This document shows positions 1 to 64,000 of a DNA stretch of 64,000 nt, piece after piece. The stretch is from Alcaligenaceae bacterium CGII-47 (GTDB taxonomy: Bacteria; Pseudomonadota; Gammaproteobacteria; Burkholderiales; Burkholderiaceae_B), in the NCBI GenBank assembly GCA_019166125.1, contig JAHTBO010000003.1, forward strand, positions 128,985 through 192,984. The letters are read 5' to 3'. Below the pieces are notes generated by a model, which had not been told where the DNA came from, did no database searches, and worked only from the letters and a program-made list of their open reading frames with translations. The stretch's first letter is position 1. Every line of letters starts with the position of its first letter. The translations under genes and the position numbers were made by a program.

Positions 1-111
1 CGTTGCCACCTCTGGGGCAGGTGCCCGAGACGGGGTGGTACATCCCACGAGCCAGACGGCTCCGAGGCACAACATTACGCCCGCAGTAAATCGGATAGGA
101 ATCATACGCAT
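1..111 (-). CDS. Putative outer-membrane lipoprotein, N-terminal fragment
   Basis: The frame runs off the left edge, so only the first 37 residues are present. They form a lipoprotein signal peptide: a short Arg-containing n-region, a hydrophobic stretch, and a lipobox reading LVGC with the acylated Cys at residue 24, followed by a Thr/Pro/Ala-rich linker. The start at 111 has an AGGG ribosome site 8 nt upstream; in-frame ATGs at 117 and 105 also exist. The Pro/Ala linker after the Cys resembles NlpD-type LysM/M23 lipoproteins, but nothing diagnostic of that family is inside the window, so the identity stays open. It is divergent from the membrane protein that starts at 308. Confidence 0.65.
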   Translation of the reverse strand, partial: MRMIPIRFTAGVMLCLGAVWLVGCTTPSRAPAPEVAT

Positions 112-140
112 TATCATTACCCTAATCATGACAAAAGTCA

Positions 141-169
141 TTTAAAACCCGTAGGTGACCTAGGGTCAA
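141..169 (-). promoter_or_regulatory. Sigma-70 type promoter for the left-edge lipoprotein gene
   Basis: On the minus strand TTGACC (169-164) and TTTAAA (146-141) are separated by exactly 17 nt and lie about 30 nt before the lipoprotein start codon. A short dyad, TGACC-TAG-GGTCA, overlaps the -35 box and could be an operator, though it is too short to claim. Confidence 0.5.
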
Positions 170-307
170 CTCCCAAACACGCGGGACAGCACCCTACAAT
201 TCTTGCTTACAGACGCTACAGCCATCGTCAAGCCTGGATAGTTATTCTAACTGAGGCCTATGTCGACCGATACGGGTTCACGTCATGTTAGTCGGAGCTT
301 TTATCTC

Positions 308-742
308 ATGAGTCACGCCACCCTCGTTACCTTGCACTTATTTGCCGCGATCATGTTCGTGGGAACTGTCTTTTTTGAGGTTTTGATTCTAGAAGGAATT
401 CGTAAGCCCGTGGGACGCGAGACCATGCGCACGGTAGAACTGGCCATCGGCCAACGCGCGCGCCGCATCATGCCGTTTGTCATGCTGATTCTGTTTGGCG
501 CAGGCATCAGTATGGCTTGGCAATACCGTGAGGCCCTTGCACACCCTCTTAGCAGCAGCTTTGCCGCCCTCCTCTGGCTCAAGATCATCCTCGCACTAAG
601 TGTCCTGGCGCACTTTATTACCGCCATCACCCTGAGTGGCACGGGAAAGCTCAAATCCCGCCACTTCCAGCTCATCCACCTCAGTGTTTTTTGTCATGTC
701 GTGCTGATCGTATTCCTCGCCAAGGCGATGTTCTACCTCTAA
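308..742 (+). CDS. Small integral membrane protein, CopD-like (putative)
   Basis: This 144-residue protein has four predicted transmembrane helices: residues about 5-25, 57-75, 87-107 and 120-140. Histidines sit near the first helix (SHATLVTLHLF) and in the last two. That layout resembles small CopD-family and related cytochrome-like membrane proteins, but no copper-binding motif is clear enough to assign a function. The ATG at 308 is preferred to an in-frame ATG at 260: GGAG at 294-297 gives a 10-nt spacing, while the earlier start has only 3 nt between GAGG and ATG. It stands alone, divergent from the lipoprotein at the left edge and followed by the nrdAB promoter region. Treat it as a hypothetical membrane protein. 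Confidence 0.7.
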   Translation: MSHATLVTLHLFAAIMFVGTVFFEVLILEGIRKPVGRETMRTVELAIGQRARRIMPFVMLILFGAGISMAWQYREALAHPLSSSFAALLWLKIILALSVLAHFITAITLSGTGKLKSRHFQLIHLSVFCHVVLIVFLAKAMFYL

Positions 743-897
743 TGGCAGATCGGCCAAAAGCCATTTCATGATCGTCACAACATTACATTAGGTTTCAACT
801 TTCTTTCCCACTCAGTCCGTCATGCTTAAGCCTTATCAGGGCAAGCTTTGCGGCATCTTGGCGTCTAGTCAATGTCTAGACCTCGAAAAAATCCATC

Positions 898-926
898 TTG
901 TCACTCGCTTTTCTGCTCACTACAAT
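898..926 (+). promoter_or_regulatory. Sigma-70 promoter of nrdAB
   Basis: TTGTCA (898-903) and TACAAT (921-926) have a 17-nt spacer, close to consensus. Transcription would begin near 933, giving a leader of about 118 nt before nrdA. In the rest of the gene-free stretch 743-1050 I see no RNA gene or terminator with a T-run, only a short TCTAG-containing dyad near 865-880. Confidence 0.65.
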
Positions 927-963
927 TTGTGCGCTGGAGATAGCTCACCACTAGATGTTGTGG
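917..963 (+). promoter_or_regulatory. Pair of NrdR-box-like operators
   Basis: Two imperfect 16-bp dyads, at 917-932 (TCACTACAATTTGTGC) and 948-963 (CCACTAGATGTTGTGG), match the NrdR-box consensus ACACTATATATAGTGT at about 10 and 11 of 16 positions. Their starts are 31 bp apart, about three helical turns, which is the classic spacing for paired NrdR boxes upstream of ribonucleotide reductase operons. The first covers the -10 element and the second lies just downstream of the predicted transcription start, as expected for repression by NrdR when (d)ATP is high. The nrdR gene itself is not in the window. Confidence 0.65.
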
Positions 964-1050
964 TTTGACTGCACTCCAAGGGTTTCACTTCACCACCCTT
1001 TTAAACGACGGCACCTGAGGCACCAGCGTATCCCGTCGTCAGGAGCACTT

Positions 1051-3966
1051 ATGCATACTACGCAAAATGCCGAGTCTGAAATCCAGACACCATCCCGGTC
1101 TTCTTCTGATTTGGCCAGCGCGACAAATGGCGGTGAATGGCAGCACTTCCACATCATGCGACGCAATGGCGCAGTTGTGGGCTTTGAGCCCTCCAAGATT
1201 GCCGTCGCACTAACCAAGGCATTCCTGGCCGTGCACGGCGGCCAGAGTGCCGGCTCTGCGCGTGTCCGTGAGCTGGTCGAGACGATGACGGCGCACGTCG
1301 TGGGCGCTCTGGCGCGCAATCGCCCTGGTGGCGGCACCTTTCACATCGAAGAAGTTCAAGATCAGGTCGAGCTCGCACTCATGCGCTCGGGCGAGCATGA
1401 TGTGGCGCGCGCCTATGTCCTCTACCGCGAAAAGCGCGCGCAGGCTCGCCAGATCGAATCAGCACAACATGAGCCCGCACTACAAGCCCCGACGATACAC
1501 GTCATGGACGGCGACGTGCGCCAGCCGCTGGATCTTGCACGCTTGCGCGCCACCATTGTCGAGGCCGCACACAATCTGCCTATAGAGATTGACATCGACG
1601 GCATCCTCAATGAGACAATCAAAAATCTCTATGATGGTGTGCCCGTCGATGAGGTTTATAAGTCCGCCATCCTCGCTGCGCGCTCACGCGTCGAGACCGA
1701 CCCCGCTTATAACCAGGTTACCGCCCGCCTGCTACTACACACCATCCGCAAGGAAGTCCTGGGTAAGGAATGTCTGCAGTCAGAGATGGGAATTGCTTAT
1801 GCGGAATACTTTCCCGAGTTCATCAAGATCGGCGTCGCAGCGGGTCGAATAGACGAAAAACTTGCGCACTTTGATCTATCGCGCTTGGCTCAGGCACTGA
1901 ATGCCGAACGCGACGAGCAGTTCAATTATCTGGGCTTGCAGACCCTCTATGATCGTTATTTTCTGCACGTGAACGGGCGGCGCATCGAACTACCTCAGGT
2001 GTTTTTTATGCGGGTAGCCATGGGACTGGCACTAAACGAAATCCACCGCGAAGACCGTGCCGTCGAGTTCTACAACGTCTTGTCCTCGTTCGACTTCATG
2101 AGTTCGACCCCAACTTTATTTAATGCGGGCACCCTACACTCCCAACTCTCCTCGTGCTACCTGTCTACCGTCTCTGATGACTTGGCAGGTATTTATGAAG
2201 CCATCAAGGAGAACGCATTGCTCGCCAAGTACGCGGGGGGCCTGGGAAATGACTGGACGCCGGTACGCGCCCTGCGCAGTCACATCAAGGGCACCAACGG
2301 CGAGAGCCAAGGCGTTGTCCCTTTCCTCAAGGTCGTCAACGATACAGCGCTCGCCGTCAATCAGGGGGGCAAGCGCAAGGGCGCAGTCTGCGCTTACCTC
2401 GAGACCTGGCATCTGGACATCGAGGAGTTCCTGGAGCTGCGCAAGAACACAGGCGACGAGCGTCGGCGCACCCATGACATGAACACGGCGAACTGGATTC
2501 CCGATCTGTTCATGAAGCGCGTCATGGCGAACGGCGAGTGGACGCTGTTCTCGCCATCCGACGCCCCCGACCTACACGACAAGGTCGGTCGTGCCTTCGA
2601 GCAGGCTTATGTCGGCTATGAGCAAAAGGTCGAACGCGGTGAAATCACCCTCTACAAAAAACTCCCTGCCACGACGCTCTGGCGCAAGATGCTCTCGATG
2701 CTGTTCGAGACCGGCCACCCCTGGTTAACCTTTAAGGACCCGTGCAATATCCGCTCGCCCCAACAGCACGTGGGCGTCGTACATAGCTCCAACCTGTGCA
2801 CCGAGATCACGTTGAACACGAGCGATACCGAGATTGCCGTGTGTAATCTAGGCTCAGTAAACCTGGTGGCTCACCTCAAGGAAACCACTGAGGGTGTCTT
2901 TGAGCTGGATCACGATAAGCTGCGCCAGACTATCACGACAGCCATGCGCATGCTCGATAATGTCATCGACATCAACTATTACGCAGTACCCAAGGCGCGT
3001 AACTCTAATTTGCGGCATCGGCCGGTGGGCCTGGGCATGATGGGCTTTCAGGACTGCCTGCTCAAAATGCGTGTGCCCTTTGGCTCGCAAGCGGCAGTGG
3101 ACTTCTCGGACGAGTCCGCCGAGGCGGTCTGCTACTACGCTTACCTGGCCTCCAGCACCCTGGCAAGCGAACGCGGGCGCTACGAGAGCTATCAAGGCTC
3201 GCTCTGGGAGCGCGGCATCCTGCCGCAGGACACACTGGATCTGCTGCGTGAAGAGCGTGGCGGTCATGTTGAAATCGATATGTCCTCGCGCATGGACTGG
3301 ACGCCGGTGCGTGAGCACATCCAGGCCCATGGCATGCGCAACTCGAACTGCGTCGCCATTGCGCCGACCGCCACCATCGCCAATATTATTGGCGTATCGC
3401 CTTGTATCGAACCCAACTACCGCAACCTGTACGTTAAGTCGAATCTGTCGGGCGAATTTACGGTAGTCAACGACTACCTGGTACGCGACCTGAAGGCACG
3501 CGGTCTATGGGACGAAGTCATGGTGTCCGACCTAAAATATTTCGATGGCAGCCTGGCGCGCATTGATCGCATCCCCGAAGCGCTGCGCACGCTCTACGCC
3601 ACCGCCTTCGAAGTCGCGCCGCAATGGGTAGTCGAGTGCGCTGCACGCCGCCAGAAATGGATCGACCAGGCACAGTCCTTGAATATCTTTATGGCAGGCG
3701 TCTCTGGCAAGAAACTTGACGAGACCTATAAGCTCGCCTGGATACGCGGCCTAAAAACCACCTATTACCTACGCTCCAGCAGCGCCACAAACGCTGAGAA
3801 GTCGACTGGTCGCGGTGGCGAGCTTAATGCGGTATCCAGCAACGGCCAGGCCAGCGGGCTGTCTGCCTCTGCACCCATTCAGATGCCCGTTGCCGAAGTC
3901 ATGGGGGCCGCTTGCACCATGCGCCCCGGCGACGAAGGCTTCGAGGAATGTGAAGCCTGCCAATAA
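1051..3966 (+). CDS. nrdA: Ribonucleoside-diphosphate reductase, class I, alpha subunit
   Basis: The large subunit of aerobic ribonucleotide reductase makes deoxyribonucleotides from ribonucleoside diphosphates. The protein has 971 residues. Two ATP-cone-type regulatory domains can be seen, at about residues 33-120 (MRRNGAVVGFEPSKI) and 148-235 (VMDGDVRQPLDLARL). The catalytic core carries the redox pair C369 (SSCYLS) and C598 (AVCNLGSVNL) and the thiyl-radical Cys583 with N581 and E585 (SSNLCTEI). The radical-transfer tyrosine pair is Y905-Y906, and a mobile C-terminal CxxC (C967, C970) sits at the very end. The ATG at 1051 is chosen for AGGAG at 1041-1045; the frame stays open upstream to 955, but that stretch covers the promoter and NrdR boxes. 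nrdB follows after 30 nt. Confidence 0.97.
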   Translation: MHTTQNAESEIQTPSRSSSDLASATNGGEWQHFHIMRRNGAVVGFEPSKIAVALTKAFLAVHGGQSAGSARVRELVETMTAHVVGALARNRPGGGTFHIEEVQDQVELALMRSGEHDVARAYVLYREKRAQARQIESAQHEPALQAPTIHVMDGDVRQPLDLARLRATIVEAAHNLPIEIDIDGILNETIKNLYDGVPVDEVYKSAILAARSRVETDPAYNQVTARLLLHTIRKEVLGKECLQSEMGIAYAEYFPEFIKIGVAAGRIDEKLAHFDLSRLAQALNAERDEQFNYLGLQTLYDRYFLHVNGRRIELPQVFFMRVAMGLALNEIHREDRAVEFYNVLSSFDFMSSTPTLFNAGTLHSQLSSCYLSTVSDDLAGIYEAIKENALLAKYAGGLGNDWTPVRALRSHIKGTNGESQGVVPFLKVVNDTALAVNQGGKRKGAVCAYLETWHLDIEEFLELRKNTGDERRRTHDMNTANWIPDLFMKRVMANGEWTLFSPSDAPDLHDKVGRAFEQAYVGYEQKVERGEITLYKKLPATTLWRKMLSMLFETGHPWLTFKDPCNIRSPQQHVGVVHSSNLCTEITLNTSDTEIAVCNLGSVNLVAHLKETTEGVFELDHDKLRQTITTAMRMLDNVIDINYYAVPKARNSNLRHRPVGLGMMGFQDCLLKMRVPFGSQAAVDFSDESAEAVCYYAYLASSTLASERGRYESYQGSLWERGILPQDTLDLLREERGGHVEIDMSSRMDWTPVREHIQAHGMRNSNCVAIAPTATIANIIGVSPCIEPNYRNLYVKSNLSGEFTVVNDYLVRDLKARGLWDEVMVSDLKYFDGSLARIDRIPEALRTLYATAFEVAPQWVVECAARRQKWIDQAQSLNIFMAGVSGKKLDETYKLAWIRGLKTTYYLRSSSATNAEKSTGRGGELNAVSSNGQASGLSASAPIQMPVAEVMGAACTMRPGDEGFEECEACQ

Positions 3967-3996
3967 GCGGGCCTCGGAACACACCAAGGAATCGAC

Positions 3997-5118
3997 ATGC
4001 TGAATTTTGAAGACACAAACGAATCCATTCGTATCCCATCGATGAGCGGATCAGGCACACCCGCCAACGCGCTGAACGATGCCGCAACCAAGGCCCCCAG
4101 TGGTCGTGTACGCGCCGCCGACAAACGTATCATCAACGGCACGACTGACGTGAACCAACTGGTGCCCTTTAAGTACAAATGGGCCTGGGAAAAATATCTT
4201 GCAGGCTGCGCCAACCATTGGATGCCGCAGGAAATCAATATGTCGCGCGATATCGCTCTCTGGAAGAACCCCAACGGCCTGACCGAGGATGAGCGGCGCA
4301 TTGTCAAACGCAATCTGGGATTTTTCGTGACGGCCGACTCCTTGGCCGCCAACAACATCGTGCTGGGCACCTATCGCCACATCACTGCGCCAGAGTGCCG
4401 CCAGTTTCTACTGCGCCAGGCCTTTGAGGAGGCCATTCACACACACGCCTATCAGTACATCGTCGAGAGCCTGGACCTGGACGAAGCCGAGATCTTCAAT
4501 GCCTACAATGAAGTGCCCTCGATTCGCGCCAAGGATGAATTCCTATTGCCCTTCATTGACGCAATCTCGGCGCCGGACTTCAAGACCGGCACGCCCGAGA
4601 CCGATCAGACGTTGCTGCGCTCGCTGATTGCCTTTGCCTGCCTGATGGAAGGTTTGTTCTTTTATGTGGGATTCACGCAGATCCTCGCACTCGGTCGTCA
4701 AAATAAAATGACCGGTGCGGCCGAGCAGTACATGTACATCCTGCGCGATGAATCCATGCACTGCAATTTTGGCATTGACCTGATTAACACCATCAAGCTG
4801 GAAAACCCGCATCTGTGGACACCTGCCTTTCGCGAAGAAATCAAGGGGATGTTTCTAAAGGCGGTGGACCTGGAATATGCCTACGCCGAAGACACCATGC
4901 CGCGCGGCGTATTGGGTTTGAACGCATCAATGTTCAAGTCCTACCTGCGTTTTATCGCGAACCGTCGATGCCAGCAAATCGGTCTCGAACCCTTGTATTC
5001 TCAAGAAGAAAATCCCTTCCCCTGGATGGCTGAAATGATCGACCTTAAGAAAGAACGCAACTTTTTTGAGACACGTGTGATCGAATATCAGACCGGCGGA
5101 GCCCTGAACTGGGAATAA
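3997..5118 (+). CDS. nrdB: Ribonucleoside-diphosphate reductase, class I, beta subunit
   Basis: The 373-residue radical-generating subunit houses the diiron-tyrosyl cofactor. Visible ligands include E145 and H148 in EAIHTHAY, with Y152 placed exactly as the radical tyrosine (E-x2-H-x3-Y, as in E. coli E115/H118/Y122). The later helices carry [11 protein letters not shown] and [10 protein letters not shown], which supply the remaining Glu and His ligands. The presence of the tyrosine argues for a class Ia-type enzyme, not a tyrosine-less Ic type. A ribosome site (AAGGAA) lies just before the ATG. The gene is the second in the nrdAB operon, controlled by the promoter and NrdR-like boxes upstream of nrdA. 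No thioredoxin or glutaredoxin gene is adjacent. The first 45 residues are a low-conservation Ala/Ser/Pro-rich tail. Confidence 0.97.
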
Positions 5119-5180
5119 TTGTATGTCGCAATATCGACGTCATAACGCATTGAACAGGTCGGTGCCAACTGCGTGTGCAA

Positions 5181-5567
5181 TTAATCCATCGGAGGAACCG
5201 TTCCTTCGACCAATGTTTTGATCAACCGTGCGCGACGATGCTCAAGATCCGCGATCTGGCGCTCGATAGCGCCCAGCCGTTTGCGCTGTACATCGGTCGT
5301 TTGGGCGCACGATCTCGCCCCTTCTATCATGCGCATGCAGTCGGGAAACGAGCGAATATCAGTCAAGTTGAAGCCCGTCGCGATCATGCGCTGGATCTGT
5401 CTGACCTGGGCTACGGCCGCATTTGGAAATATCCGGTAGCCATTGCTGGCGCGCACAGACACAAGCAAACCACGCTCATCATAGTGACGGATCGAGCGCA
5501 CACTCGTGCCCGTTTTGCGCGCGAGCTCACCGATGGTTAGGCGGTTTTGATCAATGAATTGGGTCAT
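5181..5567 (-). CDS. MerR-family transcriptional regulator
   Basis: The 128-residue protein has an N-terminal winged helix-turn-helix of MerR type: TIGELARKTGTSVRSIRHYDERGLL at about residues 10-35, shown here only as the motif core IRHYDERGLL. It is followed by the wing (NGYRIF), the second helical pair and a dimerisation coiled coil (about 85-120). There is no metal-binding Cys set at the C-terminus, so it is more likely to respond to an organic or oxidative signal, or to have no bound ligand. It is divergent from the exported alpha/beta hydrolase, and the 88-bp gap carries an elongated-spacer promoter typical of MerR targets (5591-5622). No strong ribosome site is seen before the ATG at 5567. 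Confidence 0.85.
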   Translation of the reverse strand: MTQFIDQNRLTIGELARKTGTSVRSIRHYDERGLLVSVRASNGYRIFPNAAVAQVRQIQRMIATGFNLTDIRSFPDCMRMIEGARSCAQTTDVQRKRLGAIERQIADLEHRRARLIKTLVEGTVPPMD

Positions 5568-5590
5568 GTAAAAAGCATAGCACTTTTTGT

Positions 5591-5622
5591 TTGACCCTCA
5601 CATCAGTGTAAGGGTTGAGACT
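5591..5622 (+). promoter_or_regulatory. Elongated-spacer promoter with dyad, probable MerR-regulator target
   Basis: TTGACC (5591-5596) and GAGACT (5617-5622) are 20 nt apart, longer than the usual 17 and typical of MerR-activated promoters. The spacer contains an imperfect dyad with ACCCT at 5594-5598 and AGGGT at 5611-5615, plus inner TCACA/TGTAA similarity. It drives the alpha/beta hydrolase and lies about 24 bp from the divergent merR start. The -10 match is weak, as expected for an activator-dependent promoter. Confidence 0.5.
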
Positions 5623-5655
5623 GTATACACCTCAATATTTCTGGAGTCCAGACTC

Positions 5656-6564
5656 ATGCACCGCATCATCTCTCTTCGCACGCTCGGCGTCATCGCCGCA
5701 ACGTTAGCCATGTTTGTCACCTTATCAACCCTAGCTGCCCAATCAAAAAACCTCACCATCACGGCACCTGACGGCATCGATCTCGCCGTCCAGGAATCGG
5801 GCAACCCTGACGGCCCAGCCGTCATATTCATTCACGGATTACTCGGCAGTCATCTGAACTGGGATGCACAGTCACAGAACGTCGGGCTTCAACGGTATCG
5901 AATCATTACCTACGATCTGCGCGGCCACGGCCAATCAAGCAAGCCAATGGAGGCCGATGCGTACCGCGATGGACGCAAGTGGGCCGATGATCTTGCGGCA
6001 GTCATCAACTCGACACATGCTCGCACTCCCGTTCTGGTCGGGTGGTCGCTGGGCGGCACGGTCATATCGAATTATCTGGCGGCGTATGGCAGTGAGCACA
6101 TCGCCGGCGCGGTGTACGTCGATGGCGTCATCGAACTGACGCCGGACCAGATCGTGGCGCACCCGCAGGTCTATCGCGACATGGTTTCGCAGGATTTAAG
6201 GACACATCTCGATGCCGAGCGCACATTCCTCAGCCTGTGTTTCCATACGCGACCCGACACGGCTACGTTCGAGCGATTGATCGCAAATGCGGCGATGGCT
6301 TCGTGGGACATGCAAAGCGCCATTCAGTCGATGAACGTCGCCGCCTCGGCGGGGCTAAGCAAAGCCAGGGTCCCTATTCTATTGATCTACGGCGCACACG
6401 ATGCGCTTGTAAACACGGAAGCGGCAATCGCTCGAGCGCAGACGTTGAACCCGCAAATACAGAACAAGATATATGCGAATTCAGGCCATGCGCCTTTCAT
6501 CGAGGAACCGGATCGTTTCAATCAGGATCTGTCCGCCTTTATCGACATAAGCTCAGTGCAATGA
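5656..6564 (+). CDS. Exported alpha/beta hydrolase
   Basis: The 302-residue protein belongs to the alpha/beta hydrolase fold. It has an N-terminal signal peptide (hydrophobic residues about 10-28, likely cut near LAAQS). The oxyanion-hole HG motif is at residues 60-61 (FIHGLLGS), the nucleophile elbow is GWSLGG with S131, the acid is D249 (YGAHDAL) and the catalytic base is H278 (SGHAPFIEEP). All parts of the triad are present, so it should be an active esterase, lipase or haloperoxidase-like enzyme in the periplasm; the substrate cannot be read from sequence. The ATG at 5656 is chosen for GGAG at 5643-5646 and because it exposes the signal peptide. It pairs with the divergent MerR regulator. 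Confidence 0.85.
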   Translation: MHRIISLRTLGVIAATLAMFVTLSTLAAQSKNLTITAPDGIDLAVQESGNPDGPAVIFIHGLLGSHLNWDAQSQNVGLQRYRIITYDLRGHGQSSKPMEADAYRDGRKWADDLAAVINSTHARTPVLVGWSLGGTVISNYLAAYGSEHIAGAVYVDGVIELTPDQIVAHPQVYRDMVSQDLRTHLDAERTFLSLCFHTRPDTATFERLIANAAMASWDMQSAIQSMNVAASAGLSKARVPILLIYGAHDALVNTEAAIARAQTLNPQIQNKIYANSGHAPFIEEPDRFNQDLSAFIDISSVQ

Positions 6565-6628
6565 GCGCAAACAGCAACAACAACAGATAATGCTTGGAGT
6601 GCATGAGTGCTTACGTTAGACTCTGAAT

Positions 6629-6655
6629 CGTATGAGTTATTCAATACCTCATACG
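6629..6655. repeat. Perfect 8-bp inverted repeat upstream of the histone-like gene
   Basis: CGTATGAG (6629-6636) and CTCATACG (6648-6655) are exact reverse complements with an 11-nt AT-rich loop. It sits 65 nt after the hydrolase gene and is followed at once by a second hairpin. It could be an operator or a weak transcription barrier; there is no T-run after it. Confidence 0.6.
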
Positions 6656-6661
6656 CCTACG

Positions 6662-6706
6662 CCATTTGAGATGGGCCGCACTCACGGTGGGGGCCATATC
6701 AAATGG
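6662..6706 (+). repeat. Long stem-loop in the leader of the histone-like gene
   Basis: CCATTTGA (6662-6669) pairs perfectly with TCAAATGG (6699-6706). Inside this stem ATGG-GCC can pair with GGCCAT after one mismatch and a bulge, giving a hairpin of about 14 bp. It ends 22 nt before the ribosome site at 6729-6734, so it is probably in the 5' untranslated region and may affect mRNA stability or expression. Confidence 0.6.
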
Positions 6707-6741
6707 GTGGACGTTCATTTCAGACCTCAAGGAGCATGACT

Positions 6742-7254
6742 ATGGCACTCGCCAAGAAGGCCCCCGCTAAAACGGCCGCCAAAAAAGCTGCACCCGTCAA
6801 ATCATCCACCAGCAAGCCCGCTACCAAAGCCACAACCAAGGCAGCGCCAGCCAAAAAAACTGTTGCTAAAAAAGCTGTCGCTAAGAAAACCGTTGCTACA
6901 AAAGCCGTTGCCGCAAAAAAATCACCTGTAAAAAAAGCCGCAGCCAAAACCCCAGCAATTAAAAAAACACCCGCCAAAACTAGTGCTACCAAAGTAGCCG
7001 TTAAAAAAGCAACAAGCACAAAACCCGTTGCAAAAAAAGCAGTTGCGAAAAAGACCGTAGCCAAAAAAGCAGTTGCCGTGAAAAAAGCACCGACTAAAAC
7101 AGTGGCAGCTAAATCCGTCGCTAAAAAGGCACCGGCGGCAAAAAAGGCAGCCGCTCCAAAAAAAACCGCTAAGCCTAAAAGTCCGGCTCCCACAACTAAG
7201 TCCGGCACGAATCCTGCGGGATCATGGCCCTTCCCGGCAGATAAACGCCCCTGA
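6742..7254 (+). CDS. Histone H1-like lysine/alanine-rich nucleoid protein
   Basis: The 170-residue protein is almost wholly built of short Lys-Ala-Pro-Thr-Val modules such as AKKAVAKKTV and APAKKT. It has no aromatic residues in its first 150 positions and a very high net positive charge, like the C-terminal tail of eukaryotic histone H1. It resembles the bacterial H1-like proteins (BpH1 of Bordetella, AlgP, HctB). By family knowledge these bind DNA without sequence preference and compact the nucleoid. The C-terminal 20 residues (GTNPAGSWPFPADKRP) differ and may be a folding or interaction tail. The ATG at 6742 has AAGGAG 7 nt upstream. The repeated AAA-rich codons make the gene prone to repeat-length variation. 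It is monocistronic, with inverted repeats on both sides. Confidence 0.85.
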   Translation: MALAKKAPAKTAAKKAAPVKSSTSKPATKATTKAAPAKKTVAKKAVAKKTVATKAVAAKKSPVKKAAAKTPAIKKTPAKTSATKVAVKKATSTKPVAKKAVAKKTVAKKAVAVKKAPTKTVAAKSVAKKAPAAKKAAAPKKTAKPKSPAPTTKSGTNPAGSWPFPADKRP

Positions 7255-7275
7255 TATCCCCCCGCCCGATTCATC

Positions 7276-7299
7276 CATCCATTCAAACCCGAATGGATG
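7276..7299. terminator. Perfect 9-bp hairpin after the histone-like gene
   Basis: CATCCATTC (7276-7284) and GAATGGATG (7291-7299) are exact reverse complements with a 6-nt loop, 22 nt after the stop codon. There is no T-run, so it may protect the mRNA 3' end or act with the second hairpin at 7339-7366. Confidence 0.45.
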
Positions 7300-7338
7300 C
7301 GTTGGCCAGGGCGTGCACGAGGTACCGTTGCAAAATTT

Positions 7339-7366
7339 ACACCTCTGGTTATTAAACCAGGGGTGT
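7339..7366. terminator. 12-bp hairpin, possible terminator, histone-like gene to yggT
   Basis: ACACCTCTGGTT (7339-7350) pairs with AACCAGGGGTGT (7355-7366) with one G-T wobble and a 4-nt loop. Read on the minus strand it is followed by AAATTTTG; on the plus strand there is no T-run. It may be a Rho-assisted or processing hairpin for the strongly transcribed upstream gene. Confidence 0.45.
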
Positions 7367-7432
7367 GATGTTCCTCATGCAAGCCCCTCTGCAGCAGGCT
7401 TAGCAGTCACACAACAGCCAGATCCACATACG

Positions 7433-7469
7433 CGCATTGTCGAGCAATTTTTTTTGATGCGACAATGCG
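7433..7469. repeat. Perfect 10-bp inverted repeat upstream of yggT
   Basis: CGCATTGTCG (7433-7442) and CGACAATGCG (7460-7469) are exact reverse complements separated by 17 nt that include a run of nine T. It ends 27 nt before the yggT start. It could be a dimeric operator or a leader hairpin. It is the third strong inverted repeat in the 7255-7496 gap, in which I see no gene. Confidence 0.6.
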
Positions 7470-7496
7470 TGATTGAATTATGACCATGAGCACACT

Positions 7497-8063
7497 ATGC
7501 TTCGCGACATCCTTTTATTCCTGCTTGATATTGCTTTTTCTCTATTCGGTATCACACTGATTCTGCGTGCTTGGATGTATGCCATCCGATTGCACCCATT
7601 TAACCCATACTCGCAGGCGATTCTGCACATCACTGATTGGATCGTTCAACCGTTACGTACGATCTTACCCACCACCAGTCGTGTCGATATCCCCAGCATC
7701 GTGGCGTGCTGGCTCACCGCGTTCATCTATCTGCTGCTCACCTGGGTGATTGCGCTAGGCGGTACGCTACCGGCTCTGGGCATGCTTGCGCCCGCCTTGC
7801 TGGCAGCCGTGCTCACAGCGCTCAAATGGCTATTCAATGTCGTGGTGTGGGCGACCTTGATCCAGGCGGTGCTGTCCTGGATCAATCCGCTCTCGCCAGT
7901 CATGCCGGTGCTCTACACCTTGACCGCACCCCTTCTTGATCCCATCCGGCGCATTTTGCCCAGGATGGGCGGGCTGGATCTATCGCCCTTGGTCCTGCTG
8001 GTGATCGCCCAGATCGCCATGATGGTCCTGCAGCATATGGCGTTCTCGGTGTTCGGGATGTAA
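7497..8063 (+). CDS. YggT-family integral membrane protein
   Basis: The 188-residue protein contains two copies of the YggT unit, each with two membrane helices. One lies around residues 8-90, including the phrase LHPFNPYSQAILHITDWIVQPLRTI, shown here as NPYSQA and QPLR. The second is around 105-185, with SWINPLSPV and PLLDPIRRILP. This doubled form is usual in proteobacteria. The family is linked to membrane stress and osmotic tolerance, and to cell shape or chloroplast nucleoid distribution in other lineages, but has no settled biochemical role. The ATG at 7497 matches the conserved N-terminus; in-frame starts lie up to 8 codons earlier. It is convergent with the glycine-zipper lipoprotein gene, with a 20-bp gap. 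Confidence 0.85.
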   Translation: MLRDILLFLLDIAFSLFGITLILRAWMYAIRLHPFNPYSQAILHITDWIVQPLRTILPTTSRVDIPSIVACWLTAFIYLLLTWVIALGGTLPALGMLAPALLAAVLTALKWLFNVVVWATLIQAVLSWINPLSPVMPVLYTLTAPLLDPIRRILPRMGGLDLSPLVLLVIAQIAMMVLQHMAFSVFGM

Positions 8064-8083
8064 TTCTGCCCTGATCAGGGTGC

Positions 8084-8584
8084 TTACATTGGCACGACGC
8101 GGGTCGGTCCACCACCACTGATGAGCTGCACGCGCTGGCCTGAGGCGAGCGGCACATCAGCAGCCTGAGCAACCACACGCGTCTCGCCATTATCCAGGCG
8201 TACGGTGATCTCGAGACCTTGCGTCTTGCCCATCTGATTTTCGACAGCATTACCCGCCATGCCACCCAGAATGGCGCCACCAATTGACGTCAGAATCTGT
8301 CCTCGGCCACCACCAATAGCACTCCCCGCTACGCCGCCCAACGCGCCACCCGCCACCATGCCCACGCCCGAGCTGCGATCGTTCTGGATGACCACCGAGC
8401 GCACTGACACCACTGTGCCATAACGCACAATTTGTTCCTGCTGAGCTTGCCCATAGGAATACGTCGAGCTTGATGCATTCTGGTTTGCGCAACCTGCCAG
8501 AATAGCCAGGGACGCCGCCAGCACGGTGACAGCAAGAACACGGCCCGTACGGTGACGGATTGGCTTTGAAATCATGGGTTTCAT
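8084..8584 (-). CDS. Glycine-zipper 2TM outer-membrane lipoprotein (SlyB/PcP type)
   Basis: The 166-residue protein starts with a lipoprotein signal peptide ending in LAGC (acylated C32). After a Ser/Gln-rich linker comes a glycine-zipper pair of helices (about residues 72-116: GVGMVAGGALGGVAGSAIG is the first half) and a C-terminal domain with a conserved VRLDNGETRVV stretch. This order is that of the SlyB/PcP 17-kDa antigen family of outer-membrane lipoproteins, thought to support envelope integrity. The start at 8584 is supported by AAGGAG 6 nt upstream and by the signal peptide; a longer open frame upstream overlaps the kinase gene and is rejected. It is the last gene of a minus-strand run that starts at the thioredoxin gene. 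Confidence 0.85.
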   Translation of the reverse strand: MKPMISKPIRHRTGRVLAVTVLAASLAILAGCANQNASSSTYSYGQAQQEQIVRYGTVVSVRSVVIQNDRSSGVGMVAGGALGGVAGSAIGGGRGQILTSIGGAILGGMAGNAVENQMGKTQGLEITVRLDNGETRVVAQAADVPLASGQRVQLISGGGPTRVVPM

Positions 8585-8627
8585 GAAAAACTCCTTATAG
8601 ATGAAACCGCGAACCGGTATGTCCGGC

Positions 8628-9575
8628 TCAGGATAGATCAGGTGCCTGGACGCCATACTGCTCGTATAGCTGACCGGCAATCTCTGATCTGCTTGGATGA
8701 TGATTCTGTGGTCCCTTGGAGGCGATTTTAATGCTCCCCATGACGTTCGCCAGACGGCAGGCGTCAATCAGACTCCAGCCTTGAACCAAGCCATACAACA
8801 GGCCTGCGCGGTGCGCATCCCCGCAACCGGTCGGGTCCACAATATCCTGTACGACCACAGGCGGGATTGCGGTCTGTACCCCATCAGCATACAGGTTAGC
8901 ACCGTGCGCACCACGCGTCACAACCACTGCCTGCAACCCCTCGGCAATCTGGGCCATGCTGCGTCCGGTACGCTGCTCGATCATCCTGGCCTCGTATTCA
9001 TTCGCAGTCAGAACGCTTGCCAAACCCAGCATCTCGTCCAGATCCGCGCCCTCAAACAGCGGCATTGCCTGGCCCAGGTCAAATACAAATGGGATACCCT
9101 GGGCGTGCAAGCGCCTGGCATGCGCAAACATACCGTCCTTTGAGTCCGGAGCCACGATCGCCCAGTCAGCCTTTTCGGCGCTGAGATCATTTGCAGCAGA
9201 GCGCAACATCGCACCTGGGTGAAATGAGGCGATCTGGTTATTATCCAGATCGGTCGTGATATAGCACTGTGCAGTAAACATATCGGGCAGCACACGAATT
9301 AGACGGGTATCGATCCCAAGTCCGCGCATCGCCTCCAGATAATCAGCCGCATCATTGCCTACCGTCCCGACGGGCAAGGGATTGGCGCCCAGCAGACGCA
9401 GGCTATAGGCGATATTGCCTGCACAACCACCATATTCTTTACGCATAGTCGGTACGTAAAAAGACACGCTCAGGGATTGGATACCCTCAGCCAGAATGTG
9501 ATCCTTAAAGTGTCCATCAAATACGGCTATCGTATCGAAGGCAACTGAACCACACACCAGTATTTCTCTAGACAT
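8628..9575 (-). CDS. PfkB-family carbohydrate/nucleoside kinase
   Basis: The 315-residue protein is a ribokinase-like (PfkB) sugar or nucleoside kinase. It has the N-terminal VCGSVAFD start, the PfkB signature-1 region around GGCAGNIAYSLRLLG (about residues 48-62), and the C-terminal signature DPTGCGDAHRAG (247-258) with catalytic base D253. The usual Ala of GAGD is Cys here. By similarity of the N-terminal part to adenosine kinase-like members it may phosphorylate adenosine or a sugar, but substrate cannot be fixed from sequence. The ATG at 9575 has GAGG 6 nt upstream. It starts 7 bp after the stop of the DUF3426 gene, so the two are co-transcribed with prmA and acc genes, a conserved neighbourhood in Alcaligenaceae. 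Confidence 0.85.
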   Translation of the reverse strand: MSREILVCGSVAFDTIAVFDGHFKDHILAEGIQSLSVSFYVPTMRKEYGGCAGNIAYSLRLLGANPLPVGTVGNDAADYLEAMRGLGIDTRLIRVLPDMFTAQCYITTDLDNNQIASFHPGAMLRSAANDLSAEKADWAIVAPDSKDGMFAHARRLHAQGIPFVFDLGQAMPLFEGADLDEMLGLASVLTANEYEARMIEQRTGRSMAQIAEGLQAVVVTRGAHGANLYADGVQTAIPPVVVQDIVDPTGCGDAHRAGLLYGLVQGWSLIDACRLANVMGSIKIASKGPQNHHPSRSEIAGQLYEQYGVQAPDLS

Positions 9576-9582
9576 GTATACC

Positions 9583-10530
9583 TCAGGGAAAAAATAAATC
9601 GAGCTGATAGCCATTGATCTGGATATCGTTGAGGGTAATCGGTATCCATACCCGCACCTCGCTATCCGGTGCGAAAGGGCCGGCGAGCTGTTGCGCTGTC
9701 AGGTACTCACGTGGACTCAGATTACGACGCACCAATTGCACCCCTGACGCATCATTCAAATCCAGCACGATAGCGGGCCACTCCTGTGGCTGCAGCGCCC
9801 GATTACGTAAACTAAAATGCAAGATGAAATGCCGCGGCACCGCGCCTATTTCAGTGTCATGGACGGTGGCGTCAAGCTTAAGGTCGGACCCGGTAATCGC
9901 GAGCTGCGTCAGATCACGGGCATACGGGACCTGGCAGCGCAGGGGCACGCAGGCTCGTACCAGCATGGGGCGTAGCGATGGGAAGGTCGATGCAAGCTGC
10001 GCCCGATACACATAGGTCAACTGGCCAAGCAATAAAACGAACCCCAGCAGCACCAACATACCCACCACCCAGCGCCCCAAGCGTTGCAACAATCCAATGT
10101 CCTCACGCCGCAGCAACGGCGCGGCAGAGCCTCCAAGCGACGCACCACGCACAGGATGGGGCTCGATAATAATTGAGGGACGGGTACTCGGGCCTGGGCG
10201 TTGATTTGGGGCCGCGCCACGCCCCTCACTGTCCGACGCATTATCCAGACTGCCAACAGTGAACTGCGGCTCGGCACCATCACGCGAAGAGCGGAAAACA
10301 TGCGGCGTAATAAACGGTGCAGACTCGCGTGTGGATACGGCTACAGGTGCTGGGCCGGGCGTTGGTTTGCCACTGTGCATCGGGGCGGTGGGCTCGGACA
10401 CGACCTCGGCATAGCCGTCAAAAATATGTGCACACTGCACGCAGCGAATATAACCCTTGCGCAGTTGTAAATCCTGCAAGCCGACCTGAAAAACGGTACT
10501 GCAATGAGGACAACGCGTGGTCAGATCCAT
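9583..10530 (-). CDS. Zinc-ribbon and DUF3426 membrane protein
   Basis: The 315-residue protein begins with an MJ0042-type zinc ribbon (C7-x2-C10 and C30-x2-C33). A long Pro/Ser/Thr-rich, probably disordered linker follows (about 40-150), then one transmembrane helix (about 162-184) and a periplasmic DUF3426 domain (about 190-315, with RNRALQPQEWPAIVLDLND as a landmark). Such proteins are common in betaproteobacteria between prmA and a kinase gene; their role is unknown. The layout, a cytoplasmic zinc finger joined to an extracytoplasmic domain, suggests signal transfer or anchoring, which is inference. The start at 10530 is chosen because it places the zinc ribbon at the N-terminus. A longer open frame to 10584 overlaps prmA. 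Confidence 0.8.
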   Translation of the reverse strand: MDLTTRCPHCSTVFQVGLQDLQLRKGYIRCVQCAHIFDGYAEVVSEPTAPMHSGKPTPGPAPVAVSTRESAPFITPHVFRSSRDGAEPQFTVGSLDNASDSEGRGAAPNQRPGPSTRPSIIIEPHPVRGASLGGSAAPLLRREDIGLLQRLGRWVVGMLVLLGFVLLLGQLTYVYRAQLASTFPSLRPMLVRACVPLRCQVPYARDLTQLAITGSDLKLDATVHDTEIGAVPRHFILHFSLRNRALQPQEWPAIVLDLNDASGVQLVRRNLSPREYLTAQQLAGPFAPDSEVRVWIPITLNDIQINGYQLDLFFP

Positions 10531-10546
10531 GTCGCTCACCCCGTGC

Positions 10547-11458
10547 TCAGGCCCGGTGCCCAGCCAGACATACCCATCCTTCACGCGTCTGCCAGACCTC
10601 TAGGGTGATCCACGGCGCATAGGCCTGAGCGACCTCAAGGGCTTGCCGCTCTAACACGCCAGAGAGCACCAGTGCCCCCCCCGGCTGCACCCGCGCGACC
10701 AGCAAGGGTGCCAGCACCTTAAGGGGATTAGACAAAATATTTGCGACGACGATCTGGCTGCGTCCGTCCGGTAGCTCATTAGGCAAAAAGGCCTCGACCT
10801 GGACAAGATTAATGGCAGCATTCTGACGCGTAGAGAGCACCGCCTGCTCATCGATATCCACAGCATGCACAACGCCCGCACCCAACATACGGGCAGCAAT
10901 CGCCAGAATCCCCGAACCACACCCGTAGTCGAGCACGGTCTGCCCTGGCTGGAGATGATCCGACAGCCATTGGAGGCATAGGTGGGTGGTGGCATGGCTG
11001 CCTGTGCCAAAAGCCAGACCAGGATCCAATTCGATCCGAATGGCCCCGTCCTGTGAGCGTGTGGGTAGATCAACATCATCACGGTGCCAGCTCGGGACGA
11101 TCCATATTCGATCAGAGACAACGATCGGGCCGAATTGGGATTGCGTCAGGCGCACCCAATCTGCATCGGGCACCTCGCGCACAATCCAGTCCTGCGCGCG
11201 TCCGTCGCCCAGCCCCGCCGCCAAGACCGGCGCCATCAACTGCGCGGGATCCAGGCCATCAGGCAAAAGCACCAATACGCGATTACGCTGCCAGGCCTGC
11301 ACCTCAGGCTCGGTACCCGGTTCGCCAAACAAGGGCTGTTCGTGCTCGGTATCCTCGTCAGCGTCCTCTACCGACACCGCCAGCGCACCTGCCTCCAGCA
11401 ACATATCGGATAGCACCTCAGCCTGACGCTCGGGACAGATCAGAACCAGCTCACGCAT
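10547..11458 (-). CDS. prmA: Ribosomal protein L11 methyltransferase
   Basis: PrmA trimethylates lysines and the N-terminus of ribosomal protein L11 using S-adenosylmethionine. The 303-residue protein has the expected N-terminal substrate-recognition domain (1-90). The conserved linker and [12 protein letters not shown] segment is at about 148-158, the SAM-binding motif DYGCGSG at 177-183, and the NILSNPLK motif near 243 corresponds to the N-P-P-like catalytic loop. It lies directly downstream of accC (15-bp gap), an arrangement conserved in many proteobacteria, and upstream of the DUF3426 gene. Length and motifs are normal. Confidence 0.95.
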
Positions 11459-11473
11459 ACGGCTCCCCCTGCC

Positions 11474-12820
11474 TCAAGACCGCTGGGCGAGCTTTTGCTC
11501 AAGATAATGGATGCTCGTGCCGCCCTTGAGGAAATTTGCGTCCTGCAACAACTCACGGTGCAATGGAATATTCGTCAGGATACCTTCGACAATCATCTCG
11601 GACAAGGCGATATCCATACGCGCGAGCGCCTGGTGGCGTGTATCGCCATAGGTGATGAGCTTAGCGATCATCGAGTCGTAATGCGAGGGCACCATATAGC
11701 CACTAAATACGTGGGAATCCATGCGCACACCCGGCCCACCCGGCGTATGCCAATTGGTAATCCGGCCCGGACTGGGCGTGAATTTAAAGGGATCCTCGGC
11801 ATTGATGCGGCACTCTACTGCATGGCCGTTCAAATGGATATCACGCTGGCGCAAGGTGAACTTTTCACCCGCTGCAATGCGGATCTGCTGCTGCACGAGG
11901 TCAATCCCTGTGATCATCTCTGTGACCGTATGCTCGACCTGAATGCGCGTATTCATCTCGATAAAGAAAAACTCGCCGTTCTCGTACAGGAACTCAAACG
12001 TTCCCGCACCGCGATAACGCATCGAACGACACGCCTGGGCACAACGCTCGCCGATTACCTCGATTGCTGCACGATCAATACCTGGCGCTGGTGCCTCTTC
12101 GATGATTTTTTGATTGCGGCGCTGCATCGAACAGTCGCGCTCACCCAGCCAGATGGCCTTGCCCTGGCCATCGGCCAGGATTTGAATCTCGATGTGCCGG
12201 GGGTTCTCGAGGTATTTTTCGAGGTAAACCTCGGGGTTATTAAAGGCTGCGCCCGCCTCAGTGCGCGTCATGGCGACGGCCGTCAACAACGCCGCCTCGG
12301 TGTACACCACCCGCATGCCACGTCCGCCCCCCCCGCCTGCTGCCTTGATAATCACGGGGTAGCCGACTTCGTTGGCTGTCCGGATGATTTCATCCGGGTC
12401 TGCAGTCAGGGCACCGCCAGAGCCTGGAACGACAGGTACGCCTGCGGCAATCATGGCCTGTTTGGCGCTGACCTTGTCACCCATTACGCGGATTGTCTCG
12501 GGGCGCGGACCGATAAAGACAAAGCCGCTTTTTTCGACTCGATCCGCAAAGTCTGCGCTCTCGGCGAGAAACCCATACCCCGGATGAATCGCCTCGGAAT
12601 CTGTCACCTCAGCCGCCGAAATAATCGCCGGCATACTCAAATAGCTCTCCTGGGCGGATGCCGGCCCGATACACACCGACTCATCGGCCAGACGGACGTA
12701 TTTGGCGTCGCGATCGGCTTCGGAATGCACCACAACAGTCTTGATACCCAGCTCGCGACAGGCACGCTGGATGCGCAGAGCAATCTCACCGCGATTTGCA
12801 ATCAGGATTTTTTCAAACAT
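11474..12820 (-). CDS. accC: Acetyl-CoA carboxylase, biotin carboxylase subunit
   Basis: AccC carboxylates biotin on AccB using ATP and bicarbonate, the first half-reaction of malonyl-CoA synthesis for fatty acids. The 448-residue protein has the complete layout: an N-terminal preATP-grasp domain ([13 protein letters not shown]), an ATP-grasp core with the glycine-rich loop [12 protein letters not shown] near 159-170, the EAPAPG segment, the active-site [13 protein letters not shown] stretch near 290, and the C-terminal biotin-carboxylase domain. It starts 3 bp after accB stops and is followed by prmA. A very long open frame on the opposite strand (11495-13084) is a coding shadow. Confidence 0.98.
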
Positions 12821-12823
12821 CGC

Positions 12824-13258
12824 TTAGCCAATCACAAACAGGGGTTGTCCGTACTCAACCGGCTCGCCGTTCTCGACGAGGACCTCCTTCACTACACCGG
12901 ACTTATCTGCCTCGATTTCGTTGAGCAGCTTCATTGCCTCGATGATGCACAAGGGCTCACCCTCTTTGACGGATTGGCCCACCTCGACAAATGGCGAAGA
13001 GCTCGGGTTGGGCGCACGGTAGAACGTGCCAACCATGGGGGCCTTGACCTGATGCCCCTGAACGACAGGTACCGCCTCGGTTGACGCCGCCGGCATCACG
13101 CTTGCTGCAGCTGCGGGCGCTGCGGGGTAGGCGAGCGGCTGCGAGGCCTGGGAGAATTTAACGATCCTGACCTTACCCTCGCCCTCGGTGATTTCAAGTT
13201 CGGCAATCCCGGAATCCGACACCAGGTCGATCAGCGTTTTGAGTTTTCTAAGATCCAT
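12824..13258 (-). CDS. accB: Acetyl-CoA carboxylase, biotin carboxyl carrier protein
   Basis: The 144-residue carrier has an N-terminal dimerisation helix (1-35), an Ala/Pro-rich flexible linker (about 40-66) and a biotinyl domain (about 70-144). The biotin attachment lysine is K110 in EAMKLLNEI. The characteristic thumb of bacterial BCCP ([12 protein letters not shown], 84-95) is present. The ATG at 13258 (MDLRKLK) matches the family N-terminus, with GGGAAG upstream; a start four codons earlier is possible. It is first in the accB-accC-prmA run. In related genomes aroQ often precedes accB; here a 280-bp non-coding gap and a thioredoxin gene are found instead. Confidence 0.97.
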
Positions 13259-13538
13259 AAAACTTCCCATGTGCTGTGCGCCACAGTGCGCACTAACGTT
13301 AGATATTATGTCCCGTTCGGTCGCGGGCGAGTAGTAGGTGACAGATAAAAATTTGCCGTCGATCTACCTCACATCCCTGGCGGGACGGAAACGGGCGACG
13401 GCCAAGAATAAGCTGCGGATACACCGACATGCCTGACACGCGTCGCAGCTCAGGCCAAACGGGTCCGACACTGCGTCTTTTTACGCTAAAAACGCCGATT
13501 TGTCCACGAAGACAAGGGTTGAATACAAAAATTCCAGA
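13259..13538. other. Gene-free stretch between the thioredoxin gene and accB
   Basis: No gene is supported here. The stretch probably holds the accB promoter, read on the minus strand. A CATAAT -10-like box near 13305-13310 lies about 50 nt before the start but without a good -35. A perfect 10-bp palindrome CTAACGTTAG (13293-13302) and a CTGTG/CACAG hairpin (13274-13286) lie in the putative leader. A hairpin with A/T-rich arms (13473-13495) just after the thioredoxin stop codon may end that transcript. Confidence 0.4.
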
Positions 13539-14060
13539 CTAATTTGAAACCTGGCGTATCTGTTCCAGTTGGGCACGCAGTGCGTTGGGCTGGACCTCTC
13601 CGAGCACAACATGCGCGATACGTCCGTCACGATCGAACAGCACCGTGAACGGTAGGCCGCCTGCTTTATTACCCAGGTTGCGCATTAACGCGATCCCTTG
13701 GGTCCCTGTCAGCAGCAAGGGATAGGATACCTTGACCTTTTGGACAAACCGCTCGACATTGACCCGGGTATCGATTGCCAGACCGAGGAACACGACGTCT
13801 GGGTAGTCGTGGTGCATGGCGTCAAGGTCAGGCATCTCGCGCACGCATGGCGGACACCAACTCGCCCAAAAATTAGCCAATACAGGTCGGCCCACTAAGG
13901 TCGACAAAGCCAGGTCCTTACCTTGCAGATCCGCAAAGGTGTAACCAAAAAATGGATTGGGGGGCAACAGTGCTGCGCTGGCAGCTGATAGACCCAGCCC
14001 GGACACCCCAATACCCAGGGAAAACCGACCAGCATGGCTCAGGAAGTCGCGCCTGTTCAT
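13539..14060 (-). CDS. TlpA-family thiol-disulfide oxidoreductase with Tat-like signal
   Basis: The 173-residue protein has a thioredoxin-like fold of the TlpA/ResA kind with the redox motif WCPPC (C69, C72) and the cis-Pro region GLPFTVLFDRDG near 142-153. The N-terminus reads MNRRDFLSHAG, followed by a hydrophobic stretch with many Ala/Gly. This fits a twin-arginine (Tat) export signal, unusual for TlpA proteins, which mostly use Sec signals. It is predicted to be a periplasmic reductase, for example for cytochrome c maturation or an oxidised thiol protein, but no partner is adjacent. The ATG at 14060 has AGGTG upstream; a GTG one codon earlier is an alternative. It is divergent from mpl across 73 bp. 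Confidence 0.85.
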   Translation of the reverse strand: MNRRDFLSHAGRFSLGIGVSGLGLSAASAALLPPNPFFGYTFADLQGKDLALSTLVGRPVLANFWASWCPPCVREMPDLDAMHHDYPDVVFLGLAIDTRVNVERFVQKVKVSYPLLLTGTQGIALMRNLGNKAGGLPFTVLFDRDGRIAHVVLGEVQPNALRAQLEQIRQVSN

Positions 14061-14133
14061 CACATCACCTACTTGATACTGATACGCTGTGGATCATAGC
14101 ATTGGGCCATACAATACAAGCCGGAGGATTTCA

Positions 14134-15516
14134 ATGCACGTACATATATTAGGCATCTGCGGCACGTTCATGGGCGGTCTGGCACTGATCGCCCGATCGG
14201 CCGGACATACCGTGACCGGTTGCGATGCGGGCGTCTACCCTCCCATGAGCACCCAGCTCCAGGAGCAGGGTATCACCTTGATCGAGGGCTTTGAGGCCGG
14301 GCAGATCGCGCTCAAACCTGATCTGTATGTAATCGGCAATATCGTCAGCCGCGGCAACCCGCTGATGGAAGCCATCCTCAACCAAGGCCTGCCTTACGTG
14401 TCGGGTCCGCAATGGTTGGGCGAGCAAGTTTTGCATGCCCAGCATGTGCTGGCTGTGGCCGGCACCCATGGCAAAACCACCACGAGCGCGATGTTGGCAT
14501 GGATCTTTGAGCACGCCCGCCAACCAGCAAACTTCCTCATCGGCGGCGTCGCACCTGATCTGGGGGTCTCGGCACGCTACAACCCGACACGCCAACATTT
14601 CGTGATCGAAGCGGATGAATACGACACAGCGTTTTTTGACAAACGCTCAAAATTTATCCACTATCGTCCACGCACGGCCATCCTGAATAATCTGGAGTAT
14701 GACCATGCAGATATTTTCCCCGACCTACACGCCATCGAGACACAATTTAATCATCTGGTACGCACCATCCCGAGCCAAGGCCTAATCATCCGACCCCGGC
14801 ATGACGAGGCACTCGACCGCGTTCTGGCGCGCGGCTGCTGGACGCCTGTCGAGCACCTCGGACCGGGCGGGCATTGGCAAGCGATTGCCGACCGCCAGGA
14901 CGAAGGGCGCAGCACAATCATCCATGACGGCCAGGAAGTGGGCGCAATCAGCTGGAGTTTGAGCGGTGCGCATAATCGAGCCAATGCGCTGGCAGCGCTG
15001 GCTGCCGCCAATCACATTGGCATACCTGCACAGGAAGGCATCGCCGCATTATGTACCTTTCAAGGTATCAAGCGGCGCATGGAGTTACGCGGCACCGTGC
15101 GCGGCGTACGGGTCTTCGACGACTTTGCCCACCATCCCAGCGCCATCGCCACGACGATTGCCGGCTTGCGTCAGCGCATTGGGACTACCCGTCGTATCCT
15201 CGCCGTCATCGAGCCACGCTCGAACACGATGAAGCTGGGCGCCATGGCAGATCGTCTACCCGAGGCCCTAGCCCAAGCAGATCTGGTCTTTTGTTATGGT
15301 GAGGTGCACGGCAAGCATGCGCTGGGCTGGAATCCTGCCGAAATATTCCAATCGATGGGAACACGTGCCTGGTCCGGCAGTAAGCTGGATTCACTCATTG
15401 ATGCCATCTGCAAGGCAGCGCGCCCTCAGGACGATATTCTCGTGATGAGTAACGGCAGCTTTGGCAACATTCATCAAAAATTACTCGACGCTCTGGGCCA
15501 GTCTGATTCGCACTGA
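14134..15516 (+). CDS. mpl: UDP-MurNAc:L-Ala-gamma-D-Glu-meso-DAP ligase
   Basis: Mpl attaches the recycled tripeptide L-Ala-gamma-D-Glu-meso-DAP to UDP-N-acetylmuramate, re-entering muropeptides into peptidoglycan synthesis in the cytosol. The 460-residue protein is a Mur-ligase: Rossmann-like N-terminal domain (HILGICGTFMGG), P-loop GTHGKTTT at 110-117, central domain with EADEYDTAFFDKRSKF as landmark, and the C-terminal domain beginning with the DFAHHPSAI motif. The start at 14134 has GGAGG at 14123-14127. It fits functionally with AmpG (56438-57682) elsewhere in this window, the permease that imports anhydromuropeptides. The next gene, an RNB exonuclease, follows after 47 bp. Confidence 0.95.
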   Translation: MHVHILGICGTFMGGLALIARSAGHTVTGCDAGVYPPMSTQLQEQGITLIEGFEAGQIALKPDLYVIGNIVSRGNPLMEAILNQGLPYVSGPQWLGEQVLHAQHVLAVAGTHGKTTTSAMLAWIFEHARQPANFLIGGVAPDLGVSARYNPTRQHFVIEADEYDTAFFDKRSKFIHYRPRTAILNNLEYDHADIFPDLHAIETQFNHLVRTIPSQGLIIRPRHDEALDRVLARGCWTPVEHLGPGGHWQAIADRQDEGRSTIIHDGQEVGAISWSLSGAHNRANALAALAAANHIGIPAQEGIAALCTFQGIKRRMELRGTVRGVRVFDDFAHHPSAIATTIAGLRQRIGTTRRILAVIEPRSNTMKLGAMADRLPEALAQADLVFCYGEVHGKHALGWNPAEIFQSMGTRAWSGSKLDSLIDAICKAARPQDDILVMSNGSFGNIHQKLLDALGQSDSH

Positions 15517-15563
15517 TTGACCTTCAAGCCGCCCGATCACCCGAACTTAATAACATAGCCAAT

Positions 15564-17444
15564 ATGCACGTTTTATACGAAGACAGCGGCAAGCTGAAAG
15601 CCGAAACGATTTTTTCTGAAGGTGACGCATCATTGCAGGTCGAGTCGGCCTCAGGTAAACGCAGCAAAATCAAACGCAATGCCGTGCTGTTCAGCTTCGA
15701 GCAGCCCGCGCCCAGTGCGCTGCTGCCCGAGGCCGATGCCCTCGCTCAGACCCTGGACGTTGATTTTCTATGGGAGTGCGCACCCCAGGAGGAGTTCGAG
15801 GTCAGCGCTCTGGGCGAAGAATACTTTGGCCATCCACCCAGTGCTGTCGAAAAAACCGCGCTCATTATTGCCCTGTCGTCAGCACCCGCCTATTTCCATC
15901 GGCGCGGACGTGGCAGCTACCGGCCTGCCCCCCCCGAGATCCTGCAAGCAGCGTTGGCCGCAATCGAGAAAAAACGCATTCAGGCCGAGCAGCAGCAACG
16001 CTGGACCGCGGCTTTGGTGGCAGGCGAATTACCCGAGGGCTGGACTGACATCGCTCCCACTTTGCTGGATCGTCCGGACAAAAATTCACCCCAATGGAAG
16101 GCCTTCGATGCCGCCGTGCAGCAATCAGGTCTGTCGGCTGAACAGCTCTTGCTCAAACTCGGTGTCTGGCCCCATCCACTTGCGCTACACCGCTATCGTT
16201 TTCTTTCCGCTAATTTTCCAAAAGGCACGCAGTGGCCAGCCGTAACGCTGACAGAGTACGGCACCGAGCTGCCCATTGCGCAGGTTCTCGCCTACTCCAT
16301 CGACGATTCTTACACCATCGAGATCGACGACGCCCTATCCGCGCGGCTGATCGATGACCAGACAATCGAAATCGGCGTTCACATTGCTGTGCCGGCGCTC
16401 GCGATTACGCGCGATAACGAATTTGACCAGATGGCGCGCTCGCGCATGTCCACGGTCTATATGCCCGGGCAAAAGATACCCATGCTACCCGCCGAGCTCA
16501 TTCATGCATTTTCGCTGGATGCCGGAGAACTACGCCCCGTTTTATCCCTCTATGTGACCGGCCATCGCGAGACAGGCGAAATCCTGAGTAGCGATACGCG
16601 GCTGGAACGCATCCGGGTAACGGGTAATCTGCGTCATGACCAGCCTGATATGCAGATCACCGAAGACATGCTCAATGATCCGGCCACTGATCTACCCCAA
16701 GGCGACTGGTTGCGCCCGCTGTGGCAATTCGCCCTGCGCTTGTGCGCAAAGCGCGACGAGATCCGGGGCAAGCCCGAGAACAACAACCGCATCGAATACA
16801 GTTTCGATCTGGACGGGTCACCCGATGACCCCGATGCCACCATCCACCTGATCCCGCGCCAACGCAATGCCCCACTAGATCGCCTCGTGTCGGAATATAT
16901 GATCCTGGCGAATAGTCAATGGGGCGGCCTGCTCGCCCAACGCGGTGTACCCGGCATCTATCGCTCACAACAAGGCGGGCGCGTACGTATGTCGACCCAG
17001 GCTCTGCCACACGATTCGATCGCCGTTCCGCAGTACATGTGGGCCACCTCACCTTTGCGTCGCTATGTGGATCTGGTTAATCAGGGGCAGATTGTGGCCG
17101 TGGCCAAGCACGGTGTCTCCGCGCGGTTGGTCGCTCCGTTCAAGCCTAAGGATGCAGACCTCTACGCAATCATTGGGGCCTTTGATTCCCAATATGCACT
17201 CTGGGGAGAATTCCAGTCATCCATGGAGCGTTACTGGTGCTTGCGCTGGTTGCAGCAGCAGGGCATACACAGCACCGCGGCGACGGTGCTGCGCGAAAAC
17301 CTGGTGCGCCTGGATTGTGCACCCTTGGTCACGCGCGTCAACGGCCTGCCCGAGCTGGAACGCGGCGACACACTCACACTGGATATCATGGGCTTTGATG
17401 AATTAAGCCTCGATATCGACTGCCGCTTACGCGAGGCGGTATAA
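15564..17444 (+). CDS. RNB-domain (RNase II family) exoribonuclease
   Basis: The 626-residue protein is a 3'-to-5' exoribonuclease of the RNase II/RNR superfamily. The RNB catalytic region begins near residue 225 and holds the metal-site motif SIDDSYTIEIDDALSA. Relative to E. coli RNase II (D201, D207, D209, D210), D247, D255 and D256 are kept and the second acid is Glu253. This Glu variant is common in an RNB subgroup. The later RNB landmark AVPQYMWATSPLRRYVDL is present near 485-505 and contains the catalytic Arg. The N-terminal 220 residues are divergent and no canonical cold-shock domain is obvious. The ribosome site is weak. It may form a transcript with the TonB-like gene and aroE, which follow closely. 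Confidence 0.88.
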   Translation: MHVLYEDSGKLKAETIFSEGDASLQVESASGKRSKIKRNAVLFSFEQPAPSALLPEADALAQTLDVDFLWECAPQEEFEVSALGEEYFGHPPSAVEKTALIIALSSAPAYFHRRGRGSYRPAPPEILQAALAAIEKKRIQAEQQQRWTAALVAGELPEGWTDIAPTLLDRPDKNSPQWKAFDAAVQQSGLSAEQLLLKLGVWPHPLALHRYRFLSANFPKGTQWPAVTLTEYGTELPIAQVLAYSIDDSYTIEIDDALSARLIDDQTIEIGVHIAVPALAITRDNEFDQMARSRMSTVYMPGQKIPMLPAELIHAFSLDAGELRPVLSLYVTGHRETGEILSSDTRLERIRVTGNLRHDQPDMQITEDMLNDPATDLPQGDWLRPLWQFALRLCAKRDEIRGKPENNNRIEYSFDLDGSPDDPDATIHLIPRQRNAPLDRLVSEYMILANSQWGGLLAQRGVPGIYRSQQGGRVRMSTQALPHDSIAVPQYMWATSPLRRYVDLVNQGQIVAVAKHGVSARLVAPFKPKDADLYAIIGAFDSQYALWGEFQSSMERYWCLRWLQQQGIHSTAATVLRENLVRLDCAPLVTRVNGLPELERGDTLTLDIMGFDELSLDIDCRLREAV

Positions 17445-17453
17445 GGCTCGCCC

Positions 17454-18335
17454 ATGTCGGCACTCACCGCCCGCCTGCTCGAGGTCTCGTATGTGCGCAA
17501 AGGCTACCTGCCTGCAGCGCTCGTCATCTCTTTGTGCTTGCACGCCGCGCTGCTCGCCTGGCGGTTTGGGACCGCACCAGCACCCCGACACGAAGCCTCG
17601 ATGCTAGAGGTCACGCTCGTAAACGCACGTAGCGAGACGCCGCCCCTGCGCCCGCAAATCCTCGCACAGCAATCGCTCGATGGCGGTGGCACTCAGAAAA
17701 AGGCCCAGGCGGCCACACCGCTTCCCCGCACCACAGATCGTCCAGCCGACGAGGTCATACTCCAGGCTCTACGTCGCAAACAAGCCGAGCTGGAAGAATA
17801 TCAAGATGCCCTCCTCGCTCAGCTCACCGCGCACGATGCGGTCCCTGCCCCACGGCCTTCGCCCGAACTGCTGGGGCAAAACAGAGAACCCGGCCAAGAC
17901 GCTCGCAACCAGGAAGCCCTGATCCTCAACGCCCAAATCGCCACGATCAAAGAACACATCGAGCGCTACAACGCATTGCCGCGCTACACTTACGTCGGGC
18001 CCTCAGCCCAGGAGGCCGACACGGCACGTTACGTCGAGTCCTGGCGCAAGCGTATCGAGATCATCGGCACTGAACATTACCCACCGGGGGCGCGTGGCAA
18101 GGTCTACGGCACGCTGCAATTGACGGTCTATATCCGCCGCGACGGCTCAGTGGATCACCTTGAATTTGATCGGCCCTCGATGCATGCTGTACTCAATAGC
18201 GCCGCACGACGCATTATTGAGCTCGCTGCACCCTTCGAACCATTTGCTCCCGAGCTCGCCGCCCGCACCGATATCCTGGCGATCACCCGCACATGGAATT
18301 TCACGAACGATACACTGGATGTACAAAGCCCATGA
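17454..18335 (+). CDS. TonB-like protein with C-terminal TonB domain
   Basis: The 293-residue protein has a short cytosolic N-terminus and one signal-anchor helix (about residues 18-36, with SLCLH as in TonB proteins). A periplasmic stretch follows, with a coiled coil around 100-125 and 155-175. The C-terminal TonB/TolA-like domain (about 200-290) includes ARGKVYGTLQLTVYIRRDGS. It ends in an overlap with aroE (ATGA). No exbB/exbD or TonB-dependent receptor is nearby, and the Pro-rich spacer of classical TonB is replaced by coiled coil. It may therefore be a structural or envelope-spanning relative, not the energy transducer for iron uptake. This gene and aroE adjoin in related Burkholderiales. 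Confidence 0.8.
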   Translation: MSALTARLLEVSYVRKGYLPAALVISLCLHAALLAWRFGTAPAPRHEASMLEVTLVNARSETPPLRPQILAQQSLDGGGTQKKAQAATPLPRTTDRPADEVILQALRRKQAELEEYQDALLAQLTAHDAVPAPRPSPELLGQNREPGQDARNQEALILNAQIATIKEHIERYNALPRYTYVGPSAQEADTARYVESWRKRIEIIGTEHYPPGARGKVYGTLQLTVYIRRDGSVDHLEFDRPSMHAVLNSAARRIIELAAPFEPFAPELAARTDILAITRTWNFTNDTLDVQSP

Positions 18336-19177
18336 AGATCGAAGGCAAACGATATGCAGTCATTGGCAACCCAATTGCCCACAGCCGCTCACCCGAAATC
18401 CACGAATTATTCGGCCAGCAGACAGGTATTGCACTGCACTACGAGCGCTTGCTCGCGCCCCCAGCCGATTGCCAACGGGTCATTGAGGCATTTTTCGAGG
18501 GGGGTGGCCACGGACTGAATGTAACACTCCCGTTTAAAGAACAAGCCTACAAGCTGGCGCGCGCTCATCTGGATACCCGAGCACAGGCCGCGCTGGCGGT
18601 CAATACCCTGTGGATGCAGGATGGCGATCTGCATGGCAGCAATACGGATGGCCTGGGGCTATTGCAGGACTTGATTCGATTGGGTTTCCCCCCTACGAAT
18701 CGACGTATTTTGCTGATTGGCGCGGGCGGCGCAGCACGGGGCGTGGTTCTGCCTTTACTCCAGGCTTCATGCCACTATCTGAGGATTATCAACCGTACCG
18801 CCGATCGCGCCGCCCAACTTGCCGCCCATGTGGCGACACTCGTACCGGACGCCGCCCGAGGCCTGGATCATGGCGGCCTGGATCACACAGAGGGCGTCTG
18901 GGATATCGTGATCAATGCATCGGCAAGCAGCCTGGGCAACACCCCCCTCGTGCTGCCCGGTCTGGTGTACCGCCCAGACACCCTCGCCTACGATATGGCC
19001 TATGGCGCCCAGACCACGTCTTTTTTGCAAAATGCCCAAGACCAAGACGTGGGCCACATCGCAGATGGCCTGGGCATGCTGGTCGGCCAGGCCGCAGCAA
19101 GCTTTGCTATCTGGCATGGCGTCACACCTGAAATCGAGCCAGTCTTGCACGCGTTGCGGACTCGTCTGCTTGCCTAG
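18332..19177 (+). CDS. aroE: Shikimate dehydrogenase
   Basis: AroE reduces 3-dehydroshikimate to shikimate with NADPH, the fourth step towards aromatic amino acids. The 281-residue protein carries the substrate motif SRSP (18-21), the catalytic Lys69 in NVTLPFK, and Asp106 in NTDGLG. The glycine-rich nucleotide loop is GAGGAARG (130-137) and the NADP-preferring NRT motif is at 154-156. The start at 18332 overlaps the stop of the TonB-like gene by four bases, which suggests translational coupling; a frame open to 18293 lies inside that gene. mtgA starts 5 bp after it. Confidence 0.96.
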   Translation: MKIEGKRYAVIGNPIAHSRSPEIHELFGQQTGIALHYERLLAPPADCQRVIEAFFEGGGHGLNVTLPFKEQAYKLARAHLDTRAQAALAVNTLWMQDGDLHGSNTDGLGLLQDLIRLGFPPTNRRILLIGAGGAARGVVLPLLQASCHYLRIINRTADRAAQLAAHVATLVPDAARGLDHGGLDHTEGVWDIVINASASSLGNTPLVLPGLVYRPDTLAYDMAYGAQTTSFLQNAQDQDVGHIADGLGMLVGQAAASFAIWHGVTPEIEPVLHALRTRLLA

Positions 19178-19182
19178 ACCAC

Positions 19183-19896
19183 ATGGCCCGACGCCCCATC
19201 CGTACATTCATAGCAGGAGCACTATTAACGGGCCTGGCAGCGATATTTCTGTACCAGTTAGGCTTATTCGCGATGGTGCTCTGGTTCAATTTTCGTAATC
19301 CAGCCAATAGCGCCGTCATGCAGGAAACCCTGGCGACATTGCGCGCCGCCAACCCCCGGACACAGTTGCAATACGAGTGGACGCCGTACGCCCAGATCAG
19401 CAAAAACCTCAAGCTTGCGGTCATCGCCTCGGAGGACACCGGCTTTACGGATCACGATGGCATCGAATGGGATGCGATCCGCAAAGCATGGAAATACAAC
19501 CAGCGCCAAGCCGACCTCGGGCGCGACAAACGGCGCGGCGGCTCCACGATCACCCAGCAACTTGCAAAGAACCTGTTTTTATCCAATTCACGCAACTATC
19601 TGCGCAAAGGCCAGGAACTGATCCTCGCCTACATGATTGAGCTAGTCATGAGCAAGCAGCGTATTCTGGAGCTCTATCTGAATATCGCACAATGGGGGAC
19701 ACAAACCTTTGGTGCCCAAGCCGCAGCCAAACACTATTTCCGTACAGACGCAGCCCGTCTATCCAGCGGGCAGGCGGCACAACTTGCAGCAATGCTGCCC
19801 AAACCCGCCTACTATGACGAGCATGGCGCCACCCCCTATCTGCGCCAGCGCATCGCCACCATACAGCAACGCATGCGCCAGGTTGCCATTCCTTAG
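19183..19896 (+). CDS. mtgA: Monofunctional biosynthetic peptidoglycan transglycosylase
   Basis: MtgA polymerises lipid II into glycan strands without transpeptidase activity. The 237-residue protein has one N-terminal membrane anchor (about 9-35). The GT51 domain follows with the catalytic Glu84 in ASEDTGF, motif II RRGGSTITQQLAKNLF (117-132), the conserved RKGQELILAYMIE block (141-153) and the ELYLNIAQWG block (163-172). The pairing with aroE is common in betaproteobacteria. It starts 5 bp after aroE and ends 64 bp before lptG. Confidence 0.95.
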   Translation: MARRPIRTFIAGALLTGLAAIFLYQLGLFAMVLWFNFRNPANSAVMQETLATLRAANPRTQLQYEWTPYAQISKNLKLAVIASEDTGFTDHDGIEWDAIRKAWKYNQRQADLGRDKRRGGSTITQQLAKNLFLSNSRNYLRKGQELILAYMIELVMSKQRILELYLNIAQWGTQTFGAQAAAKHYFRTDAARLSSGQAAQLAAMLPKPAYYDEHGATPYLRQRIATIQQRMRQVAIP

Positions 19897-19960
19897 CTAT
19901 CCGTACGAGCCCTCGACGCATAAAGCGGTACTATCTGGGGTTTAGGTCTCTATACGCTCG

Positions 19961-21136
19961 ATGCGCACCACACGCCGTTATCTCGCCGCCGAAATCTACC
20001 GCGCCAGCGCGGTCGTGCTGCTGGCCCTAGTCGGCCTATTCATGTTCTTTGCCCTGATCGAAGGGCTGGACAAGGTCGGCGTACGCTTGACACTTGCCAA
20101 TCTGTTTTACCTCCAGGCCCTGGATCTGCCCTCACACCTGTATGAGCTGCTGCCTATCGGCCTGCTGATTGGCGCAGTCCTCGCCTTGGCTGGCCTCGCA
20201 CAGCGCAACGAGCTCACCATTTTGCGCGCCTCCGGCGTGAGTGGTATGAAACTACTGCGCGCGCTGTGGGCCATTACCATCCCCCTTGTACTGGGTGCAT
20301 TTTTACTCTCTGAAGTCATCACACCTGCCGCCGAGATCCAAGGCAGCGAATCACGCCTGGCCTTACTTGGTCGCACCGATGGGGGTCGTTTGGCCAGTGG
20401 CTATTGGTTCAAGGAAACCGACACCCAAGGAGGGGTGCGGATTATCAATATCGAGCAAATGACTGGTCGCGGCAAGGTCAGCGGCGTCACGCTCTATGAG
20501 TTGGACAAAGGCCAAGTCCTGCGCTCGTTCTCTCAGGCCGCAGAGGGTGAGTTCCAGGACGGCACACTGGTGCTGCGCCACGTCACCGAGCTGCATATTG
20601 ATGCCAATTCCGTAAGCGCCTTGGCTGATGCTCAGGTTCAAACCACACCCATCACCCATCTGAAGACTGATGCCCAACGGCGCGTTCCAACCTCACTTAC
20701 GCCAGAGCGGCTAATCGCACGCGTCCTGACACCAGACCGCATGTCCATCGCTGATCTGGTGGACTACATCGACTACCTGCGGAAAAACAATCTGCAATCC
20801 GACCGACAGGTCATCGCGCTATGGCGCAAGATTGCCTACCCGTTCACCCTGTTGGTCATGATCACGATCGCCGCACCCATCGGGTTTATGCAGACCCGGC
20901 GCGGAGGGGTGGGCCTGAAGGTCTTTGCTGGCATTATCCTGGGGGTGGGGTTTTTCATGCTCAATCAGCTCGCGCTCAACGCAGGCATGCTGGGCGACTG
21001 GCCGCCTTGGGCGACGGCATTATTTCCGAATCTGTTTGGCCTGGCGCTGGCCCTCACCGCCATGGCCATGATGGAACACAAACACTCGCTTACGCGGTTT
21101 ATCCAGCGGCGGCGCGCCGTGTCGCGTCTCGCATGA
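19961..21136 (+). CDS. lptG: LPS export ABC transporter permease LptG
   Basis: The 391-residue protein belongs to the YjgP/YjgQ family: six membrane helices (three near residues 13-125, three near 285-380) flanking a large periplasmic beta-jellyroll domain. The N-terminal [20 protein letters not shown] and the phrase [18 protein letters not shown] are typical of LptG rather than LptF. With LptB2 and LptF it extracts lipopolysaccharide from the inner membrane. In most proteobacteria lptF lies directly upstream of lptG; here mtgA occupies that place and no second permease gene is in the window. Its stop codon overlaps the apaH start by four bases. Confidence 0.88.
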
Positions 21137-21993
21137 CAGCGCAGACACCCGGATCAGTTTGGGTCATCGGCGACCTCCAAGGGTGCCTCACGCCTCTGCG
21201 TGCGCTGCTAAGCCAGCCCGAGCTGGCACAGCCCGACAGTCAATTCTGGTTCGCTGGTGATCTGGTCAATCGTGGCCCGGATTCATTGGGCACACTCAGG
21301 CACATTATCGGCCTGGGGGCCCGTGCCACTTCAATCCTGGGCAATCATGACCTACACCTGCTGGCGATCGCAGCAGGATTTCGCGCGCCCAGCAGATCCG
21401 ATACATTACAAGAGATTCTGAGCGCACCGGATGCCCCCGACTTGATTGATTGGCTACGCCATCGCCCATTACTTCATCGGGCGCAGGGGCATATCATGGT
21501 GCATGCGGGCATCCATCCCGACTGGACACTGGATCAGGCCCAAGCCCTGGCTCATGAGGTAGAGACCGCTTTACGCGGCCCCCGATGGCGCGAGGCGCTC
21601 CAGGGCATCTACGGGAACGAACCCTTGCGCTGGCATGACACGCTAAGCGGTGACCTACGCCTGCGCGTTATTGTCAACGTGCTAACGAGGATGCGGATGT
21701 GTACCCCCGAGGGCGCGCTGAATTTCAAACACAAAGGCGCACCGGACCCGACAAGTGCACTCCAGCCATGGTTCGACCTCCCGGCAGCAGCACCACGCAA
21801 CGAGACGATTGTGTTTGGTCATTGGTCCACACTGGGCCTGATGGTCCGCGCAGATGCCATCTGCCTGGATACCGGCTGCGTATGGGGCCGTGCGCTGACC
21901 GCCTTGCGCCTGCAGGATCATCATATCGTGCGGCAACCCTGTGTGGGCGGTGCCGCGCACGCTCATGATGTTGGGTCCAGGGCATCCAGATAG
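21133..21993 (+). CDS. apaH: Symmetrical bis(5'-nucleosyl)-tetraphosphatase
   Basis: ApaH cleaves Ap4A into two ADP and also removes Np4 caps from RNA. The 286-residue metallophosphatase has the metal-site motifs GDLQGC (13-18), [10 protein letters not shown] (42-51), GNHDLHLL (70-77) and HAGIHPDW (about 126-133), then the conserved [13 protein letters not shown] and FGHWSTLGL blocks. The start at 21133 overlaps the end of lptG; a longer frame to 20821 is inside lptG. Its 3' end overlaps the convergent ruvX gene by 31 bp, and the last 25 residues look poorly conserved. Confidence 0.94.
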
Positions 21994-22367
21994 CGCTGCA
22001 AAATCACGCAGGCTGCCACCGCATCATCTGCCTCATGCGTACCTAGAATCTCCTGCGCCTCCATGCTCGACCCACGCTCATCAACCAACTCGACCTGCAC
22101 CCCGAAACGGCCATGCAACTGATTGGCAAAACGGCGGCATCGCAGGGATGCATATTGCTCTTGCCCATCAAGCGTGAGCGGCAGGCCGACAATCACGCGC
22201 TCAGGCTGCCATTCGTCGAGCAACGCCCCAATGCGGGCAAAACGCTCGGCACGCGTGACCGACTTCAGGATCAGCAAGGGCCGGGCGTGACGTGTGAGCG
22301 TATTGCCCAGCGCCACACCGATTTTTTTTGTACCGTAATCAAAGGCCAACAGCGTCTGCTCAGGCAT
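21963..22367 (-). CDS. ruvX: Putative pre-16S rRNA nuclease / Holliday junction resolvase-like
   Basis: The 134-residue protein of the YqgF/RuvX family has an RNase H-like fold: [14 protein letters not shown] at the N-terminus with the first catalytic Asp, [12 protein letters not shown] in the middle, and [11 protein letters not shown] with the second acidic group. Members process the 5' end of 16S rRNA. Its start overlaps the end of yqgE by eight bases; this yqgE-ruvX pair is conserved in proteobacteria. A start three codons upstream (22376) is also possible. Confidence 0.92.
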
Positions 22368-22956
22368 GGCCCACATGGCTGGTCAACATCGAGGCATTTA
22401 TCCCCAGCTGTGCCAAGGCAGCGTCATAGCGCCCCTCTGCGGGCACGTCAAACAGAATCTGGTTGCTCGCACTGACGTTGAGCCAGGCGTTACGCGCGAG
22501 CTCATCCTCGAGCTGCCCCGACCCCCAACCAGCGTACCCCAAGGTCACCAGCATCTGGGTTGGCCCATGACCGTTAGCGACATCCTGGAGGATATCGCGC
22601 GATGTGGTGAGCGCCACATCCTCGTCCAGCGCAATGCTAGAGCTGTACTCGCCTCGCGGCATATGCAGCACAAAGCCACGATCCGTCTGTACGGGTCCAC
22701 CAAAAAACACTGGTGCCTGGCCAACCAGCCCGATCTCAAGCGAGAGCTTGAGATCAATACGCTCTAACAAATCTCCTACGGTGAGGTCGGTCGGCCGGTT
22801 GATCACTAATCCGAGCGCCCCACGCTCGGTGTGCTCACAGACATAGATGATCGTGCTCGCCAGCTCTCCGCTTACCATCCCAGGCATCGCCAACAGGAAT
22901 TGCCGCGACAAGTCAATGCGAGGTTCGGTTGTAGATTGATGTGTGGATGACACCAT
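22360..22956 (-). CDS. UPF0301 (YqgE/AlgH) family protein
   Basis: The 198-residue protein shows the family landmarks [12 protein letters not shown] at the N-terminus, the [10 protein letters not shown] block (about 53-62), [15 protein letters not shown] (about 90-104) and [18 protein letters not shown] (about 150-167). The family is widespread next to ruvX, and AlgH was linked to alginate regulation in Pseudomonas, but no biochemical function is settled. The first 15 residues are a Ser/Thr-rich extension before the conserved region. It is the first gene of the yqgE-ruvX pair, 43 bp after the rubredoxin gene on the same strand. Confidence 0.92.
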
Positions 22957-22999
22957 GACTGCCCCCTGTTAGACGTTATGGCCAGTCTCTAGATTATCA

Positions 23000-23164
23000 T
23001 CAGATCTCGATTAACTCGAAGTCTTCTTTGCGCGCGCCACATTCCGGACACACCCAGTTAGGCGGAACGTCCTCCCAGCGCGTGCCCGGCGCAATGCCGT
23101 CCTCGGGGAAGCCCGACGCCTCGTCATAAATCCAACCGCAGATCAAACACATCCAGGTACGCAT
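23000..23164 (-). CDS. rubA: Rubredoxin
   Basis: The 54-residue protein is a complete small rubredoxin with one iron bound by four cysteines: C6/C9 in CLICG and C39/C42 in CPECG. It also has the usual aromatic core (W4, Y13, W30, W37) and the GFPEDGIAPGTRWEDVP stretch. It carries one electron in the cytosol; in Burkholderiales it is often found between hemL/thiD and yqgE, and the redox partner is not adjacent. The ATG at 23164 is the only one that gives the correct N-terminus. It is divergent from the thiD-like gene across 65 bp. Confidence 0.95.
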   Translation of the reverse strand: MRTWMCLICGWIYDEASGFPEDGIAPGTRWEDVPPNWVCPECGARKEDFELIEI

Positions 23165-23215
23165 TGCTGTTGCCTTGTACTGAGTGACACCATATGGGGG
23201 AAGCTCGCTGTAGCG

Positions 23216-23239
23216 TGGCATCCATTAGAATGGATGCCA
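23216..23239. repeat. 11-bp-arm inverted repeat over the thiD-like start codon
   Basis: TGGCATCCATT (23216-23226) and AATGGATGCCA (23229-23239) are perfect reverse complements with a 2-nt centre. The ATG at 23230 lies inside the right arm. It can act as a DNA operator between the divergent rubredoxin and thiD-like genes or, if transcribed, as a hairpin hiding the start codon. Confidence 0.65.
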
Positions 23240-24108
23240 TAGTACTAAACCCTGGCATATTCCGTGCCGATACTCGGGAACTCTACGCAGCAATGGTCGA
23301 CGCCGTTCAAACGCCTTATCCACCGCTACCCCTTATTTTCGGTCCGTTCGACCCAAGTGGCGCCAGTAACCTACCTATCGACGCAGTCATTTGCGCCGAG
23401 CTGGGGGCGCATGCGCTGTGTGTGATCACCGCCATCCATGTCCAGGACTCGGCTGGCCTCGAGTCCATTCAGCGAGTCAACGCCGAGCTCATCGACGACC
23501 AGGCACGCTGCCTACTCGAGGACATGCCCGTTGGGGCAATCAAGGTCGGCCCCCTATATGATCTCGAGACCATCAGCATGCTCGCGCAGATCGCTGCAGA
23601 CTATACGGAAATCCCGCTCGTGCTGCACCTATCAGCCCCACCCGATATCGGAGACCTGGAGGAGCTTGACGCCGAAGAGACGGTCAGCGCACTGCTAGAG
23701 CTGCTCTTGCCACAGGCCGATGTTGTAATCGTAGAGCGTAGCCTGCTTGACCGGTGGCATGGCGCCGGCACACTCACCACATCCAATACAGATGACCCAG
23801 TTCAGGCCTTACATGAATATGGTGTGCCCTATGTCCTGTGCAGCAATGTAGCCATTAGCTCTGGAATGAACGGTGTCGTGCTCTATGCGAAAAGCGGCCC
23901 AGGGGCACGCTGGAACTGGCCGATCCCGCAAGTACGCATCAGCGACTCGGATGGTATGCTAGCCGATGCTGTGGTCACCCTGCTCGCGCAAGGCCAAGTG
24001 ATACCCGAGGCCATCCGTCACGCAGTGATACAAGCCACATCCATGCTTAAACACCATTTCCATCCTGGCATGGGCCAGAGAATGCTTCTTCATACCCGCC
24101 AATCATGA
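23230..24108 (+). CDS. ThiD-like (hydroxymethylpyrimidine kinase family) protein, divergent
   Basis: The 292-residue protein aligns with ThiD kinases: FGPFDPSGASNLPIDAV stands for the usual AGSDSGGGAGIQAD start, followed by the VITAIHVQDSAG and AIKVGPLYDLET segments of ThiD. Its overlap with thiE supports a place in thiamine synthesis. However, the C-terminal anion-hole and catalytic motif GTGC is replaced by SDSDGM, so the catalytic Cys and glycines are missing, and the region 145-165 is unusually acidic. It may be a low-activity, altered-specificity or non-catalytic relative. The start at 23230 sits inside an inverted repeat without a clear ribosome site; a later ATG at 23293 would keep the whole conserved domain. 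Confidence 0.75.
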   Translation: MDAIVLNPGIFRADTRELYAAMVDAVQTPYPPLPLIFGPFDPSGASNLPIDAVICAELGAHALCVITAIHVQDSAGLESIQRVNAELIDDQARCLLEDMPVGAIKVGPLYDLETISMLAQIAADYTEIPLVLHLSAPPDIGDLEELDAEETVSALLELLLPQADVVIVERSLLDRWHGAGTLTTSNTDDPVQALHEYGVPYVLCSNVAISSGMNGVVLYAKSGPGARWNWPIPQVRISDSDGMLADAVVTLLAQGQVIPEAIRHAVIQATSMLKHHFHPGMGQRMLLHTRQS

Positions 24109-24743
24109 GTCTCCGATTTCCTCGCGGCCTATATGGTATTACGCCAGACTGGGCTGATACCGATAAACTGTTGGCCGCCATCGAAGCCGCACACGAAGGT
24201 GGTATGGTGGCCTTGCAATGGCGGCGCAAACAGGGTGAACGCGCAGACCATCTCGCGCAGCTCGATCGTGTCCACACACTCAGCCAACGCCTCGGATTAC
24301 TGCTCATCATCAATGATGACTGGCGGCTCGCGGCAGATATCAATGCCGATGGCGTGCATATGGGTCGCACAGACGGCTCTATCGTTCAGGCGAGGCTCGC
24401 GCTCGGTTCAGATAAAATAATAGGATGCTCGTGCTACAACGACCTGGAGCTCGCCGCCCGGATGCTGCGTGATGACGTCGATTACATCGCCTTTGGTGCG
24501 CTCTACCCCTCTCGGGTCAAGCCCGACGCCACACGCACCACGCTGGATCAGATCCGCCTGGGGCACGCCCTGACACTCAACCATCATCCACGTGCTGCCG
24601 TGGTCGTGATCGGTGGCCTCACTCCGGATAATGCCGCCCCGGCAATCGATGCGGGCGCCGACAGCATCGCTGTCATCAGCGCGCTATTCGAAGCCACCGA
24701 TATTCGTCACGCGGCCCGCCGCTGCGCGCTACTGTTTACTTAA
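24105..24743 (+). CDS. thiE: Thiamine-phosphate synthase
   Basis: ThiE joins hydroxymethylpyrimidine pyrophosphate with thiazole phosphate to give thiamine phosphate. The 212-residue TIM-barrel protein has the expected blocks: YGITPD at the N-terminus, ALQWRRKQ, LLIINDDWRLAADINADGVHMG, GCSCYNDLELA, the phosphate loop YIAFGALYPSRVKPDATR, and VVIGGLTPDNAAPAIDAGADSI; long blocks are given here by name only as landmarks. Gly/Ser residues of the C-terminal phosphate-binding loops are intact. It overlaps the thiD-like gene by four bases (ATGA), so the two are translationally coupled, and hemL follows after 15 bp. No TPP riboswitch is seen upstream of the pair. Confidence 0.93.
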   Translation: MSLRFPRGLYGITPDWADTDKLLAAIEAAHEGGMVALQWRRKQGERADHLAQLDRVHTLSQRLGLLLIINDDWRLAADINADGVHMGRTDGSIVQARLALGSDKIIGCSCYNDLELAARMLRDDVDYIAFGALYPSRVKPDATRTTLDQIRLGHALTLNHHPRAAVVVIGGLTPDNAAPAIDAGADSIAVISALFEATDIRHAARRCALLFT

Positions 24744-24758
24744 ATTGAGGCCTCTATC

Positions 24759-26036
24759 ATGTCACGCAATTCGGAACTATTTGATCGGGCCTGCCGCGCC
24801 ATCCCTGGCGGCGTCAACTCACCCGTACGCGCCTTTCGCTCGGTGGGCGGTACGCCGCGTTTCATCGAACGGGCACAAGGCCCGTATATGTGGGACGCTG
24901 AAGGGACACGTTATATTGACTACATCGGCTCATGGGGGCCGGCGATCCTGGGCCATGCTGATCCCGAAGTCGTGCGCGCCGTTCAGGATGCCGCCGTGGA
25001 CGGCTTGTCATTCGGCGCCCCCACCGAGGCCGAGATCGAGATTGCCGAGGCCATCATCGCGCGCATCCCTTCAATCGAACAAGTCCGTCTGGTCAGCTCC
25101 GGCACCGAGGCCACTATGTCGGCAATACGACTGGCCCGCGGCTACACTGGTCGGACCAAGATCATAAAGTTTGAGGGCTGCTATCACGGTCACGCAGACA
25201 GTCTGCTCGTAAAAGCCGGCTCAGGCATGCTGACCTTTGGCAACCCAACCTCGGCGGGTGTGCCCGCCGAGTTCGTTCAACACACCATTGTCGTGGACTA
25301 CAACCGTTTGGACGCCGTCGAGGCGGCCTTCCGTGAGTTTCCCAAGGACATCGCCTGCATCATTGTCGAGCCGATCGCAGGCAATATGAATATGGTGCGC
25401 CCTGCCCCAGGCTTTCTTGAGGGGCTGCGCAGCCTCTGCACGCAAAACGGCGCGGTATTGATTTTTGATGAGGTCATGACCGGACTGCGTGTCGGCCCCC
25501 AAGGCATGCAAGGGTTGTGCGGCGTCATTCCCGATATCACGACACTGGCCAAAATCATCGGCGGCGGCATGCCGGTCGGCGCTTTTGGCGGCCGTACCGA
25601 TATCATGCAAGAGATCGCACCCATCGGCCCGGTGTACCAGGCGGGAACGCTCTCGGGCAATCCGGTCGCCGTCGCTGCCGGTCGCGTGACCTTGCGCCGC
25701 TTGGCTGAGCCGGGTTTCTACGAGGCCCTCGGGCGCCATACCGGAGCGCTGATAACAGGATTGGTCGAGCGCGCACGCGCCCATGGCATCGCGCTGTCAG
25801 GCGACCATGAGGGGGGTATGTTTGGCCTTTACTTTCGCGACACGGTCCCCACCTCGCTGGCAGAGGTCAGCGCATGCGACACGGACCTGTTCGCAAGATT
25901 CTTCCATGGCATGTTGAATGCGGGTGTACATTTTGCGCCATCAGCATTCGAGGCGGGCTTTGTCTCGGCAACACATGACGATGCCGTGATCCAGGCGACC
26001 CTAGACGCCGCCGAACATGTCTTTTCCGAACTTTAG
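24759..26036 (+). CDS. hemL: Glutamate-1-semialdehyde 2,1-aminomutase
   Basis: HemL turns glutamate-1-semialdehyde into 5-aminolevulinate in the C5 pathway to heme. The 425-residue PLP enzyme has the class-III aminotransferase layout: [11 protein letters not shown] at the N-terminus, [37 protein letters not shown] and FDEVMTGLR. The PLP lysine is K265 in [17 protein letters not shown]. The start at 24759 gives the standard N-terminus ([11 protein letters not shown]). It probably shares a transcript with the thiamine genes, 15 bp upstream. The use of HemL fits a betaproteobacterium, as opposed to the HemA-type synthase of alphaproteobacteria. Confidence 0.97.
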
Positions 26037-26069
26037 TGTGATATTAAACAATACTAACCTCAAATTTAT

Positions 26070-26098
26070 TGACCCAGAGCAAAGACAGCGCTGGGTCA
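26070..26098. repeat. 8-bp inverted repeat after hemL
   Basis: TGACCCAG (26070-26077) and CTGGGTCA (26091-26098) are exact reverse complements 13 nt apart. It lies 34 bp after hemL and 71 bp before the MarR gene. It may be a hemL transcript hairpin or a MarR-type operator; no T-run follows. Confidence 0.45.
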
Positions 26099-26168
26099 CC
26101 TGACTACACTTCATGATAGTTCCTACGCCTGTTCTAATAAGCCGGTGACGCCGGCCCGGAGGCTCGTC

Positions 26169-26699
26169 ATGACCGATTTCACTACCTACACCGCTGTACA
26201 GCACCAAGGCGCACTGCCCGCCATACCCGACCTAGAGACCCGCGCCACGGGCGACGAGGATCAGGACACCCGTTTGTGGCTGCGCATGCTGAGTTGCTGC
26301 AATCTAATCGAAAACGAGGTACGCAGTCGTCTGCGCACCGAGTTCCAGACCACGCTCCCACGCTTTGACCTCATGTCGCAGCTCACCCAGGCCCCCAAGG
26401 GCATGAAAATGAGCGAGCTCTCGCGCCTCATGATGGTGACCAATGGCAATGTCACCGGCATCACCGATCAGCTAGAGCGCGAGGGCTTGGTCGAGCGCCT
26501 AAAGGACGCCCGCGACCGTCGCAGCTCTCTGATCCGCCTCACTGCCAAGGGCAAGCGCACCTACCGTAAGCTACAGCAGGCACACGAGTCCTGGATTCAA
26601 TCCCTGCTCGGCGGTACGGCCCCCACCACACGAGAAACGCTATTCGATCTGCTCGGTGAGCTCAAACACGCCACCTATGCACGCCTACCTGCCTGCTAA
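26169..26699 (+). CDS. MarR-family transcriptional regulator
   Basis: The 176-residue protein has a winged helix-turn-helix of MarR type in the middle: DLMSQLTQAPKGMKMSEL then SRLMMVTNGNVTGITDQLE for the recognition region (about 65-105), the wing KDARDRRSSLIRLTAKG (about 112-128), and dimerisation helices at both ends. The N-terminal 30 residues are extra. DRR and the wing pattern are intact, so it should bind DNA as a dimer. The start at 26169 is supported by GGAGG with a 6-nt spacing. No obvious target gene is adjacent: hemL upstream and argJ downstream are housekeeping genes on the same strand. Ligand unknown. Confidence 0.88.
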   Translation: MTDFTTYTAVQHQGALPAIPDLETRATGDEDQDTRLWLRMLSCCNLIENEVRSRLRTEFQTTLPRFDLMSQLTQAPKGMKMSELSRLMMVTNGNVTGITDQLEREGLVERLKDARDRRSSLIRLTAKGKRTYRKLQQAHESWIQSLLGGTAPTTRETLFDLLGELKHATYARLPAC

Positions 26700-26783
26700 T
26701 CTCAACGCATAACAGCACATTCACTGGCCCACCACGACGCCCCCATCCGCTAGAATGGGGGTTTGTCTATTCACGCGCATATC

Positions 26784-28010
26784 ATGGCCATCAACTTACA
26801 CATCCCGGCACGTCACGCCATCCACCCTGTATCGGGTATCGAGATCGGCACCGCCGAGGCAGGGATACGCAAGGCGAACCGACGCGATCTGACCTTGATC
26901 AAGCTCACTGAGGGCACGGCCGTCGCGGGCGTCTTTACGCGCAACCGTTTTCGCGCCGCCCCAGTCCAAGTCTGTGAGTCCCATCTGGCGGGCACCCAGG
27001 GCATTCGCGCCCTCATCATCAATACCGGGAATGCTAATGCCGGCACAGGTGAACCCGGCATGCTGGCCGCCCAGACCACCTGCAAGGCCTTGGCAGCGCA
27101 ACTATCCATTCAGCCAAACCAAGTCCTACCCTTCTCCACCGGGGTCATCCTGGAACCCCTGCCTGTTGCGCGCATCGTAGCCGCCTTGCCTGCTGTCATT
27201 GCCGATGCCCAGACGGACCACTGGTTCGAAGCGGCACACAGCATCATGACCACCGACACCCAACCCAAGATCCACTCCAGGCAAATCGAGCTGGGCGGCA
27301 CGTTGGTCACGCTCACGGGTGTCAGCAAGGGGGCAGGCATGATACGCCCCAACATGGCGACTATGTTGGGCTTTCTCGCCACCGACGCGGGACTCGCACC
27401 TGCCTTACTAGAGACCGCCATCCGCCAGATTGCGGACCAGTCTTTCAATCGCATCACCGTGGACGGCGACACCTCGACCAACGACTCATTCATCATCATG
27501 GCCTCCGGGCGCAGTGGTGTACACATCGAGTCTGCTGATGATCCGCGCTACCCAATGCTGTTTGAGGCCCTGACCGATGCAGCCCGCGATCTCGCCCAAA
27601 AGATCGTACGCGACGCAGAGGGCGCGACCAAATTCATGACCATACAGATCGAAGAGGCAGTCAACTCCGAGGAGGCCTTGAAGGTCGCCTACTCAATTGC
27701 CCATTCGCCGCTAGTCAAGACCGCTTTCTATGCCTCCGACCCCAACCTGGGTCGTATCCTGTGCGCGATTGGTTATGCCGGCATCGACGACCTGGACGTC
27801 TCGCGTCTGCAGTTATGGTTAGGTGATGTGCGCGTGGCTGTAAATGGCGGGCGTGATCCCGATTACCTGGAGGCAGACGGCCAACGTATCATGGCCGAAC
27901 CCGAGATCCTGATCCGCGTGGCGCTGGCACGAGGCACGACGAGCGAAACAGTCTATACCTGCGACTTTTCTCATGAATACGTCAGCATCAATGCGGACTA
28001 TCGGTCTTAG
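26784..28010 (+). CDS. argJ: Bifunctional glutamate N-acetyltransferase/ornithine acetyltransferase
   Basis: ArgJ recycles the acetyl group from N-acetylornithine to glutamate and can also use acetyl-CoA, in the cyclic arginine pathway. The 408-residue precursor is self-cleaved before the nucleophile Thr193 in PNMATMLGF, giving alpha and beta chains. Other landmarks are [13 protein letters not shown], the KGAGMIRP block before the cut and the [11 protein letters not shown] block after it, all intact. The start at 26784 (MAINLHIP) matches the family; a start at 26763 is also open. No ribosome site is clear, and a TAGAAT box at 26751-26756 lies very close upstream, so translation from a short leader is possible. 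Confidence 0.95.
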
Positions 28011-28047
28011 GCTAAGGCCTCGGGGTGAGGTCTAAATATCCCCTACA

Positions 28048-28076
28048 TTGACCGTCTGCCGCCCAGCTGATAAAAT
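28048..28076 (+). promoter_or_regulatory. Sigma-70 promoter of rplU-rpmA
   Basis: TTGACC (28048-28053) and TAAAAT (28071-28076) are separated by exactly 17 nt. Transcription should begin near 28083, giving a leader of about 47 nt that opens with the stem-loop at 28084-28103. Confidence 0.75.
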
Positions 28077-28083
28077 GTCGGGC

Positions 28084-28103
28084 TTAGCCTTGTATTAGGC
28101 TAA
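28084..28103 (+). promoter_or_regulatory. 5'-terminal stem-loop of the rplU leader
   Basis: TTAGCCT (28084-28090) and AGGCTAA (28097-28103) form a perfect 7-bp stem with a 6-nt loop, placed at the predicted mRNA 5' end. It may protect the transcript or be a binding site for ribosomal-protein autoregulation; this is inference. Confidence 0.55.
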
Positions 28104-28129
28104 TGATCCCTTTATTTTAGGAATTCCCC

Positions 28130-28441
28130 ATGTACGCGGTCATAAAAACCGGCGGCAAGCAATATCGTGTTTGCGCTGGTCAAAAACTCAAGATAGAACA
28201 GATACCGGCTGACATTGGACAAGAAATCTCGCTCGATCAGGTTCTGTCTGTCGGCGAAGGCGACCAACTCCAAGTTGGCACGCCTTTGGTCGCAGGCGCA
28301 CTGGTCAAGGCAACCGTTCTTGCACAAGGCCGCCACGACAAAGTCAAAATTTTCAAGATGCGCCGTCGCAAGCATTACCAAAAGCACCAGGGCCATCGTC
28401 AAAATTACACTGAAATCCTCATCGAAGCCGTTACGGCCTGA
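28130..28441 (+). CDS. rplU: 50S ribosomal protein L21
   Basis: The 103-residue protein starts with [14 protein letters not shown], the L21 signature. The basic C-terminal [16 protein letters not shown] segment that binds 23S rRNA domain V/VI is intact, followed by YTEILIEAV. One change in the N-terminal block is [11 protein letters not shown], with a Cys where Ala or Ser is usual. It is the first gene of rplU-rpmA, preceded by a near-consensus promoter and followed after 32 bp by rpmA. Confidence 0.98.
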
Positions 28442-28473
28442 TCACGGGAAACCTCAGTACACAGGAGCTCATC

Positions 28474-28734
28474 ATGGCACACAAAAAGGGCGGCGGCTCA
28501 ACGCGTAACGGCCGCGATTCGGAATCGAAGCGACTAGGCGTCAAGATCTATGGCGGTCAATTGATTTCAGCAGGCGCAATCATTGTGCGCCAGCGCGGCA
28601 CACAATTCCATCCAGGCGTGAACGTCGGCATCGGCAAGGACCACACCTTGTTCTCGCTGGTAGACGGCACCGTTCAATTCGCCATCAAGGGCGCGCTGAA
28701 CAAGCGTACTGTTTCGGTTACTGCCAGCAGCTAA
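28474..28734 (+). CDS. rpmA: 50S ribosomal protein L27
   Basis: The 86-residue protein has the L27 start [20 protein letters not shown], whose flexible tail reaches the peptidyl-transferase centre, and the conserved [18 protein letters not shown] and GKDHTLFSL blocks. The N-terminus is the ordinary proteobacterial form, without the cleaved extension of Firmicutes. A GGAGC-like ribosome site precedes the ATG. A Rho-independent terminator follows 20 bp after the stop codon, so obgE is probably expressed separately, at least in part. Confidence 0.98.
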
Positions 28735-28755
28735 ATCCTGCCAGCAGACCTCAAA

Positions 28756-28783
28756 AGCCCTGCCCTCGCGGCGGGGCTTTTTT
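28756..28783 (+). terminator. Rho-independent terminator of rplU-rpmA
   Basis: AGCCC-TGCC (28756-28764) pairs with GGC-GGGGCT (28770-28778) around a short loop, with one mismatch, and is followed directly by six T (28778-28783). It lies between rpmA and obgE. Confidence 0.85.
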
Positions 28784-28795
28784 GCTTTAGAATAG

Positions 28796-31108
<2,313 letters not shown>

Positions 31109-31128
<20 letters not shown>

Positions 31129-31597
31129 ACAAGGTCTCTTTGACCTCTTCCATGACCACGCAGCTCTTGGTCTGAGTCACGCCGGGCAGGCGCAGCAGAA
31201 TATTGCCTAATAAGCTGCGGTACTGGCTGATCTCTTTGATACGCGCCTTAACCAGATAGTCAAAATCCCCCGATACCAGGTGGCACTCTTGGACCTGCGC
31301 AATACACAGCACCTCGCGACGAAACGCCTCGAAAGTATGCTCGGACTTGCTCGACATCGTGATCTCTACAAAAACCAATAGCCCGGCGTCCAAAGCTGAC
31401 GGCGAAACCCGAGCATGGTAGCCTGTAATCACCCCATCACGTTCCAACCGGCGCACACGCTCGATACAGGGCGTGACCGTCAGGCCCACCGTATCGGCCA
31501 ACTCTGTCATCGACAGTCGGCCATTATGCTGCAGCAAGTCCAGAATGTGCCGGTCGAGCTTATCTAATGTATAGACTGAATCACGCTGTATGCGCAT
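31109..31597 (-). CDS. Lrp/AsnC-family regulator, likely controls dadA
   Basis: The 162-residue protein has a helix-turn-helix ([21 protein letters not shown] region then [19 protein letters not shown], about 12-52) and a C-terminal ligand-binding RAM domain (about 70-155, with [15 protein letters not shown]). It looks like a full Lrp-type global or local regulator. It is divergent from dadA across a 193-bp AT-rich gap, a common arrangement for a regulator of D-alanine/L-alanine catabolism. Its 3' end overlaps proB by 20 bp on the opposite strand. Confidence 0.92.
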
Positions 31598-31790
31598 TGA
31601 AAAAACCCTCTGGACATCGCACTAATCGGGTCTGTTGAGCGGAAAAAACCTAACACCAGCAATTTGTTCTATAAATATCATATGAAGTGATAGATACAGG
31701 TGATTTTTTATGAAAAACCCAACTCTACATGAAAAATAACCAGATGATCTCGCCTAACATCATAAAAAGTAAGCTGCTGAGGAATCATAC
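31598..31790. promoter_or_regulatory. AT-rich divergent control region between the Lrp gene and dadA
   Basis: This 193-bp gap is clearly more AT-rich than its surroundings, with several A- and T-tracts and a TATCA-(7)-TGATA dyad near 31677-31693. Lrp-type proteins bind such bent, AT-rich DNA at multiple sites. A good -35/-10 pair is not evident, which fits dependence on a regulator. GAGGAA lies before the dadA ATG. Confidence 0.5.
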
Positions 31791-33044
31791 ATGAAGATTT
31801 TGATTTTAGGATCCGGCGTGGTCGGCGTCACGAGCGCTTATTACCTCGCCCAGCAGGGCCACGAAGTTACCATCCTCGATCGGGAGTCTGCCTCAGCGTT
31901 AGAGACTAGTTTCGCCAACGCTGGGCAGATCTCGTTTGGCTATTCTTCCCCTTGGGCCGCTCCAGGTATTCCGCTGAAGGCGATCAAATGGATGTTTGCC
32001 CAGCACCCTCCGCTCACCATCCGCCCAGACGGCTCCTTGTTTCAATTGCACTGGATGTTCCAGATGTGGCGCAACTGCACCGCCGCACGCTATGCAATCA
32101 ATAAAGAACGCATGTTGCGCCTATCGACCTACAGTCAGAGCTGCCTGCATGCGCTCAGGGACGCAACAGGAATCCAGTATGAAGGTCGCCAGCAAGGCAC
32201 TCTGCAGATATTTCGCACACAAGGTCAGATGGAGGACGCCCACAAGGACATCCTCGCCCTGAGCGAGGCGGGTATAGCGTACCAGTTACTGCAAGCCAAT
32301 GAGCTTGCCAGCGTCGAACCGGCGCTTGCACACGTCCAGCACAAGCTCGTTGGCGGGCTACGTACGCCCCAGGATGAAACAGGTGACTGTCAGCTGTTTA
32401 CGACCCATCTCGCAGAACTCGCCCGCGAGCTTGGGGTGAATTTTCTCTATGGCGAAGAAATCATTGCTGTGCACACGCAAGGCGGCCGAGTCAGTGGGGT
32501 GCAATGCACAAGCGGCCTATTCGAGGCGGATGCCTATGTGATGGCCTTGGGCGCCTACTCGACAACACTGCTGCGCCATATCGAACCACTACCCGTCTAC
32601 CCGATGAAAGGCTATTCGATTACGGTTCCCATTGCTGATCCTGATCGCGCACCGGTCTCTACCCTGCTGGATGAGACCTATAAAATTGCGCTAACCCGCT
32701 TTGATGATCGCATCCGAGTAGGCGGCATGGCCGAGGTGGTGGGCTACGACACACGCCTGGATCCGCGCCGCGAGCGAACGTTAGAGATGGTGTTGAATGA
32801 TTTGTTCCCGGGCAGCTATGCGCCGGGTGATGTCTCGTTCTGGACAGGATTGCGGCCGAAAACACCCGATAGTACACCTATCGTCGGCAAGACCTCGCTC
32901 CCCAATCTATACCTGAATACAGGCCACGGTACGCTCGGATGGACGATGGCCTGTGGCAGTGGTCAGTTAATCGCTGATTTGATCTCGGGCAAGCCCACTG
33001 CCATACGCAGCGACGATCTATCCGTCAGTCGCTACCGCCGCTAA
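31791..33044 (+). CDS. dadA: D-amino acid dehydrogenase, small (FAD) subunit
   Basis: DadA oxidises D-alanine and other D-amino acids to keto acids at the inner membrane, passing electrons to quinones. The 417-residue protein begins with the FAD Rossmann motif [19 protein letters not shown] and an acidic end of strand 2 (DRE). The DadA blocks [19 protein letters not shown], the [17 protein letters not shown] region and the C-terminal [17 protein letters not shown] are conserved. No catabolic alanine racemase (dadX) follows: the next gene is convergent and overlaps it by 20 bp. Control by the divergent Lrp-family gene is likely. Confidence 0.96.
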
Positions 33045-33804
33045 CGAGCTTTAGTGTATTGCCAGGTTGGGCATCTGACTCTGGTGCGTGGTTCTGTACG
33101 GCAAACATATACCCCAGCTTATGCATGACACGAATGGGGACCACAACGCCATGATGGCGGCATTTGGTGCGCAGACGGCTCACCAACACCGTCAATCTAG
33201 TGCGCGGCCCCGTACTGGATGCCGGATTGCGCGCACGATTGGTGGCCGTGATTAGTGTCTCGTGGGACACGGTAAGGCCTGGTGCCGCAAACAAAGCCAT
33301 TAGCAAGGCGCGTTCACTGGCAGTCAGGCTCACCCCTAAGCCTTGGGGATCCTCGAGTATCCACCCATGGCCAGCCAAGACCCAGCCACCACACCGCCTG
33401 GCAGGCGCACCAGGTCGATGACGCGACATCGCCATCCGGCGATTCCACAAGGACAACAACATGGCCACCATGAGTTGTGTCGACCCCTGGGCCGGATACA
33501 TCCAATCAATCCCCGCCTGGATCAGGCCCACCTGCTCATCCTCGGAATCCGTACACAACTGGGCGACCAGACCCAGCTCTGCCCGCACCGTGCGCAAGTA
33601 ATGGCTTGCATGGCGATTCTGCGTCGCTGTTCCCATCAGTACAACCGTGACGCCTCGAATATCCGCAAGGTCTTGGATCTGGGCATAGAGGGTGTGCTGG
33701 TCGACAAAGCATCGGCAATCAAAGCCACTGAGATTCAGGTTGTGAATCTGGGTCGTATGGATGCGTTGAGGTGCCAACACCAAAACCAGAGGCTTGAGTA
33801 ACAT
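33025..33804 (-). CDS. PhoB/OmpR-like transcription factor with degenerate receiver
   Basis: The 259-residue protein has two parts. The N-terminal 120 residues follow the receiver fold: strand 1 LVLVLAP, strand 3 GVTVVLMG, and a [14 protein letters not shown] end resembling GLEAGADDYLxKP. However, it lacks the acidic pocket, the phospho-acceptor Asp and the KP lysine. The C-terminal part (about 144-236) is an OmpR-type winged helix with [17 protein letters not shown], the VSRLRTKC recognition helix and KLGYMF in the wing. It is thus an atypical, probably phosphorylation-independent response regulator. No kinase gene is near. The ATG at 33804 has AAGG 8 nt upstream; 33810 is an alternative. 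It is divergent from an XRE-type gene. Confidence 0.8.
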
Positions 33805-33913
33805 ACGCATCACCTTACGACTTGACCATGGGCTGGTCAGCATACCGCTAATTATTACATTCGCGATCATTATCACCACCAACGAGATTGGAATCAATCG
33901 TTCAATCGCATAT

Positions 33914-34291
33914 GTGAATACTTTTGCCTTACGTCTCCTCCAAGCGCGTCGCGCACGCGGCATGTCGCAGGCCGCCCTGGCACGCACCAGCGGTGTATCG
34001 CAAAGCGCTATCGCCAGCTACGAGAGCGGCACGCGCAAGACAGCAAAGGGGATTTTTGATCTGGCACACGCCTTACAAGTCGACCCGACCTGGCTTAGCA
34101 TGGGTGCCGGTGGCATGGAGCCAGGTACGCCAGCCACAAATGTGATGGATATCCGTGAACCTCGGCAGGAAGCCTGGCCGTTTACAACTATTCTGGCACA
34201 GGACTACTGGTCTTTATCGGCTGCCGAGCGCGCAATTGTCGAGAGCACGGTGCGCGCCATGATATTGACAATGCGAAATCAGAAACCCTGA
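33914..34291 (+). CDS. XRE-family helix-turn-helix regulator
   Basis: The 125-residue protein has a Cro/CI-type helix-turn-helix in its first 62 residues: LRLLQARRARGMSQAALA, SGVSQSAIASYESGTRK for the recognition region, then GIFDLAHALQVDPTWLSMG. The C-terminal half (about 75-125) is unclassified, with a helix around SAAERAIVESTVRAMI. The GTG at 33914 is proposed because the domain starts there. The same frame stays open upstream to 33794, but that part reads as unrelated sequence crossing the divergent gene, and no clear ribosome site is found for either. It is divergent from the degenerate-receiver protein, so the two may regulate a shared region. Confidence 0.75.
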   Translation: MNTFALRLLQARRARGMSQAALARTSGVSQSAIASYESGTRKTAKGIFDLAHALQVDPTWLSMGAGGMEPGTPATNVMDIREPRQEAWPFTTILAQDYWSLSAAERAIVESTVRAMILTMRNQKP

Positions 34292-34308
34292 TACACATCA
34301 ATCGAGTA

Positions 34309-34326
34309 TGGGTGCCGCCGCACCCA
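34309..34326. terminator. Small hairpin between convergent genes
   Basis: TGGGTGC (34309-34315) and GCACCCA (34320-34326) form a perfect 7-bp stem with a 4-nt loop between the convergent XRE gene and OmpA-type lipoprotein gene. No T-run follows on either strand, so it is at best a weak bidirectional terminator. Confidence 0.45.
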
Positions 34327-34330
34327 CGCC

Positions 34331-34987
34331 TTACTGCTGAACCGCGTACAGATAGAGCTCGATTCTACGGTTCTGTGCCCGGCCTTCGGCGGTGCTATTG
34401 TCAGCCACTGGATTTGAGGCGCCTCGTCCTTCAATGCTCAGGCGACTCGCGGCGACACCACTACCAGACAGATATTGCGTCACAGCGCGTGCGCGATTCT
34501 CGGACAAGGGCTGATTAATACGATCCGAACCGGTGCTATCGGTGTGACCAATTGACTTGGCACGTAACTCGGGATGTTGCACCAAAGCGCGCGCCACGCT
34601 ATCGAGGACAGGCAGCAGTTCGGGCTTAAGGACCGCCTTGCCGGTATCAAAGGACACATTAGCAGGGATATTGACCTTAAGTGAGCCATCAGGCATCTCG
34701 ATGACTGCTACGCCCAAGTCCCTCGCGCCGGATTTTTCGACATCGCCCTTGATTGTCTTCCAGTTATAGCCCACCACACCACCTAGCACGCTACCGATCC
34801 CCGCACCGATTAATGCGCTCTTGCTGCTATCGCCGATAATTGCACCTAAACCTGCGCCAATCGCAGCACCGGCCCCGGCCCCCACGGCAGTATTCTGCCC
34901 CTGAGGATTCATATTGGCGCACGCCGTGAGCAGCACAAGTGTGCTGATACCGGTAACACGCAAGATCGTATTGGGAAGTGTCTTCAT
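34331..34987 (-). CDS. OmpA-family lipoprotein with glycine-zipper segment
   Basis: The 218-residue protein has a lipoprotein signal with LLTAC (acylated C23) and a glycine-zipper pair (about 36-77, AVGAGAGAAIGAGLGAIIG and SALIGAGIGSVLGGVVGY). The C-terminal OmpA peptidoglycan-binding domain covers about 100-215, with SFDTGKAVLKPELLPVL, the SIGHTDSTGSD loop and ending in AQNRRIELYL. It is a YiaD-like protein tethering the outer membrane to peptidoglycan. The ATG at 34987 has AGGAG with a 7-nt spacing. It lies 67 bp after aapP on the same strand but has no functional link to the transporter. Confidence 0.92.
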   Translation of the reverse strand: MKTLPNTILRVTGISTLVLLTACANMNPQGQNTAVGAGAGAAIGAGLGAIIGDSSKSALIGAGIGSVLGGVVGYNWKTIKGDVEKSGARDLGVAVIEMPDGSLKVNIPANVSFDTGKAVLKPELLPVLDSVARALVQHPELRAKSIGHTDSTGSDRINQPLSENRARAVTQYLSGSGVAASRLSIEGRGASNPVADNSTAEGRAQNRRIELYLYAVQQ

Positions 34988-35054
34988 TGTGGTTCTCCTG
35001 TTGTGAACCATGCTATCAAGGAACCCTGTAGCACACGTGACGACACATAACACT

Positions 35055-35795
35055 TTAATGCAAGATTTGACTGAGAAATAATTTAGTTCGTTCATTCTGA
35101 GGATTGTCAAAAAACGCATCCGGTGCATTCTGCTCGATAATCTCTCCGTGATCCATAAAGATCACCCGGTTAGCCACCTTACGTGCAAAGCCCATCTCGT
35201 GGGTCACACACAACATGGTCATCCCTGTCTCGACCGCCAGCTCTACCATGACGTCCAGGACTTCCTTAACCATTTCGGGGTCGAGCGCCGAAGTCGGCTC
35301 ATCAAACAGCATGATTTTGGGGTTCATGCACAGCGAACGCGCGATGGCCACACGCTGTTGCTGACCACCCGAAAGCTGTCCAGGGTATTTATCCACCTGC
35401 TCGGGAATTTGCACCCGTTCCAAGTACTTCATGGCAGTCGCTTCGGCCTCGGCCTTGGGTTGTTTGAGCACCCAGATGGGACCCAGCGTCAGATTCTCTA
35501 GAACCGTAAGGTGGGGGAATAAATTGAAATGCTGGAACACCATCCCGACATCACGGCGAATGATCTCGATCTGCTTGAGATCGTTGGTGAGTTCTGTGCC
35601 ATCAACGATAATCTGGCCCTCTTGGTGCTCCTCCAGACGGTTGATACAGCGGATCATGGTGGATTTTCCCGACCCCGACGGGCCGCAAATCACAATGCGT
35701 TCACTAGGTGCCACATCGAGATTCAGGTCGCGCAGCACATGGAATTGTCCATACCATTTGTTGACGCCTACCAGGCGGATAATGGGTTCAGGCAT
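35055..35795 (-). CDS. aapP: General L-amino-acid ABC transporter, ATPase
   Basis: The 246-residue ABC ATPase has Walker [10 protein letters not shown] (38-46), Q-loop [17 protein letters not shown], signature [13 protein letters not shown], Walker [15 protein letters not shown] and the H-loop in VTHEMGF, all typical of the polar amino-acid transporter group (GlnQ/AapP/BztD). It ends the aapJQMP cluster on the minus strand. It starts 57 bp after aapM stops. It powers the import of amino acids captured by AapJ. Confidence 0.94.
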
Positions 35796-35852
35796 CCCTG
35801 ACCTCCGTAGGATGGCCGGATAGCTCCGACCAGAAATTAACGAGGCAACGCA

Positions 35853-36950
35853 TTAGCGATGTTGCCCTTGATCCAGTTGCCGCTCCAGCGATAAGCTATA
35901 GCGCGAGATCGAAAAGCAAAAAATAAAGTAGATCACAGCAATAAACAGGTATGACTCCGTGCTAAAGCCCCGCCATGCCGCATCCGATACAGCAACCTTG
36001 GCCGCCTGCGTCAGGTCAAATATCCCGATGATCACCACCAGCGAGGTGTCCTTGAACAGCGAGATAAAAATACCGACCAGTGGTGGAATAACGATTTTGA
36101 GAGCTTGAGGCAGGATGATTTTGCGCATCTGCTGCCAATAACTCAGTCCCAGTGATTCAGCCCCTTCGAATTGCCCCTTGGGCATGGCCTGCAGGCCGCC
36201 GCGCACTGTCTCGGCGACGTACGCCGCCGCGAACAAGATAATCGCAATCTGAGCACGCAAGAGCTTATCGATCGAGAACCCTTCGGGCAGAAACAAAGGC
36301 AGCATCACCGAGGACATGAATAGCAGGCTGACCAGCGGTACGCCGCGGATCAGTTCAATGTAGACCACGCATACGGCCTTGACCGCTGGCATGTGCGAGC
36401 GTCGGCCAAGCGCCAGTAGCAGCCCAAAGGGAAAAGCAAAAGCAATACCGAATGTCGAGAGAATCAGCGTCAAGGGTAATCCACCCCAGCGACTGTTTTC
36501 TACAAAACTCAGACCAAATACCCCCCCCCACATCAGGATACCCACGAGCACCAGCGCCGCGATCCACATATAGCCGAGAAAAGGTCGCCAGAACCAGCGG
36601 ATACAGCTACACACAATGATACCGATCAGAATCACCGACGCCAGTAACGGGCGCCACTGCTCATCGTAGGGGTAGATACCAAACAGGATCAGGCGATGCT
36701 TTTCAGCGATGAATGCCCAGCAATATCCGCCCGTCGCCTGACATTCCTGAGCGGTCGTTGCTGCGAAATCTGGCTTGATGAATAACCACTCGATTAGGGC
36801 TGGCACGGCCATCAGCAACAGCCACAGCATCAAGACCGTCAGTATGGTGTTTAAGGGCGTAGAGAACAGCCGGGTACGCAGCCAGCCCCACGCACCCTCA
36901 GCCGTACTGGGGGCCGGGCGCTCGGGTGTTAGTTGGGTTGCGGCGTTCAT
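35853..36950 (-). CDS. aapM: General L-amino-acid ABC transporter, permease AapM
   Basis: The 365-residue inner-membrane permease has about eight helices. The binding-protein-dependent transport signature is in the C-terminal half (AETVRGGLQAMPKGQFEGAES region, with the EAA loop), and an AapM-type N-terminal extension has a periplasmic loop containing CQATGGYCWAFI. The paired Cys in this loop are typical of AapM/BztC and may form a disulfide. It starts on the last base of aapQ (TAATG), so the two permeases are translationally coupled. Confidence 0.93.
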   Translation of the reverse strand: MNAATQLTPERPAPSTAEGAWGWLRTRLFSTPLNTILTVLMLWLLLMAVPALIEWLFIKPDFAATTAQECQATGGYCWAFIAEKHRLILFGIYPYDEQWRPLLASVILIGIIVCSCIRWFWRPFLGYMWIAALVLVGILMWGGVFGLSFVENSRWGGLPLTLILSTFGIAFAFPFGLLLALGRRSHMPAVKAVCVVYIELIRGVPLVSLLFMSSVMLPLFLPEGFSIDKLLRAQIAIILFAAAYVAETVRGGLQAMPKGQFEGAESLGLSYWQQMRKIILPQALKIVIPPLVGIFISLFKDTSLVVIIGIFDLTQAAKVAVSDAAWRGFSTESYLFIAVIYFIFCFSISRYSLSLERQLDQGQHR

Positions 36951-38134
36951 TATCGCTCCACCAGCGCGATGCGCTTGTTGTACCAGTTCATGAACACTGA
37001 GATCGATAAGCTGACCACCAGATAGGCGCCCATGATGATCAGAATGCCTTCGATGGCTTGCCCGGTCTGGTTCAATGTGGTGTTGGCAACAGCGACGATA
37101 TCAGGGTAGCCGATTGCCACGGCAAGTGAGCTGTTTTTGGTCAAATTAAGGTACTGGCTGGTCATAGGCGGAATGATGACACGCAAGGCCTGAGGCAGAA
37201 TAATCAGACGCAGCAGGCGACTGCGCGGCAGGCCAATCGCCGAGGCGGCCTCCCATTGGCCCATATCGACCGACTGAATGCCCGAGCGCACCACCTCAGC
37301 CACAAACGCAGAGGTATAGATGACCAGGCCCGCCAGCAGCGCGGCAAATTCGGGAGACAGACTCAGGCCGCCGACAAAGTTAAAACCCTTGAGCTCCGGC
37401 ACATTTAGTTGCAAAGAACCACCACTTAGTAGCCATGCAATGATCGGCATCACAATGAAAAGGCCGAGGGCAGCGCGCCCCAGTGGGAAAATCTGGCCGG
37501 TAGACGCCTGGCGTCGCTTGGCCCAATGACCCAGCAATACAGACGAAATAATGGCCACGGCGAGCCCACCCATCACCCAATCCATGGCATCACCCTGAAG
37601 CCAGGGAATCATGAGTCCACGATTAGAGACAAAAACATGGGGCAGCGGCGTGAGCGCCTGGCGCGGGCCAGGCATCACTTCGGTGATGATTGCATACCAA
37701 AAAAACAACTGTAGCAATAGCGGGATATTGCGCATGACTTCGATATACAGACCCGCAAGGCGGGCGATCAACCAGTTTTTAGATAGGCGAGCAATCCCCA
37801 AGATCGTACCCAGGAGCGTGGCAGCAATCACCCCGATTACTGAAACGCGCAGCGTATTGAGTAGCCCGACCATGATCGCGCGGCCGTAGGTGTCTGCGGG
37901 CGAATACGCAATTGGGTGCTCACCGATAGCAAAGCCGGCTTCCTCGTTGAGGAAGCCAAAACCCGTAGAGATATTGCGCGCAGCAAGATTATGTAGGGTA
38001 TTGGAAACCAAATACCAGACGCCCAGCCCCACCACGCTGAGAATCAAGACTTGGTAGATAAGCGCCCTTGTGCCGGGGTCGCTCCAGGACCATCGGCGGC
38101 GACGGCTGAGTTGAGATGATCTGCTTTTTGTCAT
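36950..38134 (-). CDS. aapQ: General L-amino-acid ABC transporter, permease AapQ
   Basis: The 394-residue permease has a basic N-terminus (SRRRRWSW), a first helix around 30-50, an AapQ/BztB-type periplasmic insertion (STGFGFLNEEAGFAIGE is conserved in the family), and the C-terminal transport domain with AEVVRSGIQSVDMGQWEAA (EAA loop). The ATG at 38134 gives the standard N-terminus; the frame is open 12 codons upstream. Its gene is separated from aapJ by a hairpin-containing 92-bp gap and overlaps aapM by one base. Confidence 0.93.
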   Translation of the reverse strand: MTKSRSSQLSRRRRWSWSDPGTRALIYQVLILSVVGLGVWYLVSNTLHNLAARNISTGFGFLNEEAGFAIGEHPIAYSPADTYGRAIMVGLLNTLRVSVIGVIAATLLGTILGIARLSKNWLIARLAGLYIEVMRNIPLLLQLFFWYAIITEVMPGPRQALTPLPHVFVSNRGLMIPWLQGDAMDWVMGGLAVAIISSVLLGHWAKRRQASTGQIFPLGRAALGLFIVMPIIAWLLSGGSLQLNVPELKGFNFVGGLSLSPEFAALLAGLVIYTSAFVAEVVRSGIQSVDMGQWEAASAIGLPRSRLLRLIILPQALRVIIPPMTSQYLNLTKNSSLAVAIGYPDIVAVANTTLNQTGQAIEGILIIMGAYLVVSLSISVFMNWYNKRIALVER

Positions 38135-38182
38135 AAACCTGGGGGCTGGGTAACGCACCAATCGACACACAGCGTGTCGAAT

Positions 38183-38210
38183 CGCCCGGGTGGAGCAATC
38201 CCCCCGGGCG
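38183..38210 (-). terminator. Intercistronic GC-rich hairpin between aapJ and aapQ
   Basis: CGCCCGGG (38183-38190) and CCCGGGCG (38203-38210) form a perfect 8-bp GC stem with a 12-nt loop, just after the aapJ stop codon. Such hairpins after binding-protein genes commonly attenuate read-through or stabilise the upstream mRNA, giving more AapJ than membrane components. No T-run follows. Confidence 0.6.
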
Positions 38211-38226
38211 CACTGCCGCTATAAAT

Positions 38227-39243
38227 TTAGCGGATCGGGTAAGCGTACATCACGCCACCGTCTTTCCATTGGCCATTCAAGCCGCGCTCGAGCTTAAGGG
38301 CAGACCCCATGCCGATATTGCGCTCGAAGGACTCGCCGTAATTGCCGACCTGCTTGACGATGTTATAGGCCCATTGCTTATCCAGCCCCAATCCCTTGCC
38401 CATATCGCCTGTAACACCTAGGATACGTTGGATATTGGGGTTGGAGCTCTTGGTCATTTCATCAACGTTTTTAGTCGTGATGCCGTACTCCTCTGATTCG
38501 ATCATGGCATTCAGCGCCCAGCGCACGACCATATACCACTCATCGTCGCCCTGGCGCACCATGGGCCCCAGCGGCTCTTTGGAGAAGTTTTCAGGCAGAA
38601 TGATGTAGTCTGTTGGTGTCGCCGAAGACGCCCGCAGGCTGGCGAGTTGAGACTTGTCGCTGGTCACAACGTCACAACGGCCGGCCTCAAAGGTACGGAA
38701 GCCTTCCTCGGATGTATTGATCACGACAGGCTTGAAGTCGAGCTTGTTCGCGCGGAACCAGTCAGCCAGGTTCAACTCGGTTGTGGTGCCCTGCAGCACG
38801 CACACCGATGCCCCACCCAGCTCGGTAGCACTCTTGACACCCAGGCTCTTTTTGACCAACACACCTTGACTATCGTAGTAGTTCACCCCGGCGCCCATCA
38901 GGCCCAAGGTCGTGTCCCGCGACATTGTCACCGTCGTATTGCGCGTCAGCACATCAACCTCACCAGACTGCAATGCAGTAAAGCGTTGCTGGGTGGTCAG
39001 TGGCGTAACCTTGAACTTAGTAGCGTCGCCAAACACCATGGCGGCGATCGAACGGCACATATCAATGTCCAGGCCAGACCACTGGCCCTTGCTATCGGCC
39101 AATGAGAACCCAGGTAGGCCTGTATTCACGCCACATTGCACAAAGCCATTTTTCTTGACTGCGTCATAAGTGTCGCCAGCCTGAGCATTTACCGACAAAA
39201 ATGCGAGCGCCGCACCCAAAACTGCTAGTTTTATTACTTTCAT
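38227..39243 (-). CDS. aapJ: General L-amino-acid ABC transporter, periplasmic binding protein
   Basis: The 338-residue protein has a Sec signal peptide (KVIKLAVLGAALAFLSVNAQA) cut before GDTYD. A type-2 periplasmic binding fold follows with GVNTGLPGFSLADSKGQWSG, DIDMCRSIAAMVFGD, and the AapJ blocks TRNTTVTMSRDTTLG and VTSDKSQLASLRA. It captures a broad set of L-amino acids. The ATG at 39243 has GAAGGA upstream. It is first in the aapJQMP cluster and divergent from ftsE across 168 bp, a gap in which I could not find a convincing promoter on either strand. Confidence 0.95.
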   Translation of the reverse strand: MKVIKLAVLGAALAFLSVNAQAGDTYDAVKKNGFVQCGVNTGLPGFSLADSKGQWSGLDIDMCRSIAAMVFGDATKFKVTPLTTQQRFTALQSGEVDVLTRNTTVTMSRDTTLGLMGAGVNYYDSQGVLVKKSLGVKSATELGGASVCVLQGTTTELNLADWFRANKLDFKPVVINTSEEGFRTFEAGRCDVVTSDKSQLASLRASSATPTDYIILPENFSKEPLGPMVRQGDDEWYMVVRWALNAMIESEEYGITTKNVDEMTKSSNPNIQRILGVTGDMGKGLGLDKQWAYNIVKQVGNYGESFERNIGMGSALKLERGLNGQWKDGGVMYAYPIR

Positions 39244-39411
39244 TTTTATCCTTCCCGTATAGCGAGTGGTATTGTTCGACACGGAATACAATCTTCTGAA
39301 TTGCACCGTCAGGGTTGAAATCGTAGCGTTTACAGCCATTCTAAGACATGCGGGAAATCCCTTGCAGCGTATGGCTTTACCCCCACTTTATTTATAGTTG
39401 AACGATTACGC

Positions 39412-40083
39412 ATGATTGAATTTCAGCACGTATTCAAATCCTTCGGCCGAGGCCGCAACATCCTCGCTGATCTGAACTTTCGCATTGACCAAGGCGAATT
39501 TGTCTTTGTCAGCGGTCCATCAGGTGCCGGAAAGTCCACGCTGCTTAAGCTGATCGGCGGGCTAGAGCCTCCCAGCCGGGGTGCTGTTACGGTCAATGGT
39601 CACCGCATCGACAAGCTCGCTCGCCGCGCGCAGCCTTACCTACGCCGCACCGTAGGCGTCATTTTGCAGGATGCACACCTGCTGTTTGACCGCAACGCGA
39701 TGGACAATGTGTTGCTGCCTCTGGCCGTAACGGGTCTAGAGCGCAGCCACGCAGCAACGCGCGCACGCGCCGCCATGGAAAAAGTGGGACTGCGGGGCAA
39801 AGAAGACCTGAACCCGATCGAGATGTCCGGTGGCGAGCAGCAGCGCCTGGCGATTGCACGTGCCATTGTCGGGCGCCCTGCCATCCTCATCGCAGACGAA
39901 CCCACGGCGAATCTGGATCACGCAAGCGCTCAGCGCATCATGGATGTATTCCGTGACTTCAACCAAGTTGGTGTCACCACGCTGATCGCCTCACACGATA
40001 CGCGGCTGATGGGCGTCTATGCGCGCCGCACCTTGCATATCGAGGATGGGCGCTTCACCGACACGCTGGGGGTACCCGTATGA
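39412..40083 (+). CDS. ftsE: Cell division ATP-binding protein FtsE
   Basis: FtsE is the ATPase of the FtsEX complex, which activates cell-wall hydrolases through periplasmic partners during division. The 223-residue ABC protein has Walker A GPSGAGKST (35-43), the LSGGEQ-like signature MSGGEQQRLAIARAI, Walker B ILIADEPTANLD and the SHD H-loop. It overlaps ftsX by four bases. No EnvC-like gene is in the window. Confidence 0.95.
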   Translation: MIEFQHVFKSFGRGRNILADLNFRIDQGEFVFVSGPSGAGKSTLLKLIGGLEPPSRGAVTVNGHRIDKLARRAQPYLRRTVGVILQDAHLLFDRNAMDNVLLPLAVTGLERSHAATRARAAMEKVGLRGKEDLNPIEMSGGEQQRLAIARAIVGRPAILIADEPTANLDHASAQRIMDVFRDFNQVGVTTLIASHDTRLMGVYARRTLHIEDGRFTDTLGVPV

Positions 40084-40988
40084 TCCGCTGGCTCCGATAC
40101 CATCAGTACGCCTTGCGCATCGCCTTGCGTCGCCTACATAGCCATCCGTTCTCGTCTTTGGCCAACATCGTTGTGATTGCCCTGACACTGGCGGCACCAA
40201 TTATCGGCGCTGCGATCCTGGCCTCCAGCGAGCCTCTGGCGCGACAGATGTCAGTGGCACCCGAGCTGACCTTATTCATCAAGGCCGATACGCCCAGGGC
40301 CGAGCAGCGGTCTGTACTCGAGCGCATCAAGGCTGAGTCCGGCCCAGTGATTGCGGCAGCCCGCCTGTTGCCTCGCGAACAAGCCTTAAAATCCTTGCAG
40401 ACTGACCCTACCTGGGCCCAGGCTCTGGCCGCTCTACCGGACAACCCCCTCCCGGACGCCATTGTGGTTACCTTGGCGGACAACTCGGCACCGGCCAAGA
40501 TCTCTAACGAACTCGCACAGCAATGGCGCACTTGGCCGCAGATCGATCATGTGCAGCTCGATAGCGAATGGGTACGCAGACTCGAGTCGCTGCTAAGCTT
40601 TATACGCTGGGGCCTAGGAATGCTTAGTCTTGGCGTCGCCCTCGTGGTGCTCGCAACTGTATTCAACACGGTCAGGTTACAGGCTCTGACCCAGCGCGAA
40701 GAGATCGCCGTAGCACGCCTTGTCGGCGCGACTGAACCCTTTGTGCGCAGGCCCTTCCTTTATCTGGGTGCCCTCACCGGTCTGGCCGCCAGTTTATGTG
40801 CCATTCTCCTTGCCCGCCTCGCCTTGATCCCACTGAACACAACGTTGGGCAGGCTGGCACGCAGCTATGGAATGGAGTGGTCATTACATCTGCCCGATGC
40901 CGCCAGCCTAAGCCTTGCCACCCTCGTGGTGGCGATACTCGGCGCGGTCGCCGCCCGGCTCTCTGTCACGCGGACAACTCGATTCTAG
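40080..40988 (+). CDS. ftsX: Cell division membrane protein FtsX
   Basis: The 302-residue inner-membrane protein has four helices: about residues 22-46, then three near 170-200, 220-245 and 270-295. A periplasmic loop (50-165) binds amidase activators or other partners, and a conserved RLVGATEPFVRRPFLYLG segment follows helix 2. It is coupled to ftsE by ATGA, and its last base is also the first base of the GTG start of mutY, so the three genes are probably one transcript. Confidence 0.94.
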   Translation: MIRWLRYHQYALRIALRRLHSHPFSSLANIVVIALTLAAPIIGAAILASSEPLARQMSVAPELTLFIKADTPRAEQRSVLERIKAESGPVIAAARLLPREQALKSLQTDPTWAQALAALPDNPLPDAIVVTLADNSAPAKISNELAQQWRTWPQIDHVQLDSEWVRRLESLLSFIRWGLGMLSLGVALVVLATVFNTVRLQALTQREEIAVARLVGATEPFVRRPFLYLGALTGLAASLCAILLARLALIPLNTTLGRLARSYGMEWSLHLPDAASLSLATLVVAILGAVAARLSVTRTTRF

Positions 40989-42103
40989 TGTCCGCACTCA
41001 CCCCACAATCCGGATTTGCGCAACGGATCGTTGAATGGCAACAACGGTCCGGACGCCACGACCTGCCCTGGCAATCGACCCGAGACCCCTACCACATCTG
41101 GCTCTCGGAGATCATGCTGCAACAGACACAGGCCAGCACCGTGATTCCATACTATTTAAGTTTTCTGCAGACCTTTCCGAACTTAAACGTACTGGCTGAC
41201 GCTAAACAGGATGACGTCATGCACGCCTGGGCGGGCTTGGGTTATTATGCTCGCGCCCGTAATCTGCAACGCTGCGCACAAATAATTATGCGTGACCATG
41301 CCGGGCATTTCCCCCAGACTGCAGCGGCGCTAAGCCAGTTGCCGGGCATTGGTCCGTCCACGGCAGCGGCCATTGCCGCCTTTGCATTTGATGAACGCCA
41401 GCCCATTCTGGATGGCAATGTCAAGCGTGTCCTGGCGCGCTATTTCGGGGTTCAGGGTGATCCCTCAAAGCGAGGCATCGAACAAGCGCTCTGGCGCCAT
41501 GCGCACACGGTATTGGACGCAGCCCCCGCTGAGCTGAACATGAGCGCGTACACGCAGGGGCAAATGGATCTCGGCGCACAGGTCTGCACCCGCCACAAAC
41601 CAAACTGCACGCAATGCCCCCTCAACACGGATTGTTACGCCCGCCAGCATGCCTGCCAGCACACGTTGCCCACCCCGCCGGTACGCCGTCCTGTCCCCGA
41701 GCGCCATTGCCTGATGTTGATCCTGGAATGCCAGGCTCATCTACTGCTGTACAGACAGCCCTCACCGGGAATCTGGGGCGGTTTATGGGGCCTGCCGCAA
41801 TTTGACACCCTGGACACCCTTATCGCCGCCTGCGTGCAGATGGGCGTAGCCGACAGGGCGACAGCCATCAGCACGCCGCCCTTATTGCCGCTCGCAGGCG
41901 TAACGCATGGTTTCACGCATTTTCGCCTGCATATTGAACCCTGGTGGCTACGCAGCCAGGCGCGTAAATTGCCACCCCCGCCAGCGGATGGAACCTGGAT
42001 CCCAATCCATGAGCTCACCAACACCGGTATGCCCGCACCACTGAAAAAGCTACTCAATACGCTGTACGCAGCGCCTACCGAGACGGCGCATGATGACTGC
42101 TGA
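40988..42103 (+). CDS. mutY: A/G-specific adenine glycosylase
   Basis: MutY removes adenine mispaired with 8-oxoguanine. The 371-residue protein has E41 in WLSEIMLQQTQ and the helix-hairpin-helix LPGIGPSTAAAIAAFAF. The catalytic Asp142 lies in ILDGNVKRVLARYF. The 4Fe-4S ligands C200, C207, C210 and C216 are in CTRHKPNCTQCPLNTDC, and a C-terminal NUDIX-like 8-oxoG recognition domain covers about 240-360. The start is GTG at 40988, sharing a base with the ftsX stop; no ATG lies before the conserved domain in this frame except far upstream inside ftsX. Its 3' end overlaps rodA by 29 bp on the other strand. Confidence 0.95.
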   Translation: MSALTPQSGFAQRIVEWQQRSGRHDLPWQSTRDPYHIWLSEIMLQQTQASTVIPYYLSFLQTFPNLNVLADAKQDDVMHAWAGLGYYARARNLQRCAQIIMRDHAGHFPQTAAALSQLPGIGPSTAAAIAAFAFDERQPILDGNVKRVLARYFGVQGDPSKRGIEQALWRHAHTVLDAAPAELNMSAYTQGQMDLGAQVCTRHKPNCTQCPLNTDCYARQHACQHTLPTPPVRRPVPERHCLMLILECQAHLLLYRQPSPGIWGGLWGLPQFDTLDTLIAACVQMGVADRATAISTPPLLPLAGVTHGFTHFRLHIEPWWLRSQARKLPPPPADGTWIPIHELTNTGMPAPLKKLLNTLYAAPTETAHDDC

Positions 42104-43214
42104 TATTCATCAACAAGCCGCTGGCAACACCCAAGGTTAGCAATGCCGTCCCACCGTAACTCATGAATGGCAAGGGGACACCCACCACGGGCAGCACCCC
42201 TGTCACCATACCAATATTTACAAACACATAGACAAACATCATCATGGACATGGCGCCGCCCAATAATCGCCCAAACTGAGTCGGTGCACGGATCGTAATC
42301 GCGAGTCCACGCAAAACCAGCATGGCATACAAAATCAACAGCATAATCCCGCCATACAGGCCGAACTCCTCTGCGTACACCGCAAAAATAAAGTCTGTTG
42401 TACGCTCGGGCACAAAATCCAGATGCGACTGTGTGCCCTGCATATAACCCTTACCGTAGACGCCTCCCGAACCCACAGCGATCATGGACTGAATCGTATG
42501 GAAACCCTTGCCTAGAGGATCAGTACCCGGATTGAGTAGTACACATACCCGGTATTTCTGATAGTCATGCAACACCACCCAATCCACCTCGGGCTGACAA
42601 ATCTGATCCTCATAGGCCACCAGCGTACCAATCGACAGCACCAGTGCGATCACGACAGGAACCAATAACTTAAAAGACAAACCACCAAAATAGATCACAC
42701 AGAACCCGGAAGCCAGCACCAGCAGCGCGGTCCCCAAGTCAGGCTGATCAATGATCAGACCGGCCGGCACCAGCAGCAATACCGCCGCGACGAGAAAATC
42801 CCGCAGGCGCATGGCGTTCGCTGCATGCCGATGAAAATACCAGGCCAGCATCAGCGGCACGGCGATTTTCATCATCTCGGAGGGCTGGATACGAACAACC
42901 CCCAGGTCCAACCAACGTGTCGCGCCCTTGCTGGTCTCACCAAAAAACGTCACGGCTAGCAGCAAGAGAATCCCCACTAGATAGGCTGCGGGCGCCGCAC
43001 GTATGATGAATGAGGGGCGCACCAGCGCAACCCCCCACATTACAAAAAAGGCGATCATGAAATTGCGCAACTGATCGGCAAAACGCCAGTCCGTGCTACC
43101 CACGGCAGAATGCATGGTAAGCATGCCCAGCGCCGCCATGATGACGAGCAGTGCCAGCAGCGGCCAATCAAGTGCCGCCAGTGCACGTTGTGCCCAGAGC
43201 AGGATCATCCTCAT
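42075..43214 (-). CDS. rodA: Peptidoglycan glycosyltransferase / rod-shape protein RodA
   Basis: The 379-residue SEDS-family polymerase has about ten membrane helices. The landmarks of RodA are present: the LGVVRIQPSEMMKIAVPLMLA block, the GKGYMQGTQSHLDFVPERTTDFIFAVYAEEFG block (given here as the name of a conserved segment, core QGTQSHLDFVPE), and the C-terminal GVPLPFMSYGGTALLTLG. It polymerises lipid II with PBP2 during elongation. It is last in the mreB-mreC-mreD-mrdA-rodA cluster and overlaps mrdA by four bases. Confidence 0.96.
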   Translation of the reverse strand: MRMILLWAQRALAALDWPLLALLVIMAALGMLTMHSAVGSTDWRFADQLRNFMIAFFVMWGVALVRPSFIIRAAPAAYLVGILLLLAVTFFGETSKGATRWLDLGVVRIQPSEMMKIAVPLMLAWYFHRHAANAMRLRDFLVAAVLLLVPAGLIIDQPDLGTALLVLASGFCVIYFGGLSFKLLVPVVIALVLSIGTLVAYEDQICQPEVDWVVLHDYQKYRVCVLLNPGTDPLGKGFHTIQSMIAVGSGGVYGKGYMQGTQSHLDFVPERTTDFIFAVYAEEFGLYGGIMLLILYAMLVLRGLAITIRAPTQFGRLLGGAMSMMMFVYVFVNIGMVTGVLPVVGVPLPFMSYGGTALLTLGVASGLLMNISSHHAPSR

Positions 43215-45220
43215 TGCGCCGCCTCGTGCGTAGCAGTCACCGGCGTCGGGCTCAGATCAGCCACCTCGCCCAGGAGGGGCTGGCCAATCTGTGGCACGAC
43301 TGCCTGCTGTGCGAGCGCCTGTTGTGCGAGCGTCCGTTGCTCTAGGGCCTCACGCTCACGGCGTTGGGCGATACGCTCGGGACTGAGCCAATAGTCAAAT
43401 ACCTTGCGCGCCACAGGCGCTGCAACCGAGGCGCCCCACCCCCCATTCTCGACGATCAGTGCGACAGCAATTTGCGGATCATCCGCCGGCGCGTAGGCCA
43501 TGAACAAGGCATGGTCACGTAATCGCTCGTCGACGGCGCTCGCCCGGTACTTTGCACCACGCAAACTATAGACCTGGGCCGTGCCGGTCTTACCTGCCGC
43601 CTGATAGGTAGCCCCCTCGAACGCACGCCTGGCTGTGCCCTTACGAATGACATCCACCATCGCGTCCTTTATCACCTGGAGATTCTCGGCTTTGAGTGGG
43701 ATTTTGTATTGTTCAACTGTCACAGGGTAGGTGAAATTTCCGGTAAGGGGATCCGTAATTCGACGCACCAGGTGGGGCTTCATATACACCCCATTGTTAG
43801 CCAGCACAGAGGTTGCCTGCGCCAACTGCAATAAGGTGAACGCGTTATAACCCTGACCGACTGTCACGGACACCGTCTCACCTCGATACCAGTGCTGCTG
43901 ATCGGCTTTTTTATAGGCTTGCTTTTTCCAGGCGCGCGAAGGCAGGACGCCCTGGCGCTCACCATCAAGGTCGATCCCGGTAATTTGCCCGAACCCAAAC
44001 TGCTTACTGAAATTATGGAGGGCGTCAATGTCGATCATCGCGCCCAGAGAAAAAAAGTAGGTATCCGAGGACACGACAATGGCTCGATGCATATCCGTTG
44101 CGCCATAGGCCGCCCCCCCAGCATTGCGAAAACGCTGCCCAGCCAACTCGAAATACCCCGGATCAGATACGTACTCGGAGGCCGAGCGTATGCCCAACTC
44201 TAAAGCGGCCAGACCAACAAATGGCTTGTACGTCGAACCGATCGGATACGTGCCATAAAGCGGGCGGTTGATCAGTGGATGATCAGGCGACTCGTTCAAG
44301 GCGCGCCAGCTCTCTGTGTCAATTCCATCGACAAATAAATTCGGATCAAAGGACGGTGCCGAGACAAATGCCAGAATTTCACCCGTTTTAGGGGCAATGG
44401 CCACGAGCGCGCCGCGCCTGCCTTCAAATTGCGCCTCTGCAAGCTCTTGTAGTCCAACATCCAGCGAAAGCTGCAGGCTGGCGCCTGGCCGCGGATCAGT
44501 GCGACTAAGCACTCGCACCGGACGCCCCGATGCCGTCACCTCTACCTCCTCAACGCCGGTGCGTCCGTGCAACATCTGCTCCCAGGTCTTTTCTATTCCC
44601 TTTTTGCCCATAACGGAGGTACCACGATAGTTGCCTAAGCGTCCTTCACTATCCAGGTGTTCCTCGTCCGCTTCAGAGATACGACCCACGAAGCCCATGA
44701 CATGCGCTGCGGTCTGTTGTTGTGGATACGAGCGCACCCAGCGGGCTTCCAGCGCAACACCTGGAAATTGATAAGCATGCACGGCGAACCATGATGCCTC
44801 GACATCATTCAAATTATTGCGCAAGAGGACTGGCGCATAACGTCCACTCTGGGCGTATAGACGCAAGAAACGTCGCCTGTCACCGCCACTCAGATAAACC
44901 AGCTCGCCCAGACGATCGAGAACCGTATCGATATCACCCTCGACCTGTGCACGCGTCACCGATAAGGTGTAGTCGCGGTGGTTACGTGCGAGCACCAGCC
45001 CGGCACGATCCACGACCTGACCCCGACGCGGTGGGATAGGCACAATTGTGATGCGGTTCTGATCTGCTCGTGCAGACAGATTTTCGTAGCGCACCACCTG
45101 TAAATACCACATACGGCCCACGAGCAGGAGCAAACAGATCAAGGCGAACAACCCGGCGACACAGGCCCGTACCAGCACCGTTTGCTTTTGCTTGGCGTTG
45201 ACGTTCCTAAACTCAAACAT
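43211..45220 (-). CDS. mrdA: Peptidoglycan DD-transpeptidase PBP2
   Basis: The 669-residue class B penicillin-binding protein has a membrane anchor (about 17-38), a pedestal domain, and a transpeptidase domain with the SxxK nucleophile S329 in PIGSTYKPF, the SxD motif in VVSSDTYFFSLG, and KTG with K544 (AAGKTGTAQ). It crosslinks side-wall peptidoglycan with RodA and MreBCD. The C-terminal 60 residues are a Gln/Ala/Glu-rich tail with repeats such as RTLAQQALAQQAVV, an extension beyond the usual end. It starts 23 bp after mreD. Confidence 0.96.
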   Translation of the reverse strand: MFEFRNVNAKQKQTVLVRACVAGLFALICLLLLVGRMWYLQVVRYENLSARADQNRITIVPIPPRRGQVVDRAGLVLARNHRDYTLSVTRAQVEGDIDTVLDRLGELVYLSGGDRRRFLRLYAQSGRYAPVLLRNNLNDVEASWFAVHAYQFPGVALEARWVRSYPQQQTAAHVMGFVGRISEADEEHLDSEGRLGNYRGTSVMGKKGIEKTWEQMLHGRTGVEEVEVTASGRPVRVLSRTDPRPGASLQLSLDVGLQELAEAQFEGRRGALVAIAPKTGEILAFVSAPSFDPNLFVDGIDTESWRALNESPDHPLINRPLYGTYPIGSTYKPFVGLAALELGIRSASEYVSDPGYFELAGQRFRNAGGAAYGATDMHRAIVVSSDTYFFSLGAMIDIDALHNFSKQFGFGQITGIDLDGERQGVLPSRAWKKQAYKKADQQHWYRGETVSVTVGQGYNAFTLLQLAQATSVLANNGVYMKPHLVRRITDPLTGNFTYPVTVEQYKIPLKAENLQVIKDAMVDVIRKGTARRAFEGATYQAAGKTGTAQVYSLRGAKYRASAVDERLRDHALFMAYAPADDPQIAVALIVENGGWGASVAAPVARKVFDYWLSPERIAQRREREALEQRTLAQQALAQQAVVPQIGQPLLGEVADLSPTPVTATHEAAQ

Positions 45221-45243
45221 TTGATCGATCCATGCGCCGTGCC

Positions 45244-45807
45244 TCAGACCGCATTGACATCAGTGTCATCCAGATGACGTTGAGGCAGGAACAAGAGAAT
45301 ATCAGCCAATGGCCAAAGCGCACCGGTGATGAGCGCAGACCATAACCAGTCCCAGCCCCCCCACTCACCGTTTAACCAGGCACCCAATAGGCGTGCCACC
45401 CCCGCACCCACCACGAGGATAGGAATCATGTGTACCGTCTGCGTCCAGACACTAAAGTGTTGCAAACGCCGGTGTAACGCGACCGCACCATAGGCAACCA
45501 GCGTGTAGGACAAGGCATGCATACCAAGCAGGCCCGCATCATGCACATCCATTAATATCCCAAACCCAAAGGCGGATAGCAAGCCGACCCGACCTGGCTC
45601 ATGTAAACACCAAAAGGCCAGCACCAGCAGCAATAAATCTGGGGCCGGATACCACAGACGCCAGGGCAACAAAGAGAGCACCCAAATCAGCCCGATACTC
45701 GACCAGATGAATATCGGGCCTGATGGGTGTCGAAATGGCGCCGAATCGATTGGCTGCAAGGCCATCAGCGGAGAGCGGGGGCGTCGCGCCTGATCCTTAT
45801 TGCTCAT
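45244..45807 (-). CDS. mreD: Rod shape-determining protein MreD
   Basis: The 187-residue membrane protein has about five helices and the MreD landmarks PDLLLLVLAFW and FGFGILMDVHDAGLLGMHALSY (core ILMDVHDAG). The N-terminal 25 residues are hydrophilic. The ATG at 45807 has GGAGG upstream and overlaps the end of mreC by 11 bp; the same frame stays open to 46029 inside mreC, which is a shadow. MreD links MreC with the elongation machinery. Confidence 0.94.
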   Translation of the reverse strand: MSNKDQARRPRSPLMALQPIDSAPFRHPSGPIFIWSSIGLIWVLSLLPWRLWYPAPDLLLLVLAFWCLHEPGRVGLLSAFGFGILMDVHDAGLLGMHALSYTLVAYGAVALHRRLQHFSVWTQTVHMIPILVVGAGVARLLGAWLNGEWGGWDWLWSALITGALWPLADILLFLPQRHLDDTDVNAV

Positions 45808-46684
45808 GCCCTGCCTCCAAACGTGCTTGGTTCCCCTGTGTCGTGGACACATCCACCTGCAGTACCAGAAAATGCCGATAGCGCTCTGGGTGGGATAGGG
45901 GTTGTGCAATGGCCATGGCAAAACCGGTGCCGGGATCACGTTGAACTGACTCGACTTTGGCCACAGACAGACCCGCTGGAAACAAACCGCCGATACCACT
46001 GGTGACCAATGTATCACCTGATTGCACATCAGCGCCCGCCGTTAGATAACGAACCTCGAGCTTACCTACCTCATTACTACCAAAGGCAATCAGCCGAAGG
46101 CCGTTACGCAGCACCTGGACTGGTATCGAGGCCTGATCATCAATCAGCAAAGCCGCCTCAGACGTATACGGTGTCACACGAATAATCTGACCGACAACAC
46201 CGCCCTCGTCGATCACAGGCATACCCGGGGCGATTCCTGCATCAGATCCCTTATTAAAGACCAAGCGATGGCTAAATGCATTGGGTGGCACATAAAAAAC
46301 CTCGACCGCGATAGAGCGTTGCGAGATCTCCTCGGAAACATTCAACAGCCGTCTTAATTGCTGATTCTCGGCTGCCAACTGCGCAGCATGGGTGGAGAGC
46401 TGCGCCATCTCGATTTGCTGCCGGCGCAAAGCATCCTGCTCTGCACGCGCAAGCGTTGCCGCATTGGTCCAGCTATCCATGTATTCGATTAAATCGCGCG
46501 GGGCCAACGCCACGCGCTGAAACGGGTAAATGGCTGCTGATATAGCCTGTCGTAGCGGATTCAAGACTGTCGTCCACCCCGCATCCACCACCAAAAGGCT
46601 TAGAGACAGCAAGACGAGCAGACACAGACGGAACTCGGCACTCGGCCCGCGCTTAAAGAGTCTGAGAGTACCGTGTTCTCGCAT
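45797..46684 (-). CDS. mreC: Rod shape-determining protein MreC
   Basis: The 295-residue protein has an N-terminal membrane anchor (about 18-40), a coiled coil (about 75-115) and a periplasmic beta-rich domain with RLVFNKGSDAGIAPGMPVID, the GVVGQIIRV strand and TSGIGGLFPAGLSVAKV. It bridges MreBD and PBP2. It starts 14 bp after mreB and overlaps mreD. Confidence 0.95.
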   Translation of the reverse strand: MREHGTLRLFKRGPSAEFRLCLLVLLSLSLLVVDAGWTTVLNPLRQAISAAIYPFQRVALAPRDLIEYMDSWTNAATLARAEQDALRRQQIEMAQLSTHAAQLAAENQQLRRLLNVSEEISQRSIAVEVFYVPPNAFSHRLVFNKGSDAGIAPGMPVIDEGGVVGQIIRVTPYTSEAALLIDDQASIPVQVLRNGLRLIAFGSNEVGKLEVRYLTAGADVQSGDTLVTSGIGGLFPAGLSVAKVESVQRDPGTGFAMAIAQPLSHPERYRHFLVLQVDVSTTQGNQARLEAGHEQ

Positions 46685-46698
46685 TACGGTAGTCTAGC

Positions 46699-47981
<1,283 letters not shown>

Positions 47982-48290
47982 ATGGCACTCACCGAACAAG
48001 ACATCGGCCACCTCGCGCGGCTCGCAGGCCTACAGCTCTCATCGCAAGAGCAGCAATACACCAAGCAGGCGCTCTCGCGTATCCTCGGACTCATCGAGCA
48101 ATTACAGGCCGTCGACACCACTGGCATCGAGCCCATGGCGCACCCGTTAGCGGCGCACCTGCCTATCGCCCTGCGACTACGCGAGGACACCGCCACGGCC
48201 GGCCACACCCCTGATGAACGCGCCGCCCACCTGCGCAACGCGCCTGCCCAGCACGAGGGCCTTTTCCTCGTTCCCACTGTAATAGAGTAA
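47982..48290 (+). CDS. gatC: Asp-tRNA(Asn)/Glu-tRNA(Gln) amidotransferase subunit C
   Basis: The 102-residue GatC wraps around GatA and stabilises the GatCAB complex. The DIGHLARLAGLQLS start, the LIEQLQAVDTTGIEPMAHP middle and the C-terminal FLVPTVIE are family features. The gene is first in gatCAB; gatA follows after 3 bp. The presence of gatCAB implies indirect charging of tRNA(Asn) and/or tRNA(Gln). Confidence 0.95.
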   Translation: MALTEQDIGHLARLAGLQLSSQEQQYTKQALSRILGLIEQLQAVDTTGIEPMAHPLAAHLPIALRLREDTATAGHTPDERAAHLRNAPAQHEGLFLVPTVIE

Positions 48291-48293
48291 GCC

Positions 48294-49817
48294 ATGTCCT
48301 TGTTAGACGAATTCGACAGTATCCGGGCGCTATCGGATGCCTTACACGCACGCCGACTCAGTGCGCACGAGCTGACGACCAGCGCCTTGCAGGCCGCACG
48401 CGCCTACAGCGATCCAAACCTATTTTTACATATCGACGAGTCGCTCTCGCTTGCACAGGCCCAGGCGGCGGACGCCCTGCTAGCGGGCGGCCAGGCACCC
48501 GCACTCACTGGCATCCCGATTGCCCACAAGGACCTATTTGTAACCAGGGGCTGGCGTACAACTGCCGCCAGCCGAATGCTGGCTGATTACGTCAGTCCGT
48601 TCGACGCCACCGTCGTCGCACGCTTATCTGACGCGGGCGCTGTTTCATTGGGCAAGGTGAGCTGCGACGAGTTCGCCATGGGCTCGGGTAACGAGAACGC
48701 CGCATCCGGCCCGGTACAGAACCCCTGGGACCCAACAGTCGTACCAGGCGGCTCATCGGGCGGCTCTGCCGCTGCCGTCGCCGCGGGGCTGGTTTTAGGG
48801 GCAACGGGCACAGACACGGGCGGTTCGGTGCGCCAGCCCGCCGCACTTTGCGGCGTAAGCGGCATCAAGCCGACCTACGGGACGATCTCACGCTACGGCA
48901 TAATCGCTTACGCCTCCAGCCTCGACCAGGCCGGTCCGATCGCGCGCAGCGCCCGAGATTTATTATTGCTGCTGGATACCATGAGCGGTTTTGATCCCAT
49001 GGATTCCACCAGCCTTGAGACCTGCGACCAAGTACCGAACTTGCCTGGCCGCATTCAGGCGGCATTCGACCAGGCGGATGCGTATTTCAACACACAAGGC
49101 AGCCAGCCTCTGGCGGGACTGCGTATAGGCGTACCCAAGGAATTCTTTAACGCCGGACTATCTGATCAGGTTGCTCGGGCAACCGAGTCCGCGCTCAGGG
49201 TGTTTGAATCGCTCGGTGCGACACGCGTCTCTATCTCATTGCCGCGCACAGAGCTCGCCATCCCTACCTATTACGTTATTGCCCCCGCCGAGGCCTCAAG
49301 CAACCTATCACGTTACGACGGCGTACGCTACGGCTATCGTACCGAGCACTACACGGATTTGGCCGACATGACCAGCCGCTCGCGCACCGAGGGGTTTGGC
49401 GAAGAAGTCCGACGCCGTATTCTAGTCGGCACGTATGTGCTCTCGCATGGCTATTACGACGCCTATTATCTACAGGCCCAACGCGTACGCCGTATGATTG
49501 TCGATGACTTCCAAAAGGCCTTAGGCGGACAGTGCGATGTCATCATGGGCCCTGTCACGCCGAACGTCGCTCGCCCCATTGGGGATAATCGTCAGGATCC
49601 GATCGCCGATTGGTTGGCTGATATTTACACCTTGGGCGTAAGCCTGGCGGGGCTACCGGCCATGTCCATCCCTTGTGGCTTTAGCCACGGGACACATCCC
49701 TTGCCGATCGGACTACAAATCGTAGGTAATTATTTTGATGAAGGTCGACTGCTCGCCCTCGCTGATCGCTTTCAGCAGGCCACCGACTGGCATCAACGCA
49801 AACCAGGACAGCAATAA
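48294..49817 (+). CDS. gatA: Asp-tRNA(Asn)/Glu-tRNA(Gln) amidotransferase subunit A
   Basis: The 507-residue amidase releases ammonia from glutamine or asparagine. The Ser-cisSer-Lys triad is visible: Lys in [14 protein letters not shown], cis-Ser in [17 protein letters not shown], and nucleophile Ser in [16 protein letters not shown]. The later [11 protein letters not shown] and MGPVTPNVA segments are normal. Its stop codon shares a base with the gatB start. Confidence 0.96.
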
Positions 49818-51274
49818 TGGAATGGGAAATTGTCATCGGGCTGGAAACGCACACCCAATTGTCGACCGCCTCCAAGATATTCTCGAGCAGCAGCACGCAG
49901 TTCGGCTCACTGCCCAATTCGCAAGCCAACGCCGTGGATATGGCCTTGCCCGGCACCCTGCCGGTCTTGAATCGCGGCGCAGTCGAGCGCGCGATCTGTC
50001 TGGGCCTGGCGGTCGGCGCAACGATTGCCAACCGCTCGGTCTTTGCCCGCAAAAATTATTTTTATCCTGATCTGCCCAAAAATTACCAAATTAGCCAGTT
50101 TGAACTGCCGATTGTAGTGGGCGGCTCACTCAGCTTTTTCGTGGACGAGCAGGAACGCACGATTCGACTCACCCGTGCACACCTCGAAGAAGACGCGGGT
50201 AAATCCCTGCATGAAAATTTTGTCGGGCCCCATGGCGAATCGTCGACAGGCATCGACCTGAATCGTGCCGGCACGCCGTTGCTAGAGATCGTATCCGAGC
50301 CCGAAATGCGTTCGGCCGCAGAAGCCGTCGCCTATGCGCGCACGCTACACAGCCTGGTCGTCTGGCTGGGGATCTGCGATGGCAATATGCAAGAAGGATC
50401 GTTTCGCGTAGACGCCAACGTGTCTGTGCGCCCCAAGGGCCAGGTGGAATTCGGCACCCGTTGCGAGATCAAGAACCTGAACTCCTTTCGGTTCATGGAG
50501 CGTGCGATTAACTATGAAGTGCAACGCCAGATTGAGCTGATTGAGGATGGTGGCACCGTCAGGCAAGAGACGCGCTTATATGATGCCGAGCGCGACGAGA
50601 CACGCACCATGCGCAGCAAAGAGGACTCCAACGACTACCGCTATTTCCCTGATCCTGACCTCCCCCCTCTTATGGTGACAGACGAATGGATCGAGCAGGT
50701 ACGTCAAACCATGCCCGAGCTGCCGGCACAAAAGCGCACACGTTTTGAACGAGACATGGCGCTAACCGGTTACGATGCCGCACAACTGACCATGCATCGG
50801 CACGTTGCGGATTACTTTGAGGCGGTCTGCGCAGCCTTGCCTACGGGACAGGCCAAGCTCGCAGCCAACTGGATTCTGGGTGAGCTCTCTGCAGCACTGA
50901 ATCGCGAGACCCTCGATATCAGCCAGTCGCCCGTGAATGCACCCCAGCTCGGTGCCCTGATAGTGCGGATTGCCGACGGCACAATCTCGAACAAAATCGC
51001 ACGTGATGTATTTGCCGCAATGTGGACGGGCGAACATAGCGGAAGCGCCGATGCCATCATTGAGGCGCGCGGCCTCAAGCAAATAAGCGATACCGGTGCC
51101 ATTAGCGCCATGATCGACCAAGTACTGGCAGCTCATCCCGAGATCGTCGAGGAGTACCGAGCAGGCAAGCAAAAAGCTTTTAACTCTCTGGTCGGCCAGA
51201 TCATGAAGGCAGGGCGCGGCAAGGCCAATCCCCAACAGGTTACCGCTTTGCTCAAGGCCAAGCTTGAAGCCTGA
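49817..51274 (+). CDS. gatB: Asp-tRNA(Asn)/Glu-tRNA(Gln) amidotransferase subunit B
   Basis: The 485-residue subunit binds the misacylated tRNA and phosphorylates its carboxylate with ATP. Landmarks are [47 protein letters not shown] (core [10 protein letters not shown]), [10 protein letters not shown]-like [24 protein letters not shown] and the C-terminal YqeY-like tail with [18 protein letters not shown]. It ends 18 bp before the convergent pyrE. Confidence 0.96.
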
Positions 51275-51292
51275 GCCTTAAGCCCGCCCAAT

Positions 51293-51961
51293 CTAAATGC
51301 CATAACGCTGCCGATACGCAGCCACCGCGTCGCGGTGCGCTGCGAGACTGGGATCATCGGCCAATACCGCCATAATGTCTGACAGCGTGGCAATGCTGAT
51401 GACGGGAATCCCGTAAGTTTGCTCAACATCCTGCACGGCGGAATGAGCGGACAAGGCCGCATCGGCGCCCGCACGCTCCATTCGATCCAATGCGATCAAT
51501 ACGGCAGCTGGCTGTGCACCCGCCTGGCGAATAATCCTTACTGACTCGCGCACGGACGTCCCTGCCGTGATCACATCGTCGATAATCACGACACGCCCGT
51601 GTAGAGGCGCGCCCACCAACATGCCACCTTCGCCGTGATCTTTGGTCTCCTTGCGGTTAAACGCGAACGGCACGTCTGCTGCACTGCGCGCGGGATGCGC
51701 AGCCAGCGCCATCGACGTCGCCGTCGCCAATGCAATACCCTTATAGGCTGGGCCAAACAACATATCGAAGGGCAAGCCCGCATCGACCAGAGCCTGAGCA
51801 TAAAACCGTGCCAGACGATCAATCGAAGCGCCGCTATTGAATAGGCCCGCATTAAAAAAATACGGACTCATGCGTCCCGATTTAACCTTGAATTCACCGA
51901 ACTTCAGCACGCCTTGCGCCAGGGCAAAGCGCACAAACTCTATCGATAGGCTGTTCGCCAT
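51293..51961 (-). CDS. pyrE: Orotate phosphoribosyltransferase
   Basis: PyrE joins orotate with PRPP to make OMP in pyrimidine synthesis. The 222-residue protein has the N-terminal [16 protein letters not shown] block, the [18 protein letters not shown] substrate loop, [13 protein letters not shown] flexible loop and the PRPP motif [13 protein letters not shown]. It is divergent from the dioxygenase gene and lies near exonuclease III, a neighbourhood seen in related genomes. Confidence 0.96.
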
Positions 51962-52101
51962 TGCTACACTCGTCTATTATTGGAAAAATATTATTATCGG
52001 CTAAATACGCATCCTGGACGTCTGGGACTGACGATTTAGCTAAGGACATCACTATGACATGCGACGTCTTGCTAAGCCACGACAAGGCAACCTAAGACAC
52101 C

Positions 52102-52899
52102 ATGAAACAGCCTGTCTATTTCGTCTCCCACGGCGGGGGGCCTTGGCCTTGGATGATTGAAGCGCAGCGCTCGTATGCCGCGCTGACAGCGGCGCTGCGC
52201 GCCATCCCCACCACCCTGCCCCAGCCGCCTGATGCCATTCTCATGGTATCGGCACACTGGGAAACCCGAGGTGGCCTCGCGCTAGGTAGCCACCCAAATC
52301 CAGGGATGGTTTATGACTATTCCGGATTCCCTGCCCATACCTATGAAATTCGCTATCCGGCACCTGGCGCCCCGTGGCTGGCTCAGCGCGCCGCCGAGCT
52401 GCTCGATGCGCAGGGCATTACCACCACCCTGGATCCCGAACGCGGCTATGATCACGGCGCATTTGTGCCAGCCTATGTCATCGCCCCCAAGGCAGATATC
52501 CCAATGGTGCAACTGTCAATTGATGCTGACTACGATCCAGCACAACACCTCGCCATGGGTGCCGCCCTCGCATCACTACGCGATGAAAACATCCTTATTA
52601 TCGGCAGCGGCCTGAGTTATCACAACCTACGCATGCTGGGTCCGGATGGCCGCATCCCTTCGGCTCAATTCGATGCCTGGCTACAGGCTGTGGTGGTCGA
52701 TGGGCCGGTGAGCGCGCGCCAGGCCCACCTGATGAGCTGGGAGCAAGCACCGGCTGCACGGTTGGCACATACGCGTGAGGATCACCTAATGCCCCTGCAT
52801 GTGGCCATCGGCGCGGCCGGCGAGGATCTGGCCACTTGTTTTCACCATGAGTCCGATGCATTTGGCGGCATCACCGTATCAAGCTTTCGCTTCGCATAA
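52102..52899 (+). CDS. LigB/DODA-type extradiol dioxygenase family protein
   Basis: The 265-residue protein belongs to class III extradiol ring-cleavage dioxygenases (YgiD/DODA group). Probable metal ligands are H10 in FVSHGGGPWPW, the His in VSAHWETRG (about 53) and the His in GYDHGAFVPAY (about 118), with a further conserved His near YHNLR. The E. coli relative YgiD opens the ring of L-DOPA-like catechols, but many members have unknown substrates. The ribosome site is weak. It is divergent from pyrE with a 140-bp gap in which no clear promoter is seen. Confidence 0.88.
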   Translation: MKQPVYFVSHGGGPWPWMIEAQRSYAALTAALRAIPTTLPQPPDAILMVSAHWETRGGLALGSHPNPGMVYDYSGFPAHTYEIRYPAPGAPWLAQRAAELLDAQGITTTLDPERGYDHGAFVPAYVIAPKADIPMVQLSIDADYDPAQHLAMGAALASLRDENILIIGSGLSYHNLRMLGPDGRIPSAQFDAWLQAVVVDGPVSARQAHLMSWEQAPAARLAHTREDHLMPLHVAIGAAGEDLATCFHHESDAFGGITVSSFRFA

Positions 52900-52954
52900 G
52901 CTCCTCTTTGTCGTTCGGGTTACAGTGCAGACTTGAACCCTTAAGGAGCCCGCT

Positions 52955-53749
52955 GTGCTGCGCGTCACGTCTCTCAATGTCAATGGTATCCGGTCAGCCT
53001 TTCGCAAAGATTTTTCTGGATGGCTAGACGCCCAGCGCCCCGATATCGTGTGCATGCAAGAGATCAAGATCCAGAATGCGGATCTGGTCGACGAACTTCG
53101 TCATCCCGACGGCTATACCGGGCATTTTCATCATGCCGAAAAAAAAGGCTATAGCGGCGTTGGCCTCTACCTCGCCCAACCCGCGCAGACAGTCAGCCTG
53201 GGCATGAGCTGCCCAGAGTTTGACGCTGAAGGCCGTATCCTACGTGCCGACTGGGAGGGCTTGAGCATTATCAGCGCCTATTTGCCCTCGGGTTCCAGCG
53301 GCGACGAACGTCAAGGCGCAAAGTATCGATTTCTTGATCATTTTGAGGGCTGGCTAAATGGCCTGATGAACGAGCACCGTCGCACAGGCCGTGAATTCAT
53401 CATCTGCGGCGACTGGAATATAGCCCACCATGAAATTGACCTGAAAAACTGGAAAGGCAACCTGAAAAATTCCGGCTTTCTACCCGAGGAGCGTGCCTGG
53501 ATGACCAAGGTACTAAGCCAAATGGGCTGGGCCGACGTCTATAGACAGCTGCACCCGGACACGACCGGCGAGGCCTATACTTGGTGGAGTAATCGCGGCC
53601 AAGCCTGGGCCAAGAACGTCGGTTGGCGTATCGATTATCACATCACGACACCAGGGATTGCCAGCAAGGCGTTGAATGCATCCGTGTACAAAGACCAACG
53701 GTTCAGCGATCATGCGCCGTTAACCGTGGACTACGATTTCATCTTATAG
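52955..53749 (+). CDS. xthA: Exodeoxyribonuclease III
   Basis: The 264-residue endonuclease/exonuclease/phosphatase enzyme repairs abasic sites. It has SLNVNGIRSA at the N-terminus, metal-binding Glu in CMQEIKIQ, the catalytic GDWNIAHHEIDLKN block, WWSNRGQAWAKNVGWRIDYH and C-terminal FSDHAPLTVDYDF with the active-site His. The start is GTG at 52955, preceded by AAGGAG at 52943-52948. It is 55 bp downstream of the dioxygenase gene. Confidence 0.95.
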   Translation: MLRVTSLNVNGIRSAFRKDFSGWLDAQRPDIVCMQEIKIQNADLVDELRHPDGYTGHFHHAEKKGYSGVGLYLAQPAQTVSLGMSCPEFDAEGRILRADWEGLSIISAYLPSGSSGDERQGAKYRFLDHFEGWLNGLMNEHRRTGREFIICGDWNIAHHEIDLKNWKGNLKNSGFLPEERAWMTKVLSQMGWADVYRQLHPDTTGEAYTWWSNRGQAWAKNVGWRIDYHITTPGIASKALNASVYKDQRFSDHAPLTVDYDFIL

Positions 53750-53854
53750 AAGGTGGATAGCCCGGCCGACTTTATCATTCCATCACACGCGTCCTGTTCG
53801 TAGATAGCAGGTATTGGGGTATGCTATTGGGCTCAATTATAAGGAGTACACCTC

Positions 53855-54136
53855 ATGGCCCAAGCCACTGCTCGTCATATCCTGGTTTCCACCGAAGAAA
53901 AGTGCAATGAACTCAAAACCGCTATTGAAGAGGGTGCTGATTTTGCCCAAGTTGCAAAAGACAATTCCAGCTGCCCATCTAGCCGTCAAGGCGGCGATCT
54001 GGGCTCGTTTGGCCCTGGCCAGATGGTACGGGAATTCGACGAAGTCGTGTTCAGTGCACCGATCAACGTCGTACAAGGCCCGGTGAAAACGCAGTTTGGC
54101 TATCACCTGCTTGAGGTGACCAGCCGCCAGGACTGA
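53855..54136 (+). CDS. ppiC: Parvulin-type peptidyl-prolyl cis-trans isomerase
   Basis: The 93-residue protein is a stand-alone parvulin domain without signal peptide or anchor, so it is probably cytosolic like E. coli PpiC (93 residues). Landmarks are ARHILVSTEEKCNEL, SSCPSSRQGGDLGSFGPGQMV (core GGDLGSFGPGQMV) and FGYHLLEVTSRQ. AAGGAG precedes the ATG. A weak promoter TTCGTA-17-TATGCT (53797-53825) lies upstream. A 12-bp hairpin follows immediately, suggesting a single-gene transcript. Confidence 0.94.
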   Translation: MAQATARHILVSTEEKCNELKTAIEEGADFAQVAKDNSSCPSSRQGGDLGSFGPGQMVREFDEVVFSAPINVVQGPVKTQFGYHLLEVTSRQD

Positions 54137-54141
54137 GCACC

Positions 54142-54174
54142 ATACAGCCGCAGTATGAAATGCTGCGGCTGTAT
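54142..54174. terminator. Perfect 12-bp hairpin after ppiC
   Basis: ATACAGCCGCAG (54142-54153) and CTGCGGCTGTAT (54163-54174) form a perfect stem with a 9-nt loop, 5 bp after the ppiC stop codon and 45 bp from the end of the convergent YjfB-like gene. It has no T-run but could serve both converging transcripts. Confidence 0.65.
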
Positions 54175-54219
54175 GCCCCGATACGGCTACCAGATCGATA
54201 TCGTATTAACTGAAAACGC

Positions 54220-54414
54220 CTAGGCGGTCACGTGTAACTGCGTCCCGACCGAACCAACGGTGGCGAGCTTAGGCATGGAGTCCACGAGACTGGTAATCGT
54301 CTGCGCCTGGCTGTCGAGCACTTTACGTAGCAACACATTCTGCTGATTTTCAGCAAGCGCAGCGCCCTTAAAGGCCAATGCCGCACTGACGGTCCCTTCA
54401 ACAGACATATCCAT
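54220..54414 (-). CDS. Small YjfB-like putative motility protein
   Basis: The 64-residue protein is mostly one long amphipathic helix region (about 6-50: SVEGTVSAALAFKGAALAEN then QQNVLLRKVLDSQAQTI) with a C-terminal VGTQLHVTA tail. This resembles the YjfB_motility family, short proteins found near flagellar or chemotaxis genes with unknown biochemical role. AGGAAT precedes the ATG. It stands alone, with no flagellar gene in the window. A short TAAGCT-gt-AGCTTA dyad (54441-54454) lies just upstream. Confidence 0.7.
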   Translation of the reverse strand: MDMSVEGTVSAALAFKGAALAENQQNVLLRKVLDSQAQTITSLVDSMPKLATVGSVGTQLHVTA

Positions 54415-54520
54415 AATTATTCCTGTAATGGGTGGTGAACTAAGCTGTAGCTTAACCTGAAGGTCGCGTCCTGTCGATCACACAACAAGCGGTATGGTCC
54501 CCTCTAGCATCCGATGTGGG

Positions 54521-55531
54521 CTAGCTCTGTAGCGCAACCGCTGCCGCTTGCTTGCGGTCCGCGAGTCGTGCGTAATTCTGAGCCATGACTGCGCAGACCA
54601 TTAGCTGAATCTGATGGAAGATCATCAACGGCAAAAGCGCTGGCCCAATGGCTGCAGCACTGAACAGCACCTGAGCCATCGGCACACCCGTTGCCATGCT
54701 CTTTTTGGAGCCACAGAACACAATCGTGATCTCATCCTCGCGACTGAATCCCAGCCGTCGAGCGCTCCAGGTATTGAGCACCAGCACGAGGGCCAGCAAT
54801 AGACAGCAAACAACCGTCAGAATGAGCAAGGCGCTGGGCGGTACCGCCTGCCACAAGCCGCCGATCACCGAGGCACTGAATGCGGTATATACCACCAGCA
54901 AGATTGAGCTCTGATCGACGATGACGACGTGCCGACGGTGCCGATCCATCCAGCGACCAAGCACTGGACGCATTAGATGGCCCACCACGAAAGGGAGCAG
55001 TATCTGGATACTGATTGCCCCAATGGCATGCATCATGGAGGCGCCTCCCATGGCCTGAGTATCCGCCTTGAGGAGCCAATCGAGGAGCATCGGCGTGAGC
55101 ACGATGCCGATAATACTAGAGGCCGATGCCGCGCATACCGCCGCTGGCACGTTCCCACGGGCAATAGAAGTAAAGGCGATGGCTGACTGTACCGTACCGG
55201 GTAACACGCACAGGTAGAGCACGCCGATATAGAGTGGCTCGCCTAATAAAGGCAAAAGAACCGGCCGAAGAGCCCATCCCAGTGCGGGAAAAATCACGAA
55301 TGTCCAGATGAACACCAAGCCGTGCAATCGCCAATGTGTGGCTCCGGCAATAATCGCCTCGCGTGATAGCTTGGCGCCATGCAGAAAAAACAATAAGGCA
55401 ATCGCAGCAGCCGTGAGCCGATCGAAAAATACTGCGCCCTGACCATGCGCGGGTAAAACCGTGGCGGCCGTAACGACCGCAATCAGAATCAGGGTAAATC
55501 TATCGAACAGCAAACGTAATTTCGACAACAT
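54521..55531 (-). CDS. Bile acid:sodium symporter-like transporter
   Basis: The 336-residue membrane protein has about nine to ten helices and fits the SBF-like group (YfeH type) of the bile-acid/arsenite/riboflavin transporter superfamily. Landmarks are AIALLFFLHGAKLSREAII, VLPGTVQSAIAFTSIARGNVPAAVCAAS (core AFTSIARGN) and FCGSKKSMATGVPMAQVLF, the last being a conserved crossover-region motif. Substrate cannot be read. It is divergent from an AraC-type regulator across 114 bp, which probably controls it. Confidence 0.88.
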   Translation of the reverse strand: MLSKLRLLFDRFTLILIAVVTAATVLPAHGQGAVFFDRLTAAAIALLFFLHGAKLSREAIIAGATHWRLHGLVFIWTFVIFPALGWALRPVLLPLLGEPLYIGVLYLCVLPGTVQSAIAFTSIARGNVPAAVCAASASSIIGIVLTPMLLDWLLKADTQAMGGASMMHAIGAISIQILLPFVVGHLMRPVLGRWMDRHRRHVVIVDQSSILLVVYTAFSASVIGGLWQAVPPSALLILTVVCCLLLALVLVLNTWSARRLGFSREDEITIVFCGSKKSMATGVPMAQVLFSAAAIGPALLPLMIFHQIQLMVCAVMAQNYARLADRKQAAAVALQS

Positions 55532-55645
55532 AAGGTTTGGGACTCTCCGGCGGTTCCGGGGCTCTCGAGGTGTAAGTTAAACTGAATCCAAAATAATGTT
55601 TGGCGCTAAACAGAGGCGCATTGTTTCCTAACGGACATCACCGCA

Positions 55646-56422
55646 ATGGCTATTGATCCCCTTAAACATCTGCCTATTCTGCCGCGCCCCGTATATGGTT
55701 CTGCCCAAGCATTACCCAATCAGGCTCTCAGCTACCGCCATCAGCACGACTGGGCACAACTTTCTTATGCGCCACATGGCTTTTTGCATATCGACACGGA
55801 TCGAGCGCGCTTTGTCGCACTGCCACAGCGTGCCATCTGGATTCCTCCAGGTTTATCCCACAGCGTCAAAAGCACCACTGACACGGTTATCCGTAGTTTA
55901 TACCTGGACACACGCGCGATTGCCCTGAACTGGACGGAATGCCGTGTACTCGTCATCCAGCCCCTGCTGCACGAGTTGATTCTTACGTTCAGCACGCTGC
56001 CGATCGAGTACGACGAAAGCGGCCCCCAAGGCCGTCTGGTGCAAGTACTGATCGACCAACTCGCCGATGCACCCGATGTTGACACGGTCCTGCCCTGGCC
56101 GACGGACAAACGCCTGCTCAGGGTCTGCCAAGACCAACAACAATACCCCGATACAAACAAAACACTCTTGAAGTATAGCCAGGAGTTAGGGATATCGGAT
56201 AAAACGTTAAGCCGCCTATTTCTGCAGCAAACAGGCCTGAGCTTCAGACAGTGGCGCCAACGCTCCCGGCTGCTCGCCGCCCTGCCCATGCTCGAGCGCG
56301 GCGAACGCATCACTGATGTGGCGATCGCCTGTGGCTACGAGAGCCTATCCTCATTTATCGCAACCTTTCGTGAGGCAATGGGCATTACGCCTCGGGCCTT
56401 TGCCTTGGCAAGCGTCCGCTGA
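55646..56422 (+). CDS. AraC-family transcriptional regulator
   Basis: The 258-residue protein has an N-terminal cupin-like sensing domain (about 10-90, with WAQLSYAPHGFLHI and PQRAIWIPPGLSHSV) and a C-terminal pair of helix-turn-helix motifs (about 160-255). Landmarks are ELGISDKTLSRLFLQQTGLSFRQW and DVAIACGYESLSSFIATFREAMG, given here as family cores LSRLFLQQTGLSF and YESLSSFIATF. It is divergent from the SBF-like transporter gene, its likely target. It is convergent with ampG across 15 bp. Confidence 0.92.
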   Translation: MAIDPLKHLPILPRPVYGSAQALPNQALSYRHQHDWAQLSYAPHGFLHIDTDRARFVALPQRAIWIPPGLSHSVKSTTDTVIRSLYLDTRAIALNWTECRVLVIQPLLHELILTFSTLPIEYDESGPQGRLVQVLIDQLADAPDVDTVLPWPTDKRLLRVCQDQQQYPDTNKTLLKYSQELGISDKTLSRLFLQQTGLSFRQWRQRSRLLAALPMLERGERITDVAIACGYESLSSFIATFREAMGITPRAFALASVR

Positions 56423-56437
56423 CAGCTGTTGGGCAGG

Positions 56438-57682
56438 CTAGGCAGGCGCGACATCCAGCGCATCGATATCCCGGCGCAACCACCACAACAAGACCAGACC
56501 AGGCAGAGCGATCACGACAGTCATCACAAAGAACATCGGCCAATCATAACGTTCTACCAGCACAGGCGTGAGCGGGCCCGCCAGATAGGTACGCCCCACT
56601 GCCGATAAGGCCGAGAGCAGTGCAAACTGCGTCGCAGAGAATTCCTGCTTGCACAAGGCCATCAGCAAGGCGACAAACGCCGCTGTCCCCAAGCCACCAC
56701 ATAGATTCTCGACAGCAACCACAATCGCCATGGAGGTCAGATGCGCAGGCGTGACCGCCAGCACCCAATAGCCAAAGTTCGATACGGCCTGCAACACCCC
56801 AAATATCATAAGCGCGCGATACAAGCCAAAGCGGCTCATGAGAGACCCGCCCATCAGCGCACCGACAATCGTCGCGGCCAGGCCAAATACCTTGTTGATG
56901 GTGCCCACTTCAGTCACATCAAAGCCCGCGCCACGCAGCAAAAATGTTGTGGACAATGCACCCGCAAACGCATCACCAAGCTTATAGAGCACAATTAGCA
57001 GAAGGATCATCAGCGCACCGCGCCGGGTAAAGAACTCCCGCAGGGGTTCAACGACAGCCAGACCCAGGGTGCGCGGAGCACGCGCGACGTGCTCGGGCTC
57101 GGGCGCAAACAAGGTGGCGATAGAGGCTAGCGCCATCACTGCGCCCATCGCATAGTAGGTAGCGCTCCACCCAAGCCACTGATCCGCCAATATCAACGCA
57201 AGTCCACCCGAGGCAATCATGGCCAAGCGATACCCCAGCACCTTGATTGCCGCACCGGCCGCACGCTCATCCTGGCGCAGCACATCCGTACTGTAGGCAT
57301 CAAATGCAATATCCTGGGTCGCCGATAGAAAAGCCACCCATACCGCCAGCAAGGCGAGCGCAGCCAGATGCAAGTCAGGGGGAAACAGACCCATTGCAGC
57401 AATGGAGACGGCCAAGAGCAACTGCGAAACAAAGATCCAGCTACGACGTCTACCCAACCAAGGCGGCGCATAACGATCCAGCAACGGCGCCCAGAGAAAT
57501 TTAAGGGTATAGGCCGAGCCGACCAAGGTAAGAAAGCCGATCTGTTGCAAAGAGACCTGTTCTACTGTGGCCCAGGCCTGTAGCGTCCCCCCCGTGAGTG
57601 CCAGCGGCAAGCCACTGGCAAATCCCAACACCAACAGGGGTGCCACCCGCCGGTTGGCATAGACGCTGAACCAGGCCATCAT
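56438..57682 (-). CDS. ampG: AmpG-family muropeptide permease
   Basis: The 414-residue major-facilitator protein has 12 helices and the AmpG landmarks LLVLGFASGLPLALTGGTLQAW, GSAYTLKFLWAPLLDRY (core KFLWAPLLDRY), the QDIAFDAYSTDVL block and KLGDAFAGALSTTFLL. AmpG imports anhydromuropeptides from the periplasm for recycling, feeding Mpl (14134-15516) after NagZ and AmpD action. Its start overlaps the end of metW by four bases, so it may be translated with the metX-metW operon. Confidence 0.92.
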   Translation of the reverse strand: MMAWFSVYANRRVAPLLVLGFASGLPLALTGGTLQAWATVEQVSLQQIGFLTLVGSAYTLKFLWAPLLDRYAPPWLGRRRSWIFVSQLLLAVSIAAMGLFPPDLHLAALALLAVWVAFLSATQDIAFDAYSTDVLRQDERAAGAAIKVLGYRLAMIASGGLALILADQWLGWSATYYAMGAVMALASIATLFAPEPEHVARAPRTLGLAVVEPLREFFTRRGALMILLLIVLYKLGDAFAGALSTTFLLRGAGFDVTEVGTINKVFGLAATIVGALMGGSLMSRFGLYRALMIFGVLQAVSNFGYWVLAVTPAHLTSMAIVVAVENLCGGLGTAAFVALLMALCKQEFSATQFALLSALSAVGRTYLAGPLTPVLVERYDWPMFFVMTVVIALPGLVLLWWLRRDIDALDVAPA

Positions 57683-58311
57683 GAGCCTTGACGCTGTGCC
57701 ATGGACTCGAATCGGTACACCGCCAAGGTGCTGCGCCAGCCTTGCAAAAAATGGATTTCCTTTTGCTCGTGAAATGTCGCCCGATGCGTGATACGCAGCC
57801 CAAGCGTCACCGCCAGGCTTTGAAAGTCACGTAGCGTACATAGATGAATGTTCGGTGTGTTATACCAGGCATAAGGCATCTGGCCGGTCACAGGCATGCG
57901 CCCAAACAAAATCGACCAGCCATGCGGCCAATAACCGAAATTTGGAAAAGATACGACCCCATAACGTGCAACACGCGCCATCTCGCGCAAAATATGCTCG
58001 GTATTACGCATGGACTGCAGGGTCTGGGACAGGACCACTGTGTCGAACTGATGATCATCAAAGAGCGCCAGCCCATCCTCCAGGTTTTGCTGAATCACCC
58101 GCACACCACGCCGTACGGCAGCAATCACCCGCTCGTCGTCTATCTCTACGCCCGCCCCGTTGACCTGTCGGGATTCGTGCAAGTGCGAGAGCAGCGTCCC
58201 ATCGCCACAGCCCAGATCAAGCACGCGACTGCCCGGTTCAATCCATTCGGCAATACGCAGCAGGTCTGCACGAACTGCGCCATCCGACGTTATCCCAGCG
58301 ATCGTACTCAT
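57679..58311 (-). CDS. metW: Methionine biosynthesis protein MetW
   Basis: The 210-residue protein is a SAM-methyltransferase fold with VLDLGCGDG at 30-38 and the MetW landmarks [21 protein letters not shown] (core SQTLQSMRN) and [23 protein letters not shown] (core FPNFGYW). MetW always accompanies MetX in many proteobacteria and is thought to assist homoserine acylation. It is coupled to metX and to ampG through four-base overlaps, making a metX-metW-ampG string. Confidence 0.94.
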
Positions 58312-59543
58312 GCCAGTACTCCGGTCGTGCGCTCACGCGCAGGCAAGCCCAGGCGCATCGCGATCTGATCATAATAGCCCTGCACAATTGCATGATAACG
58401 ACGGTCTCCAAGCAAAAAGGCATCATGCCCGTGGGGAGCGTCAATCTCGGCATAACTTACGTCACACTTGTTCTTTAGTAATGCCCGAACCAACTCGCGG
58501 GAATGCTCTGGTGCGAAACGCCAGTCGGTGGTAAATGACACCAACAAAAAGCGTGCCTGCACATCGCGCAAAGCACGCGCCAAATCCCCTCCGTGGTCGC
58601 GCGCCGGATCAAAATAATCCAGCGCACGCGTCAGTAGCAGATAAGTATTTGCATCAAAGTAGCGTGAAAACTTTTCACCTTGGTAACGTAGATAGGACTC
58701 GACCTCAAACTCTACATCGTAGTTATAGTGAAAGTTGCCCCCTGGCGCAGGCGAGCGCTGAGTACGACCGAATTTTTCGGCCATCACCTCATCGGACTGA
58801 TAGGTGATGTGCCCCACCATGCGTGCCACCGTCAAACCATGCGTCGGGACGACTCCGTACTGATAGTAGTCACCGCCACGAAAATCAGGATCGGTAATGA
58901 TGGCGCGCCTGGCCACCTCGTTGAAGGCAATATTCTGTGCGCTTAGACGCGCGGTACTAGCAATCACGATGCAATCGCCCACCCGCTCAGGGCAGGTAAT
59001 GGCCCAGCTTAACGCCTGCATGCCGCCCAGTGACCCACCCATGACGGCTGCAAACTTGGCAATTTCGAAACAATCCGCCAACCGTGCCTGCGCATGCACC
59101 CAATCCTCAACCGTCAGCAAGGGAAAGGATGCTCCCCAGGGCTGGCCTGTCTCTGGATTGATCGTCACCGGCCCTGTCGAGCCGAAGCACGATCCGATAT
59201 TATTCACGCCAATCACAAAAAAACGGTCTGTATCAACAGCCTTGCCTGGCCCCACCATATTGTCCCACCAGCCGATGCTGTCGGGTTGGCTGGCATCTAT
59301 GCCCGCCACATGGTGTGAGGCATTGAGCGCATGACAGACCAGCACCGCATTACTGCGCTCGGCGTTAAGCGACCCATAAGTCTCTACCGCCAGAGTATAC
59401 GAGGGCAGGATCTGGCCACTACTTAGAACCAATGGCTCATTAAACTCGATGAACGCCGCAGAGACATAGCCAACGCTGCCCGTCGGTATTGGCACAAGCG
59501 TGGTATCAGGAATGGGGGGAACAGAAACAGAGGTATCAGTCAT
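58308..59543 (-). CDS. metX: Homoserine O-acyltransferase (acetyl- or succinyl-)
   Basis: MetX acylates homoserine in methionine synthesis. The 411-residue alpha/beta hydrolase-fold protein has the nucleophile S171 in [15 protein letters not shown], the acid in [12 protein letters not shown] and the base His in [11 protein letters not shown]. It also has family blocks [38 protein letters not shown] (core WWDNMVGPG) and [12 protein letters not shown]. Many such proteobacterial MetX proteins use succinyl-CoA, so the acyl donor is not certain. The ATG at 59543 lies behind AAAGAG, which is embedded in a SAM-II riboswitch-like leader, so its translation should fall when S-adenosylmethionine is plentiful. 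Confidence 0.95.
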
Positions 59544-59549
59544 CGGGGA

Positions 59550-59600
59550 CTCTTTAGCTGGATTTATGGGCGCCCGCAAGCGGATCAAGCAAATCGGCGC
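59550..59600 (-). ncRNA. SAM-II (SAM-alpha) riboswitch in the metX leader
   Basis: Read on the minus strand, the leader contains in order: P1 5' arm GCGCC (59600-59596), GAUUUG (59595-59590), GCUUGC (59581-59576), P1 3' arm GGCGC (59574-59570), AUAAAU (59567-59562) and AGCUAAA (59559-59553). These are the conserved blocks of SAM-II in the right order. UUGC (59579-59576) can pair with GC(U)AA in the GCUAAA block to close the pseudoknot. The ribosome site AAAGAG (59555-59550) overlaps this pseudoknot and lies 6 nt from the metX ATG, giving the expected translational off-switch. The class is best known from alphaproteobacterial met genes. Confidence 0.82.
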
Positions 59601-59703
59601 AAACTCGTAAAAGTTATTCTAGCACCAAGCCCACCCCTAGCCAGACCGCAGCGAAGCCGTCCACCAGGACAAAATAGTCTTGATGCAGATCAGGGCTATC
59701 TTC

Positions 59704-59731
59704 TTTACAGGTTTACCGATACGAATTAAAT
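59704..59731 (+). promoter_or_regulatory. Candidate promoter of the LuxR-type gene
   Basis: TTTACA (59704-59709) and TTAAAT (59726-59731) are 16 nt apart, giving a leader of about 55 nt that contains the palindrome at 59752-59763. In the remaining gap 59601-59703 I see a TAGAAT box on the minus strand near 59617-59622 that may serve metX, without a good -35. Confidence 0.45.
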
Positions 59732-59751
59732 AGATACATTTCACAAAAAAT

Positions 59752-59763
59752 ATTACATGTAAT
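59752..59763. promoter_or_regulatory. Palindrome ATTACATGTAAT upstream of the LuxR-type gene
   Basis: A perfect 12-bp palindrome lies 28 bp before the start codon in an AT-rich leader. It is a plausible operator for an autoregulated dimeric regulator. Confidence 0.45.
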
Positions 59764-59791
59764 GCAATAAAATGAAATAAGGAGGCATGTC

Positions 59792-60064
59792 ATGAAGCCG
59801 TTAACAACACGCGAGGAATCCTGCCTGCATTGGGCAGCACAAGGCAAAACCAGCTGGGAGATCGGCGTTATTCTTGGCATTACCGAACGCACCGTGAACT
59901 TTCATATTGCCAATATCTGTACGAAATTCAATGTGCACACACGCCAGGCGGCCATCGCAACTGCCTTGCGTGCCGGTGTTCTGCCTAGTCCAGCCTCCCC
60001 GTCTTCAGGGCGGTCCAGAAATCTTGCACGGGAGCACGCTCAAACATCTGTCGCTTGCCCATGA
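59792..60064 (+). CDS. Stand-alone LuxR-type helix-turn-helix protein
   Basis: The 90-residue protein is only a LuxR/GerE DNA-binding domain: LTTREESCLHWAAQGKTSWE, IGVILGITERTVNFHIANIC (recognition region about 28-47) and KFNVHTRQAAIATALRAGVL (about 49-65). It most resembles the C-terminal part of autoinducer-binding LuxR regulators, but no sensor domain, start remnant or pseudogene lies upstream, and AGGAGG sits 6 nt before the ATG, so it is an intact short gene. The last 25 residues (Ser/Pro/Arg-rich) are not part of the domain and are coded opposite the 3' end of the next gene, an 80-bp overlap. The upstream sequence is AT-rich with a 12-bp palindrome. Confidence 0.78.
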   Translation: MKPLTTREESCLHWAAQGKTSWEIGVILGITERTVNFHIANICTKFNVHTRQAAIATALRAGVLPSPASPSSGRSRNLAREHAQTSVACP

Positions 60065-60500
60065 CGACGGCCTCAACCAAAGCCCCCCCCGTCAGACCCA
60101 CCAGCGCCTCAATCCGCACCGGGTCTTCTGTGCCCTGGCCATCAATGATGAACCGAGCTCCCAAGGCTGGCAGCACTTCTGGCGGGGTCACGCCCAAATT
60201 ACGATAAAAAGATACCATGACGGCTGTCGCCAGCACACGCGCAGCCGGTCGATCACCTTGCAGCGTCTCGGGCAGCACCGCATGCCCCAGGACAAACAAC
60301 ACATCATTGGCCTCAGCCATTGTTAGCGATAAATCCAGGCTTTGCCCATCGAAATCAATGGTACGTGTCTGCGTATGGGGACGCGCGGGCAACACCCCGG
60401 TCACCATCCCGTCCCCCACCGAAACGACCCGCCAGTCAAAGTCCGGTGAACACCCTGCCAATGCCAGCCCACACAACACAACACCAATCAAACGCAACAA
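59985..60500 (-). CDS. Lipoprotein of unknown function
   Basis: The 171-residue protein has a lipoprotein signal ending LALAGC (acylated C16) and a mature part with DFDWRVV, an acidic-hydrophobic middle and a C-terminal amphipathic region. I do not recognise a specific domain. The pattern of a small lipoprotein upstream of gshA and divergent from it recurs in related genomes as a hypothetical gene, which is weak support for a conserved role. It is convergent with the LuxR-type gene, with an 80-bp overlap, and divergent from gshA across 84 bp. Confidence 0.75.
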   Translation of the reverse strand: MLRLIGVVLCGLALAGCSPDFDWRVVSVGDGMVTGVLPARPHTQTRTIDFDGQSLDLSLTMAEANDVLFVLGHAVLPETLQGDRPAARVLATAVMVSFYRNLGVTPPEVLPALGARFIIDGQGTEDPVRIEALVGLTGGALVEAVVMGKRQMFERAPVQDFWTALKTGRLD

Positions 60501-60584
60501 GACGCTATCCTCCCATTTCCTCTAACCCGAAAATTGTACGTCCTCAGTTAAACTGATTGTCGACATTACATTCCCCTACCCATC

Positions 60585-62153
60585 ATGATCACTAGCATTG
60601 AACGGCAGTCTATTCTGCGCGCGCACCCGCACTGGCTGCGAAACATCCTGCGCGGCATTGAAAAAGAAGGCCTGAGGGTTGACGCAGGCGGCCAACTCGC
60701 ACGCACCCCGCATCCGGTAGCGCTCGGTGCGGCGCTGACCAATCCGCACATCACGACAGACTACTCTGAAGCCCTGCTAGAACTCATCACCGGTACCCAG
60801 CAACGCGCCGAAACGGTCATCGAGGAACTGCTCGATACGCACAGCTATGCCGCCCGGCGTATCGAAGGCGAAATAGTCTGGAACCAATCCATGCCCGCCC
60901 ACCTGCCCTCCGAGGCAGACATCCCCATCGCATGGTACGGCACCTCGAACTCAGGCATGCTCAAGCACGTCTACCGAGAGGGGCTCGCGTGGCGCTACGG
61001 CAAGGTCATGCAATGCATCGCAGGCGTGCATTACAACTTCTCTCTGCCCGAAGCTGCCTGGGAGGATCTCGTATACGAGGGCAATACGCCCCAACAACGT
61101 CGAAATACCGGCTATATGGCGCTGATCCGCAACTTTGTGCGCTATGCCTGGATGCTGATGTATCTGTTTGGCGCCTCACCCGCCGTCTCGCGCAGTTTTT
61201 TGCAGCGCACCGGCCTCGAGTCACAACTCGAACGCATTGAAGCCGACACCTATATCATGCCGTGGGCGACGAGCCTACGTATGACTGACCTCGGCTACAA
61301 GAGCCCCATTCAGTCCGAACTCGAGCTTTGCTACAACGATCTCGATACTTTCATGGTACGCATCTACGATGCCGTGACGACCGCATGGCCTGAGTACGAG
61401 CGCTTAGGAACCAAGCGCGACGGTAAATGGATTCAGCTTAATACCAGTATTCTGCAAATCGAAAACGAATACTATTCCAGCATCCGGCCCAAGCAAGTCA
61501 CGGGCCGTTGCGAACGTCCCACCACTGCGCTCATGCAGCGTGGCATCCAGTACGTCGAGGCACGCTGTTTGGACATCGACCCCGAATCCCCAAGCGGCAT
61601 CAGCGTCCAGACCAGCCGTTTTATGGACGCTTTCCTGCTGTTTTGTGCGTCCGAGGACAGCCCATTCTTTCCAGTTCCTGGTTTTTGCCAGGATAGTCAG
61701 GATAATTTCTCGACAGTGGCTCGCGCAGGCCGTACACCAGGCCTGCAGCTTATGCAGGACGGGCAGCCTATTGCCTTGCAGAAATGGGGCGTCCAACTCA
61801 TCGATCGCATCAAGCCTTACGCCCAGCTACTCGATGAGGCGATCGGTGGTTCAGGATATCTGGAATCACTTGAGCTGCAGCGCACCAAATTCCTGGATAC
61901 TTCAAGCACACCATCAGCCAGACTAGTCACCCAACTGCGCGACTCGGGCCTAAGCTTTCACGAGTGGACACTACGCCAGAGCCAGGCGCACTGGGAGACG
62001 TTACGCGCTCGGCCCATGACGCCAGAAAAGCTCGACGCCTATGATCAGGCGGCGCACCAATCGCTTGTCGATCAGGCACGCCTGGAGGCCGGTGACCAAG
62101 AAAGCTTTGATGACTATGTCGCGCGATTCCATGGGGCGTTGACCCATCCTTAA
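60585..62153 (+). CDS. gshA: Glutamate-cysteine ligase
   Basis: GshA makes gamma-glutamylcysteine, the first step of glutathione synthesis. The 522-residue protein is of the gammaproteobacterial (E. coli GshA) type: ILRGIEKEGLRVDAGG at the N-terminus, ITTDYSEALLELITGT, CIAGVHYNFSLPEAAW, LFGASPAVSRSF and ARCLDIDPESPSGIS near the middle. Length is close to the E. coli enzyme. It is not fused to GshB, and gshB is not in the window. The flavoprotein gene starts 36 bp after it. Confidence 0.96.
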   Translation: MITSIERQSILRAHPHWLRNILRGIEKEGLRVDAGGQLARTPHPVALGAALTNPHITTDYSEALLELITGTQQRAETVIEELLDTHSYAARRIEGEIVWNQSMPAHLPSEADIPIAWYGTSNSGMLKHVYREGLAWRYGKVMQCIAGVHYNFSLPEAAWEDLVYEGNTPQQRRNTGYMALIRNFVRYAWMLMYLFGASPAVSRSFLQRTGLESQLERIEADTYIMPWATSLRMTDLGYKSPIQSELELCYNDLDTFMVRIYDAVTTAWPEYERLGTKRDGKWIQLNTSILQIENEYYSSIRPKQVTGRCERPTTALMQRGIQYVEARCLDIDPESPSGISVQTSRFMDAFLLFCASEDSPFFPVPGFCQDSQDNFSTVARAGRTPGLQLMQDGQPIALQKWGVQLIDRIKPYAQLLDEAIGGSGYLESLELQRTKFLDTSSTPSARLVTQLRDSGLSFHEWTLRQSQAHWETLRARPMTPEKLDAYDQAAHQSLVDQARLEAGDQESFDDYVARFHGALTHP

Positions 62154-62189
62154 CGTAGTACATCACAGCACCGCATGGGTGCCCAACGC

Positions 62190-63311
62190 ATGAAACGCCT
62201 GGTTCTAGTCGGTGGAGGACATGCACATCTGTTCGTATTGGATGCGTTGGCACGCGCGCAACCGACCGACATAGAAATCTTGCTGGTCACACCCGCCGTC
62301 TTTCAGGGGTATTCCGGCATGCTGCCTGGCTGGATGGCGGGTCATTACACGCAATCGCAATGCCAGATCGATCTACGTCCCTTGGCCCAATTAGCCCATG
62401 CCGATCTCGTGCTTGATCGTATGATTGGCATGGATGCCGACCAACGCTCTATTCATCTGTCGGGTGGGCGGGTGATCGAGTACGACCTGTTATCCATCGA
62501 TACCGGTAGCGAGACAGACCTCTCCAGGCTCGAGGCGACAGGCAAAAAGCTGATACCGATTAAGCCGCTAGAGACATTTTTTCAAGTATGGCCACAGATC
62601 TTGGCCGAGGCGCAACAGGCACCTGCCTATCGCCTGGCCGTCGTCGGCGGAGGTGCCGCTGCCGTTGAGCTCGCACTGGCCGCCAGCCATGCACTGACCC
62701 GCGCGAGCACGAATACCCATATTGATCTGGTCGCGTCGCAGGCGGGCCCGTTGTCTAGTCACGCAGAGTCCGTACAACGGCGCATTACACGGGTGCTATC
62801 CGCAACAGGCATCGCCGTGCATGCTTTGCACGGCGTAGGCGCCAGGGAAGGTATCGCCTTATCTGACGGCACGATGCTGCGTGCAGACCGCGTGATTGCG
62901 GCGACCGGCGCACGGGCACCTCGCTGGCTTAGCGGCTGCAAACTGGCGCTTGGCGAGCAGGCATATATTGCCGTCGATCAGCACAACCGCAGTCCTTCAC
63001 ACCCCGAGGTATTCGCTGTAGGCGATATTTGTGAGCGCGTCGACATCACGCTGGCCCATTCCGGTGTGCATGCGGTACGCGCAGGCCCGGTGCTTGCTGC
63101 CAATATCCTGGCGGCACTGAATGGCGGGATAATGCAGAGCTATCGTCCGCGTCCACGATCACTCTACTTGCTAGCCTGCGGCCCACGCTATGCGGTCGCC
63201 TCCTGGGGGTCCTGGAGCGCTGAGGGAAAATGGGTATGGCGTCTCAAGGATTGGATCGATCGACGATTCATCCGACAATTTTCAGACCTGAGTTCAGAGC
63301 CAGCAACGTAA
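62190..63311 (+). CDS. FAD-dependent oxidoreductase of the SelD-associated type
   Basis: The 373-residue protein has an FAD motif LVLVGGGHAHLFVLDAL at the N-terminus, the characteristic FQGYSGMLPGWMAGHY segment (about 53-68), a second dinucleotide motif AVVGGGAAAVELALA (about 150-164) and a C-terminal FAVGDICE motif. This is the NDH-2-like flavoprotein family that in many bacteria is fused to the N-terminus of selenide, water dikinase (SelD). Here it stops at a natural end without a SelD domain. It is followed 23 bp later by a glycosyltransferase of the selenium-domain-associated type. The start at 62190 is preferred to 62175. Electron donor and acceptor are unknown. Confidence 0.85.
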   Translation: MKRLVLVGGGHAHLFVLDALARAQPTDIEILLVTPAVFQGYSGMLPGWMAGHYTQSQCQIDLRPLAQLAHADLVLDRMIGMDADQRSIHLSGGRVIEYDLLSIDTGSETDLSRLEATGKKLIPIKPLETFFQVWPQILAEAQQAPAYRLAVVGGGAAAVELALAASHALTRASTNTHIDLVASQAGPLSSHAESVQRRITRVLSATGIAVHALHGVGAREGIALSDGTMLRADRVIAATGARAPRWLSGCKLALGEQAYIAVDQHNRSPSHPEVFAVGDICERVDITLAHSGVHAVRAGPVLAANILAALNGGIMQSYRPRPRSLYLLACGPRYAVASWGSWSAEGKWVWRLKDWIDRRFIRQFSDLSSEPAT

Positions 63312-63334
63312 CGGACGATGCCAGGAGGTACCTG

Positions 63335-64000
63335 ATGAAGTTATCCATCATCACGCCGATACTGAATGAAGCAGACGGGCTGCCCGCCCTGCTCGCCCAT
63401 CTATTACCGTTAATTCACCACGATGTCGAGCTTATCCTCTCTGATGGTGGGAGTTGCGACGGATCCATCCAGATCGCTGAACGTGCGGGCTTCACCGTAA
63501 TACGAGCAGCCCGTGGCCGTGCCTACCAAATGAACGCAGCGGCGGCTATGGCGCAAGGTGAAATATTTTTGTTTTTGCATGCCGACACCCAATTGCCACC
63601 AGCTGCAATCACCGAAATCTCGCAGGCTTTGGCCACTGGTCAGTACGCCTGGGGGCGCTTTAATGTCCGCATCATCGGACGCCCGCGCATGCTGCCCGTC
63701 ATCAGCCACCTGATGAACTTACGCTCGCGCCTGACCGGCATTGCCACCGGGGATCAGGCTCTATTCATGACACGCCAAGCCTTCCTTACCGCAGGGGGCT
63801 TTCCAGATCAAATGCTTATGGAGGACATCGAGATATCAAAACGGCTACGCGCACTCACCCGTCCTGCCTGTATTAGACACTGTGTGCTGACGTCCGGACG
63901 ACGTTGGGAGGCGCAGGGCGTCTGGCGTACGATCTTTTTGATGTGGCGCCTACGCTGGCGCTACTGGCGTGGTGTCCCGGCAGACGAGCTGGCAAAGGCC
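63335..64000 (+). CDS. TIGR04283-type glycosyltransferase, 3'-truncated by window end
   Basis: The frame covers 222 residues and runs off the right edge. It is a GT-A, family-2-like transferase: MKLSIITPILNEADGLPALL at the N-terminus, the acceptor segment LILSDGGSCDGS, RAARGRAYQMNAAAAMAQGE, the metal motif LHADTQLP, and the later GDQALFMTRQAFLTAGGFPD and MEDIEISKRL blocks. This pattern matches the rSAM/selenodomain-associated transferase 2 (arsenosugar-linked) group. AGGAGG at 63323-63328 gives a 6-nt spacing to the ATG. It shares an operon with the SelD-associated flavoprotein, and further members of the set are expected to the right. Confidence 0.85.
   Translation, partial: MKLSIITPILNEADGLPALLAHLLPLIHHDVELILSDGGSCDGSIQIAERAGFTVIRAARGRAYQMNAAAAMAQGEIFLFLHADTQLPPAAITEISQALATGQYAWGRFNVRIIGRPRMLPVISHLMNLRSRLTGIATGDQALFMTRQAFLTAGGFPDQMLMEDIEISKRLRALTRPACIRHCVLTSGRRWEAQGVWRTIFLMWRLRWRYWRGVPADELAKA

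Follow-up and report, generated by a model that had tools for sequence, protein, structure and literature searches.

The leader of metX in a member of the Alcaligenaceae raises two questions: whether it belongs to the SAM-II class of riboswitches, and at which step of expression it would act. The leader lies in a 64,000-nucleotide stretch of the genome of Alcaligenaceae bacterium CGII-47 (the window). An initial annotation, made from the letters of the window, had described SAM-II blocks before metX and a betaproteobacterium-like host. The latter is borne out, and the host genus is taken here as Castellaniella.

The metX leader and its assignment to SAM-II

Read directly on the minus strand, positions 59600-59541 run GCGCC-GATTTG-CTTGATCCG-CTTGC-G-GGCGC-CC-ATAAAT-CCA-GCTAAA-GAG-TCCCCG-ATG. 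The blocks named in the initial annotation (GATTTG, GCTTGC, ATAAAT, and GCTAAA) are all there, in the order and at the place it gave, and the GCGCC/GGCGC P1 stem that it described has 5 of 5 pairs. The observation of SAM-II blocks before metX is therefore real. The pocket blocks GATTTG, CTTGC, and GCTAAA are identical to those of genus relatives, and the A-rich L3 strand is present as well. By analogy with the published structures, GATTTG would serve as the third strand of a SAM-binding triplex (PMC6061858, PMC12434664). The metX ATG is at 59543-59541 on the minus strand, with 9 bases between GCTAAA and the ATG, and the GAG ribosome site lies 6 bases before the AUG. Coordinates are collected in Table 1.

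Table 1. Features of the metX leader and of the genes that follow it
Feature	Position	Strand	Evidence or remark
Extended -10 promoter element, TGCTAGAAT	59616..59624	-	15 nt before P1; comparison with relatives
SAM-II (RF00521) aptamer core, P1 to GCTAAA	59553..59600	-	RF00521 29.3 bits; model R1 65.5 bits
P1 5' strand, GCGCC	59596..59600	-	Direct read; helix paired in 100% of cells, 136 relatives
GATTTG, putative third strand of SAM-binding triplex	59590..59595	-	Columns invariant or at least 90% conserved, 136-sequence alignment
GATC, 5' strand of ribosome-site helix (P2a of the literature)	59583..59586	-	Comparison of relatives
GCTTGC block	59581-59576	-	Direct read
CTTGC, pocket strand	59576..59580	-	Its GC pairs with GC of GCTAAA; 136/136 relatives paired, invariant
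P1 3' strand, GGCGC	59570..59574	-	Direct read; same helix analysis as P1 5' strand
ATAAAT, A-rich L3 strand	59562..59567	-	Direct read; 136-sequence alignment
GCTAAA, pocket strand	59553..59558	-	Invariant in 136 sequences
GAGTC, ribosome site and 3' strand of ribosome-site helix	59548..59552 (GAG 59552-59550)	-	GAGGTC in relatives
metX, homoserine O-succinyltransferase	58308..59543	-	NF047916, 642.7 bits, cut-off 560
metW	57679..58311	-	TIGR02081, 276.9 bits, cut-off 189.5; 4-base overlap with metX
ampG-like muropeptide transporter	56438..57682	-	NF008867, 704.8 bits, cut-off 656; 4-base overlap with metW

A cmscan of 59500-59700 against 4227 Rfam families returned a single match at E values up to 10, which was to RF00521 (SAM_alpha) on the minus strand at 59610-59533 (29.3 bits, E 4e-5, model positions 1-79). 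SAM-V, for which the Rfam library presumably includes a model, gave no match in this interval at that threshold. Across the 3.45-Mb genome the metX leader was the top of seven RF00521 matches (E 1.6e-4). The runner-up (L002, 18.8 bits, E 0.11) was rejected as a chance match; its surroundings were recognised by eye as an aconitase-like coding sequence. The gathering score of RF00521, which is an inclusion rule and not a structural feature, is 36 bits, and because the leader scores below it, a default Rfam scan of the 64-kb window at gathering scores reported nothing. The RF00521 run proposed in the initial annotation thus gave a significant match that stays under the curated cut-off, and membership of SAM-II therefore rests on orthology with relatives. 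A covariance model of 64 positions carrying P1 only (model R1), built from 136 relatives without the window, matched 59607-59544 on the minus strand with 65.5 bits (E 1.1e-16). Genome-wide the leader had an E value of 6.1e-15 with this model, and the next match scored 16.2 bits (E 0.42).

The element is ordinary, since close relatives carry it too. RF00521 matched 10 of 10 genus genomes, five of them above the cut-off. A pattern search allowing up to 2 mismatches found the element before metX in all 80 of the closest named metX loci (the best 80 of 301, of which the majority, not all, are titled Alcaligenaceae or one of its genera). At E 0.1, RF00521 matched 46 of 61 relatives (24 above cut-off), a count that may include chance matches because 3 of 14 control genomes match as well. 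Of 399 genomes sampled from the order, 178 matched it at E 0.01 (64 above cut-off); none of the 14 controls matched at E values up to 0.01 or 0.001. Model R1 at E 0.01 matched 140 of 151 family genomes, 127 of them below E 1e-10 and 13 weakly; seven of the 11 family genomes without a match are genomes of 0.7-0.8 Mb from one genus. By the order count with RF00521 and the 127 strong family matches with R1, SAM-II is by no means uncommon outside Alphaproteobacteria, and the earlier statement that it sits mostly there is not supported as it stands. In a sample of the class at E 0.001, R1 matched 141 of 276 genomes and RF00521 96, only 25 of these above cut-off, so cut-off-based counts of SAM-II are probably underestimates. 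One class-level genome (G754) had 10 R1 matches, five of those listed scoring above 69 bits, which is an unusually large SAM-II set.

Parts of this distribution are already in print. The legend of a 2005 alignment names SAM-II in Bordetella bronchiseptica (Corbino et al. 2005, PMC1273637), and Bordetella is also among the best 80 of 301 metX loci. A 2007 paper notes SAM-II with terminators in alpha- and betaproteobacteria (PMC2258182), and a 2009 paper describes SAM-II as commonest in Alpha-, Beta-, and Gammaproteobacteria (PMC2704228). SAM-II in Bordetella has thus been known since 2005, and the metX leader described here adds a member to the class. It resembles the RF00521 or metA element, as presented in the 2005 account, in block order, P1 and pseudoknot, pocket sequences, a met-gene target, and a promoter just before P1 (PMC1273637). 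It differs in a P1 of 5 bp, in a 3' blocking helix that has 4-5 bp in most members of the family but no more than 3 bp in the window, in that no terminator was found, and in its score below the gathering cut-off. SAM-V, as described alongside SAM-II, has a near-identical binding pocket and a ribosome site in a short helix, but has an extra helix, P3, and other helix lengths (PMC6061858).

Structure, operon, and proposed mode of action

The secondary structure was assessed in an alignment of 136 sequences (A1), taken from 138 non-redundant references from which two loci with 4 mismatches had already been dropped; L101, which has a long insert, and L192 were left out. Every cell of P1 was paired (100%), and 2 of its 5 pairs showed two-sided changes (GC to AU in 3 sequences and CG to UA in 7). 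The pocket-side GC/GC pseudoknot pairs never vary in the relatives, and the window has the same letters. The 3' helix, which contains the ribosome site, was paired in 69.9% of cells. The whole structure was paired in 89.3% of cells, compared with 85.3% in shuffles, and none of 500 shuffles was as high. The covariation score also exceeded all 500 shuffles, and only 3 of 500 had at least as many pairs with two-sided change. Further pair types were no more numerous than in the shuffles (18 versus 17.8; 303 of 500 as high). When the structure was slid along the alignment, pairing dropped to 32-53%. A minimum-energy fold, from a program without pseudoknots, formed the 5-bp P1 with a stability no greater than that of shuffles (z 0.18; 113 of 200 at least as stable). 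The same fold shows a 4-bp AGUC/GACU hairpin around the AUG of the window.

The ribosome-site helix is GATC/GGTC in the family and nearly invariant, and covariation within the family is uninformative for it because it hardly varies. In sequences from outside the family, pairing at its first position reaches 97%, almost always as C-G, and its second pair covaries (71% paired versus 51% when permuted; 0 of 1000 as high), whereas positions 3-5 are not paired above chance. The helix of the family is therefore longer than that of its neighbors. In L101 as many as 24 bases separate GATTTG from CTTGC (usually about 9), and the ribosome-site helix is retained as GGTCT/AGGTC.

These results bear on whether the conserved leader might be a protein-binding site or operator and not an RNA aptamer at all. 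The blocks are very highly conserved in primary sequence, as such a site would be, and SAM binding is ascribed to the leader from its class. The two-sided changes in P1 and the covariation of the blocking helix outside the family nevertheless point to a folded RNA, as do the five genus copies that exceed the cut-off of RF00521 itself, and we regard a protein site as extremely improbable.

A consensus sigma-70 scan of the window found no promoter; the extended -10 element emerged from the comparison of relatives. The motif TGNTANNNT, represented in the window by TGCTAGAAT, lies no more than 45 nt before P1 in 75 of the 82 family loci, compared with 5.55 of 82 in shuffles. With this element just before P1, the mRNA probably starts there, and a start near 59609 can be inferred. 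A start a few bases before P1 would make the leader little more than the aptamer, with room for translational action only. The first ATG or GTG follows GCTAAA by 7-17 nt in 81 sequences. In the family, terminator-like hairpins within 150 bases downstream are no commoner (5 of 82 loci) than in shuffled downstream sequence (21 of 318), the controls for both the terminators and the -10 element being single-base shuffles. In the window no terminator was found in the 150 bases after GCTAAA. The platform thus agrees with the earlier proposal of action on translation: no terminator was found, and the 3' strand of the pseudoknot runs into the ribosome site.

Taken together, the leader of metX-metW(-ampG) is very likely a SAM-II riboswitch that shuts off the translation of metX at high S-adenosylmethionine (SAM). 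The binding of SAM, the OFF direction, and the blocking of the ribosome site are carried over from descriptions of the SAM-II class (PMC6061858, PMC12434664). Without SAM, the GAUUUG third strand would be loose and the ribosome site beside GCUAAA open, and MetX and MetW would be made. SAM would bind between GAUUUG, CUUGC, and GCUAAA, whereupon the pseudoknot would close; this closure would form the short helix of GAUC with the ribosome site and so block initiation. A translational SAM-II model of this kind, with a blocking helix of 2 bp, has been published (PMC6061858, PMC12434664). The crystallized metX SAM-II shares, in those accounts, the metX target and a ribosome site within a short 3' pseudoknot helix. 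Direct control of methionine synthesis by SAM in Castellaniella and its family is accordingly very probable, at a locus on which the default Rfam scan is silent.

The naming of metX as the target, followed by metW, is upheld by family-model matches above the respective cut-offs (Table 1). Of the best 80 of 301 metX loci, 74 show the 4-base overlap between metX and metW. In the same 80 loci, ampG was found in 79 and lies directly after metW in 78; it is 2 kb away in L080 and was not found in L107. The metX-metW-ampG arrangement is therefore a family trait. The initial annotation had also coupled ampG to the switch through gene overlaps. Its operon structure stands, but a 4-base overlap of metW and ampG was seen in only 24 of the 79 loci with ampG. 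In 20 of the 79 no ampG start codon was located, so that their overlap is undecided; four have longer nominal overlaps and the others have gaps of up to 97 bases. Through the operon structure, peptidoglycan recycling might come under the same control. That the switch also sets the expression of ampG, linking peptidoglycan recycling to methionine supply, would be compatible with the other readings and would fit the two successive 4-base overlaps in the window, the metW/ampG overlap in 6 of the 7 loci titled Castellaniella, and the common position of ampG after metW. Given the gaps, the undecided loci, and the exceptions L080 and L107, we consider this addition rather unlikely. Divergent from metX, a reading frame at 59792-60064 on the plus strand encodes a 90-residue protein with a LuxR-type helix-turn-helix (best NCBIfam model VisN, at 55.3 bits short of the cut-off of 250). 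The neighborhood of metX also includes another gene of sulfur metabolism, gshA, which encodes glutamate-cysteine ligase, at 60585-62153 on the plus strand (TIGR01434, 578.1 bits, cut-off 393.3).

The ribosome site of the window

Compared with nine other genus genomes, the window is without one base between P1 and ATAAAT and without one G in GAGGTC. The linker from P1 to ATAAAT is of variable length in relatives. The apparently missing G sits in the stretch that serves as both the ribosome site and the 3' strand of the helix, and the ribosome site is GAGG in the nine other genus sequences and GAG in the window. In the relatives GAUC can pair with GGUC, and GAGGU is offered to the ribosome. In the window, pairing in register gives C-G, U.U, A.C, and G-C, leaving only the C-G and the outer G-C; the slipped pairing of GAU with GUC comes with a C.A. 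The longest run of pairs that GAGTC allows is 3, and this run is out of register. Of the 81 sequences, 74 have a longest contiguous ribosome-site helix of 4 or 5 bp, counted out of register in a few rows (e.g. L071, L093, L094, and L105), whereas that of the window is 3 bp. GAGTC is unique to the window among the 81 sequences; L093 and L107 have other changes there.

Burial of the ribosome site by the pseudoknot consequently fits the relatives better, in which GAGGTC pairs with GATC, and applies less well to the window, where the hidden site is weaker because one G is missing. In the A. tumefaciens element the response to SAM was abolished when P2 was broken, as reported in 2005 (PMC1273637). 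A short helix alone does not imply lost function, however, because the blocking helix of the crystallized translational metX SAM-II is itself described as just 2 bp (PMC6061858). Compared with the nine other genus genomes, the species of the window is weakened in its blocking helix and in its ribosome site alike, from which we predict lower basal translation and weaker repression.

A natural minimal form of SAM-II is seen in six Oligella/Brackiella-group relatives (L110, L111, L112, L115, L116, and L117): the pocket is intact, but the ribosome-site helix lacks its 5' strand, with 4 bases between GATTTG and CTTGC. In all but one of these, P1 is changed to GACGCC/GGCGTC.

The deviation of the window could alternatively mark a decayed SAM-II, in which the aptamer was inherited, the missing G and the missing base between P1 and ATAAAT uncoupled the switch, and metX is expressed at a constant low level. 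None of the other genus genomes scores as low with RF00521 as the window does (29.3 versus 34.3-40.4 bits, 10 genomes in all); the window alone of the 81 sequences has GAGTC, and its blocking helix and ribosome site are both weakened. Set against this, P1 and every pocket block are intact, relatives differ in the length of the stretch from P1 to ATAAAT, the blocking helix of the published metX SAM-II has only 2 bp (PMC6061858), and the Oligella/Brackiella-group relatives keep the pocket even without the 5' strand of the helix. Decay is therefore an unlikely explanation, and a working but detuned translational SAM-II is preferred.

The metXZ RNA and SAM-II elements with terminators

In its account of methionine regulation, Leyn et al. 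2014 reported SAM_alpha only in Rhizobiales and Rhodobacterales and described a "novel" metXZ RNA before metXW in betaproteobacteria, including three of three Alcaligenaceae genomes (PMC4239095). That RNA is described with six blocks, a pseudoknot of regions 1-4 and 2-6, a region 5 that can pair with region 2, and terminators (PMC4239095). The metX leader is like it in lying before metXW in Alcaligenaceae, in single copy, and, going by the text, agrees with the six blocks, the 1-4/2-6 pseudoknot, and a region 5 able to pair with region 2. Compared by description only, the published text fits GCGCC, GATTTG, GCTTGC, GGGCGC, ATAAAT, and GCTAAA, with UUUG pairing with UAAA and AUUU with AAAU. The two differ in that the metXZ RNA is described as novel and terminator-based, whereas terminators after the element are at background in the family and none was found in the window. 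From the text of its description, the metXZ RNA is probably SAM-II. Searches of a literature library for a paper that equates the two listed only Leyn et al. 2014, PMC2704228, and a guanidine-riboswitch paper, and the passages of PMC3766115 and PMC12452182 that bear on the subject do not make the link.

Terminators were surveyed at 111 loci of the order (31 plus 80), drawn from the better-scoring matches listed. Three of these (L124, L143, and L145) had no match to the pattern, which left 108, and L161 and L186, which belong to the family of the window, were counted there, giving 106 loci from other Burkholderiales. A terminator-like hairpin follows the element within 150 bases in 100 of the 106, and among the other six a hairpin can be recognised by eye in L164, L220, and L226. 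At ten loci from other orders of the class a hairpin with a T run was also seen by eye. Of the 100 terminator hairpins, 39 carry the complement of a pocket block, either GCAAGC (to GCTTGC) or TTTAGC (to GCTAAA), compared with 0.86 when the inner bases were shuffled. The longest exact complement to the aptamer reaches 12-13 bases in L130, L137, L147, L151, and L212 and is shorter than 7 bases in 53 of the 100 (mean 6.5 versus 4.8 in shuffled sequence). The antisense copies of the pocket within terminators suggest that pocket and terminator compete in part of the loci, which would make these elements candidate antiterminator switches.

A terminator-antiterminator element of the metXZ type could by extension be proposed for the window, as an attenuator of metX transcription. 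Leyn et al. 2014 list metXZ in all three of their Alcaligenaceae genomes with terminators after the element (PMC4239095), and the frequency of hairpins in other Burkholderiales is as given above. In the window, however, the 9-base spacing from GCTAAA to the ATG and the failure to find a terminator within 150 bases led us to reject transcription attenuation, which is very improbable at this locus.

Keeping translational SAM-II control for the window, we lean toward a joint reading of the two groups. The metXZ RNA would be SAM-II, its identity probably overlooked since the scores of most betaproteobacterial copies fall short of the Rfam cut-off. The usual platform in Burkholderiales, and at the ten sampled loci from other orders of the class, would be a terminator, often one that carries GCAAGC or TTTAGC, antisense to the SAM pocket, and formation of the pocket and of the terminator would then be mutually exclusive. 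Alcaligenaceae would have lost the terminator and linked the pseudoknot straight to the ribosome site of metX, and the loss of one base would have detuned this junction in the species of the window. One aptamer before one gene, metX, appears to have two different outputs within a single bacterial order, and a published "novel" regulatory RNA, as its text describes it, can probably be merged into SAM-II.

The 98 reading frames called downstream of the order-level elements include clusters of 36 (metX), 33 (metZ), 8 (metH), and 7 (metK), each named through one fragment by its best NCBIfam model. In the last of these clusters, with one fragment identified, SAM-II and a terminator precede metK, encoding SAM synthetase, at L133, L138, L139, L158, L162, L167, and L168. 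According to Leyn et al. 2014, metK is without a known methionine regulator in betaproteobacteria (PMC4239095).
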